Shown: one piece after another, positions 1-64,000 of the stretch | Position numbering within the stretch: position 1 is the stretch's first letter | How the letters are laid out: each line of letters begins with the position of its first letter | Source of the DNA: Gimesia aquarii | GTDB taxonomy: Bacteria; Planctomycetota; Planctomycetia; Planctomycetales; Planctomycetaceae | Reading direction: 5' to 3' | NCBI RefSeq assembly: GCF_007748195.1 | Contig: NZ_CP037920.1 | Span: 4,167,800 to 4,231,799 of the forward strand | DNA: 64,000 nt | The notes under the pieces: generated by a model | What the model saw: only the letters and a program-made list of their open reading frames with translations | Told to the model about the DNA's origin: nothing | The model's database searches: none | Made by a program: the position numbers and the translations under genes

Positions 1-1
1 A

Positions 2-145
2 ATAATTGCAAACAATTATGCGACCATGCATGCAAAAAAGAATTTCACTTATTATATTGAAGAGGGGGCCGGGCATGTGCTCTCTCCTAAAATGTGGGAA
101 AAGACCCTGTCACACTTTCAACATCATCTGAAGTCTCAATCATAA
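2..145 (+). CDS. C-terminal end of an alpha/beta hydrolase-like protein (partial)
   Basis: An open frame enters from the left edge and ends at a TAA at 143-145, giving 47 residues. The tail contains EEGAGHVLSPKMWEKT followed by a helix-like FQHHLK segment. A GxGH motif close to the C-terminus followed by a helix is how alpha/beta hydrolases (dienelactone hydrolases, esterases, S9 peptidases) present their catalytic histidine, so that family is my best guess. The nucleophile and acid residues would lie outside the window. It reads toward the M20 deacylase, which begins 24 bases downstream, so the two may be co-transcribed. Identity beyond a hydrolase-like tail cannot be supported. Confidence 0.5.
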   Translation: MIANNYATMHAKKNFTYYIEEGAGHVLSPKMWEKTLSHFQHHLKSQS

Positions 146-169
146 ATATTTCGACTCTGGAAATCATAA

Positions 170-1297
170 ATGGATGCTCTCAAATATACGAAAGAACTTG
201 TTGCGTTTGAATCAACGAGTTGTTACTCCAATCTGGAAGTCAGTGATTATGTGGAATCGACTCTCAAAGAACTGGGATTTGACATCGAGCGTCTGGAATT
301 TAACGACCCCAATGGCATTCGCAAAGCGAACATCATCGGACGTAAAGGAACAGGCAAGGGCGGTCTAGCCTATTTCGCTCATACGGATGTGGTTCCCGCT
401 GATCCCTGGTTTACTGATGAGTTCACTCCTTTTACCCCGACTTTAAAGGAAGATAAACTTTACGGTCGGGGAAGTTGTGATATGAAAGGCTCCATCGCTT
501 GCATGTTGTCGGCAGCGAAACAGTATGCCGACCGTCCTTTGAAACAGCCACTCTATATTACATGTACCGCTGATGAAGAAGTTGGATATCATGGTGCACG
601 GAATGTGGCCGAAAAATCATCCATGTACCAGGAAATGATTGAAGGTGAGAGTCATGGAATCATTGGTGAACCCACACGACTGGAAGTTGTTTACGCACAC
701 AAGGGAACCTATGGTTTCCAGGTGATTTCACATGGTCGGGCGGCGCACTCAAGCCTGAGTACTGGTATTAATGCCAATCTGGCAATGATCCCGTTTCTCG
801 TAGAGATGAAAGCACTCTACGAGGAATGCATGTCAGACCCTCGCTGGCAGAATCAGGAATTTGATCCTCCCACCAATGGCTGGAACATCGGAATTAATGA
901 CAGAACGGCCGCAGTCAATATTACGCCGCCACAAAGTATCTGCACAGTTTACTTCAGACCAATGCCAGGACAGGATCCAGAAGAACTGGTAACACGTGCG
1001 CGAAGTGCTGCTGAAAAATGTGGAGTAGAATTCCAGTTCAAATGTGGAGGCCAACCGGTCTATACTGACCCCCATTCCCCATTCGTGAATGAAGTGCTGA
1101 AGATCGCGGGTACCGAACGCGCAAAAACAGTTTCTTATGGAACGGATGGCAGCATGTTTCACGAACTGAAAAACATCGTTGTGTTTGGCCCGGGAGATAT
1201 TGGACAAGCTCACACCCACGATGAATTCATTGAATTAGGTCAGTTGGAACAAGGGACCCATAAATTTGGTGCATTGATTGAGCACTACTGTTTGTAG
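170..1297 (+). CDS. M20 family zinc deacylase (ArgE/DapE-like)
   Basis: 375 residues, the usual length for the ArgE/DapE/carboxypeptidase G2 family, which hydrolyses N-acyl groups from amino acids or cleaves peptides with two zinc ions. Visible metal and catalytic features are HTD at 71-73, GRGSCDMKG with the bridging aspartate D104, and the TADEEVG motif with the catalytic base E136 and metal ligand E137. A further HSS motif marks the dimerisation (lid) domain insertion, and a C-terminal AHTHDEF supplies the last histidine ligand. No signal peptide is present, so it is cytoplasmic. It could be acetylornithine deacetylase, succinyl-diaminopimelate desuccinylase or a generic acyl-amino-acid hydrolase. 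No arginine or lysine pathway gene lies nearby to decide. The family is secure and the substrate is not. Confidence 0.88.
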   Translation: MDALKYTKELVAFESTSCYSNLEVSDYVESTLKELGFDIERLEFNDPNGIRKANIIGRKGTGKGGLAYFAHTDVVPADPWFTDEFTPFTPTLKEDKLYGRGSCDMKGSIACMLSAAKQYADRPLKQPLYITCTADEEVGYHGARNVAEKSSMYQEMIEGESHGIIGEPTRLEVVYAHKGTYGFQVISHGRAAHSSLSTGINANLAMIPFLVEMKALYEECMSDPRWQNQEFDPPTNGWNIGINDRTAAVNITPPQSICTVYFRPMPGQDPEELVTRARSAAEKCGVEFQFKCGGQPVYTDPHSPFVNEVLKIAGTERAKTVSYGTDGSMFHELKNIVVFGPGDIGQAHTHDEFIELGQLEQGTHKFGALIEHYCL

Positions 1298-1307
1298 ATT
1301 TTGCTTT

Positions 1308-2471
1308 TTAAGGTTGATCAGCAGGTTTTGGATTATTAAAAAGCTCAGGATCAAATGGATCTTCCGGTTTGGGTTGAACCATTTCTTCGATTTCCGCATC
1401 TGTTAATTTCTTTGGCTCAAAACCGGAAATTAAAGAAATGTCTCCTTTTAAAGCAGCAGGAGCAGCTTCCAGCTTTGCCTGTTTCACAGCTGACTTACCC
1501 CAATTAGGGTCCAGAAGATTCTTTTTCGCCTGACCGTGTCGACGTGCTGCACGACGTGCTAAACGCTCCGCCCGCAATTCGTCTTGCTGGATGCGATCAG
1601 CCACAACTTCTGACACCCATTTTTGGAGAAGCTGCTTCTGTTTCCGTGCAGCATGTCCGGAAAATACGACCATGCCACGTTGGGGGTGTTCTTTCTCTGG
1701 CTTCACCAGTAACTGACTACGAGTAGGATCATCTAAATCAATCCACCGCAGCACTTCTGCTAGATTTCTTTCTGCATGAATTCTGTGATTTCCATAGCGT
1801 CTACTAATCTGAGTCAGGCGAAATTGTGATTTTGTAGCACTACCATGACAATTCGCATTACCACATTTATTTGAAAGAATGGGTTGGATTTTTCGAACAA
1901 ATATCGCTGATTGCTCCCGCGAGATTCCTGTTAATGAAGTTGCTTCCTCAGAGCGTTCCGCCTGTTTTTTTAGTATCTTCTCCTGGATTTTTTGGTTTAC
2001 CGTTAGTCGATTCGTGGATGAATCTCTCATCAATCTCTGTAACATTAATTGTGGCTCGGATCGTTTTGGCTCAAGCCTGATTGCGTCCTTCAACTCAATC
2101 TTGGCTTCCTCGTATAACTTGTTTGTAATACACCAGCGAGCCAGATTGAGATGCGTATTTGCTGTTGGAAATTTCATCGATTTCCTCTGCTTCAAATAGA
2201 TCTCATGCAGGTTCTTCGCTTCAAAGACTATATCTTCATAGGGAACCAGTAGACTTCCAGAGGGGTTTTTCACCAAATATCCACCTGCACCTTCACTGAT
2301 GTGACCAGAGAGCATCCGACCACTTTTCATCAACAAAAGCGTAACTCCACTGGCTTGTGGTTTCTCTTCTGCAAAAACCAACCAAGCATCACTAAGACTT
2401 GCCAAAACCAGGCAAAAAGGGACCAGACTCCAAAAGAACTGGTAAGTGAAATGATATGGTAAATTCTTCAT
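1308..2471 (-). CDS. Exported hypothetical protein with CxxxxCH haem-like motif
   Basis: 387 residues starting with a hydrophobic segment (about 10-35) that looks like a signal peptide or anchor, so the protein is probably exported. Residues 43-90 form a small beta-rich region. Residues 105-150 read like a TPR-type helical pair (NTHLNLARWCITNKLYEEA). Around 190-270 there is a stretch resembling planctomycete cytochrome-like domains: IQPILSNKCG, then NANCHG with C203, C208 and H209, and later a PEKEHP segment. The spacing is C-x4-CH, not the classical C-x2-CH, so covalent haem attachment is possible but unproven. The C-terminal third is basic and alanine-rich, ending in a proline-rich acidic tail. 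It converges with the M20 gene, separated by only 10 bases. Function unknown. Confidence 0.75.
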   Translation of the reverse strand: MKNLPYHFTYQFFWSLVPFCLVLASLSDAWLVFAEEKPQASGVTLLLMKSGRMLSGHISEGAGGYLVKNPSGSLLVPYEDIVFEAKNLHEIYLKQRKSMKFPTANTHLNLARWCITNKLYEEAKIELKDAIRLEPKRSEPQLMLQRLMRDSSTNRLTVNQKIQEKILKKQAERSEEATSLTGISREQSAIFVRKIQPILSNKCGNANCHGSATKSQFRLTQISRRYGNHRIHAERNLAEVLRWIDLDDPTRSQLLVKPEKEHPQRGMVVFSGHAARKQKQLLQKWVSEVVADRIQQDELRAERLARRAARRHGQAKKNLLDPNWGKSAVKQAKLEAAPAALKGDISLISGFEPKKLTDAEIEEMVQPKPEDPFDPELFNNPKPADQP

Positions 2472-2796
2472 ATTAAATTGAATAACAGGTACTTAAGGAG
2501 ATATTGAGAAACCGAAGCCAAATCAGGCGATTTGACTTAAGTAAATGAGCTAACGTGACTTAAAATAATTGTGGTAGAAATGAGGTTGATTGAGGTGGGA
2601 GAGAGTCATTCTTAAGAAATGACATAATAAATTCTTACTTTTAGGTCAAGACAAGTTTTGTTGACTGGCACTATTGAATATCGCAACTGAATACGACAGT
2701 GAAAGCTGACAGGTTGATTTCAGTTAGGAAGAAGCCAAAATAGATTTTGATTTCTATCTTGAAAATCAAATTACTTATATCTTTTAGGATGACTTC
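2472..2796. other. Intergenic region between divergent genes
   Basis: 325 AT-rich bases between the start of the haem-motif protein (minus) and the start of the 92-residue protein (plus). Both promoters must lie here or further away. I see no convincing -35/-10 pair, RNA gene or long inverted repeat, only a weak TAAGAA/TTCTTA repeat in the middle. Confidence 0.5.
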
Positions 2797-3075
2797 ATGA
2801 GCGATGAATGCCAAAGCTTTGAACAATTTCTAGGCCGGGAAATTGTAGTAGATCTTTCCAGCCTGTATGTGATTGCGGGAACTTTGGTCGGGCAGGACCA
2901 GCACTATCTCATCCTGGAGAATGCTGATGTGCACGATTTAAGAGACACTGCTACAACCCGTGAATTGTATGTGCATGAGATAGGGCTACATGGACTGGCT
3001 GCGAATCGGAGCAGGGCATTGGTTTCCAGAACCGAAGTCGTCTCGCTTTCCGCACTGGACGATATTATTCATTGA
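2797..3075 (+). CDS. Small hypothetical protein, possibly Sm/SH3-like beta barrel
   Basis: 92 residues, not recognised. The sequence alternates short hydrophobic strands with turns: a conserved-looking FLGREIVVDL, then YVIAGTLVGQ, YLILENADV and a C-terminal VVSLSALDDI. A central DLRDTATTRELYVHEIG segment carries several charged residues. The pattern of five short strands, with a glycine after the second, is reminiscent of small Sm-like or SH3-like barrels that sit on a ligand or RNA, but this is a fold guess only. There is no signal peptide, cysteine motif or membrane segment. It stands alone between a divergent neighbour upstream and a convergent oxidoreductase downstream, so context gives no function. 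Confidence 0.7.
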   Translation: MSDECQSFEQFLGREIVVDLSSLYVIAGTLVGQDQHYLILENADVHDLRDTATTRELYVHEIGLHGLAANRSRALVSRTEVVSLSALDDIIH

Positions 3076-3106
3076 ATACTGACACTTAAACTTCGAATTA
3101 AAAGCT

Positions 3107-3145
3107 CAAAAACAAAAACCCCGCAGAACAAATTGCCCTGCGGGG
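3107..3145 (-). terminator. Intrinsic terminator of the Gfo/Idh/MocA gene
   Basis: An 8-bp perfect stem, CCCCGCAG (3119-3126) and CTGCGGGG (3138-3145), has an 11-base loop. Read on the minus strand it is followed directly by TTTTTGTTTTTG, a good U-tract. It lies 37 bases past the stop of the minus-strand oxidoreductase. The plus-strand side has only an AT-rich tail, so it may weakly stop the small plus-strand gene as well. Confidence 0.85.
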
Positions 3146-3181
3146 ATTATAATTTAACGAATTGATTCAACTACTGCCAAA

Positions 3182-4498
3182 CTAAAGCGACCAACCATCT
3201 CGGTAGTCACGTGTCAAAAACTTATTGGCTTCTGGAGCATTCGTGAATTCCATTTTTTTAGGATCCCATTCAAGCTTCTTACCAGCACGAATGGCAACAT
3301 TCCCTAACAACGTCGTTTCGGTTAAACGGCTTGCATAGTTGAAGTTGGACATGGCAGGATCTCCACCTTTGCAAGCAACTACAAATTCTTCAAAGTGACC
3401 GGGCGAACGCGGTAGACTTTGCTCAGGTTTTTTGAAGTCCTTGAATTTGTCTTTTGGTAACAGCACATATTCTGCGCCATAGTCATCTGGTGTGTATAGG
3501 TTTCCTTCATCACCAACTAAGACAACTCCACTAGATTTCATTTTCTCACCCATTAGAAGTTCTTCAGGTGGCTTGTTACCGCCGTCGTACCATGTCAATT
3601 TCAACGGAACAAGATCGCCACGCTGACCGAATTCATAAGTAATCTTTGTCGATTTCGGATAGGTTTCGTTCTCGATCATCCCTTCCTGTTCTGCTTCCAC
3701 AGTCAGCGGATCATAAAGATCAAGCGCCATCACATGCATGTTCATCGTGTGACAAGCCATATCTCCCAAAGCACCAGTTCCAAAATCGAGCCAGCCGCGC
3801 CATTCAAACGGATGATAAAGCGTACTGAATTCACGATAGGGAGCAGGTCCCAGGAAGAGATCCCAGTGGATATGTCTTGGAACGGGTTCTCCTTCTGGTG
3901 GACGATCTACACCTTTTCCCCAAACCGGACGGTTCGTCCAAACATGAGCTTCGCGTACATTACCCAACACACCCGAGCGAATCACTTCCACCGCTTCACG
4001 AAATCCATTTTTAGCAGTACCCTGATTCCCCATTTGTGTCGCTACCTTATGTTTGTTGGCAACTTCGCGCATCATGCGGGCTTCATGAACTGACCAGGTT
4101 AATGGCTTTTGTGTAAAACAGTGCTTGCCTTTTTTCATCGCCATAATGCTTGCAGGAGCATGTGAATGGTCGGGAGTACTAACAGTGACTGCGTCAATCT
4201 GATCTCCCATTTCGGTAATCATTTCCCGATAATCATTAAACTTTTTGGCTTTGGGATAACGAGCAGCCGATTTTGCCAGACGCTTATCATCAATATCACA
4301 AATGGCAATCAAGTTACCATGCTTCGCAGCACTTGCAGAATCACTTGAACCTTTACCACCGATACCAACTGATGCGAAATTGAGTCGCTCAAGGGGTGAT
4401 TTTTCTTCTGCAAGCAGGCTCTGACCACCCACCCAAAATGCAGCACCTAGTGCCGATGATTGCTTAATAAACTCGCGGCGAGTTGAACGTTGACTCAT
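3182..4498 (-). CDS. Tat-exported Gfo/Idh/MocA family oxidoreductase
   Basis: 438 residues. The N-terminus carries a textbook twin-arginine motif (TRREFIK) followed by a hydrophobic stretch and an A-E-E cleavage region near residue 31, so the folded enzyme should be exported with its cofactor bound. A Rossmann nucleotide-binding turn (SVGIGGKG) follows. The family catalytic-lysine motif appears as QKPL, not the textbook EKP, a substitution I associate with the large planctomycete branch of this family. The C-terminal half contains the [11 protein letters not shown] motif with the conserved histidine. The family uses NAD(P) to oxidise or reduce sugars and sugar derivatives. No sugar operon is adjacent, so the substrate is open. 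It ends at a strong terminator and is probably monocistronic. Confidence 0.9.
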
Positions 4499-4824
4499 GA
4501 AGTGCTCCTGTTTGAAAGTTCTAGAGTATTCTTGTTACGCCATTTTACTTTTGTCGGTTAAAACATTTCACAACTTTTACGAATATTACATCAGAAAAGT
4601 CTTATTTATTGTAGTTTCTGCAGGAAGGAATGAAAACAGAATAACAGGTGAAATGAGAATCATCGTCAAATCACAAGATCTGGGATGACTTAATAAGGAG
4701 CTCTAAATTATTTTGAATTATTACTCCAATGAGGCTTTTCTCCCGGTCATAAAAACGTCAAAGTAAATTAGTCTTCCAGCGCATCCTTCCTGCAATACTC
4801 CTCAAACCAAATGCCAGATGACTC
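4499..4824. other. Intergenic region between divergent genes
   Basis: 326 AT-rich bases between the divergent starts of the Tat-exported oxidoreductase and the amidohydrolase. It must hold their promoters. No RNA gene, strong inverted repeat or reliable promoter box was found by eye. Short open frames here have no ribosome-binding site or recognisable protein and I treat them as chance. Confidence 0.5.
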
Positions 4825-6429
4825 ATGAACACCAACGATTCCCTTTCTCAAGATCCAGATTTTGATGTACTCATCCAAGGTGGTACTGTAATTGACGGTA
4901 CTCGGGCCCCACGATACCGTGCAGATATCGGCATCAAAGCAGACAAAATTATAGCAATTGGAAATCTGGAACATGCTTCCGGTTCACATTCAATTGATGC
5001 CCGGAATAAAATTGTCGCCCCTGGCTTTGTGGACGTGCATAATCATTCCGATAGCTGGTTACTCAACACCCCCAACTTTATCTCTAAAACATCACAGGGA
5101 TTCACAACAGAAGTCATTATGGCTGATGGAATTTCTTATGCACCTGTAGATCGATGCACGGCTGAAGACTGGATTTACTATTTGCAATCTCTGGATGGTC
5201 TATTCCCCGAAGAATACACTGGGTGGGAATCGCTACATGAATACATGAGCCTGATTGATGGCAAAAATGTTCAGAATGTAATGACACATCTCCCTTATGC
5301 AAATTTGCGTTCGATGGCATGTGGCTTTGGTCGCCAAAGAGTTGATGACTTTCAAATGAAACAAATTTGCTGTGAAGTCATTAAAGGGATGGAAGCAGGT
5401 GCTGTGGGGATCTCAACAGGTCTCGATTATATCGCTCAATGTTTTTCCACAACTGAAGAAATCATAGAGGCCTGTCAGGCCATGTCGAAATATGATGGTC
5501 TCTATGTTTCTCATGTAAGATATAAAAAGACTTTAATTCCAGCGATCAAAGAAGCAGTGGAGATTGGGAAAAGAGCAGGGGTGAAAGTTCATATTTCACA
5601 CTTAAAAGGACAACATCCAGGGCAAGCGGAAGAAGCATTAGAGTATATCGACAAAATAGCACGACATGAAGTTGATATTTCGTTTGATGTTTACCCTTAT
5701 CAACCAGGTTCCACAATGCTGCATTTTTTACTGCCTTATGAAGTATGGGAAGCAGGACCGCTCCAGGCAGTAGAAAAACTCAAGCAACCGGAATTGCAAC
5801 AGCGCTTTCGGTACGGACTGGATAATTATTTATTAGATATCTCGGCCATTCAGATTGCCTGGGTTCGCAGTGAAAAAAACAAACATCATCAAGGAAAGTC
5901 ACTAAGCCAATATGTGGAAGAGTCGGGACTCTCACAAGAAGAAGCTCTGGTCAACCTTTTGATAGAAGAAGAAATGGCAGTACTTTTAGTATTCAACATG
6001 GGCGATGATCGACTGGTCGACCCTGTTCTACAACACGATTTATATATGATGGGAACAGATGGAATCTATATGGAAGGGGGAATTATTCACCCTCGCCAAT
6101 TTGGTTCTGCCCCACGATTGCTGGGTCCCTGTGTCAGAGACCATCATCTATTCTCACTCGAAGATGCCGTTTATAAACTATCGGGAGCGGCAGCCCACAG
6201 GTTTGGTCTCGGTAAGCGAAGCCAATTAAAAGAAGGTTATTTCGCTGACGTCGTTATCTTCGATCCACTCACCGTTCAGGATCACGCCACCTATCAGGAT
6301 CCACAGCAATTTTCATCGGGAATCAGCCATGTGATATCTAATGGAACTCCCATCGTTCAGGACAATTCTCCGCTCACGATTGAGACAGAAACACTTCCCG
6401 GACGTTATTTGAAGTATCAACCTAAATAA
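4825..6429 (+). CDS. N-acyl-D-amino-acid deacylase family amidohydrolase
   Basis: 534 residues, close to the length of D-aminoacylases of the amidohydrolase superfamily. The N-terminus forms the small beta-sandwich start (VLIQGGTVIDGTRAPRYRAD) that flanks the barrel. The metal motif appears as GFVDVHNHSD around residue 70, and VSHVR and HISHLKGQ supply later histidines. FDVYPYQPGST and GTDGIYMEGGIIHPR are typical of the D-aminoacylase/dihydroorotase-like branch, with the catalytic aspartate in the TDG segment. The enzyme would hydrolyse N-acylated D-amino acids in the cytoplasm, since there is no signal peptide. It stands alone and its last 13 bases overlap the convergent receiver-like gene. 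Family assignment is firm and the exact acyl substrate is inferred. Confidence 0.87.
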   Translation: MNTNDSLSQDPDFDVLIQGGTVIDGTRAPRYRADIGIKADKIIAIGNLEHASGSHSIDARNKIVAPGFVDVHNHSDSWLLNTPNFISKTSQGFTTEVIMADGISYAPVDRCTAEDWIYYLQSLDGLFPEEYTGWESLHEYMSLIDGKNVQNVMTHLPYANLRSMACGFGRQRVDDFQMKQICCEVIKGMEAGAVGISTGLDYIAQCFSTTEEIIEACQAMSKYDGLYVSHVRYKKTLIPAIKEAVEIGKRAGVKVHISHLKGQHPGQAEEALEYIDKIARHEVDISFDVYPYQPGSTMLHFLLPYEVWEAGPLQAVEKLKQPELQQRFRYGLDNYLLDISAIQIAWVRSEKNKHHQGKSLSQYVEESGLSQEEALVNLLIEEEMAVLLVFNMGDDRLVDPVLQHDLYMMGTDGIYMEGGIIHPRQFGSAPRLLGPCVRDHHLFSLEDAVYKLSGAAAHRFGLGKRSQLKEGYFADVVIFDPLTVQDHATYQDPQQFSSGISHVISNGTPIVQDNSPLTIETETLPGRYLKYQPK

Positions 6430-6788
6430 GGTTTTAATCGAGAAACCGTTTCAGGGTTCTCATATTCGTTCTTACCAAATCCGTACTCCGCGCCAGCTTC
6501 AACTGCTTCATCCTGATACTCGGGGTAATTTGAAACAAGCATAAAATAACTTGATTTGATTTCAGGTAAACTCTTTATTTTCCGGATTAATTCAATTCCA
6601 TCACTATAATCTGCATCCAATTTTCGGTTCACCGTAACGAGGTCATAGGGATTTTGTTTTAACTTTTCCAATGTATCTGCTTCAACGTCAGATTGATCTA
6701 TTTCAACATCAAAATGACTTGTCAAAAAATGGACTAATGAATTGGTATCTGGTACACACTGGCCTACACTCAGCACACGTTTCGTCAT
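6417..6788 (-). CDS. Degenerate receiver-domain protein lacking the phosphoacceptor aspartate
   Basis: 123 residues with the alternating strand-helix pattern of a CheY-like receiver. The C-terminal part is clear: MLVSNYPEYQDEAVEAGAEY, then GFGKNE, where the conserved lysine (K106) sits after the AGA turn. However, the phosphoacceptor position after strand 3 reads DLVTVNRKLD with N54 where aspartate is expected, and the first-strand acidic pair is replaced by GQ. It therefore probably cannot be phosphorylated in the usual way and may act as a phosphorylation-independent adaptor. It overlaps the 3' end of the convergent amidohydrolase by 13 bases. The downstream kinase partner, if any, is not in this neighbourhood. 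Confidence 0.75.
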   Translation of the reverse strand: MTKRVLSVGQCVPDTNSLVHFLTSHFDVEIDQSDVEADTLEKLKQNPYDLVTVNRKLDADYSDGIELIRKIKSLPEIKSSYFMLVSNYPEYQDEAVEAGAEYGFGKNEYENPETVSRLKPYLG

Positions 6789-6854
6789 CGAGTTAATCCT
6801 AAATAATTTTTGAGTAATTCCAAAGAATCCATAGACAAAACCGGTTTCTCCGAC

Positions 6855-7958
6855 CTAACCGCAAAGTCGAGAGACTTCACGAATTGAATCTAGCGCATCA
6901 TCAAGATCCGGTACTTCCACTCCAGGCAGACGCCCGGCTTGATCACATTCTTCCAGCAACAAGAGATCTTCATAGTTTTCATTCGCCATTAATCGTCTTC
7001 TGGCACGAGCACCAATTGTTCCTGCTTTTATTGCATGAGCGTCCATATGGTGTTGTATGAGCCAGGCTGTTCGCTCCGAAATAAAGCCATCCAATGCTTC
7101 TAATCCCGCTTCAACATGGTTCTGAGCATCAATTGCTTTTCCAACATCATGTAACAAAGCCGCTAATTGAAATTCTTCATCGTAAGGTTGTTCGTCGTAG
7201 GCCAGATCATAAACCTGTAAACTGTGATACAGTGCATCTCCTTCCGGATGATATTTACGTGATTGTTTCACACCTGCCAACGGAATCAACAACATACGAT
7301 AAATTTGAAAGCGGTCTATATTCTGTTCTACCTCTGCTAACCGTTGATCCAGGTCGATGCCGGGATACTCCTTCAATAGAAACTGTTCAAATTCTGGCAA
7401 CGTTGCTCGTTCGATTTGTTTACCGGTAATCGAACACTTAAAACCGTAACTTGCCCGCTCAGTTGGGTAGAGTGTCAGTTCGACTGCATATTGATCCTGG
7501 ATATGAATATGAGTAAAAATACGCTCTTCACCATGCTTTTTAACAGTTTTATGTTCTACACGATAGTCTATGCCTTCATCGTCAAGTTGTGCTGTCACAG
7601 CCTCGCAACTGTGTGAAAACACATGCAGGTCAATGTCAGATCCCTGACGAATATGCCCCGTCAAAGTACTTCCGATGATTTTGGGACGGTAGGCATTCAA
7701 TAACCGCATATATCTCAACGCTTGCAGGCGCATCGAAAGTAGATTCTGAGTACGGGTGTCTCCTTCAAACGTGCAGGCGAACCGCTGAATTTCATCTCGT
7801 ATTTCGCGATTGCTTGGGAGGTCGGCAGGCTTAACCCAACCTTGGCACACTTTCCTGGCGGCTTTCATTTTGGCCCGATAATACTCAGTCTCCTGACGGG
7901 AATACATCAGTCGTGCCGCTTCGAATACAATCTGGCGGCGTAATTTGCTGGTGTTCAT
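6855..7958 (-). CDS. Nucleotidyltransferase-fold plus HD-domain protein
   Basis: 367 residues. Residues 95-115 carry a nucleotidyltransferase motif: GSTLTG followed by RQGSDIDLHVF, the GS...SDxDL signature of the polymerase-beta-like fold. Residues roughly 255-310 form an HD phosphohydrolase domain, with LLHDVGK and a later IQHHMDAH. This pairing recalls nucleotide-handling proteins such as the CCA-adding enzyme or GlnD-like proteins, but the order and the lack of a tRNA-binding region argue against CCA transferase itself. It may transfer a nucleotide to, or remove one from, an unknown partner. No signal peptide is present. The gene sits alone, with a terminator and the cyclase-repeat gene upstream and the receiver-like gene 66 bases downstream. 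Confidence 0.8.
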   Translation of the reverse strand: MNTSKLRRQIVFEAARLMYSRQETEYYRAKMKAARKVCQGWVKPADLPSNREIRDEIQRFACTFEGDTRTQNLLSMRLQALRYMRLLNAYRPKIIGSTLTGHIRQGSDIDLHVFSHSCEAVTAQLDDEGIDYRVEHKTVKKHGEERIFTHIHIQDQYAVELTLYPTERASYGFKCSITGKQIERATLPEFEQFLLKEYPGIDLDQRLAEVEQNIDRFQIYRMLLIPLAGVKQSRKYHPEGDALYHSLQVYDLAYDEQPYDEEFQLAALLHDVGKAIDAQNHVEAGLEALDGFISERTAWLIQHHMDAHAIKAGTIGARARRRLMANENYEDLLLLEECDQAGRLPGVEVPDLDDALDSIREVSRLCG

Positions 7959-7992
7959 TAAAAACCGGTGAACTTCCTCACCGTCGAAACGA

Positions 7993-8042
7993 AAAAAAGG
8001 GAGAGCGATGCATGATCCATAGACAATCCCAGATCATCGCTC
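7993..8042 (-). terminator. Intrinsic terminator downstream of the cyclase-repeat gene
   Basis: GAGCGATG (8003-8010) pairs perfectly with CATCGCTC (8035-8042). Extra GATC complementarity flanks the loop. On the minus strand the stem is followed by TCCCTTTTTTTCG. This sits about 57 bases beyond the stop of the minus-strand gene at 8099, as expected for its Rho-independent terminator. Confidence 0.75.
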
Positions 8043-8098
8043 ATCAAGATTTTAGTCTCATTGATTTGAAAAACAACTTCGCTTTACTTCAAAATCAA

Positions 8099-10309
8099 TC
8101 ACTTTGCTTCAGCAACTTGTTTCTGTTTCCATTCGTTATACAGAATACTACTGCGAAAACGGCTAAAACCAGGACCAGCTCCTACACTCGCTGGTTTCGC
8201 CCCCAGATCATATTGTCGTGCTGCGACTTTCGAATCCTCTGAAAGTTCCCAGTCTTCGGGTCGATACCGATGGTTAAAGGAATTATTGGAGCGACGTAAT
8301 ACAAACGAAATCGTCTCTTCTAACGAAGTTTTTTCTTTATTTCCCCAAAAACGATCCCAACTTTTCGCATTAGTAATACTTGTGTCCGCCTTACCATTCA
8401 TTCCGAGCCATTTATCGACATCATAGACATTTCCGTCACCTTCAAATGACCGACTTTCTTTCGATGATTTCTGTGATAAAAGTGAGAGTCCCAAGTTTTC
8501 AACCTTATATGCAGTATGGTCACTCATGATATGAATATCTTTGACAAACCGCTCGAAATTGAAAGCTTCTAAACCCTGAATTGTACAATGCGAAAGGTTA
8601 AGATTAATACTGCCTCCGACAGTCTTTCCAGAACTTTTGAGCACAGAGAAAATTTTCCTTGAAAAAAGGACTGAATCATCAACTGTTAATGTCTGTTTTC
8701 CGGTGCCTTCTATTTCAAACGCAGCGCGTCCCCCTACAAAAAAACAATTCGTAAACGAAGAATCGGTGGGGGATAAGATCTGAATTGCAGCCATCCCTTT
8801 GTTATTCTGTTCGGAGATGGAACAATTCAACATTCTCAGATTTCCACCATTTACAACCACGGCTGCCCAGGGAATTTCTTTCCCAACTTCTGGTGGATCA
8901 AACTGAAATGAGATACCTTCGATTGCGAGTGTTCCCTTTGAAACACGAATAATATGTCTCACATTTGGATCACGTTCGGGACGGGCTCGCAATCCTAATT
9001 TATTGCGTCCTCTGGAATAGACAAAAACAGGGTCATAACCAAAACCAGCTTCGATTGTCAAATCCTTATCAATTTCGACATGAGGGATGCGAAATGGACC
9101 ATCGCCATTAACGCGGATTAGATCTCCTGATTTTGAATCTTTAACAGCTTCTGAAAGTGAAGCATATTCAGGCTTCTTATCCTGAGTGAAGATTTGAAAT
9201 TTCTTTTCAGGCTCCCCATTCAACATACGAGATATATCACTTCCCAGGTTCGCTTTCCGCAAGAAAAGAATGGCAAAAGAAGTGTCGGCAAGTTTGCCAC
9301 GTGAATTTTCCCAACTCCCATCCTCTTTCTGTGTTTTGATGAGTACATTCGCGCCTTTTGAAAACCAATCCGTGTTTCCCAATTTTTCCAAACCTAACAA
9401 TACGCCCACACGCTCCGTCGACCAGAGAAAATAGCGGGCTGAAGAAGTACTGATTCCTGCGGCATACTTACCGGCCATTTCCAGTCCTTTGGCAAAAATC
9501 GGATCGGAGATCAACGTTTCTCCTTCCTTTTGAGTTTCTGCTCTGGACTCTCCTTCTTCCTCTTCCTGTTTTTGCATAGATTTAATTTTGGAAGCGCGAG
9601 CTACTGTCAGACAAAATAACCCTGCGAGCGTCATTGAATTCCTGGAAGGTTCTGCCTTTTCTTCAGTGGGAAGACGATAGGACCACCCACCATCTTCGTT
9701 TTGAGTTTCAACAAAACGTCTGGCAACCCCGATCATCGATTCTTCGATATCAATATTGGATCGGGAGGCAGTCCATAAACCTAACACAGCAAACTGAGTA
9801 CAACTATTATCTCCCGGTGACGTCCCCAGTTTGGGACGTGCTCTCGGATTATTAAGAGTACTTGATGCGACTATCGGACAAGAATAGCTCCAACCTCCCG
9901 TCGTTGTCTGACCGGCAATCAGACGCGCTGCATACCTTCGAATCATCGTCTTGTCTTCCCGGTCGCCGATACGGGAAAGTAATAATGTTGCCAGTGCGAG
10001 ATCGTATGTCGATTTTAGTTTTTCTGACTCTTTAAGAATAAATAGTCTGCCTTTTTGGATAAGTGGATCATTGACTGGTACCCCGTTCTCCAGCAAAGCA
10101 AGCGTACAAAGCGCAGTAATTCCGACCGGATGTCCTTCATATTCCCAGCTTCCATCATCTTGCTGCTGTGACTTTAGGAACTCCACACCTTTTAAGCGAG
10201 ACTCAGTCACTTCTTGGGCTGTTTGTGCCTGCACTCCAGAAGTCAGCACGACCAGTGAGATGACAATCATCAAAAGAGATACGATGTTTTTTAAAGCGCG
10301 TCGTAACAT
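8099..10309 (-). CDS. Secreted protein: prenyltransferase/squalene-oxidase repeats plus beta-helix
   Basis: 736 residues beginning with a signal peptide (basic MLRRALKN, hydrophobic core, likely cleavage after VQA near residue 28). Residues 30-360 contain several alpha/alpha-barrel repeats of the terpenoid-cyclase/prenyltransferase type: DDGSWEYEGH, TTGGWSYSC, EDGGWSYRL and EDGSWENS. After about residue 380 the protein changes character to short strands with periodic turns (SLSEAVKDSKSGDLIRV, then LRMLNCSISE and SFTNCFFVGG), typical of a right-handed parallel beta-helix. Repeats of the first kind occur in many planctomycete exported proteins that are probably not cyclases. A DxDD catalytic motif was not seen. 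It is probably periplasmic or surface-exposed; the function is unknown. It is preceded by an AT-rich leader and followed by a terminator. Confidence 0.8.
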   Translation of the reverse strand: MLRRALKNIVSLLMIVISLVVLTSGVQAQTAQEVTESRLKGVEFLKSQQQDDGSWEYEGHPVGITALCTLALLENGVPVNDPLIQKGRLFILKESEKLKSTYDLALATLLLSRIGDREDKTMIRRYAARLIAGQTTTGGWSYSCPIVASSTLNNPRARPKLGTSPGDNSCTQFAVLGLWTASRSNIDIEESMIGVARRFVETQNEDGGWSYRLPTEEKAEPSRNSMTLAGLFCLTVARASKIKSMQKQEEEEGESRAETQKEGETLISDPIFAKGLEMAGKYAAGISTSSARYFLWSTERVGVLLGLEKLGNTDWFSKGANVLIKTQKEDGSWENSRGKLADTSFAILFLRKANLGSDISRMLNGEPEKKFQIFTQDKKPEYASLSEAVKDSKSGDLIRVNGDGPFRIPHVEIDKDLTIEAGFGYDPVFVYSRGRNKLGLRARPERDPNVRHIIRVSKGTLAIEGISFQFDPPEVGKEIPWAAVVVNGGNLRMLNCSISEQNNKGMAAIQILSPTDSSFTNCFFVGGRAAFEIEGTGKQTLTVDDSVLFSRKIFSVLKSSGKTVGGSINLNLSHCTIQGLEAFNFERFVKDIHIMSDHTAYKVENLGLSLLSQKSSKESRSFEGDGNVYDVDKWLGMNGKADTSITNAKSWDRFWGNKEKTSLEETISFVLRRSNNSFNHRYRPEDWELSEDSKVAARQYDLGAKPASVGAGPGFSRFRSSILYNEWKQKQVAEAK

Positions 10310-10461
10310 TAAAATCTACTCCAGGCGAAAACGAACAGACCTTTTGATCTCGAATTCTTAAATACTAATTTACCTATTGTAAATATGAGGTTTAGTAAAG
10401 AAAACGCAAAAAACTGTTAATTTAGATAAAAGTACTACCTAATAGTTGTGGTCGGGCTAAT

Positions 10462-11886
10462 TTATTTGGCTGCTTTGCGGGCTTGCTTTGTCAACTCAAC
10501 AATTTTGGAGACCACACGTTTTTCCACGGAACCAGTAAAGGGACCAGGATACGAGGTATAAGTCATAGCCCCACCTCCTTCATAGCCTCCCTCTTTCAAA
10601 ACGCGAAGGCTTGGTAGATACCCAAATACATTATTGGAATAGCCGGCAACCCAAATGATTGGTTCGACATTCTCGACAGCCACCAAATCTGTCTTCAGAT
10701 CTTTTTGCAGACGAAGTGAGTAATCTACGACTGTTTCACCACAAATCGCGACCAATGTTAAATCTGATCCAAATTGTATGACCTGTAAGGGAAATGCATA
10801 GCGTGTTTGAATCCCTCCACGCTCTTCTAGCTGGGCTAATAGACGATCTGCGTGACTCTTTTCATATTTATTTCCCCGTTCCTTCTGTTTCAGCAGTTCT
10901 TCACGAGTGGGAGGAGTCGCAAATTCCAGTACCACATCATCCATAGCCACTCCCAACGGGCCATGAATCGTTCGTGGTTGACGCACAGACAAAGCCACCT
11001 CAACTGCATTTGCAAGCGCTCGTCCATGTTGTTTGGCCAAATCTAAAGTTCGACGCGGGTAGGGATTTTGATCGCCACCACAACCCATCATAAATAAAGC
11101 CACCATCCCCGGATGATCAGCTTCGAGATACTCCTGAGCGAAGCCTGCATAATCACCACAAAACTGATAAAAACTGAGTGTCGTATTATGACACGCATAT
11201 CCAAAAAGCGCTGCCATAATTGAACCATCAGTCCGTCTGACACTCAATACTGGTACTCGTTGATCGACGGGCCCTTGAGGATGGGGGCTATTTCTCACTC
11301 CTTTAGAAGTTGGCAAACGTCGATTCATAGCGAATCCTGCTCGACCATACGAATAATTCAAAGTGACTGGTTCAAGATTTGGTAACGTTTTACCTATGGT
11401 TGCGATGATTTTCTTGACTAAAGCTTGAGTATATTCTCGTGCTTCAGCCCCACGATCCCCTCCCAAACCTCGACGTGTTGCTTTTCCTTCACGCAATTCG
11501 GGACCGCAGTGTGTATGAGAAGCATTCATCAATAAAGCTGCCGCAGGGACTTTGAATTCGGACTCTAACCGAGCTGCGATAGGATCCCTTAACGCGGGTG
11601 TAATTCCAATCAGATCCGTAGTAACAATTACCATTTTTTGCCCGTTCATATCTTCAATAATCAGGACTTTAGCAAAAAGGTCATGAACTTTGCCTTCAGA
11701 GGGTTTATTACGGGCGGCATACCCTGACATCCACATCGATTTTTCGGGTGTAATCACAACAGATGTCGCGGCTGCCCGCCACTCGGTTTTCTGTGTTGAC
11801 TCAGCAGACTGTAACAGGTCCTGAGTACCAAAGAAACAACCAGTGATCAGGACAACAACAGTCAATCGTCTCCAAAACCTTTTCAT
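10462..11886 (-). CDS. Neutral/alkaline ceramidase-like exported protein
   Basis: 474 residues from the ATG at 11886. I prefer this start to the in-frame one at 11910 because a GGGGGG purine run sits 6 bases ahead and the protein then opens with MKRFWRRL, a basic start to a signal peptide. The body follows the ceramidase-like pattern planctomycetes often carry: VVITPEKSMWMSGYAAR, DLFAKVLIIED, then the metal-site motif NASHTHCGP, and later GYACHNTTLS and MMGCGGDQNP. Neutral ceramidases hydrolyse ceramide using a zinc held by such histidines. In bacteria without sphingolipids the true substrate is usually unknown. The gene starts 35 bases after the MoeB-like gene stop and could be the tail of that operon, although the function seems unrelated. 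Confidence 0.82.
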   Translation of the reverse strand: MKRFWRRLTVVVLITGCFFGTQDLLQSAESTQKTEWRAAATSVVITPEKSMWMSGYAARNKPSEGKVHDLFAKVLIIEDMNGQKMVIVTTDLIGITPALRDPIAARLESEFKVPAAALLMNASHTHCGPELREGKATRRGLGGDRGAEAREYTQALVKKIIATIGKTLPNLEPVTLNYSYGRAGFAMNRRLPTSKGVRNSPHPQGPVDQRVPVLSVRRTDGSIMAALFGYACHNTTLSFYQFCGDYAGFAQEYLEADHPGMVALFMMGCGGDQNPYPRRTLDLAKQHGRALANAVEVALSVRQPRTIHGPLGVAMDDVVLEFATPPTREELLKQKERGNKYEKSHADRLLAQLEERGGIQTRYAFPLQVIQFGSDLTLVAICGETVVDYSLRLQKDLKTDLVAVENVEPIIWVAGYSNNVFGYLPSLRVLKEGGYEGGGAMTYTSYPGPFTGSVEKRVVSKIVELTKQARKAAK

Positions 11887-11921
11887 AAGATCCCCCCCAG
11901 GGTCGTTCACTTAAGCGAATT

Positions 11922-12680
11922 TTATACATCTATTTTTTTACAAACAGAACATTCGGATCGACGCAAAATACGATTACGACGGAATGTCATATCACGTAAA
12001 TCAAACATTAATAACTGGTTTGTCAGGGGTTGCCCCAAACCAGAAAGCAGCTTAATGGCCTCCATCGCAGCCATACAACCCACTGTTCCTGAAACAGCAC
12101 CAAAGACTGGAAACTCTCGTTTCCAAGCCGGTGGATCATCTGGATACAAACATGCTAAACATCCTGTTTGGCCAGGCACAAATGTTGTCAGTTGTGCTTC
12201 CAAGTCATACATGGCACATTCTATCAATGGCTTATTTTGTATCACTGATTGCTGATTCATCGCATAGCGTTCAGGGAACAGGGGGGCACAATCTACGATC
12301 AAGTCTACTTGATCAACGATTTCCTCTGCATTCTTTTCAGAAATATTCTCCGGAATCGCTTCGACTTCTAAACGAGGATTCAGTTCTTTCAGCCGTCGTT
12401 CCGCCGATTCGACGCGTGGTTTCCCTAACCAGTCATGCGTCATTAACAATTGGCGATTTAAATCGCTCGGCTTTACATTTCCCGCATGAGCAATAACTAA
12501 TTTACCCACTCCTGCTGCTGCTAACTCATATGCGACCACACTTCCCAAGCCTCCACAACGTGAGACGAGAACTGATGAGTTCTTTAATTTTTCCTGACCA
12601 AGTTCACCAAATCCCGGTACCCAGATTTGCCATTCGTATACTGCTCGCTCTTCATCTGTCAGGGGAGAGAAACCAGACAT
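11922..12680 (-). CDS. MoeB/ThiF/HesA-family E1-like adenylyltransferase
   Basis: 252 residues, the normal length for stand-alone MoeB or ThiF. The ATP-binding glycine motif is SRCGGLGS (about residues 40-47), followed by the family arginine in DLNRQLL. Two CxxC pairs that bind structural zinc are visible: CLAC near the middle and CSVC at the C-terminus. Such enzymes adenylate the C-terminal Gly-Gly of a small sulfur-carrier protein before thiolation. A carrier of exactly that kind (ending SGG) is encoded immediately upstream at 12731-13009, so MoeB activating MoaD for molybdopterin synthesis is the best reading. ThiF/ThiS roles in thiamine synthesis are the alternative. The molybdate-type transporter genes next door favour the molybdenum reading. 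Confidence 0.87.
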   Translation of the reverse strand: MSGFSPLTDEERAVYEWQIWVPGFGELGQEKLKNSSVLVSRCGGLGSVVAYELAAAGVGKLVIAHAGNVKPSDLNRQLLMTHDWLGKPRVESAERRLKELNPRLEVEAIPENISEKNAEEIVDQVDLIVDCAPLFPERYAMNQQSVIQNKPLIECAMYDLEAQLTTFVPGQTGCLACLYPDDPPAWKREFPVFGAVSGTVGCMAAMEAIKLLSGLGQPLTNQLLMFDLRDMTFRRNRILRRSECSVCKKIDV

Positions 12681-12730
12681 TGCATCTCCAATCGCGCCTT
12701 ATGAATTAAGTGATGAAAACAGGTTTATGA

Positions 12731-13009
12731 TTAACCGCCTGAAATTGGTGAAAGGATTGTTACGACCTGATCAGGTTGTAAAGTCAATGATTCACTCCAT
12801 AATACCTGCTGGTCGGCAACAAATAACAGAATCGATGGATGGAGTTCTCCGGAATCAGGGAACAACATTGATTTCAGATTTGATTCATGTTTTTCTGAAA
12901 CTTGTTTGACAAGCTCCTGCAAAGTACATCCATCCTTTACTTGAAAGTCTTCGCGACTCTGTCCAACAGCTTTTTTAACTTGTGCCGTGTATTCCACAAC
13001 AATGTTCAT
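12731..13009 (-). CDS. MoaD/ThiS-like sulfur-carrier protein
   Basis: 92 residues with a beta-grasp layout: an opening strand (MNIVVEYTAQV), a CTLQELVKQVSEKH helix, and a C-terminus ending VVTILSPISGG. The terminal Gly-Gly is the feature that is adenylated and thiocarboxylated in MoaD and ThiS. With a MoeB/ThiF-like activator 50 bases downstream and a molybdate-type transporter immediately upstream (12 bases), it most likely donates sulfur in molybdopterin assembly, though moaE, moaA and moaC are not in the window. The normal MoaD length is about 80 residues, so this is complete. Confidence 0.82.
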   Translation of the reverse strand: MNIVVEYTAQVKKAVGQSREDFQVKDGCTLQELVKQVSEKHESNLKSMLFPDSGELHPSILLFVADQQVLWSESLTLQPDQVVTILSPISGG

Positions 13010-13021
13010 CTTAATCAGCTT

Positions 13022-13744
13022 TCAATTCGGCAAATTCTCTGGGGCAGGATTCGATTGCTGATGCTGTTTAGTAGTGAGTTCCGATAACTCACCTATGTTT
13101 TGAGACGAAAGGTGTTGAATCACACCATCAGCAAGTTGTAACTTAAGATCTCCTAATCGATCAGACTCAGATAAATTGTGAGTAATATGCAGTGTTGTCA
13201 CACGCGTCATATGTTGAACATCATTGAGTAGCTTACACATTTCCGCACGTGTTGATTCATCTAATGCGCTTAATGGCTCATCGAGACACAATATCGCAGG
13301 CTTAGGAGCAAGTGCGCGTCCGAGTGAAACGCGTTGTGTTTCTCCTCCACTTAAACCCACTGGGGTACGATTCAACAATTGAGTAATACCTAATAGACTT
13401 GCCAGTTCTTCGACACGATCATCAATCTTTTGTTTGCTCCATTTTCGTAATTCTAATGCAAACGCCAGATTATCTCTCACTGTCATCGTATGAAACAAAA
13501 CACCATCCTGGGGGACATAACCAATTTCACGTTCAGCCGGTTTTGCGTGAGTGACAAGTTTTCCATTGAGATGGATCGTTCCGGAAATCACTTTTTTTAA
13601 ACCGCAGATGGTTTCCAAAATTGTAGTTTTTCCACAACCCGTCTTACCCATTAAAACGGCATATTTTCCATGTGGAACCTCAAAGCTAATATCTTTCAGA
13701 TTGAAATCGCCAACTTGTACACAGAGTTTGTCTACGCGAATCAT
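13022..13744 (-). CDS. ABC transporter ATP-binding protein, molybdate/tungstate type (ModC/WtpC-like)
   Basis: 240 residues from the ATG at 13744. The longer reading begins with a TTG at 13765 and adds seven residues without a good ribosome-binding site. Walker A is GKTGCGKTT, the signature is LSGGETQRVSLGRAL, and Walker B with the catalytic glutamate is AILCLDEP. A later HITHNLSE carries the switch histidine. It lacks the C-terminal TOBE domain of E. coli ModC, which is about 350 residues, so it is a short version as in tungstate/molybdate systems of the Wtp/Tup kind. It energises the permease encoded 65 bases upstream. Substrate choice between molybdate, tungstate and another oxyanion cannot be made from sequence. 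Confidence 0.87.
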   Translation of the reverse strand: MIRVDKLCVQVGDFNLKDISFEVPHGKYAVLMGKTGCGKTTILETICGLKKVISGTIHLNGKLVTHAKPAEREIGYVPQDGVLFHTMTVRDNLAFALELRKWSKQKIDDRVEELASLLGITQLLNRTPVGLSGGETQRVSLGRALAPKPAILCLDEPLSALDESTRAEMCKLLNDVQHMTRVTTLHITHNLSESDRLGDLKLQLADGVIQHLSSQNIGELSELTTKQHQQSNPAPENLPN

Positions 13745-13809
13745 AACTCTTCTAATCAGATACAAAGTATCCCGACCACCGGCCTCTCATCACTTTATAT
13801 TTTCAAATG

Positions 13810-14754
13810 CTAAATGCCCGCACCACGAGTCAAACCAAACATTCTGGCAATAACTAACACGATTAAAGCAGAAACAACCATAATGAGCGAAGCAGCAACG
13901 GCTCCTTCAATATTACCAACAGTGAGTTCTAAAAATACGGTCGTCGGCAGAACTTCTGTTTTCATACGTGTGGCACCCGAAAAAATCAGAATCGGTCCGA
14001 ACTCTCCCAGAGAACGAGCCCAGGCAAGCGTCGCAGCCGCCAACAACCCTCGATATGCCTGGGGAAAGACAACACGCCAAAACGCTTGCCCACGATTACA
14101 ACCAAGTGTCAGTGCCACCTGTTCATAACGCGGTCCTATTTGATCAAATGTTACTCTCATTGTTCTGACCGCAAAAGCACAGGCGACCATAAATTGAGCC
14201 AAAATCACACTGGGTATTTCGTAAGTGACTCCAATGGGTGTCCCAAAAATCAGTTTTGTCATTTTACGAATCGCGTCATCGAGAGAGTCGCCCGGGGTGA
14301 GATAGATTTCTTTGCCAAATCTAGCTTCTGAAATCGATTTCATCAAATCATTCACCCATTCAAATCGAGGAACCTCAACTTGAAACAAAATCAATAAACA
14401 CAAACCGATCACGAGAGGAGGTAACACGATGGGAATATCCAAAACGGCGTCAATAAATGTTTTGCCCCAAAAATTGTGACGCGACATTAAATATCCAATT
14501 GGAACAGAAACCCAGAGAGAAAGAATAGTTGTGATGGAACATGAGACCAGACTAAGCCAAATCGCATACCGAATTTCTGGCTCAGCAAATGCGCCCCAGA
14601 TATGATCAGGAGTGGTGTAGGTCGTCTCAGCCAACAACATTGACACAATCAACAAGATATAAATCCCGCTGATTGCAATAAAAATGAAATAGAAGGGAAT
14701 ATCAGAGCGCAACTTGAACGTCTTTGAATGATCGTCAGATAACTTCTTAGTCAT
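13810..14754 (-). CDS. ABC transporter permease, molybdate/tungstate type (ModB/WtpB-like)
   Basis: 314 residues from the ATG at 14754, which overlaps the TGA of the upstream binding-protein gene as ATGA. The frame opens further upstream, but the overlap start is the natural choice. Around six membrane segments can be picked out: a first one near residues 22-45 (YFIFIAISGIYILLIVSML), then segments around LSLVSCSITTILSLWV and IPIVLPPLVIGLCLLILF. The cytoplasmic EAA-type loop that docks the ATPase reads VALTLGCNRGQAFWRVVFPQA. This is the standard architecture of ModB-like permeases, here longer because of a periplasmic insertion around residues 120-165. Inner membrane. Confidence 0.86.
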   Translation of the reverse strand: MTKKLSDDHSKTFKLRSDIPFYFIFIAISGIYILLIVSMLLAETTYTTPDHIWGAFAEPEIRYAIWLSLVSCSITTILSLWVSVPIGYLMSRHNFWGKTFIDAVLDIPIVLPPLVIGLCLLILFQVEVPRFEWVNDLMKSISEARFGKEIYLTPGDSLDDAIRKMTKLIFGTPIGVTYEIPSVILAQFMVACAFAVRTMRVTFDQIGPRYEQVALTLGCNRGQAFWRVVFPQAYRGLLAAATLAWARSLGEFGPILIFSGATRMKTEVLPTTVFLELTVGNIEGAVAASLIMVVSALIVLVIARMFGLTRGAGI

Positions 14755-16334
14755 AGCGACTCCGGAGTAATACGCCAACGAAACCCTTTAGATTCAAACA
14801 TGGCGCGAGAAGATTCCGAAGTTAATTGATCGACTAAACGCTGCATCAAGTTGGGATATTTTGTGGAGTTCAAGATTGCAATCGGCTGCTCTGCCATTGG
14901 TCGTCCCTCTTTGATTTCGACGACATCCAGCTTATCAGAGACCTTGGAAATGTTAGCACGGTAAACAATAGCTGCATCTAAAGAACCGGTTCTCAACTGA
15001 TTGACCAGTAGATCAGCTGTTGGCGTGTTTGTTTTCACATTAGGTTGAATCGCATCATAAAGACTTTTGTCTTTGAGTCGGAGTGGCCCTAATAATTTTT
15101 TCGTCAATGCTCCGAGTGCACTTTGCTCATGATGAGCGATGCCCACTTTGAGATTTTCACTGGCCAAATCGTAGACAGACTTAATTTTTTTAGGATTTCC
15201 TTTTTCGACGATCAGAATCATATCTGTTTCTGAAACGGTCAATGGCAGGGAAAACTGAGGTTGAACCTGTACCATGTAAGATGTATCACAGGCAAAATAA
15301 GCATCGGGGCGCTGACCACTGTTAATTTGCCCTACTAAGATTCCACAACCATTATAAACTACATTGATTGAGACACCTTCACGCTTTTCAAATTCCTTTA
15401 AGGTATCCTGTATTGCCAATCGGTTGACACCTCCGCTAAATAAAAGAATTTCAGGGTGTGGCTCCCAAGCATCGCCTTTTACAGTCTGATATCCCATATC
15501 GGAGAATTGTTTCTGCCCTTTTTCCTTTGCCTGTAGATATCGAGCGAACATTAATGCCTGCTGAGGTTTTTTAGAGGAAGTTAAAACACCAACAGTTACG
15601 TTTTTTACTGCCTGAGAAAGCTCAGGAACTTCAACGATCTCCGCTTGATCACCATGTTGATTCACTGTTGCATCCCAGACAATTCCGGCATCGACAGTTC
15701 CTATCAGGATATCGTTCGCCACTTCAGACACGGTTGGCTTAAAAACTCGTGCAGACTTTGAAATGCCATCCCACTTGTTGGATTTTTCTAATATCTTTTT
15801 TGTCAGTTTTCCAACCGATGCTGCATCGGGATTTGCCAAGGCGAAAGTCACTCCTTCTTTTGTCAGATCATCGAGTGACTTGATGTTTTGGGGGTTGCCT
15901 TTTTTGACCATAATTACCGGATGTAACTTCGCAACAGGAATCGCTTCTTTGACAAGATCTTTTTCACGGGCAATATCGATATAACTGGTATCTGCCGCTA
16001 GATACAAGTCTCCCGTTTTTGCAACTCGCAAGTTACTCAACAATGTACCAGAACCACCATATTGCAATTTAACAGGCACACCATATTCTTCTTCCGCAAA
16101 TTGTGCTGCAGTAGCTGCCACCGGAGGTTTGATTCCTGCAGCACAGTACATAAGCAGTGACTCATCATCAGTATTTTCTGATGACTGTTCTGGAGAAGCA
16201 TAAAAGAGTAGCCCCAGCATGAATATCAAAAGAATAAAAGACCCGCCCACAAGCACCAACCCATTATTGAGTTTTCCGCCTGGAAATGTGTATCGATCTA
16301 TAGAATTCGAGTTCTGACTGCGTAATTGCTTCAT
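14751..16334 (-). CDS. Membrane-anchored protein with two tandem ModA-like substrate-binding domains
   Basis: 527 residues from the ATG at 16334, which has GGAAG about 6 bases ahead. A single membrane segment lies at roughly 22-45, with no lipobox, so the protein is tethered and the rest is periplasmic. Two homologous binding domains follow. Domain 1 begins MYCAAGIKPPV and contains YGGSGTLLSNL, GDLYLAADTSYID and VMVKKGNPQNIKSLDDL. Domain 2 begins LLFSGGVNRLA and contains YNGCGILVGQI, DAYFACDTSYM and LIVEKGNPKKIKSVYDL. The normal ModA has one such domain of about 230 residues. The ligand-contact segments differ between copies (GSGT versus CGIL), so the two heads may differ in ligand or affinity. 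It is translationally coupled to the permease gene by a 4-base overlap. Confidence 0.87.
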   Translation of the reverse strand: MKQLRSQNSNSIDRYTFPGGKLNNGLVLVGGSFILLIFMLGLLFYASPEQSSENTDDESLLMYCAAGIKPPVAATAAQFAEEEYGVPVKLQYGGSGTLLSNLRVAKTGDLYLAADTSYIDIAREKDLVKEAIPVAKLHPVIMVKKGNPQNIKSLDDLTKEGVTFALANPDAASVGKLTKKILEKSNKWDGISKSARVFKPTVSEVANDILIGTVDAGIVWDATVNQHGDQAEIVEVPELSQAVKNVTVGVLTSSKKPQQALMFARYLQAKEKGQKQFSDMGYQTVKGDAWEPHPEILLFSGGVNRLAIQDTLKEFEKREGVSINVVYNGCGILVGQINSGQRPDAYFACDTSYMVQVQPQFSLPLTVSETDMILIVEKGNPKKIKSVYDLASENLKVGIAHHEQSALGALTKKLLGPLRLKDKSLYDAIQPNVKTNTPTADLLVNQLRTGSLDAAIVYRANISKVSDKLDVVEIKEGRPMAEQPIAILNSTKYPNLMQRLVDQLTSESSRAMFESKGFRWRITPESL

Positions 16335-16367
16335 TACGTCTTCCAACAAATATAAACTGGTTTTCTC

Positions 16368-17057
16368 TTAAGAAGTCATCAATGTTTCGGTTTCTTCACT
16401 GGGAATCAGTCGGCCTTCTTTGATCCCCAGTACTTTTTGAGCAGACTTTACAGCCTGATCATCATGTGTGACCATCAACACACATCCGCCATCTTTTGTA
16501 AACTGATTTAAGGCATCGAGTACAATTTCGGAATTTTCCGAGTCCAGGTTTCCTGTGGGCTCATCAGCCAGCAAGACTTTAGGTTGATGGAACAAGGCTC
16601 TTGCCAACGCAACACGTTGTTTTTCCCCCGTACTCAATTCAGCAGGTGTATGGTGTAAACGATGTTCCAGACCAAAATGTGAGATCAATTCAGTAGCATG
16701 TTCTTTTGCCTGCGGGAAGCGGGTCGCTAATGCAGGAGTCAGAACGTTATCGAGCACATTAAAATAGGGAACCAGGTGAAACTGCTGAAAAACAAACCCG
16801 ATATGAGTTGAGCGAAACCGGGCTCTTTCATCATTGGATAATTCATAGGGATTGGTGCCTTCGATTAATACACGACCTGAATCAGGACTCAATAATCCTC
16901 CCACCATTAAAAGCAAAGTTGACTTTCCACAACCACTGGGCCCTTTTATCGCAAGAAACTCACCGGCATCAACTGTCAGACTGATCCCATCAACGGCTCG
17001 TACTTGTTCCGCACTGGATTTGAATGACTTTGATAACTCTATTAATTCTAATAGCAT
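16368..17057 (-). CDS. LolD/MacB-type ABC transporter ATP-binding protein
   Basis: 229 residues from the ATG at 17057, 10 bases past the permease stop. The open frame extends 33 residues further back, but only by running through the permease gene. Walker A is GPSGCGKSTLL, the Q-loop region is GFVFQQFHLVPYFNVLDNV, the signature is LSTGEKQRVALARAL and Walker B is VLLADEPTGNLDS, all typical of the LolD/MacB/FtsE branch that works with FtsX-like permeases. These complexes use ATP to move the periplasmic parts of the permease, for example to extract lipoproteins or expel substrates. With the FtsX-like permease upstream it forms a second ABC system inside the same operon as the molybdate-type importer. 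Confidence 0.88.
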   Translation of the reverse strand: MLLELIELSKSFKSSAEQVRAVDGISLTVDAGEFLAIKGPSGCGKSTLLLMVGGLLSPDSGRVLIEGTNPYELSNDERARFRSTHIGFVFQQFHLVPYFNVLDNVLTPALATRFPQAKEHATELISHFGLEHRLHHTPAELSTGEKQRVALARALFHQPKVLLADEPTGNLDSENSEIVLDALNQFTKDGGCVLMVTHDDQAVKSAQKVLGIKEGRLIPSEETETLMTS

Positions 17058-17067
17058 ACTGCTTCGA

Positions 17068-18366
17068 TTACCCTTCTTGCAGAATTGTGGCAGGGTCCAC
17101 TCTTGTTGCCAACAATGCGGGTACCCAACTGGAAAGACTCGCCAGAATTGGCGCAAAGACCAAGCTGAGTAGTAACCACCGCCCTGAAAACAGCACCTCT
17201 TCGGGATTGACTGATGCTGGCAAATTTCCCCAAGTTACGCCAATACCATATCCAACAAAGTATCCAATTAATGCGCCAACGAGACCAATCACAAATGCTT
17301 TGATGATAAAAATCCCAAAGACTTGGACAGACCGCAAACCAAGTGCACGCAGTACGCCAATCTCGGTTGAGCGTCGTCTCACATTTTCTAATGACAGAAA
17401 CCCAATCCAGGCGCCGCACCCCAGCACCACTAAGGGAACAAGCACTGCCGCAAAATCGGCATGACGCTTAATCATCTGTAAACGATTCGTTTCTTCCTGT
17501 TTAAACGCTGCCACCGCACTCGCATGTGCCTGATTCCGAGCTTCTGCCCTCGCAAGAGCAGGAGGGCCTCTTTCAATGATCTGCGTTCCAGGAAGGATTT
17601 TCCCAATTTCATCACGAATCTGGGCAACTCGATCCTTCGCTTTACAATTGCATTCTAACGCTAGAATAGCATTTACCAGGTTTTGCATACCCAGCAGTTC
17701 TTGCGCCTCTTCAAGATTGATCCAAACAGTACTATCATCCGCCGTGCCACGCTCCGGATAACATTGAGTCACTTTGAAGTTCTTTCCCATAAGTTGAGTC
17801 TGATCACCAGGCTTCAGGCCTAACTTCTTCTGTATCTGATAGCCCATCACCATCGTACCTTTAGGAACTAGTTGCTGAAGCGGTTTTTTGAGAGCACGAT
17901 GCAAAAGTGGCACTTCACCCCGCGTTCCGGTTAAAATGACGTCACACTTTTTTTCAGGCCAGGTTATTTTTTTAGCGACCATTGGTAGCAGGTGATTAAC
18001 GGTTACTATCTTTGACTCAGCCAGCACTTTCACGTTTTCTTCTGGCATTGATCCCGAGACAATCCCCGTGAGATAAAACTCATTTAAATCCTGATTCGCC
18101 GGCAGAATCAGAATATTAAATCCTAATCCTTTAGTAATTTTCCGCATCGCATCTTCGAGTTCAGCACCAGCCTGTTTGACATCCTTCGCTTTCTGTTCCA
18201 GGATAAACGTTGTCTGAATTTCATCTGCTTGCAATAGTGTTAAAGATGCTATTAAACAAGCAACAGCAACTACAACCGAAGCTAATCCCAACAAAAAATT
18301 GATCTTGCGATGCTGCATTTCTTGAATGATGAGTCGGAATAAAGACATAACCGAGATTCTTTTCAC
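17068..18366 (-). CDS. FtsX/LolC-like ABC transporter permease
   Basis: 432 residues from a GTG at 18366; an ATG six codons in (18348) is an alternative start. One membrane segment lies near residues 22-45, then a long periplasmic domain of about 260 residues, then three C-terminal membrane segments (VLVPLVVLGCGAWIGFL, IFIIKAFVIGLVGALIGYF and LLSLVFAPILASLSSW). This four-segment topology with an FtsX domain at the C-terminus (RRSTEIGVLRALGLRS is the coupling region) marks the LolC/MacB family. The periplasmic part has a coiled, polar section and two cysteines in ECNCKAKD. It ends with the PATILQ motif common to this family. Substrate unknown. Confidence 0.85.
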   Translation of the reverse strand: MKRISVMSLFRLIIQEMQHRKINFLLGLASVVVAVACLIASLTLLQADEIQTTFILEQKAKDVKQAGAELEDAMRKITKGLGFNILILPANQDLNEFYLTGIVSGSMPEENVKVLAESKIVTVNHLLPMVAKKITWPEKKCDVILTGTRGEVPLLHRALKKPLQQLVPKGTMVMGYQIQKKLGLKPGDQTQLMGKNFKVTQCYPERGTADDSTVWINLEEAQELLGMQNLVNAILALECNCKAKDRVAQIRDEIGKILPGTQIIERGPPALARAEARNQAHASAVAAFKQEETNRLQMIKRHADFAAVLVPLVVLGCGAWIGFLSLENVRRRSTEIGVLRALGLRSVQVFGIFIIKAFVIGLVGALIGYFVGYGIGVTWGNLPASVNPEEVLFSGRWLLLSLVFAPILASLSSWVPALLATRVDPATILQEG

Positions 18367-18408
18367 TTATCAGGAATTGGAGATACCAAAACAGCTAAAT
18401 AGAAAAAA

Positions 18409-19671
18409 TTATTTTCGAGCCATCATGAAATAGCTTGCTCCTAAAACGAGCAAGATCATCAATGAAACTATGATTAACAAATTCTGCATGAGTGAGTTGC
18501 TCTGAGTCTTTTCAACAGAATCAGATTGGATTGTACTCATTTTTTCCGTGTGATCAGAAGGTAGAGGTGAGGTTGTATTGCCAGTCGCTTCGCCCGTTAA
18601 TGAACTTTGAGGGTCTTTTATTTGGGTATTTTCAGACTGAGCATTTTCCTCATTCGAACCATTTTTGAGCATATTAGATGATTTCACGGATTCGGCCTTT
18701 TTATTTGTCTCACCAGAAAATCCAATCAGTCCTGTTAAAGGAGGTAGCTCTTTTTCATCTTGTGTCGTTGGAGATACCAGTTTTTCCCAATTCACGGCCA
18801 TCAGTAAATCTGTTCCCGGGTTTTGATCTTTCACTTGGCATGTGCAAGGTCCCGTTAAATCTCGACACGCCTGTTCAATGGTCCCAGCATTGATTCCCTT
18901 ACCAATCAAAGCATATAAAACTCGTCCTCGTCCAAACACAGGAAAGGCCATCGGCTCCTCTTTGAAATCTTTCAAATCATTTTCGGTGGCCAGCAACATT
19001 TTAGTGAAATAGGCTTCCGCAGAATCTTCACGTGAGCATTTTTCGACACTAAATTTCAACTTCAAACTATCTGGAGAAACGCTGACTAAACCTTGCTCGA
19101 TATCAGCCTCTTCAATTTCAGGCAGTTTCAGAGTTTTTTCCATTCGCTTGAGTTCTTTGCTCAATAGCTCAAAAGCCGCTTTATCTTTTTCAGAATTGCC
19201 ACTTTCCAGGAATACCCAAACAGCAGTTTGACCATCGATCAGTTGTTTTGCGACATTTTGTCGCAGAGGAGAATTAATTAATCGAACAAGATTTTCTTCA
19301 GTCAATTCTCCGGAAAGGAAACCCTCTGGAACAGGAGCGGGCAGGGGAGTGCGTACTACCATTAACGGCAAAGTTTCTGACTTTTGCTTTTTCCAGAGTT
19401 CAACATCTTTCGGATCCGGTTTCGAGTCTAAATTAACCAATTGAAGCTCAGCGTTGGCTGACTTTTGAGTGATTGCACCTTCTTTATTAAATAGTGAAAC
19501 TATTTTTTGATGCTCTGGGCTGAGAGAACCGCGATAGAAAACAACAACGCTATATTTATCAGCGGGCCAACGTTCCAATGCATAACGAAAAACGGGAACT
19601 GAACAAGCCCAGATCACTGTTGCTGTCAAGAGAACACTAAGGACAGCCAGGGTTGCTATGAACCATCGCAT
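18409..19671 (-). CDS. Conserved-looking bitopic hypothetical protein
   Basis: 420 residues. A hydrophobic N-terminus (residues 2-23, then ACSVPVFRYALERWPAD) could be a signal peptide or anchor. A clear membrane segment closes the protein (LLIIVSLMILLVLGASYFMM, then ARK), so most of it lies outside the cytoplasm. Residues 40-130 look thioredoxin-like in pattern (SVVVFYRGSLS, then LPLMVVRTPLP) but without a CxxC. A second region around 270-290 has CRDLTGPCTCQVKD, three cysteines. A low-complexity Ser/Thr/Asn stretch of about 90 residues precedes the final helix. It heads the operon and is 42 bases ahead of the FtsX-like permease, so it is probably a periplasmic partner of that exporter. I do not recognise the family. 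Confidence 0.7.
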   Translation of the reverse strand: MRWFIATLAVLSVLLTATVIWACSVPVFRYALERWPADKYSVVVFYRGSLSPEHQKIVSLFNKEGAITQKSANAELQLVNLDSKPDPKDVELWKKQKSETLPLMVVRTPLPAPVPEGFLSGELTEENLVRLINSPLRQNVAKQLIDGQTAVWVFLESGNSEKDKAAFELLSKELKRMEKTLKLPEIEEADIEQGLVSVSPDSLKLKFSVEKCSREDSAEAYFTKMLLATENDLKDFKEEPMAFPVFGRGRVLYALIGKGINAGTIEQACRDLTGPCTCQVKDQNPGTDLLMAVNWEKLVSPTTQDEKELPPLTGLIGFSGETNKKAESVKSSNMLKNGSNEENAQSENTQIKDPQSSLTGEATGNTTSPLPSDHTEKMSTIQSDSVEKTQSNSLMQNLLIIVSLMILLVLGASYFMMARK

Positions 19672-20073
19672 GAATAAACCTTTCGAGGAGGGAAAGTATC
19701 GTCGGGCGGGTTGATGAACTTATCGAGTTTCTGTGATCAGCTAACCACAAATCCCGAAACACAATTCAGTTAATACTATGATGACATAATGTTATCTAAT
19801 TGTGAAGAAAGGATGATTTCAATAGCAAAGTTTTATTTGAAGTGATTGAGAGTCAAAAAAAGACACTTTTGTCACTTTACCCACCCTCACTCAAATACAC
19901 ATGTTTACACCATCTCTCAAAACAAAGATAGTCATTGTTTAGAGCTACTTTCGAGAAGGCAATCAATAACCTAAATAGAGATGCCCTCTCGAAACGTCGC
20001 TGGCTAGAAGTCGGTTGAATGCAAATCAAAGAAAGCAAAGTGTCAAATTTCGCTCTGCAATTTTTTTAATCAT
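19672..20073. other. Intergenic region upstream of the transport operon
   Basis: About 400 bases between the start of the operon-heading hypothetical protein and the 3' end of the small lipoprotein gene (minus). It should contain the promoter for the transport operon. I saw no RNA gene, riboswitch-like structure (including nothing recognisable as a molybdenum-cofactor element) or clear promoter boxes. Confidence 0.5.
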
Positions 20074-20101
20074 TTCTTGCTGGTCAATTCTTGCTGGTCA
20101 A
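20074..20101. repeat. Perfect 14-bp tandem duplication at a gene's 3' end
   Basis: TTCTTGCTGGTCAA occurs twice in direct succession, at 20074-20087 and 20088-20101. It straddles the stop codon of the small lipoprotein gene (stop at 20084-20086). Because 14 is not a multiple of three, the second copy is read in another frame and supplies the TGA now used. Without it the protein would end K-K with a TGA a few bases later. Confidence 0.9.
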
Positions 20102-20545
20102 TTTAAGGTCAACAGGTTTGCCAGGAGCAATAGTCGCCTTTAATTGGGAGTGGTCATAATCAGAATATTTACGAGGAAGCTGTTCCGTCGCCGGTGATTC
20201 AATCGGTGGTGTGGTATCTCCCTCAGGTACAGGAGACCCATCTGGCATCAATCGGTAGCTCACGGTGACTCGATAATTTCCAGCCGGAAGTCCTTCTCCA
20301 CCTCGACTATAAATCACATTAAACTCTCCTCCCTCTTTTGTCCTAGCTTCTCCTCCCACTCCTGGTGTACTTTCCACAGGGATAAAGTGGAGATCGGCAT
20401 TCGCCAATGGCTTTTCATTCAACGAAACCGTCCCCATCACAGCAGTTAACTCTGGCCCCGGATCCTGAGTCCCACAGCCAATCAGGAAACATAAAAAAAT
20501 GATCAACACAACAGGCAAGAACGGGGCACACTTATTCGTCTCCAT
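20084..20545 (-). CDS. Small lipoprotein with transthyretin-like beta domain
   Basis: 153 residues. The start reads METNKCAPFLPVVLIIFLCF followed by LIGCGTQ, a good lipobox (L-I-G-C), so cleavage at C24 and lipidation are expected. The mature part follows the pattern MGTVSLNEKPLANADLHFIP, then GEFNVIYSRGGEGLPAGNY and RVTVSYRL, which is the single beta-sandwich (carboxypeptidase-regulatory or transthyretin-like) fold that planctomycetes encode many times next to DUF1559 proteins. A DUF1559 gene lies directly upstream (start of this gene is 45 bases past its stop), consistent with that recurring pair. The molecular role is unknown. Confidence 0.8.
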   Translation of the reverse strand: METNKCAPFLPVVLIIFLCFLIGCGTQDPGPELTAVMGTVSLNEKPLANADLHFIPVESTPGVGGEARTKEGGEFNVIYSRGGEGLPAGNYRVTVSYRLMPDGSPVPEGDTTPPIESPATEQLPRKYSDYDHSQLKATIAPGKPVDLKLTSKN

Positions 20546-20590
20546 AAAGCACCTCTTACTTATTTTGAAAACTTAACTGAAATCAGAAAT

Positions 20591-21571
20591 TTAAGGTACT
20601 TCTACAACGAAACCATCTGACATTGTTCCCAATCGTCTCAACAAAGTAAGATCTGTATTTTCAGAGATAAACCGGACGGCTCCATCACCGAATCCAAAAT
20701 GTGCGCCGCCAGTATGCAAGCTTCCTACCTGTCCCCAGCTATTCAAATTTCCCACAGATGGTTTCGTCGCCCCTGTAGGAACATCCCAAACATTGATTCC
20801 CGGATCTACATCTCCACCAGTCGTTACCCACCCTCGCATCCCCCAGGCAGGTGGCTCTCCATTCGCAACAGTGCGGGTTGTTTCGCAAACCATAATCGTA
20901 TTAGAACTGCCGTCTTTAATATCACTTATTTTTGCCCTGCTGTTTTCGCCGAAGATTTTCCTCGCAGTAACAGCCTGACCTGCCCAGATATTACAAGAAA
21001 TTGTCTGATCCGCACTTAATTCATAATTGGTTTTTGCGGGACCTGGCGCTACTGAAGTTCCATAAGGCGCTCCCGTTCCCAAATGAGTGGTTCCATCATC
21101 GGAAGGACAGAGAAAGACATCTAAGAGAATAATCATTTCGTCTGCATTATCAGCAGGATTTCCTGCTAATGGAACTCCACTTCCCCCATAACTGCAACAG
21201 TAACCTGTATTCTGGGCACTATTAGCCGTAGCCTGATTAATTTGATTGTAGAGTGGAGCCTGATCCAGGAACGGAAGCAATAAAGACAAACCATTTTTAT
21301 TATGCGTCGTTCGTCCTACTCTTTGTGCCGCTGTAGTAGTACACCATCCGTAATTGATCCCCGCCGGTGGAAACACGCGATGCGTTTCATGATAGTTGTG
21401 CAGCGCCAATGAAATCTGTTTCACCTTATTCTTACAACTGGCGCGCCGGGCAGCTTCGCGGGCTTGTTGCACTGCAGGAAGCAAAAGCGCAATTAAGATT
21501 GCGATAATAGCAATCACCACAAGTAACTCAATTAATGTAAAACCGAGTCGTCGAGAGGGGCCTGGTCTCAT
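20591..21571 (-). CDS. DUF1559 protein with prepilin-type N-terminal methylation motif
   Basis: 326 residues. The N-terminus is a perfect type IV pilin-like signal, [20 protein letters not shown], with the G-F cleavage site and Glu+5, followed by [17 protein letters not shown], the hallmark of the planctomycete DUF1559 (also called SBP_bac_10) family. The body is rich in small residues with [12 protein letters not shown] near the C-terminus, the other conserved family motif. These proteins are expected to be processed by a prepilin peptidase and to form pseudopili or surface structures. Planctomycetes carry dozens to hundreds of copies. Function of the individual member is unknown. It is paired with the lipoprotein gene immediately downstream. 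Confidence 0.93.
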
Positions 21572-22108
21572 GAATCTCTCCTCGTACTAAATTTAATAGA
21601 TAAGATAAATCTTGATAATATGACACTTGGCGCTGGTCTTAGTAAAACACCTCATCAAATTTATACAAAAGTAAAAATGTCGAATTTAAATTAAGATTAA
21701 ATCTATAAATATCAATTAATTCATCTAACTCATAAACAAGATAATTAATATACATAAGTATTAATTATAAAGTATATAAAGTTATACAGTACAATCAACT
21801 TTTTTCACCCCGAATTAATTTTAATTACTAATAAATGCGGATAATTGAACGCCAATCATATTATGAACCAGAAGCCTCTTGCCTCTAAAGCATGCACATT
21901 CACAAATGAGGAATTGGAATGTGCGCGAGAACCAAATCAGGGCATGACGTAAGAATGCTCAAGATTATGCTGAGTTCACATTGATGAAATCGGCTCAACA
22001 TGGGAAAGAAAAAGCAAAGTAAAAAAGAACGAGCAGTGCTCTGCAACTTTGCTTTAATTGAGTACCGAGGGCTGAGAGTAAGATAGTGATCACGAAAAAG
22101 TAAGCAGA
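21572..22108. other. AT-rich intergenic region with two inverted repeats
   Basis: 537 bases, very AT-rich between 21600 and 21840, which is the likely promoter region of the DUF1559 gene. Further in, GCACATTC (21894-21901) pairs with GAATGTGC (21917-21924). A larger structure pairs AAAGCAAAGT (22011-22020) with ACTTTGCTTT (22046-22055), with GAGCA/TGCTC nested inside. No gene is supported; the open frame across 21900-22172 overlaps the next gene antisense and I treat it as a shadow. Confidence 0.55.
22002..22055 (-). terminator. Probable terminator of the L7/L12-like small protein gene
   Basis: AAAGCAAAGT (22011-22020) and ACTTTGCTTT (22046-22055) form a 10-bp stem with a nested GAGCA/TGCTC hairpin. 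Read on the minus strand the stem runs into TTTCTTTCCC, a moderate U-tract. It lies 54 bases past the stop of the 89-residue protein gene. Confidence 0.5.
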
Positions 22109-22378
22109 TCACACTAAAGAAATGAAAATCAGTGCTGTAGCGGTAAGAACAAATAAGAGCATCGAGGCACAACCGGACTTCATCGTGATGTTATATTTCA
22201 AAATCAATTCTTCGATAGCCTCTTTGGACTCCTTCAAACCAGCGCCGGTAGACTCCCGATAGACTTTGATCGCCTCAATTTTCTTTCCTTCCCTGAGCGA
22301 CTGTACAATCCGCTCAACGACTTCAGAATGATTGCTCATTTCTTCTGAATTGGACTGGTCGTGACTTGAATCTTCCAT
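22109..22378 (-). CDS. Small membrane protein with ribosomal L7/L12-C-terminal-like domain
   Basis: 89 residues. Residues 20-62 (VERIVQSLREGKKIEAIKVY, then RESTGAGLKESKEAIEELI) match the helix-loop-helix pattern of the L7/L12 C-terminal domain, where KIxVIKxVR...GLxEAK is the signature. The C-terminal 22 residues (MLLFVLTATALIFISL) are one membrane segment, so the domain would hang on the cytoplasmic face of a membrane. Small L7/L12-like membrane proteins of this sort are common in planctomycetes and actinobacteria. They are not ribosomal. Their role is unknown. A second protein with the same domain is at 44001. Confidence 0.75.
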   Translation of the reverse strand: MEDSSHDQSNSEEMSNHSEVVERIVQSLREGKKIEAIKVYRESTGAGLKESKEAIEELILKYNITMKSGCASMLLFVLTATALIFISLV

Positions 22379-22508
22379 TTTAAAGATCTCTCAGAAAAGA
22401 ACGATGATCACAGTAAACCATTAACCGTTTTACCATTTAACGTGATTGCAGTTCAAGAAATCATTAACAGATTTATCAACTTCACTCTTTTATAGAAACT
22501 TCGTTCCT

Positions 22509-22736
22509 TTAAGAAGCAATAGCACAGCCTGAACTGCGATGGCCCCTTTTTTGCAAATCCCCTTCTAGTCTCTGACTGCAAACACTCGACATCAGAGTTT
22601 TCATCTCATCAAGAGATACTTCCTGTAAATTGATATTCAATTCCAGTAACCGATCAACAACGGCATTGATGAGTTCAATGCTATTAGAAGCTGGTGATAA
22701 ACCATCGCTCAATTCATCCATGACCTGATCTGTCAT
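22509..22736 (-). CDS. Small hypothetical protein ending in GCAIAS
   Basis: 75 residues from the ATG at 22736, which has GAAGGAAG about 9 bases ahead. The frame opens 37 codons earlier, but that part looks random. The N-terminal 55 residues are acidic and leader-like: VMDELSDGLSPASNS, then LINAVVDRLLELNINLQEVS and LDEMKTLMSSVC. The end is basic, then short and small-residue rich (QKRGHRSSGCAIAS). I do not recognise the family. The charge pattern could suit a peptide-maturation precursor, but no modification enzyme is adjacent, so I leave it as hypothetical. Confidence 0.55.
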   Translation of the reverse strand: MTDQVMDELSDGLSPASNSIELINAVVDRLLELNINLQEVSLDEMKTLMSSVCSQRLEGDLQKRGHRSSGCAIAS

Positions 22737-23227
22737 AACTTTACTTCCTTCTAAATTTCTTGACTTTTTCATGTTGCGATTCACAGCATCGAGCCTCAAA
22801 GTTCGTGTATGGCTGTGGCTTCCCTTCAGCGGAAAAGCTTTATTCATTAAAAGCTATTGAATCGCAATGACTGTTCCAAACTGACAGAAAAAAATCGATT
22901 CACAATTTTCATTACCATAAACGCTTTTATAATCAGCGTCTGGGAGCACGACTTACATTGGTAAAACTCACAATAGCTCTCTAGCCATTCAGCGAGTGTC
23001 CTAAAATCGCGACATTTTTACATCAAGATGATAACTATTACGAAACCATGAGTTTCATCGTTTTTTAGCTAAAGTCTTGACTTATTGCTTGTTTGTTTTC
23101 CCATAATAACAGACAACTCAAGTCTACATTGAGTTCGCAGCCGATACTGGTCTAAGCATCAATTGCCCTCCAAGAATCCAAACAAATCTATGCCCGAATG
23201 ACTCCAAAGCAATATCGTCTAAAGAAT
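22737..23227. other. Intergenic region without recognised genes
   Basis: 491 bases between the 75-residue gene and the GlmU-like gene, both on the minus strand. It contains a small hairpin, GAAAC(CATGA)GTTTC near 23041-23055 followed by ATCGTTTTTT, readable as a weak plus-strand terminator although no plus-strand gene ends here. No RNA gene or reliable promoter is visible. Confidence 0.45.
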
Positions 23228-24526
23228 TCAACGGTTGAGGGCAGGGCGTGAAGAGCGTTTCTGATCCCACCACTCTATTGCCTGCTCACGTTCCTCTATT
23301 GTTTCCTCGAGAAGAGAAGCCAAAAGTTTTCGCTGAGCAGCACTCAGAGCTAATCCTCTCCGTTTCATTGTGTGGTCTGCGAGTTCGAAGAGCATCAAAA
23401 TGTCAATTTGACTATCGATTCGCCCAAACCAAAATCGCGAAAACGAAGGAATATGTTTAGGTAGTAATTCTCCAACAGGGAGCACCATCGACATCACACC
23501 AACTGACGTCCCTGTATTAAACAAGCTGTTCAATCCTGTCTTAGCATGATCACCAATATAACAGCCTACCTTAACCGCATTTGTTTCTACAGGAATGCCT
23601 GCTAAAGGCACCTTGACTTCCGAGTAATCGTTTTTGAGATCACTATTACTGGTTTGTGCTCCCAAATTGACCCAAGGACAAATATATGAATGCCCTAAAA
23701 AGCCATCATGGTATTTGTTTACGTATCCATGCACGATTGTCTGTTCAATTTCTCCGCCAAGTCGACAGTGCGGACCGGCTGTTGTTCCTGCTTTGATATT
23801 TGCCCGAAAGAGTTGAGTTCCTTCCCCTATAAAAGCAGGTCCTTCAATACGGGTAAATGCCTGAATTTTGGCATCGTGATCAATCACAATTGGTCCCGTA
23901 CGTGTGTCAAGAACTACGAAAGGATCAATCTCTGCAGACGAAGACAACCTCACTAAGTCAGGTTGCCCCACAATGGTTAAATTCTTCGCATCCCCATGAT
24001 ATTGGTCAGTTGATAAGTTCAATGAATAATCGGCTTGTATCTGGCGATGATTTTGGTTCACTAGATCCCAAGGATAATTAAGTTCTACCCCCGTTACCTC
24101 AACCTTCTTTCTTGTTGATGCGATCTTTTTGATGGCATCGTCCCAGGCAGTCGTTGTCAGCAGAGCAGACTCTTCTGGTTCCAATAGTAAATACGCAACA
24201 GATTCTCCCATTATCCCAACAGTCTCAGAAGAAACGTGAGAAAGCTGGTTGATTTCCTCGTTTGTGGGAAGCCAACGACCATTAATCAACAGGGTTGAAC
24301 CTTCACTTAACCAAATCGCATCATTGATTTGGGCATCAGGAAACTGCTCTCTGTAGACTTCAACGAGAGCAGGACGAATTAAGACACCCCACTCGTCGAC
24401 CTGAGTCGATTTTAATAATCGCTCTCGAGAAGTGTACTGTCCACACAACAATTCAAACACCGGTCTCATTAAAGAAATCGGAGAGAATTGGAGAGCGGAA
24501 TTATCCTCAAATATGGCAAGCCGCAT
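23228..24526 (-). CDS. GlmU-like sugar nucleotidyltransferase / hexapeptide-repeat protein
   Basis: 432 residues. The N-terminal half begins MRLAIFEDNSALQFSPISLM followed by RPVFELLCGQYTSRERL, a pattern of the putative sugar-nucleotidyltransferase branch related to GlmU and seen in planctomycetes and Bacteroidetes. It lacks the classical GxGTRM nucleotide loop of GlmU. From about residue 200 there is a left-handed beta-helix: IVIDHDAKIQAFTRIEG, then PAFIGEGTQLFRANI, TTAGPHCRLGGEI and TGLNSLFNTGTSVGVMSMV. Such proteins are expected to attach a nucleotide or an acyl group to a sugar phosphate for cell-envelope precursors. Which activity remains is unclear. The gene stands alone. Confidence 0.82.
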   Translation of the reverse strand: MRLAIFEDNSALQFSPISLMRPVFELLCGQYTSRERLLKSTQVDEWGVLIRPALVEVYREQFPDAQINDAIWLSEGSTLLINGRWLPTNEEINQLSHVSSETVGIMGESVAYLLLEPEESALLTTTAWDDAIKKIASTRKKVEVTGVELNYPWDLVNQNHRQIQADYSLNLSTDQYHGDAKNLTIVGQPDLVRLSSSAEIDPFVVLDTRTGPIVIDHDAKIQAFTRIEGPAFIGEGTQLFRANIKAGTTAGPHCRLGGEIEQTIVHGYVNKYHDGFLGHSYICPWVNLGAQTSNSDLKNDYSEVKVPLAGIPVETNAVKVGCYIGDHAKTGLNSLFNTGTSVGVMSMVLPVGELLPKHIPSFSRFWFGRIDSQIDILMLFELADHTMKRRGLALSAAQRKLLASLLEETIEEREQAIEWWDQKRSSRPALNR

Positions 24527-24680
24527 TACCTTGCACTTCCCTGTGCCAAATCAGCATTAAAATAGTGATTTAAGTTCCCAAACAAACAACGGGTTAAAAT
24601 GTCGTTTTTGCTCGCGCAGAAGTCATATCATAAATATCTAAATGAGAAAAGGGGGGTTCAAATTTGAAAGACATTAATAA

Positions 24681-24707
24681 AAAACGCCCTGAAATTCAGG
24701 GCGTTTT
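24681..24707 (-). terminator. Terminator of the cheY-cheB-cheR unit
   Basis: A perfect 13-bp inverted repeat, AAAACGCCCTGAA and TTCAGGGCGTTTT, sits around one central base. It has T-runs on both strands, so it can act in either direction. It lies 51 bases beyond the cheR stop and is the natural end of the chemosensory transcript. Confidence 0.9.
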
Positions 24708-24758
24708 AGAACGTAAGTTAAGAAATCTATTATTTTTTGTATTTTGGACATGAACTGC

Positions 24759-25616
24759 TTAGTTTGTCACAGTCCGTCCTGCCAATGAATAGATCGCCGA
24801 CTGGCACTCAGACATCTTGGCATACCTATCCGAAATTCCTAATACGGTTTCTGCGGCTCCTAGTAACAAAGTACCTGAAGAATTCATCTGGTTACTAATG
24901 CGATCTAATATATCCTTCTTCACATCAGGCTCAAAATAGATTAAAACGTTTCGGCAAAATACAATGTCAAACATTCCCAAATGCTGGAAATCTTCCAGGA
25001 GATTTAAATGCTTCCATTGCATACTAATCCCAGGATCTGCTTTGATCTTCCAGCCTTGTTCATTTTGTTCAAAATATTTCATCAAAAGCTGAACTGGTAA
25101 ACCCCGCTGAACTTCGAATTGGGAATACACTCCCGTTTCGGCTCGATCCAACGCTTTTGAACACAAATCTGTTCCCACGATTTGAATATTCCAATCAGCT
25201 AGTTCCGGAAAGTGCTCCCGCAAGGTCATAACTATGCTGTATGATTCCTGACCATTAGAACAAGCAGAACTCCAGATTCTTAATTTCTGTGTCGCTCTTC
25301 GCTCAGCGATTAGATTTGGCAATATCTCGTTTTTGAGTTCATCAAAAGGACGTCTATCACGAAAGAAAGATGACTCGTTCGTTGTCATCGCTTCCATCAC
25401 GTCTTTTTCCAGAGTTTTGTCTAACCGACTTCTCAAACTGAGTACAAGATCTTCAATGCCGTTCATTCCATGGGATTGTGCCAGAGGAATCAGGCGTGCT
25501 TCCAACAAGTACTCTTTATTCTCACCAAGAGAAAGTCCTGTTGTTTCCAATAAAAAATTTGTAATATATTTATAATCTTCGGGAGACACGAGATCACCAC
25601 TTTCTATTAAGAACAA
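24759..25616 (-). CDS. cheR: CheR chemoreceptor glutamate methyltransferase
   Basis: 285 residues, normal for CheR. An N-terminal helical domain (about 1-75, ending in TTNESSFFRD, the conserved receptor-binding motif) precedes the SAM-binding fold. The SAM motif reads SSACSNGQESYSI, where most CheRs have GEExYS; the GQE form is a common variant. DIVFCRNVLIYF is the motif IV region. It methylates glutamates on the signalling helices of the receptor encoded at 27292-30186 using S-adenosylmethionine. The start overlaps the cheB 3' end by 10 bases, indicating translational coupling. A strong terminator follows. Confidence 0.95.
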   Translation of the reverse strand: MFLIESGDLVSPEDYKYITNFLLETTGLSLGENKEYLLEARLIPLAQSHGMNGIEDLVLSLRSRLDKTLEKDVMEAMTTNESSFFRDRRPFDELKNEILPNLIAERRATQKLRIWSSACSNGQESYSIVMTLREHFPELADWNIQIVGTDLCSKALDRAETGVYSQFEVQRGLPVQLLMKYFEQNEQGWKIKADPGISMQWKHLNLLEDFQHLGMFDIVFCRNVLIYFEPDVKKDILDRISNQMNSSGTLLLGAAETVLGISDRYAKMSECQSAIYSLAGRTVTN

Positions 25617-26650
25617 AGTCGGACGAGTTCAGGAGCAATATTCCTGAGAGGTAAAACCTGATTGGCAATTCCTGCATTTGCAATTGCACCGGGCATTCCC
25701 CAAACAACACTACTCTGTTCATCTTGTACGATAATATAACCTTGACGCTCACTAATTGATTGCGCTCCTTCAATGCCATCGTCTCCCATTCCTGTCAACA
25801 TCACTGCCAGTACGGAACTGCCATACCATTTTGCTGCCGAAGCATACAAAGGGTTAACAGAAGGCCGGCAGAAATGTTCGGGAGCATCTTGATTCAAACG
25901 AATCACCATTCGATCATCTTGTTTATCAACCACCATATGAAAATCGCCAGGAGCGATATAAATACGGCCTCTTTCTATCAGTTCTCCATCTACGGCTTCT
26001 GCTGTAGGTCGCTTTGTTTCACGTTCAATATGCTCAGCCAACGTCTTTGTAAACAAAGGTGGCATATGCTGCGCAATTAATATCGGTAATGAAAAATTTG
26101 CTGGTATTGCAGATAACACCGATTTGAGTGCATTGGGACCACCTGTACTTGACCCAATGACCAACACCATCGGAGTCTTTATAGGCTGCTTTACAACTTT
26201 TGTTGAATGGCTGATCTCACGTGACTGAGAAGTTTGATTACTTCCAGCCAAAGCCTTTATCAAAGGAATCAAAGTTCGTGCAACTTGCTCAATCGCCTCT
26301 GACGCATTTGTCGCAACTGGTTTCTGAACACAACCTGCTGCTCCCAAATCAAGTGCCTGCAAAGTCACTTCGGCTCCTTCACGTGTCAGAGCACTAGCCA
26401 TAATGACCGGAATATCAGGATAATCCTGTTTGAGTTGTTTCAAACAGGCAATCCCATCCATGACAGGCATTTCCACGTCGAGAACAATCACATCAGCCTG
26501 GTTTTTACCAAGCCAGGTGAGTGCCGTCTGCCCATGCATCGCAGTACCAACAACCTCAATGTCACGATCAGAATTGACCGCTTGAGTCATTAATCCTCGA
26601 ATCACAGCAGAGTCGTCGACCAAAAGAACTTTGATGATCGACTGGCTCAC
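25607..26650 (-). CDS. cheB: CheB receiver/methylesterase
   Basis: 347 residues with the standard two-domain layout. The receiver (1-125) has LLVDDSAVIR and the phosphoacceptor in VLDVEMPVMDG, with a later CVQKP lysine. A linker of about 40 residues precedes the methylesterase domain, whose catalytic triad is visible as GSSTGGPN (Ser), AQHMPP (His) and MLTGMGDDG (Asp). It removes methyl groups from, and can deamidate, receptor glutamates and is activated by CheA phosphorylation. The gene overlaps both neighbours by a few bases (cheY upstream by 4, cheR downstream by 10). Confidence 0.96.
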   Translation of the reverse strand: MSQSIIKVLLVDDSAVIRGLMTQAVNSDRDIEVVGTAMHGQTALTWLGKNQADVIVLDVEMPVMDGIACLKQLKQDYPDIPVIMASALTREGAEVTLQALDLGAAGCVQKPVATNASEAIEQVARTLIPLIKALAGSNQTSQSREISHSTKVVKQPIKTPMVLVIGSSTGGPNALKSVLSAIPANFSLPILIAQHMPPLFTKTLAEHIERETKRPTAEAVDGELIERGRIYIAPGDFHMVVDKQDDRMVIRLNQDAPEHFCRPSVNPLYASAAKWYGSSVLAVMLTGMGDDGIEGAQSISERQGYIIVQDEQSSVVWGMPGAIANAGIANQVLPLRNIAPELVRLCS

Positions 26651-27015
26651 AGAACACCCGTTTCTTCCAATTTGTCACGAACAATGTCTTCTGTAAACGG
26701 TTTCATAATATACTCGTTCGCACCTGCCTGCATGGCCTGCACGATTTGAGGCATATCATTTTCCGTTGTACACATCACAACAATTGGTTGTTTGGCGCGA
26801 TCATCGGCCCTGAGAGCTGTTAAAAATTCCATGCCATCCATAATTGGCATATTCCAATCCAGCAATACTGCATCCAGATCAGGATTCGCTCTGGCTACTT
26901 CCAGAGCCTGCTTGCCATCTTCTGCTTCCAGCACTTCGAGTCCAAGAGTCCCCATCATGCGGCGTCCTACAAGCCGGACTGCCCTGGAATCATCAACAAG
27001 TAATATCGTTTTCAT
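26647..27015 (-). CDS. cheY: CheY-type single-domain response regulator
   Basis: 122 residues from the ATG at 27015, where the protein opens MKTILLVDDSRAVR exactly as other CheY proteins do; an upstream in-frame ATG at 27075 would add 20 unrelated residues. The acidic pair is DD in LLVDDS, the phosphoacceptor lies in VLLDWNMPIMDG and the switch Thr and Lys are in VMCTTEN and YIMKPF. It is presumed to carry the signal from CheA to the motor or other target. No CheZ, CheC or CheX phosphatase is encoded nearby. The gene follows a predicted terminator, so it may start a second transcript with cheB and cheR. Confidence 0.93.
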   Translation of the reverse strand: MKTILLVDDSRAVRLVGRRMMGTLGLEVLEAEDGKQALEVARANPDLDAVLLDWNMPIMDGMEFLTALRADDRAKQPIVVMCTTENDMPQIVQAMQAGANEYIMKPFTEDIVRDKLEETGVL

Positions 27016-27206
27016 TTTCACCGGTCTCCCAGTTGTAAAATAATTATTATTAATCTCCATCACCTCAGAGTTCACTGAAGCAAATGGTTTTTCAATCTAT
27101 CTTCAGAAGTCTAGAACACGATTGAGAGGGAAAAGCGATCAAACCCTGATTTCCTTCAATTTCATCTGTTTTGAGTTCTATCCCTCAATAAATCGACAAA
27201 TTTCCC

Positions 27207-27260
27207 AGAAAAAACCGCCATGCCAAACAGGGAAATGTAAACTTATGTTCAACACGGCGG
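27207..27260 (-). terminator. Terminator between the chemoreceptor gene and cheY
   Basis: On the minus strand CCGCCGTG (27260-27253) pairs with CATGGCGG (27222-27215), with one G-U pair and a 30-base loop, and is followed by TTTTTTCTGGG. It begins 32 bases past the receptor stop. The long loop makes it weaker than the other terminators here. Confidence 0.65.
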
Positions 27261-27291
27261 TAATTAGTTATCGAAATACGAGCTAGCCAGC

Positions 27292-30186
27292 TTAGATTGC
27301 TCTCATACGTTTCAGGAATGCGGCTGCGGCTTCGTCGAGCTTCACAGATTCCTGTGTTAACCCTTGTGCGGCAGTCTGCATATCATTGGCAGCGGTTCCG
27401 CTATCGGTTGCTGCCTGAGATACGCCTGAAATGTTATTTGTTACTTCAGCTGTACCACGAGCGGCTTCAGCAACATTGCGTGAGATCTCATTGGTCGCTG
27501 CCGTCTGTTCTTCAACAGCACTCGCGATGGTTGTTGAGATTTCATTGATCTTGCCAATGCTATCGCCAATGGAACCAATAGCTGTGACAGCGACATTTGT
27601 CGAGCCTTGAATCGCATTGATTTTTTCGCTGATCTCTTCCGTAGCACGAGCTGTCTGACGAGCCAGTTCTTTGACTTCATTCGCAACCACCGCAAACCCT
27701 TTTCCGGCTTCTCCGGCACGAGCGGCCTCGATAGTTGCATTCAAAGCGAGTAAGTTCGTCTGTTGAGCAATCGAAGTAATTACTTTGACTACCTGTCCAA
27801 TCTCGCTACTGGCATCACCAAGTTCTTTAATCGTGTTATTCGTGCTTTCCGCTTCGTTCACAGCCTGAGACGTCATATGCGACTGCTCTTGTACGTGACG
27901 AGCAATTTCGCTGATCGAGGCACTTAATTCTTCTGCCGCCGAAGAAACCGTTTCCACATTCCGAGTTGCTTCTTCACTGGCTGCGGCGACAACCTGCGAC
28001 TGGCGTGCGGTATTGTCAGCCATATCGGACAGACTCTTCGAGCTGACTTCCATTTCAGTAGCAGAGGAAGTCACCACTCCCACAATGCCCTGAATTTCAG
28101 ATTCAAAATCATCTGCCAATTTCACTTGATCTGTAATGACAGACCAGGAAATCATAGGGCCAATATAATTATTGTCTTTATCCAAGATCGCAGTCGCTAA
28201 AAGATCAAGCGTATGTTCTCCCAGCTTGATTTTCGCACGATGCGGCATATTCGAAGGATCTGCCAGCAAACGCCTTTGCATTTCCGGATTCTTATGGAAG
28301 ATATCAATGCTCTGTCCCACCAGCTGATCCACCGGTTTTGGTAACAGGTGCTCGATCTCTTTTAATTGCTTATAGGAAGCAGGATTCATATAAACAAGCT
28401 CAAAGTCCTTATTTGCTAACAGAACATTGATCGGGATGGTATCCATCATATTCTGAACGCGAGCCATCTCATTTTCGAGTCTAAGTTTTTCTGTGATCAC
28501 TTCCCAGGTCACCATCGGACCAATGTAATTCCCATCCTTATCGGTTACAGCGCTGACCAACAGATCCAGTTTTTCGGGACCGACTTCAATCACAGCTCGT
28601 GAGGGAAGATTGGACGGATCCCCCAAAATCCCCCTTTGATAGGCAGGGTTTTTGTGGAAGATATCAATATTCTGGCCCACGAGATTTTCTGCTTTGACAG
28701 GTAAGAACTGCTGCAGAGCACTCAATTGTTTAACTGAAGCCGGGTTGACGTAGGTAATTTCCAAATCTGTATTCGCCAGCATCACATTGACGGGAATATT
28801 TTCCATCATGTTCTGAACACGAACCATTTCACTTTCGAGTCTAAGTTTTTCTGTGATCACTTCCCAGGTCACCATCGGACCAATGTATTTTCCTTCTCCA
28901 TCAGTTACCGGACTGACCAGTAAGTCCAGTTTTTCGGGACCAACTTGTATCGTTGCCCGCGAAGGAAGATTAGATGGATCATTCAGAATCCCTCTCTGGT
29001 AGGCAGGATCCTTATGGAAAATATCAATATTTTGACCAACAAGATTTTCTACTTTAACAGGTAAAAACTGTTCAAGGCTCTTTAATTTTTCAACCGAGGC
29101 TGGGTTGACATAGGTAATTTCCAAATCTGTATTCGCCAGCATGACATTGACGGGAATATTATCCATCATGCTCTGAACGCGTTCCGCCGCTTCTTCGGTC
29201 GATTTTCTGGTAGTCACATTTTCCCAAACGATGATTGTTCCTGCAGCGGTACCATTTGAAGAATTGGCTTGAGTCAGATTAAGCTCAATATGTTGCTCAC
29301 CTAATTGGGCAGTGATCGACTTTCCACTAGTAGCGCCTTGAATTGCGGATTGCAGTTCGGGAATTTTCTGAAACAGTTGATTAATTGTTCCACCCACAAG
29401 TTGTTGAGGTCCAACTCCCAATTCAGTACTGAGCCCCTCAATCAACTCTTGTCCTTTTTGGTTCAGGTAAGTAACCGTCCCCTCCGTGTTCAAAAACAGA
29501 GTGGCTTGGGGACTGTGTTCCACAATCCCATAAAACTGCTCAAGATTTTGCGACTGTTCAGTAGCCGCGCTCTGATCTGTATTTTGTACTGAATCAATCG
29601 ACATATCACTATTCTCCTTGGGATTTTTGATCTGCTCTTCAGACCTTGATGGTAGTTCGGTTTGTAGTTGGGTTTGAATCTCTGAGGACTCGGGAGTTTC
29701 TTGAACAGACTCCTCATCTTCAAAGTTGGCTCTCTCTGAGCCTGATACAACCGCCGATTGAAGCTGTTTTGCGCGACTAGAGTCTTTGGCACCTTCAATC
29801 ATGATTGTTGCAACTGCTTCGAGTGCCTGACGCCAGCACTCTTCCAGCTCTTCGTTCCATGCCTCTTCAGCAAACTCGGCCAATACACTAAGTAAAGTAC
29901 TCGTAACTGGTGGATAATCATCATCCTGGACTCCCATGTCTCCATGTTGTTTCCCAAGATTTTTCAAGACCTTGGTTAACGCTTCAGGAGTCTCGAGAGA
30001 TTTCAATACAAGCACAAGTGCCTGTATCAACTTACCACGCTGCTCTGAAAAATCAGTATGGGTAAAGTATCGCAACAAATCTGGATAATCTTCGAACAGC
30101 TTTTCATAAAATCGCTCTGCCAACTGATCAGCACGAGGTGCCACCAGTTCAAACGATTCTCGGAGTGCAGTAACATTTAAATCCAC
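27292..30186 (-). CDS. Soluble chemoreceptor: globin, four PAS domains, MCP signalling domain
   Basis: 964 residues with no membrane segment. Residues 1-135 are a globin of flavohaemoglobin type: AERFYEKLF places Tyr27 at B10, FSEQRGKL places Gln49 at E7 and [11 protein letters not shown] gives proximal His81, followed by [13 protein letters not shown] polar linker (about 140-205) leads to a divergent PAS domain (215-335). Three near-identical 120-residue PAS modules (about 335-695) follow, each with NPAS, LVGQ and IDIFHK. The C-terminal 265 residues are the coiled-coil MCP domain, with the conserved tip [20 protein letters not shown] and probable methylation sites either side. It should bind haem and gas (O2 or NO) and feed CheA through CheW. 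HemAT is the closest known idea, but HemAT has a different globin class and no PAS modules. Confidence 0.93.
28107..29183 (-). repeat. Three 360-bp tandem repeats encoding PAS modules
   Basis: Three in-frame units within the chemoreceptor gene recur at exactly 360 bases, as marked by the repeated CATCAT of the MM codons at 29164, 28804 and 28444. Units 1 and 2 share long identical stretches, for example about 50 bases beginning TCGAGTCTAAGTTTTTCTGT at 28476 and 28836. Unit 3 (28107-28466) is clearly more diverged. A fourth, earlier PAS domain lies outside this array. Confidence 0.92.
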
Positions 30187-30231
30187 GGGAATGGCCCTTA
30201 AAAATCAGCCGAATAAAAAATTGAGTATGAC

Positions 30232-30708
30232 TCATTCAAAATTCAAAATTGTTTCCACATCTAGAATGACAAACAGGCCTTCTTCCAATTGAAAAACACC
30301 AATCGTGACAGACCGCCAATGCGGATCCAGTGTTCTGGGAACCGGTTCCATCGAGCGTCCTGAAACATTGATTACATCCCCCACTTCATCTACCAGCAGG
30401 CTGAATGACTCTTCTCCCATCCGAGTCACGACATTCATGGAATTATCGTCTTCCAGATCAGGCAAACCCAATCGTTTTCTCAAACTGACTGCTGTAACAA
30501 TCTGCCCTCGAAGATTTAAAAGTCCTTTAATCTCAGCTCTTGAAAGAGGTGTGGGAGAAATGACTTGTTCGGTAAGTACTTCCTGGACCATGTTGACTGG
30601 CACGCCGAGTAACTGGCCATCAACCCGGAACGAAACGTACTGGTTTGAATAATCGAGTTGCGATTCCATTCCGTGACTTGAATCGGTTTCCATTTCCGCT
30701 GTGCTCAT
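30232..30708 (-). CDS. cheW: CheW coupling protein
   Basis: 158 residues from the ATG at 30708, which overlaps the cheA stop as ATGA; the frame opens further upstream but only inside cheA. A short N-terminal tail precedes the CheW SH3-like fold: [20 protein letters not shown], then [15 protein letters not shown] and [10 protein letters not shown] with the C-terminal VILDVETIL. CheW joins the receptor tip to CheA's P5 domain in the signalling array. The receptor gene follows 46 bases later. Translational coupling with cheA suggests matched amounts of the two proteins. Confidence 0.94.
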
Positions 30709-33431
30709 GCATTTACTCCTGCGTCTACTGCCATTTGGGCAAAGCAACCATCCAAACAAGAAATCAGTTCATGCGAATTGAATTTAACCAGAAACTGATC
30801 AAATCCAACATCTGCCGCTCTTGACTGGTTAGCAGAACTATTTGAAGACGTTAAAGCGAGGGTGCTAATATTTTTGGTAGTCTCCTGACCTTTGAGCCAT
30901 TCACAAAATTCAAAGCCATCCATCATGGGTAAATCGATATCTGTGATTACTGCGTGAAACTGTGAATCTCTTTCCAAAAGCTCCATCGCACTAATACAGC
31001 TATCACTGGTTACAACTGAATAGCCTTCGGTCTCGAGAGCTGTTGCCACTAACTGGCGGAAGAACATGGAATCATCAACCACTAACACTCGAAACGTTTT
31101 TTTGTCTTCCACACTCTCAAACCAGTTTGGTGTAGAACGTGTAACATAATACTGTGTATCAATGACATCGATCGCATTTTTAGCAATGATTGCTGTTCCC
31201 AGGACTCCTGGTCGATCTGACTGCATACGAATTACAAATTGTTCATCAATAATGTCTTTAATTTCATTGACCATGAGCCCCATTGATCGATTGTTATCTG
31301 AGAACACAATTACCGGCTGTGGATCAATTGGCTCGCCACCTCCGTATCCAGTTCCTTCCACAGAGAGCAGTGGAAGTAGGTCCTCACGATATTGAACAAC
31401 CTTTTGGCCACCATTGTGTTCGATACTAGCCTGTGGAAATTCTTCCAGACGTGCAACCAGCGAGAGTGGAACCGCCATTGTCTCATCTTCCCCAACACTG
31501 AAGAGCAGCATGCTGATTGTATCACTATCAGCACCTGTATTTGCCTCTTCCGCGGTCGATTGAGAATGGGCAGCACTACCACCACATTTATTAAAGATCC
31601 CACCTACATCCAGAATCATCACAACACTGCCATCTCCTAGAATTGTGGTGCCTTGGTAAAGCCCAATGTTTTTTAAGAGTCGACCTACAGGCTTGACTAC
31701 AATTTCTTCGGTGTCAAAAATCCGGGACACAATAAGTCCAAACTGATCTTCGCCCACCTGAACTACAACGATGTTTGTATCATCCAAATCATCGTCGTCT
31801 AATTTCGTCTCTTCGAGACCAAGTACTTCGTTTAAATGGACCAGAGGCAGCAATCGATCACGTAAACGGAAGACCTCTTTATTGTGAATAGTTTCGATTT
31901 TCTCACGATCTTCAGCAGACAAACGAACCAGTTCAACGACCCCCAACTGAGGTATCGCGAACGGCTGTCCGCCACTCTCTAATACCAGGGCAGAGACAAT
32001 CGCCAACGTCAGAGGAATTTTGATTCGGACCACAGTCCCTTTTCCAATTTTGGAAGAGAGATCAACGGTTCCCCCAATTTTTTCGATCTGGGTGCGAACA
32101 ACGTCCATTCCAACACCACGACCAGAAACAGAACTGATTTTTTCAGCTGTTGAAAAACCAGCATGAAAAATCATTGAATAGATATGACTATCCGAAACAC
32201 TATTAGCATCTGCTTCATTAATTAATCCCTGAGCGATAGCTTTTGCCAAAACCTTATCTCGGCTGATGCCTGCACCATCGTCCTGGATTTCAATAATAAC
32301 GTGACCACCTTCGTGATACGCATTTAAATGAATCGTTCCAGATTCTGACTTTCCATTTGCTTTACGTTCTTCCGGTGATTCAATTCCATGATCGGCTGAA
32401 TTCCTGACCATGTGAGTCAGAGGGTCCTTGATGGCATCCAAAACCGTTCGGTCCAACTCGGTTTCGGCCCCAGTCATGACCAATTCGATATGCTTATTTG
32501 TAACTTGCGATAAGTCGCGAACTAAACGGGGTAACTTGTTCCATGCATTCCCAATCGGCTGCATGCGTGTTTTCATGACCCCTTCCTGCAAATCTGTCGT
32601 TACTCGATTTAAGAGTGTGATCGGAGCCGCATATTTGGACTCTTCATCACCGCGTGCCAATTGCAACAATTGATTCCTTGTTAAAACTAATTCACCAACC
32701 AAGTTCATCAAGCTATCAACAACGTTGACGTTCACACGAATCGATAGATCTGCGACACTGACCTTTGATGATTTTGCAGCTGCATCTCCTTCAGAAGTTG
32801 ATGATGGGGTTGCAGCAGGCGTTGGAGGCGGAGTCGGAGGAGGTACAGGAGTTTCTGATTCAGTCTCAGCTTCTATTTCAGAACTGGGGGAGACAGATTC
32901 GGTAACCTGTTCTTCTGATGAAACACCTTCAGTTCCTGCTGCTTCTGCCTGTGAGGTTTCGGAAGATTCTGTTGAATTCGATTCTGTATCGGCAGACGAT
33001 GATGGCTCAGGCTCAGATTGTTCTTGACCAGAAGAACTGTCTGAAGATCCAGAAGCACATTTTGCTAATTGATCCAACATATCAATTAACGCGGAATTGT
33101 CTGTTGTTGGTTCTTCACCAGTGGCTTCAAGACCTTCCAGCAGTGATTTGATCTGATCTATACCCTCGAGTACTAATGAGATTGCACCAGGGGAAATATC
33201 CAGTAACCCTTCTCGCATCTTACCAAGGACATTCTCGGCGGAATGGGCCACAGACCCCAAATTGGTAAGACCTAGAAACCCACATGTCCCTTTAATCGTG
33301 TGGATCGTACGAAAGATACTGGCAATCAGATCAGCATTTTGAGGATCTTTTTCCAGTTCAACGATTTCTGAGTCTAATTGCCCTAAATTTTCCCAGCTTT
33401 CTGCCAAGAATTCCTGCAGAATATCGTCCAT
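30705..33431 (-). CDS. cheA: CheA histidine kinase with two CheW-like domains and C-terminal receiver
   Basis: 908 residues. The Hpt domain (1-105) has the phosphorylated histidine H44 in [16 protein letters not shown] long acidic and proline-rich linker (about 120-225) replaces a typical CheY-binding P2. The dimerisation helices and HATPase domain follow ([17 protein letters not shown], then [18 protein letters not shown] and [10 protein letters not shown]). Two CheW-like domains lie near 480-620 and 645-775, where most CheA have one. The last 120 residues are a receiver with [11 protein letters not shown] and the phosphoacceptor in [11 protein letters not shown]. The hybrid form recalls FrzE and Pil-Chp CheA proteins and may act as a phosphate sink. 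It heads the cluster cheA-cheW-receptor-cheY-cheB-cheR. Confidence 0.95.
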
Positions 33432-33900
33432 CAGCCCGTCCTGGTGATAAGGGAACGAAAAGTGAATTATGAAAATTTGGAGAAGAGATTTAAGTCACTA
33501 ATTTATAAGATCTTATCAACAAGATTTTATATACAGACAACCAATACATTCCCCGTAATTGGGAGCATTCTCCTCAGATACACTATCGTCACTTCTGTTG
33601 AACCCCCTTGAGGTTGGATTACTGTTAGACTTAGAGGGAGGGGAATCCTCTTGAAAAAAAGTTGTCACAAAACACATGCGAACACTGACTTTCTCTCAAA
33701 ATGTCAAATCGTTAAGAAAATTCAGTTATTAAGAAGCTGAAGCGACTCATTGCGTTCGGTTGTGTGAGTCTGTCTCGCCTATTACAATCCACCCCGGTTG
33801 AAAGACATCCGGTAACCGCAATCAGACCACTCGGAATTGTTTTCCTTCGTGGTTACCGTCAACAATAAATATATATTATTTGAAGTAAGGAGTTTGTACT
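33432..33900. other. Intergenic region between divergent cheA and gap
   Basis: 469 bases between the start of cheA (minus) and gap (plus), which must hold both promoters. I found no confident -35/-10 pair, operator palindrome or RNA gene. The strong ribosome-binding site AAGGAG at 33888-33893 belongs to gap. Confidence 0.5.
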
Positions 33901-34923
33901 GTGGCTGCAGTAAAGGTTGGTATCAATGGTTTTGGACGCATTGGTCGTATTACATTTAGAGCACTTGCGGCTCGTCCCGAGGAATTTGAAGTCGTTGCCA
34001 TTAACGACTTGGGAGACCCCAAAAAACTGGCGCTACTTTTAAAATACGATAGTGTTCAAGGACGCTTCCCGGGGACAGTCGACGTTGAAGGAAACACACT
34101 GATTGTTAACGGCAAAAAAGTCCAGGTCTGTGCAGAACGCGACCCTCGTAAGCTCCCCTGGAAAGAGCTAGGAGTTGAAGTCGCGCTAGAGTCAACAGGT
34201 TTCTTCACCAATCGGGAATCAGATGATAAACCAGGCTATGACAGCCACCTCACTGCAGGTGCTCGAAAAGTAGTCATTTCTGCTCCTGCTAAAGATGCTC
34301 CTGACCTGACAGTAGTATTCGGCGTTAACGATGATCAATTAAATGCTGATCATATATGTGTTTCCAATGCCAGTTGTACGACAAACTGCCTCGCTCCCAT
34401 GGCAAAAGTCATTCATGAGAACTTTGGAATTGAGCATGGACTTATGACGACAGTCCATGCTTACACAAACGACCAAAGGGTTTCAGATCAACTTCATGCC
34501 GACCCGCTAAGAGCTCGAGCTGCTGGAATCAATATTATTCCAACAACGACAGGTGCTGCTAAAGCGGTTGGGCTTGTACTGCCAGAATTGAATGGAAAAC
34601 TAACGGGTCTCAGCCTTCGAGTCCCTGTCCCTGTTGGTAGTATTACTGATTTAGTCGTAACTTTAAGTAAAGATGCGACTGCAGAAGATGTGAACGCAGC
34701 TATGAAAGCTGCAGCAGAGGGCCCACTTAAAGGAATCCTCGAATATAATACTGACCCGATTGTCTCCAGCGATATTGTTGGTAATCCTCACAGCTCAATC
34801 TTTGATGCTACCTGGACCACTCAAATTGGTGGAAATATGATCAAGGTATTAAGCTGGTACGACAATGAATATGGTTATTCAAATCGAACTGCCGATATGA
34901 TTGCTCGTCTAGCACAACTATAG
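33901..34923 (+). CDS. gap: Glyceraldehyde-3-phosphate dehydrogenase
   Basis: 340 residues from a GTG start with AAGGAG seven bases ahead. The NAD-binding start is [11 protein letters not shown]. The catalytic cysteine is in [12 protein letters not shown] and the catalytic histidine in TVHAYTNDQ. The C-terminus has [12 protein letters not shown], a family hallmark. It oxidises glyceraldehyde-3-phosphate to 1,3-bisphosphoglycerate in glycolysis and works in reverse in gluconeogenesis. The length is normal for bacterial GapA. The gene is followed by its own strong terminator and is probably monocistronic. This is one of the most secure calls in the window. Confidence 0.98.
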
Positions 34924-34972
34924 CCATGCGATGTTAATATTGCCTGACATTTATGGTATGTAATCAAAATTC

Positions 34973-35004
34973 AGCCGAGGTGGTACGCATCTCGGCTGTT
35001 TTTC
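34973..35004 (+). terminator. Intrinsic terminator of gap
   Basis: AGCCGAG (34973-34979) pairs perfectly with CTCGGCT (34991-34997), followed by GTTTTTCC. It lies about 50 bases past the gap stop codon. Confidence 0.9.
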
Positions 35005-35174
35005 CACACTAGAAAAAGTGTACATTCAACCATACTTTAAAACTTTCGACTAGACGTTGCCTTAAAAGATCGTCAAAATACCTCGCTTATATTATGATGT
35101 CGCTTATCCAGATACGAAGTATCAAGCCCAACAAAGATTCAACGACTTAGAATTGAAGACCATTCCCAGATTCT

Positions 35175-35879
35175 ATGACTTATTTCGACATAAATAATAA
35201 ATTGAAATCTCAGTTGCCAGTGATTGCCCCTTCAATGCTAAAGTGTGATTTCGGGAATCTACAAAGAGAAATTACGCTTTTAGAAACGGCTGAAGCACAG
35301 GTACTCCATTGGGATGTAATGGATGGGCATTTTGTCCCCAATCTTTCCTACGGGGCTCTATTGATCGAACGTGTCAGACCTTTGACTAAAATGTTCTTCG
35401 ATGCTCATTTGATGATCAGCAACCCCGAAAAGTATATTGATGATTACATCGCTGCCGGTTGCAATTCCATTACGATACACATTGAGGCAGTTCCGAACCC
35501 TAATGATTTATTGCAACATCTCGACAAATCTGGCGTACTACCAGGACTGGCAATCAATCCAAAGACTCCAGTGAATGTAATAGAACCTTTTCTCGAATTA
35601 TGTGGGTTAGTCCTTGTGATGAGCGTCGAGCCTGGGTTTGGTGGCCAGTCATTCATAAACTCAAGCCTGCAAAAAATAAAACAGCTCAAAAAAATGATCT
35701 CCGAAGACACCATACTTTCCGTCGATGGAGGAATCGGAATGGATACGATTGCAAAAACAGCCCATGCTGGCGCAAATTATTTTGTTGTCGGAAGCGCGAT
35801 ATTTAACCAGAGCGATTATTCGATTGCCGTTAGTGAACTGGTGCAAAAGGCCAGGAACGAAACGGCTTCCTTTACATAA
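35175..35879 (+). CDS. rpe: Ribulose-phosphate 3-epimerase
   Basis: 234 residues, slightly longer than the usual 220. The TIM-barrel motifs are all present: APSMLKCDF at the first strand, HWDVMDGHFVPNLSYG with the metal and catalytic aspartate, FDAHLMI, VMSVEPGFGGQSF for phosphate binding and SVDGGI with the second catalytic aspartate. It interconverts ribulose-5-phosphate and xylulose-5-phosphate in the pentose phosphate pathway. It is 17 bases upstream of the histidine-phosphatase-like gene and likely starts an operon with it and accD. Confidence 0.96.
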   Translation: MTYFDINNKLKSQLPVIAPSMLKCDFGNLQREITLLETAEAQVLHWDVMDGHFVPNLSYGALLIERVRPLTKMFFDAHLMISNPEKYIDDYIAAGCNSITIHIEAVPNPNDLLQHLDKSGVLPGLAINPKTPVNVIEPFLELCGLVLVMSVEPGFGGQSFINSSLQKIKQLKKMISEDTILSVDGGIGMDTIAKTAHAGANYFVVGSAIFNQSDYSIAVSELVQKARNETASFT

Positions 35880-35896
35880 CATAGAGACTAAAAACA

Positions 35897-36577
35897 ATGC
35901 CAACAGTGGTACTTATCCGTCCTGGTTGTACTGACTTTGATCGAGATGAGCGGATTCAAGGAACCTTGGACCTTCCCCTGAACGAAAAAGGGGAAGAACA
36001 AGTTAAAAATCTCGTGTCGAAAATTGAAGATTTTGGTATTGAGACCATCATTACCTCTTCTTCTGAACCCGCACTTTCAACATCTGCACAATTAGGTGAG
36101 AATCTCGGCGTCCCTGTAAAAGAGAAAGCAGGATTGAAGAACCTAAATCAAGGGCTCTGGCAAGGTCTCGAGTATGAAGAAGTTCGCCGAAAATACCCCA
36201 AACTATTCAAACAGTGGGCTGAATCTCCAGAAACGGTATGTCCTCCTGAAGGTGAATTGGCATCAGAGGCTGTTAAGCGGGTCCAAAAAACACTTCAGAA
36301 GTACTTAAAAAAGAAACAAAACTTTGCGATTGTCGCTTCAGAGCCTCTGGCTTCAATTATTTCCAACGTCTTACGAAATAATAAAGAAGAACAGATCTCA
36401 TTTGAGCATAATGGGCGATCTTGTCAGGATGAATTATTTGAAATTCTTGAATCACCCCCGAAAAAAAGTGATTTAACACAAGTAAGCTCTGACGATCAAT
36501 CACTACAGAAGGGGGCGCATGAAGATAACGAACCTCCATTACAAAAAGTGGCAGTTCGAGGAGGCCAAATAAAATGA
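35897..36577 (+). CDS. Histidine-phosphatase-fold pseudoenzyme
   Basis: 226 residues. The fold is recognisable from [20 protein letters not shown] followed by [12 protein letters not shown], which aligns with the RHG...QGxxDxPL start of phosphoglycerate-mutase-like phosphatases, and from [13 protein letters not shown] at the usual Glu region. The catalytic residues are lost: RHG is RPG (His to Pro at residue 9), the SPLxRAxxTA arginine region reads [10 protein letters not shown], and the second histidine (normally SHGG) reads ASEPLAS. It cannot form the phosphohistidine intermediate and so is presumably not a phosphatase. A basic/acidic tail of about 40 residues follows. Its last codons overlap accD as ATGA, pointing to a coupled, perhaps regulatory or structural, role. 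Confidence 0.85.
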
Positions 36578-37428
36578 GTTCTACGCCCAAATCTAACATC
36601 GATTCATGGTTAAGCCATTCTTCTCGCCCAAAGCGAGGCGTTCCAGAAGGTTTATGGTTACGCTGTACTTCTTGTAACGCAACGGTCTTCAGAAAGCAGG
36701 TTGAACAAGGATTGGGACTTTGCCCTGAATGCGACCATCATTTTTATATTTCTGCCTATACCCGTATCCAACAACTACTTGATCCAGATAGTTTTGAAGA
36801 ATGGTTTACAAATTTAACTGCAGGTGACCCATTAGAATTTGCAGATAAGAATAAAACATACAAAGATCGACTCGTTATTGAACAGAAGAAAACGGGAATG
36901 AAAGATGCCTGTGTCGTAGGGCGCGGATATATGCGAGGCCGCCCCCTTGTCGTTGGTATCACAGACTCCTCTTTCATCATGGGTAGTATGGGTTCTGTTG
37001 TAGGAGAAAAACTGACTCGAGCAATCGAAAACGCGACTGAATTGAAACTTCCACTGATTATTATTAGTGGCTCTGGAGGAGGCGCACGAATGCACGAGGG
37101 AATTTTCTCTTTAATGCAAATGGGTAAAGTCTCGGCAGCATTAGGACGTTATCAGGAAAAGGGCGGGTTATTCATCTCGGTATTAACAAACCCGACAATG
37201 GGCGGCGTTGCTGCCAGCTTCGCTTCTCTGGGAGATATTGTCGTTGCTGAGCCAAAGGCTCTAGTAGGCTTTGCCGGCCCGCGTGTTGTACAAGCGACGG
37301 TAAAAATGACGCTTCCCGACGGTTTTCAAACTAGTGAATTTCTGCTTGAACATGGATTTGTTGATCGGATTATCTCCAGACCCCGACTTCGATCTGAATT
37401 GGCACGCCTCATCGATTACTGCGTCTGA
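36574..37428 (+). CDS. accD: Acetyl-CoA carboxylase carboxyltransferase subunit beta
   Basis: 284 residues, the usual AccD length. The N-terminal zinc ribbon is intact, with C31 and C34 in RCTSCN and C50 and C53 in LCPECDHH. The crotonase-like core carries [20 protein letters not shown] and [17 protein letters not shown], which form the oxyanion hole and CoA site, and GFAGPRVVQ. With AccA (not in the window) it transfers CO2 from biotin to acetyl-CoA in the first step of fatty acid synthesis. The start overlaps the preceding pseudophosphatase gene by four bases (ATGA). Genes fabI-like and fabF-like lie elsewhere in the window. Confidence 0.97.
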
Positions 37429-37593
37429 TTTGAAGTGGAAACTCGCTTTATTTTGAAATAATGCTCTAGGCTATCACCAATCTGGTGAAACTTCAGGTTT
37501 AGAATCCAGCGCTTTTGGTAGCGCCCGCTTTGCGTCTGCTTACGAAGCCAATTATACTATCTGTGTTGGGCTGATTAATTTCTTATGAGCTTA

Positions 37594-37616
37594 GGATTCA
37601 GAATGATCCTGAATCC
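37594..37616 (+). other. Hairpin in the leader of the kinase gene
   Basis: GGATTCAG (37594-37601) pairs perfectly with CTGAATCC (37609-37616) across a 7-base loop. It ends 23 bases before the kinase ATG and is not followed by a T-run, so it is not a typical terminator. It could affect translation of the kinase or be fortuitous. Confidence 0.5.
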
Positions 37617-37639
37617 ACTCCTTGCTTTCTGGTGGATGC

Positions 37640-38830
37640 ATGAATTTTCTTAATCGATTCTTTTCAAAAGAGCCCAAAATACCACGCGTCAATATTAAAA
37701 AACGCTTTGAGTTGATTGGACGCGTAGGGCAGGGAAGCATGTCCAAAGTATGGCGGGCCAGAGACTCACAATCCGGAAGAGTTGTGGCTCTTAAAGTATT
37801 GCATAAACAAAAAACATTAGAGCTCGAATCCCGTTTTGTCGGACTTAATAAACCAAAAGAAGGAGAAATTGCTGTTCAGCTGAATCATCCTCATATTGTT
37901 AAAACTTTTGAGCATGGTCTTACAACCGAAGGTGAACAATTCCTGGTTATGGAATTCGTTGAAGGCTATAGCCTTAGTTTTTTGGTAGAAGCACAAAATG
38001 AGGATATGCGTACGAATTGCCTGAAATATATGATTCAGCTCGGAGAGGCCATTAAGCATTTCCATGAAGAAAACTGGATTCATAGGGATATCTGTCCGCG
38101 AAATATTCTGGTAAGTAATGACCACGAATTAAAGCTGATTGACTTTGGATTAGTTGTTCCGAATACAGGTCCCTTTCTCCAACCAGGAAACCGCACGGGA
38201 ACTGCAGCCTACATGGCTCCAGAACTCATCAAACGCCAAAAAACAAGCCAGAAAATAGATATCTTCTCATACTCAGTAACATGTTACGAGATGCTCACTA
38301 AAAGATTACCTTGGGAAGCAGCAGAAACACTGGACGCAGTTCTACAACACATCAACACTCCACCAGAAAGTATTCAACAACTTCTGCCGAATCTCAATCC
38401 ACAGGTGGCAGATGCGATCATGAAAGGACTGGAGCTCTATCCGCAAGATCGCTGGCAAACCATTGAAGATATGTTAAAACCTCTGAGAGCCGCATTAAAG
38501 GTAAATCAAAAACTTGTTGAGTCAAAGACAACTCCATCACTTCAGGCCGATCACTCAACTCCAAAAACTTCTTCAAAACCCAAAAGAAAAAGAAGCGTTT
38601 CTGACAAACCAACTCATAGAGCAAATCGGCGCCGTAAATCTAAGAAGAAAAATAAAACTTCTGATTCTTTTGATTTGCGTCAGGATCAAACACCCCCAGA
38701 AGTAGAATCACCGGTACTCTCAGATCGACAAGAACAACAAGCTCAGGATCCCGCTGTAAAATCCAATCGTCCACCAAAGAAAAAAACTTCTTCCAAACCT
38801 ATTCCTAAAAATCCTGACGAGACTATCTGA
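37640..38830 (+). CDS. Protein kinase with atypical catalytic loop and basic tail
   Basis: 396 residues from the ATG at 37640, which has GGTGG nearby; a TTG at 37622 gives six more residues. The kinase domain spans about 20-285. The glycine loop is GRVGQGSMSKV, the ATP lysine is in VVALKVL, the catalytic loop is HRDICPRN, the magnesium motif is DFG and the activation segment ends GTAAYMAPE. The catalytic loop has Cys where Ser/Thr kinases have Lys and has Arg four residues after the Asp, which resembles tyrosine kinases. The last 110 residues are a low-complexity Lys/Arg/Ser/Pro tail with no membrane segment, so the protein is cytoplasmic and might bind nucleic acid or acidic surfaces. Its neighbours give no target. 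Confidence 0.85.
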   Translation: MNFLNRFFSKEPKIPRVNIKKRFELIGRVGQGSMSKVWRARDSQSGRVVALKVLHKQKTLELESRFVGLNKPKEGEIAVQLNHPHIVKTFEHGLTTEGEQFLVMEFVEGYSLSFLVEAQNEDMRTNCLKYMIQLGEAIKHFHEENWIHRDICPRNILVSNDHELKLIDFGLVVPNTGPFLQPGNRTGTAAYMAPELIKRQKTSQKIDIFSYSVTCYEMLTKRLPWEAAETLDAVLQHINTPPESIQQLLPNLNPQVADAIMKGLELYPQDRWQTIEDMLKPLRAALKVNQKLVESKTTPSLQADHSTPKTSSKPKRKRSVSDKPTHRANRRRKSKKKNKTSDSFDLRQDQTPPEVESPVLSDRQEQQAQDPAVKSNRPPKKKTSSKPIPKNPDETI

Positions 38831-38910
38831 AATCATCTCATCTAAAATTGATAATTACACGATGATATAGATTTAGTATTTGTTTCATATTTTACCAATT
38901 GATCAAGTTC

Positions 38911-40881
38911 ATGCCCCTTTCTCCCAGTTCGAACCAATCTCAGCATTTGTTATCACTTAATGCAGCCCAACGTGAAGCAGCCACAACACTCTTAGGACCG
39001 CTTCTCGTTTTAGCAGGAGCAGGTACTGGAAAAACCAGAGTGATTACTTATCGCATGGTAGAGCTCATTCGAAATGGTGTTTCGCCGGACAAAATACTCT
39101 CTGTTACATTCACGAATAAAGCGGCGCGCGAAATGCAGGAGCGGACAGCAGATCTATTGGGAAAAAGACCGTCCGCCAAGCCCTTTATTTCTACATTCCA
39201 TTCGCTCTGTGTTCGTATTCTGAGAGAAGAAATTTCCCTGCTGGGCTACCCTCAAAAGTTTGTAATTTATGACCGGGGAGATCAAGAATCTGCGGCACGT
39301 TCTGCATTAAGAGATATACGGGTCACTGACAAAAGCCTACGTCCTGGTGATCTTCTTACGCGTATCAGCGGCTGGAAAATGTCTAATGTTACACCAGAAG
39401 AAGCAACGAACTATACCGAAAATGACTTTGACTTTCTGGCCGCAATGGCATATCGAAAATATCAGACCAAACTGCGATCAAGCGGCGCTGTAGACTTTGA
39501 TGATTTGTTAATGTTGACGAATGAACTTTTTTCGAAGTTTCCCGAAGTGCTGGAAAGAAGCCAGGGTAAGTTCGAGTATGTTCAAATTGATGAGTATCAA
39601 GATACAAATCTCTCCCAATTCAATCTGATTCGTGCACTTGTAAAGCCGCATCAAAACTTATGCGTTGTCGGCGATGACGACCAATCTATTTATGGTTGGC
39701 GTGGAGCTGAAGTACGGCATATTCTTGGTTTTCAACAACAGTTCCCTGGTGCAAGTGTAGTACGACTTGAAAACAACTATCGTTGTACAGACAAAATTAT
39801 AGATCTTGCCAATCGTCTTGTTTCCCATAATCGTGATCGACACAAAAAACAATTAATCGCACATAAAAAACAGGGTTCACCCGTTCGATTTCTCGAACTA
39901 TCTGATGAACTAACCGAAGCAGAAAAAGTGGTTGGTGAAATTCGATATCTGCACGAATCTCAAGATATTCCCTTACGTGATTTTGCGATTCTCTTTCGTA
40001 CGAATGAACAACCGAGAGTTTTTGAAACAGAATTTCGTCGTACCAATGTACGTTATCAACTTATTGGTAGTCAGTCATTTTTTGATCGTCGTGAGATTCG
40101 CGATTTATTAGCATACCTGAAAACACTAGCATTCCCGCATGATGAACTATCCATGCTAAGAATTATTAATACTCCTGCACGTGGAATTGGAAATAGTACA
40201 ATCGAAAAACTCGTGAACCAATCTGTGAAAGGAGGAAGTCACTTTTGGGACACAGTCGCCTCAGCACAAAAAACGAATGAACTCAGCAGTCGTGCTAGTA
40301 CGGCTTTGGATGGATTTCATAATCTGCTAAAACAATTTCGTTCACGCTTAAATCGAAAACCCGATGATCTTGCAGTAATCATGCAAGACTTAATTAAAGA
40401 GATTGATTATGAATCAGAAATAAAAAAACAATACAAAACATCAGAGCAGCAACAGGCAAGAATCGTCGTTCTGGAACAATTTATTGAATCAATCAAAGAA
40501 TACTGTCAGCGAACCAGTGATCCAACCCCAATCGGTTTTCTAGAAGAAACGGCATTGGGAGACCGAGACAATTTGAACGAAAAAGAAGATCAGCTGGCAC
40601 AAGATGCGGTCAAGTTGATGACTTTGCATAGTGCCAAGGGACTTGAATTTCCGCGGGTTTATTTGGTCGGTATGGAAGAAGGCCTGTTGCCGCATAAACG
40701 CTCAGTAGAGGGAACTGATTCTGAGATTGCAGAAGAAAGACGGGTCGCCTATGTCGGCATCACTCGTGCCCAAGACTACTTGACCTTAAGTCGCGCTGCC
40801 ACACGAACCAAGTGGGGAAAAAAGCAACCCACACTTCCATCTCGATTTCTATTTGAAATGCAAAGCACCGAGGAAGATTGA
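38911..40881 (+). CDS. UvrD/PcrA-family superfamily I DNA helicase
   Basis: 656 residues from the ATG at 38911; a TTG at 38899 would add four. All helicase motifs are present: LNAAQREAA (Q motif), AGAGTGKTRVI (Walker A), TFTNKAAREM (Ia), DEYQDTN (II), GDDDQSIYGWRGA (III), LENNYRC (IV), TLHSAKGLEFPRVYLVGMEE (V) and EERRVAYVGITRA (VI). The length is somewhat shorter than E. coli UvrD (720) but typical for PcrA-like proteins that lack the C-terminal Tudor-like tail. It unwinds DNA 3' to 5' in excision repair and removes obstacles from forks. It cannot be assigned to PcrA versus Rep by sequence alone. Confidence 0.94.
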   Translation: MPLSPSSNQSQHLLSLNAAQREAATTLLGPLLVLAGAGTGKTRVITYRMVELIRNGVSPDKILSVTFTNKAAREMQERTADLLGKRPSAKPFISTFHSLCVRILREEISLLGYPQKFVIYDRGDQESAARSALRDIRVTDKSLRPGDLLTRISGWKMSNVTPEEATNYTENDFDFLAAMAYRKYQTKLRSSGAVDFDDLLMLTNELFSKFPEVLERSQGKFEYVQIDEYQDTNLSQFNLIRALVKPHQNLCVVGDDDQSIYGWRGAEVRHILGFQQQFPGASVVRLENNYRCTDKIIDLANRLVSHNRDRHKKQLIAHKKQGSPVRFLELSDELTEAEKVVGEIRYLHESQDIPLRDFAILFRTNEQPRVFETEFRRTNVRYQLIGSQSFFDRREIRDLLAYLKTLAFPHDELSMLRIINTPARGIGNSTIEKLVNQSVKGGSHFWDTVASAQKTNELSSRASTALDGFHNLLKQFRSRLNRKPDDLAVIMQDLIKEIDYESEIKKQYKTSEQQQARIVVLEQFIESIKEYCQRTSDPTPIGFLEETALGDRDNLNEKEDQLAQDAVKLMTLHSAKGLEFPRVYLVGMEEGLLPHKRSVEGTDSEIAEERRVAYVGITRAQDYLTLSRAATRTKWGKKQPTLPSRFLFEMQSTEED

Positions 40882-40901
40882 AGGACTTTCAGACGTGCTC
40901 T

Positions 40902-42770
40902 CTAATTAGAATTCTCTACATGGGCCCGTTTATGTTTTATTAATTGCTGGTTGTAATAACCAATCATTTCTTTACGAGTGAGCATTCCCAGCAGAATTCC
41001 GGGGTCATTCTGATCTACAACAGGTAATGCCTCGACATTGATCGCAGTAAATCGTTGTAAAGCTGTATTCAAATCATCATCAGGGCTGATCTTCGCAAAA
41101 TCGGGTTTCATGATATCACGTGCCAGAGCCAACTTCCAAATCGTCTCATCATACAAGTAAGCCCGTACATCATCCTCAGAAAAAATTCCGACCATTTTCC
41201 CGTCCTTGTCAATCACAGGAAAATAATGTTGCTGTGTTCCAGCTAGGGAATGTACGATTTCATCCAATGATTTGGATTCAGGAATTAACTGTATCTTTCT
41301 TCCTGGATCAAATACGTCCGAAATGCGACTACCTTCAAGAACATCAACTAGAAAGTCCCCACGATGCGCGGGTGAGTCAAGTCGACTGGGATACTGCTTT
41401 TGATACAGATGCACTTTCTGGCAGAGTACAAAACACAATGTTGACGCGAGCATGGTCGGTAATAGCAGGGCATAATTCCCAGTAATTTCAGAAACCATAA
41501 TAATCGTCGATATCGGTGCATGCGCAGCCCCGGCAAAGAATCCAGCCATTCCAACAAGACCAAATGCTTCTGGTTGTGTGATTAAATCAGGCCAAAGCTG
41601 CTGAAAAAAGAGGCCCGTTGCCGTACCTACACAACCACCAATAATCATCGATGGGCCAAAAACGCCTCCAGAGCCTCCTGATCCAATCGTCAACGATGTC
41701 GTAAATATTTTCACAAAGGCAATAGAGAGCAAGAGGGGAATCCCCAAACTTTTTGCTGAAGTCAATGCATCTTGGAGAAAACCATATCCCGTTGATAGAA
41801 CTGCTAATGCACGCACATCCTTGCCGTAAAGATAATACATCCCAATACCAACCAACCCAGTTAAAAAGGCCCCGATCGCTGGTCTAAACATAGGCTTAAT
41901 TGGTAATTTTTTGAATAACCCGGCCGTGCCATAAAATGTCTTAACGTAAAATGCCGCAGAGAGGCTAAGGATAATTGACAAAATCGTGTAGGGAATTAAT
42001 TCTCCGTGAGAATCAACACTATGATGTAAGCCATTACCAAAAAGAGGTAAAAATTGGAGGTCCGCCGGTAATGAAAGGCAATAGACGGAGTAAGCAATAA
42101 TAGAAGACATCGCTGCAGGAACGATGACATCAGACTCGAAATCAGCGTCACTATAGAGAATCTCTGCGGCGAATAACGCTCCCGCCAGAGGAGCACGAAA
42201 AATCGCTCCAATACCTGCACCGACTCCCGCCGCCAGTAAAATCCTACGATCGCGTTCTGAAAGCTTTAAAGCGGATGCTACCCATGAACCAAAACCAGCA
42301 CCGATTTGCGCAATTGGTCCTTCGCGTCCGCCAGACCCTCCTGTTCCCAAAGTCAGCGCGGAAGCAATCGTTTTGACAATCGGAACACGGAGAGGAATCA
42401 TTCCACGTTTCGTATGAAAGGCGTCAATCGCAGCGTCTGTTCCATGGCCTTCTGCTTCCGGAGCAAAATTGTAGACGATAACCCCTGAAGCCAATCCTCC
42501 TAAGGTAATGATCAGTAACACTAACCAAGGCGAAAAGATTGCCTCGTTTCCTTCGGTTTCAAATATAGTATGTTCGCCGATTGTTTGTGGATCATCAAAG
42601 CCGGCAATAGAAACAAGAGAATAATGTTCGACAAACTGAATCAGGGCATCGAAGGTGATTGCCCCAAGACCTGCCACAATTCCAATCAGACAGGAAAGAA
42701 CAAACCATTTGCCACTGGTTCTCAGATCAAAGAATTTGAGTAGTGAACTCAATTTTTTAATAGGTATCAT
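40902..42770 (-). CDS. ClC-family chloride channel/antiporter with CBS domains
   Basis: 622 residues. About ten or more membrane helices run through the first 450 residues. Signature segments are the selectivity-filter motif as GGSGGREGPIAQIGAG, the later GSGGSGGVFGPSMIIGG, and the N-terminal-side AEGHGTDAAIDAFH that replaces the usual GSGIPE. The last 150 residues hold two CBS domains (QLIPESKSLDEIVHSL and IMKPDFAKISPDDDLNTALQ), which bind nucleotides and regulate transport. The gating glutamate is in the GREGP motif. Whether it is a channel or a 2Cl-/H+ exchanger cannot be told without alignment. It converges with the helicase gene, 20 bases apart. Confidence 0.92.
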   Translation of the reverse strand: MIPIKKLSSLLKFFDLRTSGKWFVLSCLIGIVAGLGAITFDALIQFVEHYSLVSIAGFDDPQTIGEHTIFETEGNEAIFSPWLVLLIITLGGLASGVIVYNFAPEAEGHGTDAAIDAFHTKRGMIPLRVPIVKTIASALTLGTGGSGGREGPIAQIGAGFGSWVASALKLSERDRRILLAAGVGAGIGAIFRAPLAGALFAAEILYSDADFESDVIVPAAMSSIIAYSVYCLSLPADLQFLPLFGNGLHHSVDSHGELIPYTILSIILSLSAAFYVKTFYGTAGLFKKLPIKPMFRPAIGAFLTGLVGIGMYYLYGKDVRALAVLSTGYGFLQDALTSAKSLGIPLLLSIAFVKIFTTSLTIGSGGSGGVFGPSMIIGGCVGTATGLFFQQLWPDLITQPEAFGLVGMAGFFAGAAHAPISTIIMVSEITGNYALLLPTMLASTLCFVLCQKVHLYQKQYPSRLDSPAHRGDFLVDVLEGSRISDVFDPGRKIQLIPESKSLDEIVHSLAGTQQHYFPVIDKDGKMVGIFSEDDVRAYLYDETIWKLALARDIMKPDFAKISPDDDLNTALQRFTAINVEALPVVDQNDPGILLGMLTRKEMIGYYNQQLIKHKRAHVENSN

Positions 42771-43008
42771 TTTTAATTTACAATAAAACCAGACGTTATT
42801 GTCGTGAGGAAATTCCTAAGAATACTGAAGAAAATTGTATTGTTTCACCTTTAGAAGTGCAGGCTTGATCAAGTCTTCGTGATTTTTTATTTTTCAGACT
42901 CAGCTATACAGTCTATTAGCGACTTGGCGACTTCAAAGGAGTTTGTCATACTTTACAGGGTTTTAACGGAGTTGCATCTCCATTTCGATATATTTTATTT
43001 GAGTCAAC

Positions 43009-43746
43009 GTGGAAATTTCCCAGTTTTATTTAGGTATCGAAACATCAGAACGAAGCGGATCAATTGCGATCCTCAGTTCTGCCCAGCAAATTGTGCAAAA
43101 TAAATTACAGCAACAGGGACGAAAACACGCGCAAACTCTGGTCGCTGAAGTAAAAAAACTATTAAATCAACTGGAATTAAGTCCTGACCAAATTACCGGC
43201 ATTGGTGTGAGCATAGGACCTGGCAGCTTTACGGGATTGAGAATTGGCGCCACTTTCGCAAAAACATTCGGATACGTAACCGGTTGTCCCGTAATCGGAA
43301 TTGATACATTTGAGGCAATTGCCCTGAATTGCCCGCCTGAAATTAGTGAAACCTATGTGATATCCAATGCACAACGAGGCGATCTTTTTGTTGGCAAGTA
43401 TGTAAAAATCTCAGAATATCAGTGGCAAAGAAGTTCTGAGATTGCATTATGGGAGATTGACAGGTTTTGCCATAGTCTAAAACCAAGAGATACCATCAAC
43501 GGTCCTGGAATCGAGTTACTCCAGACATCATTGCTACCAGAGTGTCGGATACTACAGCCAGAATATAGAAATCCGACTGCATCAAAAATCTCGCTGATTA
43601 CAGCTCAAATCCTACAGAAATCTCAGCCTGCAGAATATGCTTCCCTCAATGAGGTATGGGATCTAACCCCTTTTTATCTGAGGAAAAGTGCGGCCGAAGA
43701 AAAATGGGACGCCCGGCAAAAAAATGACAACGAAAATTATAAATAA
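43009..43746 (+). CDS. tsaB: tRNA threonylcarbamoyladenosine synthesis protein TsaB
   Basis: 245 residues from a GTG start. The opening is FYLGIETSERSGSIAIL, the ASKHA-fold first strand with the conserved IETS-like motif. GIGVSIGPGSFTGLRIGATF is the TsaB hallmark segment, followed by VIGIDTFEAIA and ALNCPP. TsaB is the catalytically inactive partner of TsaD that, with TsaC and TsaE, attaches threonylcarbamoyl to A37 of ANN-decoding tRNAs. The length matches other TsaB proteins. No start ribosome-binding site is obvious; many planctomycete genes lack one. No other tsa gene is in the window. Confidence 0.92.
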   Translation: MEISQFYLGIETSERSGSIAILSSAQQIVQNKLQQQGRKHAQTLVAEVKKLLNQLELSPDQITGIGVSIGPGSFTGLRIGATFAKTFGYVTGCPVIGIDTFEAIALNCPPEISETYVISNAQRGDLFVGKYVKISEYQWQRSSEIALWEIDRFCHSLKPRDTINGPGIELLQTSLLPECRILQPEYRNPTASKISLITAQILQKSQPAEYASLNEVWDLTPFYLRKSAAEEKWDARQKNDNENYK

Positions 43747-44000
43747 ACCCTGTCTCTCCAATATGATCTGTGATAAATAGCACGAAAAACAGTTAATAAA
43801 TTGAGATTTCTCATTTTCTCGAAACAATTTCAAGAACACACTCTCACACCGAATCTTCGTTGGCTATAATATGAGATAAGAAAATGTTCGATTTCAGACT
43901 TACGAGTTTATATACTACCATGACAAACTTGCGAGAGTCTTCTTTTGCTCGTCACTCGTTACCTTTTCACTTTTTCCATTCTTCAGACTGGAGTTGAATT

Positions 44001-44324
44001 ATGGCTCTTTATGAGATTGAAACAAACGCTCATATCATGGTGGGTTGGGCAAATACTCAAGAGGAAGCGGAAAATGCTGCTCAAGAGAATTATCCCGAAG
44101 ATGAGATTCTGAGGGTCACTCGCCGTCCTCGTGATATGTGGGTCATTTCAAAGCGTCTGCTAGGTATTGAAGGGCACACTGAACCTTGTGATATGGCTCG
44201 TGAATGTCTTTTCCGTGCCTCAGGTGATAAAGTACATGCCATTAGACTTTATATGCGAGACACAGGGTCTGATCTGCATGAGGCACAACTGGCAATCGAA
44301 ACCAATATGTCAGTTGGTTGGTAG
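44001..44324 (+). CDS. Small hypothetical protein with L7/L12-like C-terminal helix pair
   Basis: 107 residues. The N-terminal half is acidic, with short strands (EIETNAHIMVGWANTQEEAE, then NAAQENYPED), and contains RVTRRPRDMW. The C-terminal part (KVHAIRLYMRDTGSDLHEAQ followed by LAIE) matches the L7/L12 C-terminal pattern also seen in the membrane protein at 22109. There is no signal peptide or membrane segment. The gene sits 60 bases upstream of the dihydroorotase-like gene and may share its transcript. I do not know the function, but the helix pair suggests protein-protein contact. Confidence 0.7.
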   Translation: MALYEIETNAHIMVGWANTQEEAENAAQENYPEDEILRVTRRPRDMWVISKRLLGIEGHTEPCDMARECLFRASGDKVHAIRLYMRDTGSDLHEAQLAIETNMSVGW

Positions 44325-44384
44325 CCTCCCAGACTAATTCTCAACTTAATACTACACTAGCAAAAGTGGATTGACTTCAATTCA

Positions 44385-45611
44385 ATGATCATACAAGGAA
44401 CTCTTGTCAGTTCTTCAGGCACAGGGAACAACCAAATTCGAATCGAAGACGATCGGATTGTTGAGGTAGGCTCAAACCTGGGTATAGCAGATTTCTCTTT
44501 TTCAGAGCATTGCCTCATTTTTGCTGGCATGGGTGACATCCATATCCATGCCCGAGATGATATTGGCGAATCTCAAACCTATAAAGAAGATTTTTGTACC
44601 GCAAGTGCTGCAGCAATTAATGGTGGTGTTGTACATGTTGCTGACATGCCCAATAATCCTGTTCCTCCTATCACAGATGAAAGCTACCGAGAAAAGGTAC
44701 TACATCTGGAAAAACGAAATCCTACAATTCATTTCACGCTTTATGCAGGCATCGGACCGGGAACGAAACCACTCTCGTTTGCAGTTCCTTATAAAGCGTA
44801 TATGGGCCCCAGCGTTGGAGATCTTTATTTCAAGACTCTGGAGCAACTTGATGAAACCCTTTCTCATTATCGTGGCGCTAACGTAAGCTTTCATTGTGAA
44901 GATCCTGTTTTACTAGAAGAACATGCTGCTGCAGCCACACATGAAGAGAGAAGACCTCCGGAATGTGAAGTTTCCGCGACACGATTCGCTCTCCAAATGA
45001 TTGAAAAGTATGATCTCAAAGGAAAATTATGCCATTATTCTGTAGGTGAAGGGTTACCATTAATTCGGGAAGCGAGAAGCCGTGGCGTAAATGTCACCTG
45101 TGAAGTAACCCCCCATCATTTGTATTTTGATCAATCTGATCTAACTGATCAAAACCGTGGGAAAATGCAAATGAATCCACCATTGCGTACCATTTCAGAT
45201 CGTCAGGCGATGCTGGATGCACTTCGTGATGGGACTCTAGATTATCTCGCTACCGACCATGCTCCCCACACTCTGGACGAAAACGAGCAGGGGGTTTCAG
45301 GACAACCTCACCTGGATACTTACGGTGCGTTTGTGACCTGGCTGATACTCGATCAAAAATTCTCCCCACAGCAAGCGGCTAGCTTTTGTTCTGAAAACCC
45401 CGGAAACTTTGTAAATCCTTACGTTGCTCCCAAGAAGTTCGGAAAAATCGAAGCTGGATATACAGCAAGCCTGACTGTGCTCAACATGAAAGAGCCGATT
45501 ACAATCCAGCGCGAGGACATGAAAACCAAATGCGGTTGGTCTCCTTTTGAAGGAATCACATTCCCCGGTTCCGTCGAATCAGTCTTTGTAGAAGGCCAAA
45601 AAGTACGCTGA
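44385..45611 (+). CDS. Dihydroorotase-like cyclic amidohydrolase
   Basis: 408 residues, typical of class I dihydroorotases. The first metal motif is GMGDIHIHARDDIG, later histidines are in FHCEDPVLL, CHYSVGEG and the catalytic aspartate motif ATDHAPHTLDEN. A substrate-loop NPPLR and the C-terminal NPGNFVNPYVAPKKFG fit PyrC/hydantoinase-type enzymes. Dihydroorotase closes carbamoyl-aspartate to dihydroorotate in pyrimidine synthesis; allantoinase or hydantoinase is the alternative. No other pyrimidine gene is adjacent. The gene ends at a strong terminator shared with convergent secDF. Confidence 0.88.
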   Translation: MIIQGTLVSSSGTGNNQIRIEDDRIVEVGSNLGIADFSFSEHCLIFAGMGDIHIHARDDIGESQTYKEDFCTASAAAINGGVVHVADMPNNPVPPITDESYREKVLHLEKRNPTIHFTLYAGIGPGTKPLSFAVPYKAYMGPSVGDLYFKTLEQLDETLSHYRGANVSFHCEDPVLLEEHAAAATHEERRPPECEVSATRFALQMIEKYDLKGKLCHYSVGEGLPLIREARSRGVNVTCEVTPHHLYFDQSDLTDQNRGKMQMNPPLRTISDRQAMLDALRDGTLDYLATDHAPHTLDENEQGVSGQPHLDTYGAFVTWLILDQKFSPQQAASFCSENPGNFVNPYVAPKKFGKIEAGYTASLTVLNMKEPITIQREDMKTKCGWSPFEGITFPGSVESVFVEGQKVR

Positions 45612-45640
45612 GACCACCTATTTAAAGAGGCGTAAAAAAA

Positions 45641-45674
45641 GCGACCCTGACTATAATCTCAGGCTCGCCTTTTT
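45641..45674 (+). terminator. Bidirectional terminator between dihydroorotase-like gene and secDF
   Basis: GCGACCCTGA (45641-45650) pairs with TCAGGCTCGC (45659-45668), with one internal C-C mismatch. It is flanked by AAAAAAA on the left and CTTTTT on the right. It lies between two convergent stop codons (45611 and 45708) and should serve both transcripts. Confidence 0.88.
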
Positions 45675-45707
45675 GATGTTTCCTGGTGAATTATTTCTTT
45701 CTCGCAA

Positions 45708-48686
45708 TCAGCTCTTACTAACGCTTGTTTGCCGTTCACTTTGCTGAGTTGCACGTGCAGTTGCACTTCCAGGACGATTCATCAGCCAGACTAATACAGG
45801 GCTAGCGATGAAAATAGAGCTGTAAGTACCAACAATCACACCCAAGACAAGACAGTAAGCAAAGCCATGAATTCCTTCACCACCTATGGCGTATAGAATC
45901 AAGACTACGATTAAGGTTGTGATTGAAGTAAGCAAGGTTCGTGACATTGTTTGATTTAAACTGGTATTTACCATCGTAGTTGTCAGAGCAGGGTTCTTGC
46001 CGCGTACTTCTCGAATACGGTCGAAAACCACAATGGTGTCATTTAATGAATAACCAACAATTGTCAGAAACGCTGCAATCATAGGCAGGTTAATTTTAAA
46101 ATCATTCAAACCCATTAGAAGTCCTAATTGAGTATGGCTCAAATAAGCTCCCAACGCCACCAATCCTAAAACGACAAGCACATCATGAATTAAAGCAACA
46201 ACTGCCGCGAGACCAAATGTAATTCGTTGGAATCGAAACCAGATATAGGCTACAATCGCGACCAAACTGATCAACATAGCCAGGATTGCAGACTCCTGCA
46301 TCTCACTCGCCACAGAACTGTCAAAGCTATTAACTTCGTCTAGAATCGCTGTGGTTGCCATTACCTCTTGCATTGCGACTAAGGCCGTTTTTAAATCATT
46401 AACCAATAAATCCGGACCGGCTTGAGCCATCATCTTTTTAAAACGATTTGATTCGGCTGTTGTATCACCTTCTTTTGAATCGGAAGAGACTCCACTCAAC
46501 TGAATCTCAGGAATTCGCTCATACTTTTCAGAACCATCGGCATTCTCGATGGATGCAATGGCTTCTTTCAGATACGTTTCGACAGTTGATGTTTTCAGAT
46601 CACCACTAAAAGTAAGTTCAACTTCTGAACCCGCTGGAGAATTCTCACTACCTTCCAGCTTCTTGATTTCTCCGAAATCCATCGTCACTTTTCGTAACTT
46701 TTGAGCAGAAGCTTCAAATGCTTTATCTAGCTTTGTTCTAATTGAGTCCGTTGCTTTGGTACCCTCATTTTCGGTATCAGCATCATTTAAGGTAGTTCGT
46801 AAACGGAAATATCGTCCTTCAGAGCCAGGGTCATTTGATAGTTGCAATTGTTCGAGTGTGAGACTATTCCCAAACTCTTTTTGTAGTAATCCTCGAATGG
46901 TGTCAATTTCCTGTTTATCTTCAAACTCAAATGTCACCATTGTCCCGCCGGTAAAATCAATATCAAAATTTTCTTTACCTCGCGAGGAGACAACGACCAT
47001 TCCAATCAAGATCAGCAGCACTGAGAAAAAAGCTGCAATCTTTCTTTTGTTGATAAAATCAATATTTGTATTTCCGACTATACTCATCATCTTCAGATCG
47101 CTAATCCATCGCTTTCGCTCAAAAACATCAAAAATGAGACGACCGACATAGAGAGCAGTAAACATACTCATCACAATCCCGATAAAGAGCGTGACGGCGA
47201 ATCCCCGTACCTGATCTGTACCGATAATATATAACACGACTGCCACAATCAGCGTGGTCAGGTTGGCATCGATAATCGTAGTGAAAGCTCGCGCGAAACC
47301 ATTATTAATTGCCATTCTTAAACTTGATCCTCGAGATTTCTCTTCTCGGATTCGTTCAAAAATCAATACGTTGGCATCGACGGCCATACCAATGGTTAAT
47401 ACAAGGCCTGCCAGACCAGGTAGTGTAAATGTCGCGTCGATGAACGACATGCAGCCCATCACCAGTAACAAGTTCAAAGTCAGGCAGATATTGGCTACGA
47501 CACCAGCAAACCGATAGTAAATCAGCATGAATACAATAACGGCAATTGCAGCAATAATAATTGCCTGTTTTCCCTTCTCCTGAACATCACTTCCGAGGAG
47601 AGGACTAATGGAAAATTCGGAGACAGGTTCTGGTTTTAAAGGAACCTCCAATGCCCCCGCATTTAAAACATTTAAGAGAGAAGAGATTTCTTTCTGAGTA
47701 AAGCGACCGGTAATTTGACCTTCAGAACCAATCGTAGTGATTAAACGTGGTGCAGACTGGACTTTACCATCCAATAGCACAGCTAAATGCCGGTGGAATC
47801 CATCCTTACTGGGACGATTTTTGGATGTTAGCTGACTAAAAAGAGTGCCTCCTCGCGCGTTAAATGTAAATGCGACTGCAGGGGCACCATTCTGATCAGT
47901 TGACTGTCGCGCACGCACCAAATATTTTCCTGTGACACGTCGGTCTTCATTTGGTTCAATAATGACCAGTACTTCTTCACCTTGAGTACCGTCTTCTCGC
48001 GTTATCGGACGAGAAACCATCTGGTCTTCGGTATATGAGTCATCGCCATTAACTTCACGCCAGCTGGCAATCACACGTCCCTGGCCATCGCGAATATCTT
48101 TTCTGGGACTCTCTAATGCACGCGCGACAATAGAAGCATGATCACGTCGATTCGCCACGATATCAAATTCGAGACTTCCCAAACGTGTAATGAGTGATTT
48201 AATCCGTTGAACATCTTCCGTGTCTGCTCCTGGAACAATCACTTCGATCCGGTTTTGTCCCACTTTGCGGACTGTCACTTCTTCCGTACCAGAAGGATTA
48301 ATACGACGTCCAATGGCTCCCACCATTTGATCCATTACATCATTCGAAAGTTCTTTTTCACTTCCGGCTTCGTCGACTTCGAAAACCATGTTTGAACCAC
48401 CGGCAAGGTCGATTCCCAGCCGAATCGCATTGCGCCAATCATTACCATTGGCAATCTGCCAAATGAAGGGAGTAGCAGCAATGACAGCCGTAAATAGTAC
48501 CAGGCCAATTTTCCGGGAGAATTCCTTCAGTTTGAGAGCACGTGCGATAATGACTCCCAAGATGAAAGGTAAAACAAACACGACAAAAATAACGAGCAAG
48601 ATATACCATCCTGATACTTTTGATGTCGCATTATCGGCTACTTCCGCAGCAATTAGTCCTGCTGAGTGGAAATCAATCCCTGTCAT
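45708..48686 (-). CDS. secDF: Fused protein translocase subunit SecDF
   Basis: 992 residues, a single-chain SecD-SecF. The SecD half has GIDLAGGSNMVFEV (the D-x-x-GG turn), the large periplasmic P1 domain, MAVDANVLIFERIREE in the helix IV/V region and six membrane segments. The SecF half begins near residue 555 and has FDIDFTGGTMVTFEFE and YSLNDTIVVFDRIREVRGK, with six more helices. Using the proton gradient it helps pull proteins across the membrane after SecA/SecYEG. Fusion occurs in some Gram-positives and in planctomycetes, whereas E. coli has two genes. It follows yajC by 120 bases in the classic tgt-yajC-secD order. Confidence 0.96.
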   Translation of the reverse strand: MTGIDFHSAGLIAAEVADNATSKVSGWYILLVIFVVFVLPFILGVIIARALKLKEFSRKIGLVLFTAVIAATPFIWQIANGNDWRNAIRLGIDLAGGSNMVFEVDEAGSEKELSNDVMDQMVGAIGRRINPSGTEEVTVRKVGQNRIEVIVPGADTEDVQRIKSLITRLGSLEFDIVANRRDHASIVARALESPRKDIRDGQGRVIASWREVNGDDSYTEDQMVSRPITREDGTQGEEVLVIIEPNEDRRVTGKYLVRARQSTDQNGAPAVAFTFNARGGTLFSQLTSKNRPSKDGFHRHLAVLLDGKVQSAPRLITTIGSEGQITGRFTQKEISSLLNVLNAGALEVPLKPEPVSEFSISPLLGSDVQEKGKQAIIIAAIAVIVFMLIYYRFAGVVANICLTLNLLLVMGCMSFIDATFTLPGLAGLVLTIGMAVDANVLIFERIREEKSRGSSLRMAINNGFARAFTTIIDANLTTLIVAVVLYIIGTDQVRGFAVTLFIGIVMSMFTALYVGRLIFDVFERKRWISDLKMMSIVGNTNIDFINKRKIAAFFSVLLILIGMVVVSSRGKENFDIDFTGGTMVTFEFEDKQEIDTIRGLLQKEFGNSLTLEQLQLSNDPGSEGRYFRLRTTLNDADTENEGTKATDSIRTKLDKAFEASAQKLRKVTMDFGEIKKLEGSENSPAGSEVELTFSGDLKTSTVETYLKEAIASIENADGSEKYERIPEIQLSGVSSDSKEGDTTAESNRFKKMMAQAGPDLLVNDLKTALVAMQEVMATTAILDEVNSFDSSVASEMQESAILAMLISLVAIVAYIWFRFQRITFGLAAVVALIHDVLVVLGLVALGAYLSHTQLGLLMGLNDFKINLPMIAAFLTIVGYSLNDTIVVFDRIREVRGKNPALTTTMVNTSLNQTMSRTLLTSITTLIVVLILYAIGGEGIHGFAYCLVLGVIVGTYSSIFIASPVLVWLMNRPGSATARATQQSERQTSVSKS

Positions 48687-48806
48687 TCAATTAGTCCCAA
48701 AACTATGCTTTTTTATATGGGCCGATTCACTCGGCAATGAAGGTTTAAACTGGCGTTTACTGCGCCAGATACTGAATCTCTAAAAGTTTTATTAGATACT
48801 GTAAAG

Positions 48807-49172
48807 CTATTTTGAATCTTTTTTATCTTCTTCATAAAGTCCTTGAATTGCACTTCGACGGACTTTCAGACGCGAATTATCATCTATTTTTATCACCACT
48901 TCCTGTTCATTGTCTGAAATACTGGCAATCGTACCAATAATTCCCCCAATGGTCACGACACGGTCATTTTTCTTCAATTCACCTAACGCCTTCTCGCGAC
49001 GAGCTCGTTCTTTTTGCTGAGGACGAAACATAATCAGGTAAAAGAAGATCACAATGGCAATGATGGGTAAAAATTGGATGATCTGAGGAGGAGCGGGGGC
49101 ATCTTTCGCAGGTGCTTCTTCGGCCAATAAATATAACGTAGTAAGTAATAAATTCATTTCGTTCTCGTCCAA
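48807..49172 (-). CDS. yajC: Preprotein translocase subunit YajC
   Basis: 121 residues. One membrane segment at about 28-50 (IIQFLPIIAIVIFFYLIMF) is followed directly by RPQQKERARREKALGELKKN and DRVVTIGGIIGTI, the diagnostic YajC sequence, then a charged C-terminus. YajC associates with SecDF in the inner membrane. The Pro/Ala-rich N-terminal 27 residues are longer than in E. coli YajC (110 residues). The genomic order tgt-yajC-secDF supports the call. Confidence 0.95.
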   Translation of the reverse strand: MDENEMNLLLTTLYLLAEEAPAKDAPAPPQIIQFLPIIAIVIFFYLIMFRPQQKERARREKALGELKKNDRVVTIGGIIGTIASISDNEQEVVIKIDDNSRLKVRRSAIQGLYEEDKKDSK

Positions 49173-49347
49173 GGCTGCAAATGAATCCCCTTAAAGCAAT
49201 GTGAATTAAGCACTTAAGGAAACACACATTTAAACATGCAAGTTAATACATATACTATTCTAAATTATGCTCATCCAACAACTGAGCCGAAATCGGCCCA
49301 AACCTAAACAAATTCAGGAGTTATCAAACAGTGTTGCAAGCTGTATC

Positions 49348-50466
49348 TTAGAAAGATGCGTTCCAACGGGCAAGGTGAACCGCCCTAAACTCCTCAACTT
49401 GATCATTGAGGATTGCCTGTCGGAAGTCTCGCAGTAATTTTTGATAAAAGGCAATATTGTGGAGGGAGATCAAAATTGGCCCGAGCATCTCTCGTGACAT
49501 AAATAAATGTCGCAAATAAGCGCGACTATAATTCTGTGATCCTGGTGAATCGCATTCTGGGTCCAAAGGGCTCGGATCTCTCGCATGTATTTGATTGCGC
49601 AAATTAACGCGTCCCTGGCTGGTAAATGCCATTCCATTCCGCCCATTTCTAGTAGGCATAACACAATCAAATAAATCAACACCACGTATAATTGCCTCAA
49701 TCAGGTCAGAAGGGCGTCCTACCCCCATCAGATAACGAGGTTTTTCAATGGGCAACATCGGAGTCGTAAAATCAAGCGTAGAATACATATCCTCAGGTTT
49801 CTCTCCTACACTCAAGCCTCCAATAGCGTATCCAGGAAATCCCAGAGGAAGCAATCCAGCAGCAGATCGTTCCCGCATCTTCTGGTCAGTTCCTCCTTGC
49901 ACGATCCCAAACAGGGCCTGATCATCACGTTTCTGTGCATCTCGGCACCTTGCTGCCCAATTTGTGGTTCGGTCTACGGCCTCCAACATTTTTTCAGAAG
50001 GAACATCATGCGGGGGACATTCATCAAGACACATAATACAATCTGCACCGAGTTGTTCTTGTATTTTCACCGCTTTTTCCGGTGATAATTCAAATAGACT
50101 ACCATCAATATGTGAACGAAACACAACTTGGTTATCATCCATTTTTGTGAGTTGTGCCAGACTGAAGACCTGGAAGCCACCACTGTCAGTCAGAATTGGC
50201 CCATCCCAGTTCATAAACTCGTGCAGCCCTCCCATCTCTTCAACGATCTCTGCCCCGGGACGTAATGCCAAATGGTATGTATTTGATAATACCTGCTGGG
50301 TTCCCACCTGTTTTAGTTGCTCTGGCAATAGGCCTTTTACCGATGCTAAAGTTCCCACAGGCATAAAAGCTGGAGTATCCACAATTCCGTGGGGCGTATG
50401 CCAGCGTCCCACTCGTGCTGAAGTTTTTGAATCGCTATGAATCAGTTCAAAATGAAAATGGGACAC
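49348..50466 (-). CDS. tgt: Queuine tRNA-ribosyltransferase with altered zinc site
   Basis: 372 residues, the normal length. It exchanges guanine 34 in GUN-anticodon tRNAs for preQ1. The catalytic base aspartate is in [14 protein letters not shown], the nucleophile in [17 protein letters not shown] and substrate-pocket motifs GIVQGG and GGLSVGEKP are intact. The zinc region, normally CxCxxC followed by NYSRAYLHHL, reads [18 protein letters not shown]: the first cysteine stays and the second and third are serines. The fourth ligand, a histidine in SLHN, is kept. Such a site would bind zinc poorly, if at all. It starts the tgt-yajC-secDF order, and the next gene upstream is a type II secretion F-type protein. 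Confidence 0.94.
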
Positions 50467-50531
50467 TTTTACTTTTCTAATCGGTACTAAATACGGTTGA
50501 TGACACTAGAGATAAACAAGTAGCTAATAGC

Positions 50532-51575
50532 TCAGATATTGTTTAAGGCGTCGTTGAGTATTCCCAAATACCAAAAAGCGATCCTGAATACAACAAAGAT
50601 GATAAAAGCGGCCACAAGAGCCCAGATGAGCCAACCTAAAACTGCCGCTAATGTTGCCAGGCTGCGCTGTGCATCTTCCTGAAAACGGGGACTCAATCGC
50701 TCCAGAGTTTCAGGAACAGTTCCCGATGTTTCACCCACATTGACCATATGAATATATTCATCTGTAAATAGTCTCGTTTCTGCTAATGCATCTGTGAGGT
50801 GCTCTCCATCATTAACAGCACCATTGACGCGTGGTATTTCCCGAATAAATGCCCCATTTCCGGTTGCTTTCAGGCTGGAATCCAATGAATCAAGAATATT
50901 CATACCAGCTTGTTGAGTGAGTGCAAATGCCCAGGAAAATCGTGCAATCGCAAATGATCGCATACATCCCCCCAATACCGGAATTTTAAGAAACAAGCTG
51001 TGAAAATATTGTTTGCCTCCGAACAGGCGGTCCATGATTTGATATGCTACAAACAACGCAAAAATTGATCCGAACGTACATGTCAACCAAATCATAGCTC
51101 CGCTGGGGCCAGATAACCCCAACCCCAAAACATCAATGGGTGCTCCACCTTGTCCGCTAGCGAGAAGTCCTAAGATAAGAATCATCAAGGCAATCACCAA
51201 GATTGCAACGACAAATTGAAAAACAGGCCAGGCGATAAGCCTTGTAAAGTTTTTTCGCATTTGAAGAAGATGATCGTAATGCTCAGCAAGTGCTTTCAAC
51301 ACTTCAGGGAGGCCACCACTTTGCTCGGCAACGCTCACCATATTGACCAGTAATTCGGGATAATAATTCCCCTGTTTTCTCATTGCCGAAGTCACATCCA
51401 TACCCGATTTCAATTCCGTTGCGATATCACGAATAGACTGCTGCAAACGACGGTCTCCCATCTTTTTCGCTGCTAATTCAAACGATTTTGTGATCGATAC
51501 TCCAGATTCCAACATCGTACTGAGCGATCGACACAAAAGAGCCAACGATTTCAAGGAAACTCGTGACTGAAACAT
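50532..51575 (-). CDS. Type II secretion system F / PilC-family membrane protein
   Basis: 347 residues from the ATG at 51575, which has AAGGTGGG about 7 bases ahead; the frame opens 21 codons earlier without such a site. Two GspF domains are visible (CRSLSTMLESGVSITKSFEL with GNYYPELLVNMVSVAEQSGG, and again FAIARFSWAFALTQQAGMNI with IHMVNVGETSGTVPETL). Three membrane segments surround them. Such proteins form the inner-membrane platform of type II secretion or type IV pilus machines. No other pilus gene sits alongside. The DUF1559 protein with a prepilin leader at 20591 could be a client, but that is inference. Confidence 0.9.
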   Translation of the reverse strand: MFQSRVSLKSLALLCRSLSTMLESGVSITKSFELAAKKMGDRRLQQSIRDIATELKSGMDVTSAMRKQGNYYPELLVNMVSVAEQSGGLPEVLKALAEHYDHLLQMRKNFTRLIAWPVFQFVVAILVIALMILILGLLASGQGGAPIDVLGLGLSGPSGAMIWLTCTFGSIFALFVAYQIMDRLFGGKQYFHSLFLKIPVLGGCMRSFAIARFSWAFALTQQAGMNILDSLDSSLKATGNGAFIREIPRVNGAVNDGEHLTDALAETRLFTDEYIHMVNVGETSGTVPETLERLSPRFQEDAQRSLATLAAVLGWLIWALVAAFIIFVVFRIAFWYLGILNDALNNI

Positions 51576-51790
51576 GAATCCCACCTTCAGAGAACTATTG
51601 AGAATTTTCAGGTCGTCAGATATCTTCCGACATAACATTCATTATTGCGAATTGCCACTTCTCTGAGAGTGACAATCTATTCCACATTGCGAAAAAAAAT
51701 GAAATTTGTCAGAGTAAATGACGTGTATTGAGGCTAACACGCTGGATATACCGGTTTTGTTTATATTTATTTATCTCGGAAGTAAGATTG

Positions 51791-52588
51791 ATGGACTTTT
51801 TGGAATTAGCAGGCAAACGAATTCTTATTTTTGGAGTAGCCAACCGAAAAAGCGTTGCATATCAGGCAGGGAAAGTTCTGGAAGAAGCTGGAGCTGAAGT
51901 GATCTATATTGTGCGGTCTGAAACACGAAAAGAATCATTAAAGAGCTTATTAAAGCAGGCACCGATTTATGTCTGCGATGTCGAACGTCAGCAGGAAATC
52001 GATCAATTACATTCCGAAATCAGCCAAAAATACGACGCCATTCATGGTTTGGTACACTCGATTGCATTTGCCGATTATTCAGCAGGCTGGCTTCCCTTTC
52101 ATCAGACACCCCGAAGTGCTTTTTTACAGGCGGTAGATATTTCCTGCTTTTCTCTCATCGCACTTTCAAATGCATTTAGTAAGCTCATTGAGCCAGAACA
52201 GGGGAGCGTCGTTACGGTCTCAATTTCGACGACTCGTATGGCTGCAGAAAATTATGGTTACATGGCTCCGGTTAAAGCAGCTTTAGATTCCTCTGTTTGT
52301 TTTCTTTCAAAATCGTTTTCCAATTTTTCGAAAGTTCGCTTTAATGCCGTCTGTCCAGGATTACTCAAAACATCGGCATCAGCAGGAATCCCTGGATATG
52401 TCGACAGCTATTTATTTGCAGAAAAGGCAACACTTCGTAAAGAAGCCGTGCAAACAAAGGAAGTAGCCGATACCATTGCATTCTTAATGAGCCCGCGTTC
52501 CTCAGGCATTACATCCCAGGGAATTGTCATTGATGCAGGAATGGGCACAAATTATTTTGATAGAGAAATCGTAGCGGAAGATACCTAG
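51791..52588 (+). CDS. Enoyl-[acyl-carrier-protein] reductase FabI-like SDR
   Basis: 265 residues from the ATG at 51791, preceded by GGAAG; an upstream reading adds 21 unlikely residues. The cofactor turn [19 protein letters not shown] is the FabI form of the short-chain dehydrogenase glycine motif. The catalytic region [15 protein letters not shown] has Tyr and Lys spaced by six residues (Y-x6-K), the FabI spacing and not the Y-x3-K of ordinary SDRs. [18 protein letters not shown] matches the FabI C-terminus. It would reduce enoyl-ACP with NAD(P)H in the last step of fatty acid elongation. It ends at a strong terminator and probably stands alone. Confidence 0.88.
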
Positions 52589-52596
52589 TATTGCAG

Positions 52597-52633
52597 AAAA
52601 AAGCCGACTGAATCAGATTCAGTCGGCTTTTTT
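52597..52633 (+). terminator. Bidirectional terminator, perfect 18-bp inverted repeat
   Basis: An 18-bp inverted repeat with core arms GCCGACTGAATC and GATTCAGTCGGC sits around one central A at 52615. The arms end in AAAAAA on the left and TTTTTT on the right, so it works for the fabI-like gene (plus) and for the convergent EF-hand gene (minus). Confidence 0.93.
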
Positions 52634-52693
52634 GTTCACATCACTGAGCTACCAATGTAACCAAAGTAATGTTTCAGTGACCTGTCATCACTC

Positions 52694-53341
52694 TCAATTT
52701 TTCTTGTTTTTTCTTCCTGCTTTTCCTTTCGCTCTATTACCGGCTGCCCCTTTAGGACGATTCTTCATCATTTCTGCTCTCGCAGCCTGCCGTTCTGATT
52801 CGTCTAGTTTTCCATCACCATTTTTATCAAACTTCTTTATGAATTGCTCTCGAGTCATTCCACCACGACGACGGCCTTGCTGATTCCCCAGAGACTTACG
52901 AGCAGCAGCCCGCTCGGCTTCACTTAACTTCCCATCACCATCTTTGTCGAATTTTTTAACCATTTCTTCACGACTCATACGTGGCCCCTTTTGGCCCATT
53001 TTTCCTCGTGCAGCTTTTGCTGCCGCACGTTCTGATTCGTCTAATTTTCCATCACCGTTCTTATCAAATTTTTTGATCATTTCTTCACGGTTAAAACCTG
53101 GTTTGCCTTTCCCCTTGCCACCAGCCCCCTTAGCTGATTTCCCTTTACCACGTGCCTCTCTCGCAGCGGTGCGTTCTTCCTCGTTTAACTTTCCATCGCC
53201 ATCTTTATCAAATTTTTTGAGTATTTGTTCACGATTGGGGCGTTCTCCCTTTTTACCTTCTTCAGCTTGAGTCGCTGAAGTCCCAGTTAAAACAGCAACT
53301 CCCAAGACAAATGTTGATATCTGCATTAGTCTTACTCTCAT
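52694..53341 (-). CDS. Secreted protein with four near-identical EF-hands
   Basis: 215 residues from the ATG at 53341, which has GAGGAG about 8 bases ahead. A signal peptide is clear (MRVRLMQISTFVLGVAVLTG, cleavage near ATQA). Four EF-hand calcium loops, each KKFDKDGDGKL or KKFDKNGDGKL, start at about D45, D93, D132 and D172. Each is followed by a short helix rich in glutamate and alanine (ESERAAA-like). Between them are Gly/Lys-rich linkers, and the C-terminus is a basic GRKNKKN tail. The loops would bind calcium outside the cytoplasm. The repeats are close at DNA level, indicating recent expansion. No partner gene is apparent. Confidence 0.9.
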   Translation of the reverse strand: MRVRLMQISTFVLGVAVLTGTSATQAEEGKKGERPNREQILKKFDKDGDGKLNEEERTAAREARGKGKSAKGAGGKGKGKPGFNREEMIKKFDKNGDGKLDESERAAAKAARGKMGQKGPRMSREEMVKKFDKDGDGKLSEAERAAARKSLGNQQGRRRGGMTREQFIKKFDKNGDGKLDESERQAARAEMMKNRPKGAAGNRAKGKAGRKNKKN

Positions 53342-53666
53342 TAAGATAACTCCTCGTTCACACTTAAGGGTCAAGGGATCATTCCCATTTCTGATTCACT
53401 TCACTAAGAGATCAAACTCACATGAAAATCATTGGTTTCGCAGTTTCTCAAAAAAAAGTGAATTTGTTGCTTAACTACATAGCAATTGGAAAGAAATTCA
53501 GGCGATTCAACTAGAAAAATGCCTATTTTTAAGCTGAAGAATTTAAAATATGGGAAACGAAATAAAAAGCTGATATTGCCTCAATTCCTATTCTCCCACT
53601 ATCATGCCGCACTTGATAATAAGGTAGCCTCAAACAAAATCAAAATAGTAGCTCAATTCAAACACG
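53342..53666. other. Intergenic region between divergent genes
   Basis: 325 AT-rich bases between the EF-hand gene (minus) and the GT9 gene (plus). It should contain both promoters. A 71-residue open frame across 53486-53701 overlaps the start of the glycosyltransferase and shows no family or ribosome-binding site, so I do not call it. Confidence 0.5.
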
Positions 53667-54767
53667 ATGAGTTCAAAGTATTCCATCTCGCAACTAAATA
53701 AAATTGAAGCCAAACGCATTTGCGTGATTAAGCCTAGTGCGCTGGGTGATGTTGTACAGACCCTTCCTATTTTGTCAGTACTCAGCGAACGATTTCCTGA
53801 TTCAGAGATTTCATGGGTCATTCGCGACAGTTTTGCTAATCTGATCGAAGGGCATCCAAATATTGACCATGTGATTCCCTTTAGTCGGCACAGCTCCGTT
53901 CGCTACTGGTGGCGTTTTTTGAAAGAACTTAAACAACGCCAGTTTGATCTAGTACTTGATCTTCAAGGCTTATTGAGAACCGGAATTATGACAGCTTCTA
54001 CATGTGCTCCATGGAGAATTGGAATCGAAGCAGCGCGCGAAGGTTCGCACTTAGCCTACAACCTGACCATCCCTGATACAGGGCGACTTGTCCCCGCTTA
54101 TTTAAAATATTGGCGCGTAGCCGATGCTTTAGGATTCGGTGAAACTCAACGACAAACTGGCCTTATTCTTAGCAATGAAGATACTACCTGGGCAAAAAGT
54201 AAACTCGATCGCAAGAACAATCTGGTTCCGATCCTCGCCATTCATGCTGGTGCCCAATGGATCACAAAACGCTGGCCACCAGAGAGCTTTGCAGCCGTAG
54301 GTGCAAAAGCGATCCGTCGCTTTCGCTGCAATGTGGTTCTTGTGGGGACAGCTGATGAACGGCCACTGACCAGTCAAATTCAGCAACTTTTGCATAAGTT
54401 TGTACCCACAGGTCGTATCATCAACCTGGCAGGAGAAACTACACTTAAGCAGTTGGCCGCCGTACTCACAGAATCTGATTTTCTACTCACAAACGATTCT
54501 GGTCCCATGCACCTTGCCGCAGGACTGGGAACTCCAGTAACCGGAATCTTCACTTGCACAAGTTCGCTCCGCTCAGGACCTCCTGGTGATCAACACGAAC
54601 TAGTCTCAACCAATGTGGAGTGTGCTGGCAGCTATAATAAACGTTGCCCTAAACGAGGCCCTCAAAACTTGTGCTGTATGGAAGAACTGGAAATCAGCCG
54701 AGTCTGGCAGGCTTTATTTCGATTGATTTCCAAACACACTTCTCAAAAATCAGGGAAAGCAGCTTAA
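53667..54767 (+). CDS. Glycosyltransferase family 9 protein (heptosyltransferase-like)
   Basis: 366 residues. The N-terminus has CVIKPSALGDVVQTLPILS, the GT9 opening, with the aspartate that binds the acceptor. The C-terminal domain has the nucleotide-sugar motif FLLTNDSGPMHLAAGLGTPV and a pair of nearby arginines and lysines in HAGAQWITKRWP. The family adds heptose from ADP-heptose to the lipopolysaccharide inner core (WaaC/WaaF/RfaQ), so an outer-membrane glycolipid role is likely in this Gram-negative-type envelope. Four cysteines near the end (ECAGSYNKRCPKRGPQNLCC) are an extra feature. It converges with the kinase gene, 10 bases apart. Confidence 0.88.
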   Translation: MSSKYSISQLNKIEAKRICVIKPSALGDVVQTLPILSVLSERFPDSEISWVIRDSFANLIEGHPNIDHVIPFSRHSSVRYWWRFLKELKQRQFDLVLDLQGLLRTGIMTASTCAPWRIGIEAAREGSHLAYNLTIPDTGRLVPAYLKYWRVADALGFGETQRQTGLILSNEDTTWAKSKLDRKNNLVPILAIHAGAQWITKRWPPESFAAVGAKAIRRFRCNVVLVGTADERPLTSQIQQLLHKFVPTGRIINLAGETTLKQLAAVLTESDFLLTNDSGPMHLAAGLGTPVTGIFTCTSSLRSGPPGDQHELVSTNVECAGSYNKRCPKRGPQNLCCMEELEISRVWQALFRLISKHTSQKSGKAA

Positions 54768-54777
54768 TTGCTTTCAT

Positions 54778-56478
54778 CTATCTTTCTGGACGACGAAGTT
54801 CATAGTACCGGCTCAATACTCTGACACGAAAAATCTGATATGCAGTAATCGTTCCTAATATTGCCAAAACAACTGCATAAATCACAGGATATTGCCACAA
54901 CTCTGTTAATTCTGATCTGAGAAATACAAGTATGGCGAAGGCAAGCATTGAAAGTGTGGTTGTGAAAAAGACTAATCTGACATAGAAAAACAGTCCTGCA
55001 GCCACGATCAACATCGGATATCCGATTAATAAGATTCCAATAGGAGAATCAACTAAAATCAATAAACCGGTTAATAAAGAAACATCTGCTGCAGCCCAGC
55101 AAAAACGGACTTTTCCCTTATTTTTCAGATGATCTAATCCCCACTGAAAGAATAGAGCTAAAATTCCCCACAGACAAAAAATTGTCATAATTTTGAAATG
55201 ATAATTGAAATCGGTTCCCTGTGTTGAATATACGGTTTGAATAATTCCAGCTGACAAAACAATAGCAGACAACCGAGAAGCTAAAGCTGGTTGCCTGCGA
55301 AACCAGCGCTGAAATTTCTGCTTGAATCCAGCTGGTTGAGCCTGAATTGGTTCCCCAGCCATAAAACGCTCTAATTCATCGGCTAATTCTGAAGCGGCTT
55401 GATAACGTAATTCCGGATCTTTCTCTAAACATTTCAGACAGATCAATTCCAATTGATGAGGAATTTTGGCATTTAGAGTGTGGGGTAGAGGGGGTTCACC
55501 TTCGATGACATACACTAAAGAATCTAATGGGGTATTTTGTTTGAAAGGAGAGACGTTTGTCAAAAGTTCATAAAGTATAATGCCTAGACAAAAAATATCA
55601 CTACGAGCAGAAATGTTGGCTAACTGACCCGCAGCCTGTTCTGGTGACATATAACTGGGAGTTCCTACAATCATGCCACTTTGTGTTTGGATTTCACTGG
55701 ATGAGTTTTCCTGTAGGAGATCAAATACCTTTGCAAGCCCAAAATCGGTTACATATGCCGCACCGTTCTCATCAATTAATATATTTGAAGGCTTTAAATC
55801 ACGATGAATGATCTCTTTGGAATGTAGATAGTGAACTGCGCTAGAAACCTGCTGCATCAATGATGCAATCTGATAAAATTGATCATGTGACGTTTCTGAT
55901 TTTGGTTTTAGTTGTATGTTTGCTAATGAGCTTCCTGATATATAGTCCATTGTAAAATAATGTTGTCCCAAATATTGCCCGACTTCGTGGATGGCAACAA
56001 TATTGGAATGCTGTAGTCTACCCGCTGCTTGCGCTTCCAGATAAAATCGGCGTACTTCCTCTTCCGATGCAAACTGATGACTTAAAATGGTCTTCAAGGC
56101 AACGATACGGTTTAAATCTTTCTGACGTGCTTTATAGACTACCCCCATACCACCACGACCAAGTTCTTCCAGGAGTTCATAGTTCCCGAACTCGGTGATC
56201 GGTTGAGGGACAGACGGTTTAAGATTCGGACTGGAAAATAAGAGCGTGGGGTCTTCTGGCCGTGAAGTTTGATTTTGTTGACTGGAATTTTCGCTATCGG
56301 GAGCTAAACACTCCAGTGAATCCAGGCAGGCCATTAACTTTTTTAATTCCGGATTGACTGCTTGTAGACTATGACAACTTTCCTGATCTTTGGCTTGTAA
56401 ATACTCGAGATATTGATTCAATAACTCAACTACGTGTTCCGATTGATGTTCTTGCTCATTCGCCACGGGATCTAACAT
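54778..56478 (-). CDS. Membrane Ser/Thr protein kinase (PknB-like)
   Basis: 566 residues from the ATG at 56478; a TTG start 10 codons earlier is less likely. An N-terminal cytoplasmic region of about 100 residues leads to a canonical kinase domain: GRGGMGVVYKARQ, VALKTI, HRDLKPSNILI, DFGLAK and GTPSYMSPEQA. The C-terminal 180 residues contain about four to five membrane segments (for example LFFQWGLDHL region and FFYVRLVFFTTTLSMLAFAI) and a basic tail. The catalytic loop is the orthodox Ser/Thr form. It is 48 bases downstream of the ECF sigma factor gene, a recurring planctomycete pair in which the kinase is thought to control the sigma factor by phosphorylation. Confidence 0.92.
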   Translation of the reverse strand: MLDPVANEQEHQSEHVVELLNQYLEYLQAKDQESCHSLQAVNPELKKLMACLDSLECLAPDSENSSQQNQTSRPEDPTLLFSSPNLKPSVPQPITEFGNYELLEELGRGGMGVVYKARQKDLNRIVALKTILSHQFASEEEVRRFYLEAQAAGRLQHSNIVAIHEVGQYLGQHYFTMDYISGSSLANIQLKPKSETSHDQFYQIASLMQQVSSAVHYLHSKEIIHRDLKPSNILIDENGAAYVTDFGLAKVFDLLQENSSSEIQTQSGMIVGTPSYMSPEQAAGQLANISARSDIFCLGIILYELLTNVSPFKQNTPLDSLVYVIEGEPPLPHTLNAKIPHQLELICLKCLEKDPELRYQAASELADELERFMAGEPIQAQPAGFKQKFQRWFRRQPALASRLSAIVLSAGIIQTVYSTQGTDFNYHFKIMTIFCLWGILALFFQWGLDHLKNKGKVRFCWAAADVSLLTGLLILVDSPIGILLIGYPMLIVAAGLFFYVRLVFFTTTLSMLAFAILVFLRSELTELWQYPVIYAVVLAILGTITAYQIFRVRVLSRYYELRRPER

Positions 56479-56526
56479 TCTCTCTAATTCAAAACCAGCC
56501 TGTAGCAATTCAGGTGAGTAAAAAGT

Positions 56527-57138
56527 TTAGACGCTTTCTAAATGTTCTTGCAACCGATTTAGTGCACGTAGCCAAAGCATTTGAACCGCTCCCGGGCTAC
56601 GATTCATTCTTTCAGCGACTTGCTTAAATGAAAGTCTCTGCAAATTTCGTAACATTATTACTTCCTGATAATCTGTGGGAAGCTGTGACACTGCATCAGC
56701 CATCAAAAGTTCCTGCTCACGATTTAACAGAATTCGACTTGGAGTTTCTGTTTCGTCTTTCAACTCCCATCCATGTTGGCCTGAGTCATCAGAATTCCCA
56801 CCAGCCTGATCAATCGAAACTTCTCGACTGACATTGCGTTTGGCGGCTCCCTGGTATTTTCGGGCGAAGTCCAGTGTATTGTGGTTCAAGATGCCTCTTA
56901 ACCAACCCAGCCATTCGGCCTCTGTTTGCCCTTTAAAACGCGCAAGTCCCTGATGCGCTTCCAATAATGTTTGTTGCACTAAATCGGAAGCATCAAATTT
57001 TGTACGCATCCAACCTTCTATTTGAGCACGCGCGATCAAAGAAACATAAGCACGGCATTTTTGCAGCAATTCATTTTCTGCAGAGCAATCCCCTGATCTT
57101 GCTCGCTGAATCAAATCTTCTATTTGTGATTGAGCCAT
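56527..57138 (-). CDS. ECF-type RNA polymerase sigma factor
   Basis: 203 residues. Region 2 reads IARAQIEGWMRTKFDASDLV followed by QQTLLEAHQGLARF and WLRGILNHNTLDF, typical of extracytoplasmic-function sigma factors. Region 4 has DYQEVIMLRNLQRLSFKQVA and ERMNRSPGAVQMLWLRALNR, the helix-turn-helix that reads the -35 element. Region 3 is missing, as in ECF factors. It lacks an anti-sigma neighbour; instead a Ser/Thr kinase gene follows, matching the ECF groups that are kinase-linked in planctomycetes. The ATG is preceded by GGGATC. Confidence 0.93.
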   Translation of the reverse strand: MAQSQIEDLIQRARSGDCSAENELLQKCRAYVSLIARAQIEGWMRTKFDASDLVQQTLLEAHQGLARFKGQTEAEWLGWLRGILNHNTLDFARKYQGAAKRNVSREVSIDQAGGNSDDSGQHGWELKDETETPSRILLNREQELLMADAVSQLPTDYQEVIMLRNLQRLSFKQVAERMNRSPGAVQMLWLRALNRLQEHLESV

Positions 57139-57211
57139 GCGTGATCCCTGGAGTCAATTCAATCTGCAACCCACTATCTCTTTGAGGTAGATAGAAATTT
57201 GCTGGAACAGG

Positions 57212-58063
57212 TCATCGTTTCTTGTACTTGCTGCTGGCCTCTTTGAGTAATGCACGCTCTTGATCGGTCAAACTTGCTTCACCTTCGCGGCTGATCTTTT
57301 CGAGAATTGCATCCACTTTTTCATCTAATCTGGCTTTTGACAAATTAGTATCAGGCTCGGAGTAGACACGTAACTTACTCTTTTTGACAGAGCGTTTCAA
57401 TTTTAATTGATTCCATTTGGTATTGAAATTACTCGACAAGTTCCAGCCAAAGTATTTATAAGCAATGCCAAATGCAGCACCACCTAAGTGTGCGACATGA
57501 GCAACACCATCTCCCCCTGGATTAAGAACCCCAAAGACATCAACAAGCGCGTAAAGTACAGCTAACCAGCGCAATTCAATGGGTAAAATAAACATCAACA
57601 GCACGGTCATGCGAGGAAAATACATGGCTGTCAGAAACACAACAGCCATCACACCACCAGAGGCTCCAATAACGGGTGCGCCGCTGATGGCAATATGACA
57701 AATACCACTGATCACAACGCCAATCAAATAAAACACCAAGAACTCACGTGATCCCAAGATGGGTTCAATTGAGCGTCCAAACATCCAGAGCACAAACATA
57801 TTAAAGAAAATATGCCCCAAACCACTCAGAGAGTGACAGAAGCCATAAGTTACAAATCGCCAGATTTGGAAGGAAGCAAAAATAGACTCTCGGTCTAAAG
57901 CCAGAAATTCTATAACACGAGGAGAATTCCATTCTACAAGAAACACAACGACATTAGCGATAATCAAATACTTGATGGCCCAGCCACCAGAAGCCATTCT
58001 GAAAGAATTGAAACTTCCCCCACCGCTTTCATGCCGCAGATAATCCCGGCTCTCAATCCCCAT
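57212..58063 (-). CDS. Rhomboid family intramembrane serine protease
   Basis: 283 residues. Six membrane helices span about 25-215. The catalytic serine is in IGASGGVMAVVF (GxSG) and the catalytic histidine in AHLGGAAFGIAYKYFG. LGHIFFNMFVLWMFG is the helix 2 motif with the conserved His and Asn that form the oxyanion hole. The last 60 residues are a charged cytoplasmic tail (KARLDEKVDAILEKISREGE followed by ASLTDQERALL) of a kind often seen on rhomboids of this clade. It cleaves membrane proteins within the lipid bilayer; substrates are unknown. It follows the coiled-coil protein gene on the same strand. Confidence 0.94.
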   Translation of the reverse strand: MGIESRDYLRHESGGGSFNSFRMASGGWAIKYLIIANVVVFLVEWNSPRVIEFLALDRESIFASFQIWRFVTYGFCHSLSGLGHIFFNMFVLWMFGRSIEPILGSREFLVFYLIGVVISGICHIAISGAPVIGASGGVMAVVFLTAMYFPRMTVLLMFILPIELRWLAVLYALVDVFGVLNPGGDGVAHVAHLGGAAFGIAYKYFGWNLSSNFNTKWNQLKLKRSVKKSKLRVYSEPDTNLSKARLDEKVDAILEKISREGEASLTDQERALLKEASSKYKKR

Positions 58064-58173
58064 TGTCGAATCGATCCTTGCTTGACATCACTTAATTTAC
58101 AGCGTTCCGAGAGCAAACGCCCACCTTCCATGCTATTGAGGAGCAGCCATTCAGGCAACTCACAGGATGATTA

Positions 58174-59043
58174 TCATTTTTTAGTCGGTAACTGCTTGGT
58201 AAGCTCAGTGACTTCTTTTATCAAATCCTGCTGTGTTGTATAGACTCTTAATAGATCGCGTCTCAGCTTATCGGTTTCCTGAAATTCCTGGTTTCGAATT
58301 TGTTCTTCTTCTTCTAATCCTGCAACCAATCCTATTCTTAATTCGATTGGAAGAGCCTGCTCCTGAGGTGCGTTCTCAGAACCAATCAGCTCACTAACTC
58401 TGGCATCCAGTCGTTCTTTTGCAGCCGCTAATAATCGATTCAAATCCTGAATGCGATCTTGTTTTCTTTTGAGTTGTTGCTCGCGTTCGACTAAATCATC
58501 TCGCAAAGTTACCAATGTAGAAATATAATTGGGAGGTACGAGTGCCCGTAATCGCCAACCACCATTCTTCCAAGTCGCTACTTCACCAGACTGAGGAGGA
58601 GCGATAGGAATAAGTTGCGCCCTGTTGGCTTCCAGAGCACTCACTCGAAATGCTCCCACATAGGCAACTCCATTGGGCTTACTTTGATCTGGTTGGAACG
58701 CAAAAATGATGGGTTGTGCAGCCGGATTATCACCCTGTTGGGCGCCACCTAATCCCTGATTTCCACCAATATTGACCTGAATCGCACCTGACGCATCAAC
58801 AGTCACGTTGGCATCCCAGTAGCGATCCCAGCCTAGCATCAAACGAGTTAATTCACCTCGAAGTGCTTTGCTTTCTGCTTCTTTAGCTTCAATTTCTGCT
58901 TCATTCTTTTGAATTTGCTCTGCGTTTTTTTCAACCGCTTTCAACCAACTGCCGCGGACATCCAGCATCTTTGATGTCAACAACACAGCTCCTACAGCCG
59001 CGGCAGCAACGAGCCAAACAAACACTACTCCAGATTTATGCAT
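58174..59043 (-). CDS. Membrane-anchored coiled-coil hypothetical protein
   Basis: 289 residues from the ATG at 59043; a GTG start at 59070 adds nine. One N-terminal membrane segment (VVFVWLVAAAAVGAVLLTSK) leads into heptad-rich coiled coil (EKNAEQIQKNEAEIEAKEAE) at about 50-80. A central globular part of about 120 residues has PIIFAFQPDQSKPNGVAYVG and AFRVSALEANRA. A second coiled region follows (DLVEREQQLKRKQDRIQDLN and a final TKQLPTKK). The architecture suggests a periplasmic scaffold or spacer. I do not recognise the family. It lies 111 bases upstream of the rhomboid gene and could be its substrate or partner, an untested idea. Confidence 0.7.
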   Translation of the reverse strand: MHKSGVVFVWLVAAAAVGAVLLTSKMLDVRGSWLKAVEKNAEQIQKNEAEIEAKEAESKALRGELTRLMLGWDRYWDANVTVDASGAIQVNIGGNQGLGGAQQGDNPAAQPIIFAFQPDQSKPNGVAYVGAFRVSALEANRAQLIPIAPPQSGEVATWKNGGWRLRALVPPNYISTLVTLRDDLVEREQQLKRKQDRIQDLNRLLAAAKERLDARVSELIGSENAPQEQALPIELRIGLVAGLEEEEQIRNQEFQETDKLRRDLLRVYTTQQDLIKEVTELTKQLPTKK

Positions 59044-59607
59044 TTTCTTGAAACCTTGTTGAAAGCACACGAGTGACTAATGCCTCGTAGTACTATCTTG
59101 CGAATGGAACTTTTTTAATTTTTTTGTGTCTTCTCTGTTTCAACACAAGACTATCTAAAGAATAGAATACGAAAGCCATCTTATTGTTACATCGACCTGA
59201 TGTAACAATAAGAACGAAAATAAATCTAATAGAATTAGTGATTCTCTTGATCTAAGTTCAGAAAAAACACAGCAAAAAGAAGTCTAAAAGTCTATCATAC
59301 TATTATTTAATGATAAGTCCCTCTACAAATCAGGGTCAAGGAGAAACCGGGATTATACACCCTATCCTTACTGGATAATCGGCAAAATCGATAAATATGA
59401 ATCATAAAACTGGTCCTGATACAGACTCTGAACAGTATCCCATTGATAACATCACCTGAAATCGATTATTGATTCTCATTGAAAAGCCAGATTTTCTGTA
59501 CTTCGATTGAGTGCAATTTCTGGTGAAATTTCCTATAAAATACCCAGATTCTGCTCAGGTTTGGTTGAGATCAGGCCATTAGTTTTTAATTCATCAAGGA
59601 TACGAGA
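59044..59607. other. Intergenic region with a perfect palindrome
   Basis: 564 bases between divergent genes (the coiled-coil protein on the minus strand and the YkgJ-like protein on the plus strand). It is AT-rich and holds the 31-base palindrome at 59181-59211. Apart from that no RNA gene or open frame with support was found. Both promoters should be here. Confidence 0.6.
59181..59211. promoter_or_regulatory. Perfect 13-bp inverted repeat, operator-like
   Basis: TTATTGTTACATC and GATGTAACAATAA are exact reverse complements separated by five bases (GACCT). The arms are AT-rich and there is no T-run beyond them, so a classical terminator is unlikely. It sits about 140 bases ahead of the coiled-coil gene and 400 ahead of the YkgJ-like gene. 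It has the look of a dimeric repressor site, but a hairpin role is not excluded. Confidence 0.55.
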
Positions 59608-60054
59608 ATGTCAACGGTCAAAGTAAAACGATCTGACCTCAAACCCGGAGAAGTTTTATGCAGCTATTGTACAGCGCGCTGTTGTCGCTATTTTGCTTTA
59701 CCGATCGAAACTCCTGAAAACTGGGAAGATTTTGATCACATGCGTTGGTATATCATGCATGGTCACTGTGCAATTTTTGTCGATGAGGATTCCTGGTTCT
59801 TAATGGTCTATGGAGATTGTAAATACCTTCTACCCGATCATCGATGTGGGAACTACGAAGACCGACCAAAGATCTGTCGCTCTTACACGACAGATGACTG
59901 TGAATATGACAATGACGGAACTTATGATCGTTTATTTGAAACTCCAGAGCAAATTTGGGAATATGCCCACGCAGTGCTGCCTCCGCGTAAGAAGAAACGA
60001 AAAAAATCTCAAGAACGTGTGCACTCTCAAAAGCTTCCCGTTGTCAATGTTTAG
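59608..60054 (+). CDS. YkgJ-family cysteine-cluster protein
   Basis: 148 residues. The N-terminal CSYCTARCCRYFALP gives four cysteines in a C-x2-C-x3-CC pattern, later joined by CKYLLPDHRCGNYEDRP, KICRSY and a final DDCEYD. This is the pattern of YkgJ/Fe-S-like UPF0153 proteins, which bind a metal (probably zinc or an iron-sulfur cluster) through these cysteines. Some have been linked to protein modification, but the biochemical role is not settled. The C-terminus is a basic tail (PRKKKRKKS). It is 61 bases upstream of hisS on the same strand and may be co-transcribed. Confidence 0.85.
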   Translation: MSTVKVKRSDLKPGEVLCSYCTARCCRYFALPIETPENWEDFDHMRWYIMHGHCAIFVDEDSWFLMVYGDCKYLLPDHRCGNYEDRPKICRSYTTDDCEYDNDGTYDRLFETPEQIWEYAHAVLPPRKKKRKKSQERVHSQKLPVVNV

Positions 60055-60115
60055 TAATTGTTCCACAAAGTTTCCTGATGCACGAAGTAACAACGATCAA
60101 AGTCTGTAGAAAACT

Positions 60116-61438
60116 GTGAAAAAAGATCTAATCGAACCACGGACACTCAACGGATTTCGGGATTATCTTCCCGCTGCCATGATTCCGAGAGAGCAACTGA
60201 TTGAAACGGCAAAGTCAGTATATCGAAGTTATGGCTTTAGCCCGATTGATACACCTGCGCTGGAATATAAAGAAATTCTCGCGGGAAAGGGCGGAGCAGA
60301 ATCAGACAAACAGATGTTCCAATTTCAACAGGGAAAGCGCGATGTTGCGATGCGTTTTGACCTGACGGTCCCTTTCGCCCGCTTTGCCGCACAAAATATC
60401 AATGAATTAGGGATCCCCTTTAAACGCTATCATGTCGGAACAGTCTGGCGGGGCGAGCGACCGCAAAAAGGACGTTATCGTGAATTTGTGCAATGTGACT
60501 TCGATACGATCGGGACAACTTCTAACTCTGCTGACATTGAAACCTTATTCATTATCCATGATCTGATGGTTCGAATCGGTTTTTCGGATTTCACGATCCG
60601 TATTAACAACCGTATGATTTTAAATGGCCTGCTTGAAACTCTGAAGCTTGAATCACAATCGACAGAAATCCTAAGAGCCCTCGACAAGCTTCCAAAAATC
60701 GGTTCTGACGCTGTTATGGTTGAAATGAGAGAGCAGGGTAATCTCACTCAAGAACAAGCTGAAAAAATAATTTCCCTCACCACAGTTCAGGGTTCGACTG
60801 CCGAAATCCTGAATACTCTGGAACAGCAACTTTCGGGAAACGCCTGTGGAGAGCAGGGAGTGCAATATCTTCGCGAATTATTTCAATCGGTAGAACGCGC
60901 AGGTATTTCTAATGAACGAGTTATCTTAGACCCTTCGATTGCTCGAGGCCTGGATTATTACACAGGCACAATTTATGAGACATTTCTGAATCAATTACCG
61001 GAAATCGGAAGTGTTTGCTCCGGCGGACGCTATGATAATCTCGCTGAGCGTTTCACAACGCAAGAGTTACCTGGTGTCGGAGCCAGCTTGGGTCTAGACC
61101 GTTTATTGGCTGCAATGCAGGAACTAAAACTGTTAGACGAGATTTCCACTCCCGCTCCGATTTTATTCACGCAAATGGACCAGAAATATACTTCTGAGTA
61201 CTTGCGGCTGGCACGTGAACTACGACTGAATGGTTTGAATGTTGAAGTCTATCCCGACACGAAAGCAATCAAAAAACAGTTCAAGTATGCGAATCGCCAT
61301 GGATTCAAAATCGTAATTACCGCGGGAGCGAATGAATTCGATAATCAAGAATGGCAAGTGAAAGAGATGCTGACAGGAACTCAAACCGCTGTGAAAGAAG
61401 ACGATCTCTTAGAATTCGTCACCCAACTTCTGTCATAA
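60116..61438 (+). CDS. hisS: Histidyl-tRNA synthetase
   Basis: 440 residues from a GTG start. Class II motifs are present: motif 1 region GFRDYLPAAMIPREQ, motif 2 FKRYHVGTVWRGERP, with RYREFVQCDFD, and the HisRS-specific LDYYTGTIYETFL and SVCSGGRYDNL motifs. The C-terminal anticodon-binding domain spans about 345-440. It charges tRNA-His with histidine. The length is typical for bacterial HisRS (about 420-440). It is probably transcribed with the YkgJ-like gene upstream. Confidence 0.96.
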   Translation: MKKDLIEPRTLNGFRDYLPAAMIPREQLIETAKSVYRSYGFSPIDTPALEYKEILAGKGGAESDKQMFQFQQGKRDVAMRFDLTVPFARFAAQNINELGIPFKRYHVGTVWRGERPQKGRYREFVQCDFDTIGTTSNSADIETLFIIHDLMVRIGFSDFTIRINNRMILNGLLETLKLESQSTEILRALDKLPKIGSDAVMVEMREQGNLTQEQAEKIISLTTVQGSTAEILNTLEQQLSGNACGEQGVQYLRELFQSVERAGISNERVILDPSIARGLDYYTGTIYETFLNQLPEIGSVCSGGRYDNLAERFTTQELPGVGASLGLDRLLAAMQELKLLDEISTPAPILFTQMDQKYTSEYLRLARELRLNGLNVEVYPDTKAIKKQFKYANRHGFKIVITAGANEFDNQEWQVKEMLTGTQTAVKEDDLLEFVTQLLS

Positions 61439-61566
61439 ATAAAAGCTCTCATTTTTAAAGAAGCCGAACTCTTAATTCCCAGGCCACTATAGACCTTTAC
61501 ACCATCCCTCTATACAATAATCATACGATCAGATACCTAGCTTCATATAGAGGAGATCTGAGTTAC

Positions 61567-62082
61567 ATGGTACTACGCAGAAACCACTATGACGCCGCTT
61601 TTGAAGAATACTTACGTGCATCAAAGACTCCTTATGTAGCCGTTGACGAAAAACGCAGAGCATTAGTTCAAGACTCATCGATTAAGTCTCTAGATTTTAT
61701 TGTTTATGCGAACCAGGGGCCAAATTTATTAATCGACGTCAAAGGGAGAACCGAAATTTTTGCAGATCAGCACAAAAAACGCCGCTGGGAAAACTGGGCC
61801 ACAATTGAAGACATTCGGGGGCTTCAACAATGGCAGCAACTTTTTGGTGAGGGTTTTCGTTCTGGTTTTGTTTTTGCTTATGAGCTCCCTATTGATTCTT
61901 TTTCCAATAATCTGGAAAGACTTTTTGCTTTTAAAGAACGTCTTTATGCCTTCTATCTTGTTATGATAGATGAATATTGCCTAAAAATGAGACCGCGATC
62001 ACGTAGTTGGCAGACTGTTTTTCTTCATCAACAGGACTTTCACGAAATGCGACAACCTGTAGATGCGCTCATTCGAGTCTGA
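61567..62082 (+). CDS. HYExAFE-type protein with restriction-endonuclease-like core
   Basis: 171 residues. The N-terminus is RRNHYDAAFEEYLRASKTPY, matching the HYExAFE name motif of a family I associate with planctomycetes. Residues 35-60 then show strand-turn-strand with SLDFIVY and LLIDVKGR, whose D...(D/V)xK arrangement is that of a PD-(D/E)XK nuclease active site. The remainder (LQQWQQLFGEGFRSGFVFAY) continues the alpha/beta pattern. The family has no established activity that I can cite. If it is a nuclease its target is unknown; no restriction or toxin partner is present. Confidence 0.78.
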   Translation: MVLRRNHYDAAFEEYLRASKTPYVAVDEKRRALVQDSSIKSLDFIVYANQGPNLLIDVKGRTEIFADQHKKRRWENWATIEDIRGLQQWQQLFGEGFRSGFVFAYELPIDSFSNNLERLFAFKERLYAFYLVMIDEYCLKMRPRSRSWQTVFLHQQDFHEMRQPVDALIRV

Positions 62083-62284
62083 AAATCTTACCATTTCTCA
62101 GGATAATGCTTTAAGATTCATGAAACAGTCTGAATCAGCTTTGCCAGCTTATAAAGATGCATCAGTTTTCACTGCGGATTCTTACAAGAAGGGTCTTTTC
62201 CTAATGCAGTTCTCATGAAAGACTGATATAATTACTAAGCTGAAAAGTATTCATCCTAACTTTGACTTGTCGATTTCAACTTTC

Positions 62285-62494
62285 ATGCTGAGATTTCATA
62301 ACATGATGAAATTATTGCCTGTTGTGTGCTCTGGAACATTCTTATTTTCCGTAACCACAGCCCTTGCGCAAGAAGAAGAGCGAAAAAGTGGTGTCGTTCA
62401 ACAATCTCAGACATCTATCTTTGAGTATCTTCTCATTGCGGTCTTATTTGGGTTAGCTTTATTTGCCATCTGTCGAACCAGCCATCGTTCCTGA
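62285..62494 (+). CDS. Small exported membrane protein
   Basis: 69 residues from the ATG at 62285. A signal-peptide-like N-terminus ([20 protein letters not shown], then FSVTTALAQ) is followed by a short polar stretch ([13 protein letters not shown]) and a membrane segment ([19 protein letters not shown]) that ends four residues from the C-terminus. It would be a single-span membrane protein after cleavage. It resembles many short planctomycete exported proteins of unknown role. The FabF-like gene begins 43 bases later. Confidence 0.6.
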
Positions 62495-62537
62495 TTACAT
62501 CCTATCCCTTTATCAACAACATGTTGTTTCAGTTCTA

Positions 62538-63821
62538 ATGCGACCAAAGTTATCGGATATTGAGCGTTCTCCCCGCAAGGTCGTGATTACAGGTATCGGT
62601 TTGATTACTCCTTATGGAGTTGATCGGGAGTCATCCTGGCAAAAACTCCTCACAGGCCACTCCACAACACGTCTGTTAGACGATTTATCAAAACAGCTTG
62701 ATCACCCCATCGTCGGTAGTGTCATCCCGGAACATCCACTTTCGTCCACTTCATTTTCAAGTAAGCATCCTTTTCTGAAAGAACCTTCTATTACCTTAGC
62801 ACTGAGGGCAACAGAAGAAGCAATCCTGGATGCCGGCTTGAATCTGGATCAGATGCCTAAAGAATCAATCGGATGTGTAATCGGCTCCAGCAAAGGGGGG
62901 ATGGCCAGTTTTGCACAAATTTCTCATTTACCACGTATGGATCCGGAAAATGCACTACAAGTTCCGGATTCATTCTGGTTGCAGTGCTTTCCCAATGCAG
63001 CCAGTCAATCTGTGGCAGCACACTTTGATTTAAGAGGGGCTGCCTTATCACCTGTTTCCGCATGTGCTACCGGATTTTCGAGCGTAATGAGAGCAGCAGA
63101 ATTAATACGTGATGGCGTCTGTGATACAGTATTTGCCGGAAGCACAGATGCTTCCTTGGTACCAACAGTCCTAAGTTCGTTTCAGCGCATGGGAACTTTA
63201 GCTAAAGATTTTCAATGCCCCCAAAAAGCCTGTAAGCCCTATGATCGCAGGCGAAATGGATTTGTCGTCGGTGAAGGCGCGGGAATTCTCGTACTAGAAT
63301 CGCTGGAACATGCGTTAAATCGAAACGCGATGCCCTATGCCGAATGGTTAGCAGGAGCTTGTGGTTCTGACTCGACACATTTGATGCAATTCGATCCTAC
63401 TGCAGAAAGCCTCGCAAAACTGATTTCTGGACTGCTGCACCGAACCAACATATCTCCATCTGAAATCGATTACGTCAACTTGCATGGTACAGGAACTCAG
63501 ATCAACGATCTCTATGAAACACGTGCGATTCACACTGCGATGGGTTCTTTCTCTAAGAAGATCAGCTGTTCCAGCTTAAAAGGCGGAATGGGACATTTAC
63601 TGGGGGCTGCCGGAAGTGTGGAATTAGGATTCACATTGCTGGCAATGCGGGACAGTCTCGTCCCCCCGACAATTAATCTAGAAGAACCTGATCCACAGTG
63701 TGACCTGAATTATACGCCATTCACAGCCGAGTCCAAAGAAATTAAGACCGCACTGAAACTCTCCTTCGGTTTCGGTGGGCATCTTGTTGCAGGAATCGTA
63801 CGAAAGTGGGAGCGTTCCTGA
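62538..63821 (+). CDS. Beta-ketoacyl-ACP synthase (FabF-like)
   Basis: 427 residues from the ATG at 62538; an in-frame TTG at 62463 would overlap the upstream gene. [18 protein letters not shown] is the typical KASII opening. The catalytic cysteine is in [14 protein letters not shown], the first histidine in [17 protein letters not shown] and the second in [15 protein letters not shown]. It condenses malonyl-ACP with an acyl chain in fatty acid elongation. Because the housekeeping fabF usually lies next to acpP, this stand-alone copy may belong to a specialised lipid or polyketide-like pathway; I cannot decide. Confidence 0.9.
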
Positions 63822-63830
63822 TCATGCAGT

Positions 63831-64000
63831 CTATGGTGTAAATCGAGCTGATTTCACAAAATCTCGAAACTCTTTCTCAACTTTCATTAATTGGTCACGC
63901 GGACCTGTTAATTTGAGATAAAAGTCTCTGGGACTTCGAGGAATCGCAACTCCAATCATTCTCATTCCCGATTCACTTGAAGACTCAACACCGATTCCGG
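63831..64000 (-). CDS. C-terminal part of a hypothetical protein (partial)
   Basis: Read on the minus strand from the right edge, an open frame of 56 codons ends at a TAG (63833-63831). The tail reads GVAIPRSPRDFYLKLTGPRD, then a helix with VEKEFRDFVKSARF. The ending 'F..KLTGP...' followed by an amphipathic helix recalls planctomycete exported proteins with PsbP-like or similar beta folds, but I do not recognise the family with confidence. It converges with the FabF-like gene, 9 bases apart. Confidence 0.6.
   Translation of the reverse strand, partial: GIGVESSSESGMRMIGVAIPRSPRDFYLKLTGPRDQLMKVEKEFRDFVKSARFTP

What the first reader, a model, noticed from the sequence alone, without database searches (positions are those of the whole stretch)
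27292..30186. Soluble chemoreceptor with flavohaemoglobin-type globin, four PAS domains and MCP signalling domain
The first 135 residues align by eye with the flavohaemoglobin globin fold, including Tyr27 (B10), Gln49 (E7) and proximal His81. No FAD/NAD domain is present. No membrane span exists. Known globin-coupled receptors (HemAT) use a different sensor globin and have no PAS array. With four PAS domains between the globin and the signalling tip, this could be a multi-input cytoplasmic oxygen or NO sensor. The PAS modules may bind further ligands or act as spacers. The receptor is the only one in the cluster, which suggests it is the dedicated input of this CheA.
Basis: partly seen in the sequence, partly recalled or inferred. 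Interest (0 to 1): 0.75.

Follow-up and report, generated by a model that had tools for sequence, protein, structure and literature searches.

The report
Chemoreceptor predicted to carry four haems
In this Gimesia bacterium the single CheA chemotaxis kinase is encoded next to one cytoplasmic receptor that joins a globin to three haem-type PAS domains, and in some close relatives it is the only chemoreceptor in the genome, so their steering system looks dedicated to sensing oxygen-like gases rather than food.

Summary
Minus-strand ORF 27292-30186 (964 aa, GTG start) is a soluble globin-PAS(x4)-MCP inside a cheA-cheW-mcp-cheY-cheB-cheR run, in a genome of the planctomycete genus Gimesia. The globin is real (Pfam 56 bits; AlphaFold pLDDT 92; best PDB match Hell's Gate globin I). 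It groups with single-domain F globins, apart from flavohaemoglobins. B10 Tyr, CD1 Phe, E7 Gln and F8 His are invariant in 22 relatives.

PAS1 lacks the His. Predicted load: four haems per chain.

Genome census: one CheA, two MCPs. The other MCP lies beside an Aer-type PAS protein. In three near-complete Gimesia genomes this receptor is the only MCP found; all carry fliG.

Globin plus PAS plus MCP is not unprecedented (Sharma 2018, PMC6194562), and similar fusions occur in Pseudomonadota, probably arisen separately. Best reading: a direct O2 (possibly NO) receptor driving aerotaxis. Haem binding, ligand and response sign are inferred. New variant of a known kind.

The parts
27292..30186 (-). 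Globin-PAS1-PAS2-PAS3-PAS4-MCP soluble chemoreceptor, 964 aa, GTG start
29779..30186 (-). Single-domain-F-type globin, aa 1-136: Tyr27 (B10), Phe41 (CD1), Gln49 (E7), His81 (F8), Tyr91 (G5)
   Evidence: Pfam, PDB phmmer, invariant columns, AlphaFold pLDDT 92 and Foldseek to 3s1i
29944..29946 (-). His81 codon, predicted proximal haem ligand of the globin
   Evidence: alignment
29542..29778 (-). Linker between globin and PAS1, aa 137-215
   Evidence: no domain match
29209..29523 (-). PAS1 (aa 222-326), lacks the haem His (Gln273 at that position), keeps Trp321
28831..29202 (-). PAS2 (aa 329-452), Aer2-type haem-PAS, His391 and Trp441
28471..28845 (-). PAS3 (aa 448-572), Aer2-type haem-PAS, His511 and Trp561; about 82% identical to PAS2
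28111..28485 (-). PAS4 (aa 568-692), Aer2-type haem-PAS, His631 and Trp681
27295..28098 (-). MCP signalling hairpin, aa 697-964; no HAMP, no CheR-tethering pentapeptide
30705..33431 (-). cheA: Hpt, dimerisation, HATPase, CheW domains and C-terminal receiver; only CheA of the genome
30232..30759 (-). cheW, only stand-alone cheW of the genome
26647..27075 (-). cheY
25607..26650 (-). cheB
24759..25616 (-). cheR

Best explanation
The gene encodes a cytoplasmic, direct gas-sensing chemoreceptor predicted to carry four b-type haems per chain: one in an N-terminal single-domain-F-type globin and one in each of three Aer2-type PAS domains. O2 (possibly also NO or CO) binds the haems. The signal passes through the PAS array and the helices after PAS4 straight into the MCP hairpin, with no HAMP in between, and sets the activity of the co-encoded CheA/CheW, with CheY as output to the flagellar motor and CheR/CheB for adaptation. 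The result is aerotaxis or gas taxis. Shown here: domain identity, conservation of ligand residues, operon linkage, and the small receptor set. Inferred: haem loading, ligand, sign of the response, and different affinities of globin and PAS haems.
For: Globin family and fold with invariant haem-pocket residues. PAS3, taken as the query, hits only Aer2 haem-PAS structures in the PDB (6ceq 1.7e-19, 3vol 2.4e-15, 4hi4 6.4e-14), and the FHK His and the Trp match Aer2 H234 and W283 by count along the 4hi4 chain; all three of PAS2-4 keep both, as do 74/75 (His) and 75/75 (Trp) such domains in relatives. The PAS model matches 6ceq at 1.5 A and 4hi4 at 1.6 A. Single CheA and a FliG. Same gene order, cheA-cheW-mcp-cheY-cheB-cheR, wherever the Gimesia locus is fully covered, and in G017. 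Aer2 proteins with two or three PAS-haems are reported O2 sensors, all three PAS binding haem in V. vulnificus (review PMC13401364).
Against: No biochemical data. Aer2's HAMP domains and C-terminal pentapeptide are absent. The number of haem-PAS varies from one to three inside the genus, so the full array is not essential. The Glu135 position of E. coli Hmp is not conserved in the globin, so ligand chemistry may differ.
Confidence: 0.8

Rival explanations
1. The PAS haems are the sensors and the globin is an accessory: an O2 or NO store or scavenger that buffers or protects the PAS haems, not a signalling domain.
For: Globin is tied on by a roughly 80-residue linker with no domain match; the PAS4-MCP part aligns best between relatives, and several relatives with the same PAS-MCP core have no globin (L039-L041, L043).
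Against: Globin and pocket are retained in every Gimesia copy of the receptor with complete sequence; no reductase domain is fused, so catalytic NO turnover would need a partner.
Confidence: 0.3
2. The receptor senses NO (or CO) rather than O2 in vivo.
For: F globins and haem-PAS bind several diatomic gases; Tyr B10 and Gln E7 also occur in NO dioxygenases (established knowledge of the families).
Against: The Trp kept in all 75 haem-PAS domains is the residue that stabilises bound O2 in Aer2 (recalled knowledge). The second input of the genome is an Aer-type PAS, pointing to energy and oxygen taxis.
Confidence: 0.15
3. The system controls something other than the flagellar motor (attachment, cell cycle switch, c-di-GMP), gas sensing being the input.
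For: The role of Aer2 in native Pseudomonas aerotaxis is debated (PMC13401364). CheA carries a receiver domain. Planctomycetes alternate swarmer and sessile cells (general knowledge).
Against: It is the only CheA in almost every Gimesia genome that has one, and all have FliG, so it is the natural candidate for motor control.
Confidence: 0.15
4. The globin or PAS pockets are degenerate and the domains are only spacers or dimerisation modules.
For: PAS1 has lost the His.
Against: Ligand residues are invariant or nearly so across two phyla in globin and PAS2-4.
Confidence: 0.05

Closest known systems
Aer2 of Vibrio (PAS-haem chemoreceptor; 6ceq, V. vulnificus tri-PAS-haem) and of Pseudomonas aeruginosa (3vol, 4hi4)
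   Same: Cytoplasmic MCP with tandem haem-PAS; His and Trp of the haem pocket kept; NCBIfam Aer2 model is the top hit (393 bits, below its cut-off of 1200).
   Different: N-terminal globin, no HAMP domains, no pentapeptide, extra PAS1.
PAS + Bac_globin + MCP receptors listed by Sharma et al. 2018 (Cc_4972 of Corallococcus; one in Rubinisphaera brasiliensis)
   Same: Globin, PAS and MCP in one cytosolic chemoreceptor, proposed for aerotaxis.
   Different: Reported there with Pfam Bac_globin (PF01152); haem nature of the PAS domains not described in the passages read; whether the Rubinisphaera protein is an orthologue was not tested.
HemAT / globin-coupled sensors (Protoglobin family)
   Same: Globin-MCP aerotaxis receptor plan.
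   Different: Here PF00042 F-type globin (56 bits) outranks Protoglobin (28 bits); PAS array between globin and MCP.
Hell's Gate globin I and other single-domain F globins
   Same: Best sequence and fold match to the globin domain.
   Different: Those are stand-alone proteins; here fused to a receptor.
Globin-haemPAS-HAMP-MCP receptors of Pseudomonadota found here (L049, L111, L131-L133)
   Same: Same N-terminal globin plus haem-PAS logic.
   Different: HAMP_2 present; xWEEF/WKEF pentapeptide in L111 and L131-L133; globins of L131-L133 probably fused independently (p-AU 0.014).

Membership tests
Aer2-type PAS-haem domain | Eta-helix His ligand (H234 of P. aeruginosa Aer2) | tested here: met
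   His391, His511, His631; PAS1 fails (Gln273)
Aer2-type PAS-haem domain | I-beta Trp (W283) | tested here: met
   Trp441, Trp561, Trp681
Aer2-type PAS-haem domain | binds b-type haem | not testable with these tools
   needs protein
Aer2 receptor (gammaproteobacterial Aer2-like family, PMC7184735) | HAMP domains between PAS and MCP | tested here: not met
   no HAMP match in Pfam
Aer2 receptor (gammaproteobacterial Aer2-like family, PMC7184735) | C-terminal x-[HFYW]-x-x-[HFYW] pentapeptide | tested here: not met
   C terminus is FLKRMRAI
Aer2 receptor (gammaproteobacterial Aer2-like family, PMC7184735) | 36H signalling domain | tested here: inconclusive
   seven-residue indel in each arm against Tsr and L049; class not assigned
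F-family globin | PF00042 match, Tyr B10, Phe CD1, Gln E7, His F8 | tested here: met
Flavohaemoglobin | FAD and NAD reductase domains; within FHb clade | tested here: not met
HemAT / globin-coupled sensor (Protoglobin) | Protoglobin-family sensor globin | tested here: not met
   PF11563 only 28 bits against 56 for PF00042
MCP chemoreceptor | MCPsignal hairpin with conserved tip and linked cheA/cheW | tested here: met

The most novel reading that the evidence does not exclude
Some Gimesia species run a natural one-receptor chemotaxis system whose sole input is a receptor with several haems, so aerotaxis (gas taxis) is their only taxis; the genus otherwise adds little beyond a split Aer-type redox receptor, meaning no extracellular nutrient sensing through MCPs. 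Globin and PAS haems of different affinity give one receptor a wide oxygen range.
Probability: 0.45. Interest if true: 0.78.

Novelty: new variant of a known kind. Interest (0 to 1): 0.58.

Why it matters
It joins two haem sensor families known separately in aerotaxis (globin and Aer2-type PAS) in one chain. It also gives a complete flagellar chemotaxis pathway with one or two receptors, both of oxygen or energy type. That would be a simple natural system for asking how several haems are integrated by one receptor and what oxygen taxis alone buys a planctomycete swarmer cell.

Tried and rejected
Generic-spacer reading of the PAS array: rejected for PAS2-4 by the Aer2 matches. Flavohaemoglobin origin: not supported by the tree. 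A single origin of all globin-MCP fusions: disfavoured (p-AU 0.014). The first globin tree read several minus-strand loci on the wrong strand and was discarded. Some long open frames with globin hits (L108, L109, L134) have the globin at the C-terminal end and no receptor match; not counted. Heptad class of the MCP was not settled. PDB search of PAS1 gave nothing. A notebook entry that says 15 of 16 genus genomes carry the receptor is a miscount; it is 14 of 16.

Full report
Observation. The ORF lies on the minus strand (27292-30186, 964 aa). Pfam finds Globin, PAS and MCPsignal domains and nothing of a reductase. No stretch is hydrophobic enough for a membrane span.

Globin. phmmer against the PDB gives Hell's Gate globin I and the globin of HGbRL, then Ralstonia flavohaemoglobin. 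AlphaFold with 22 relatives gives pLDDT 92, and Foldseek ranks HGb-I first (TM 0.86/0.91, 1.1 A). Thirteen columns are invariant in 22 globins spread over two phyla; they include Tyr27, Phe41, Gln49, His81 and Tyr91. In the tree all receptor globins fall with single-domain globins, separated from flavohaemoglobins with 100/100 support. Holding all receptor globins together is rejected at p-AU 0.014, while the planctomycete set plus those of G101, L049/L050 and L111 may be one clade (p 0.65), so the fusion probably arose at least twice. The sampling is of one genome per species, drawn evenly from large phyla.

PAS array. PAS3 matches only three PDB sequences, all Aer2. PAS2, PAS3 and PAS4 each keep the haem His and the Trp; PAS1 keeps only the Trp. 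Over all homologues collected, 75 domains score at least 60 bits; 74 keep the His and 75 the Trp. PAS1-like domains vary at the His position. PAS2 and PAS3 are 82% identical in protein and 79% in DNA, a recent-looking duplication. Within the genus the number of haem-PAS ranges from one to three, and a PAS_9/PAS_3-type domain replaces one unit in several species. The PAS model has pLDDT 78 but low pTM (0.33), so only single-domain folds are used; these match 6ceq (1.5 A) and 4hi4 (1.6 A).

Context. The run cheA-cheW-mcp-cheY-cheB-cheR has short or overlapping spacers, except a 216-base gap after the mcp, and recurs in every Gimesia locus with full coverage and in G017. G173, another genus of the family, has the same receptor plan beside cheW and cheA.

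Genome census. G000 has one CheA, one stand-alone CheW, two MCPs and one FliG. The globin-MCP is found in 14 of 16 other genus genomes, one of them a partial match at a contig end; the two without it, G006 and G015, are fragmented and also show no CheA. Of the 14 genomes of the genus with a CheA match, 13 have one and G003 has two. G007, G011 and G014, 100% complete by estimate, have this receptor as their only MCP match, and all have FliG. Most others have one more MCP, which in the nine further loci I fetched, and in G000, lies beside a PAS protein that matches E. coli Aer (8dik, 6.7e-33). G003 instead has a second che cluster with a PAS-MCP. So the receptors examined in the genus are all of PAS or globin type or paired with a PAS protein; for the sensor-less second MCP the pairing with the Aer-type PAS is inferred from adjacency. 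I recall the Campylobacter CetB/CetA pair as a parallel; not tested.

Mechanism. O2 on the PAS haems and globin is the most likely signal, passed from PAS4 into the MCP helices without HAMP. In V. vulnificus Aer2 all three PAS bind haem and have different roles (PMC13401364), so unequal roles are expected here. The place of the globin in signalling is the least certain part.

Novelty. Sharma et al. (PMC6194562) had found PAS + Bac_globin + MCP in seven proteins, one planctomycete, and proposed aerotaxis. A library search for Aer2 with globin domain returned two papers; the passages I read from them did not describe this fusion. What is added here: the Aer2-type haem-PAS identity, the F-type globin, the occurrence of similar fusions in Pseudomonadota, and the oxygen-or-energy-only receptor set.

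Noticed in passing
L068:8659-10530 (own genome, C1:6613658-6615529): Split Aer: a 172-aa protein matching the E. coli Aer PAS (8dik) directly upstream of a 414-aa soluble MCP without sensor domain; pair conserved in nine other Gimesia loci.
   Followed up: partly
L110:1691-3193: Planctomycete Ser/Thr kinase with a C-terminal F-type globin (Pkinase 138.8 bits, Globin 42.5 bits).
   Followed up: no
L049:7926-10598 and L111:5257-8076: One gammaproteobacterial MAG genome (G415) carries two different globin-haemPAS-HAMP-MCP receptors.
   Followed up: partly
L143:6821-14750: G003 alone in the genus has a second che cluster with a three-PAS MCP and its own CheA; the second MCP of most other species was not found in it.
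   Followed up: partly
L069:5931-6509: Second globin of the window's genome, 193 aa, weak PF00042 match (22.1 bits).
   Followed up: no
window 28471-29202: PAS2 and PAS3 are 82% identical; repeat number differs between Gimesia species, suggesting expansion and loss of haem-PAS units.
   Followed up: partly
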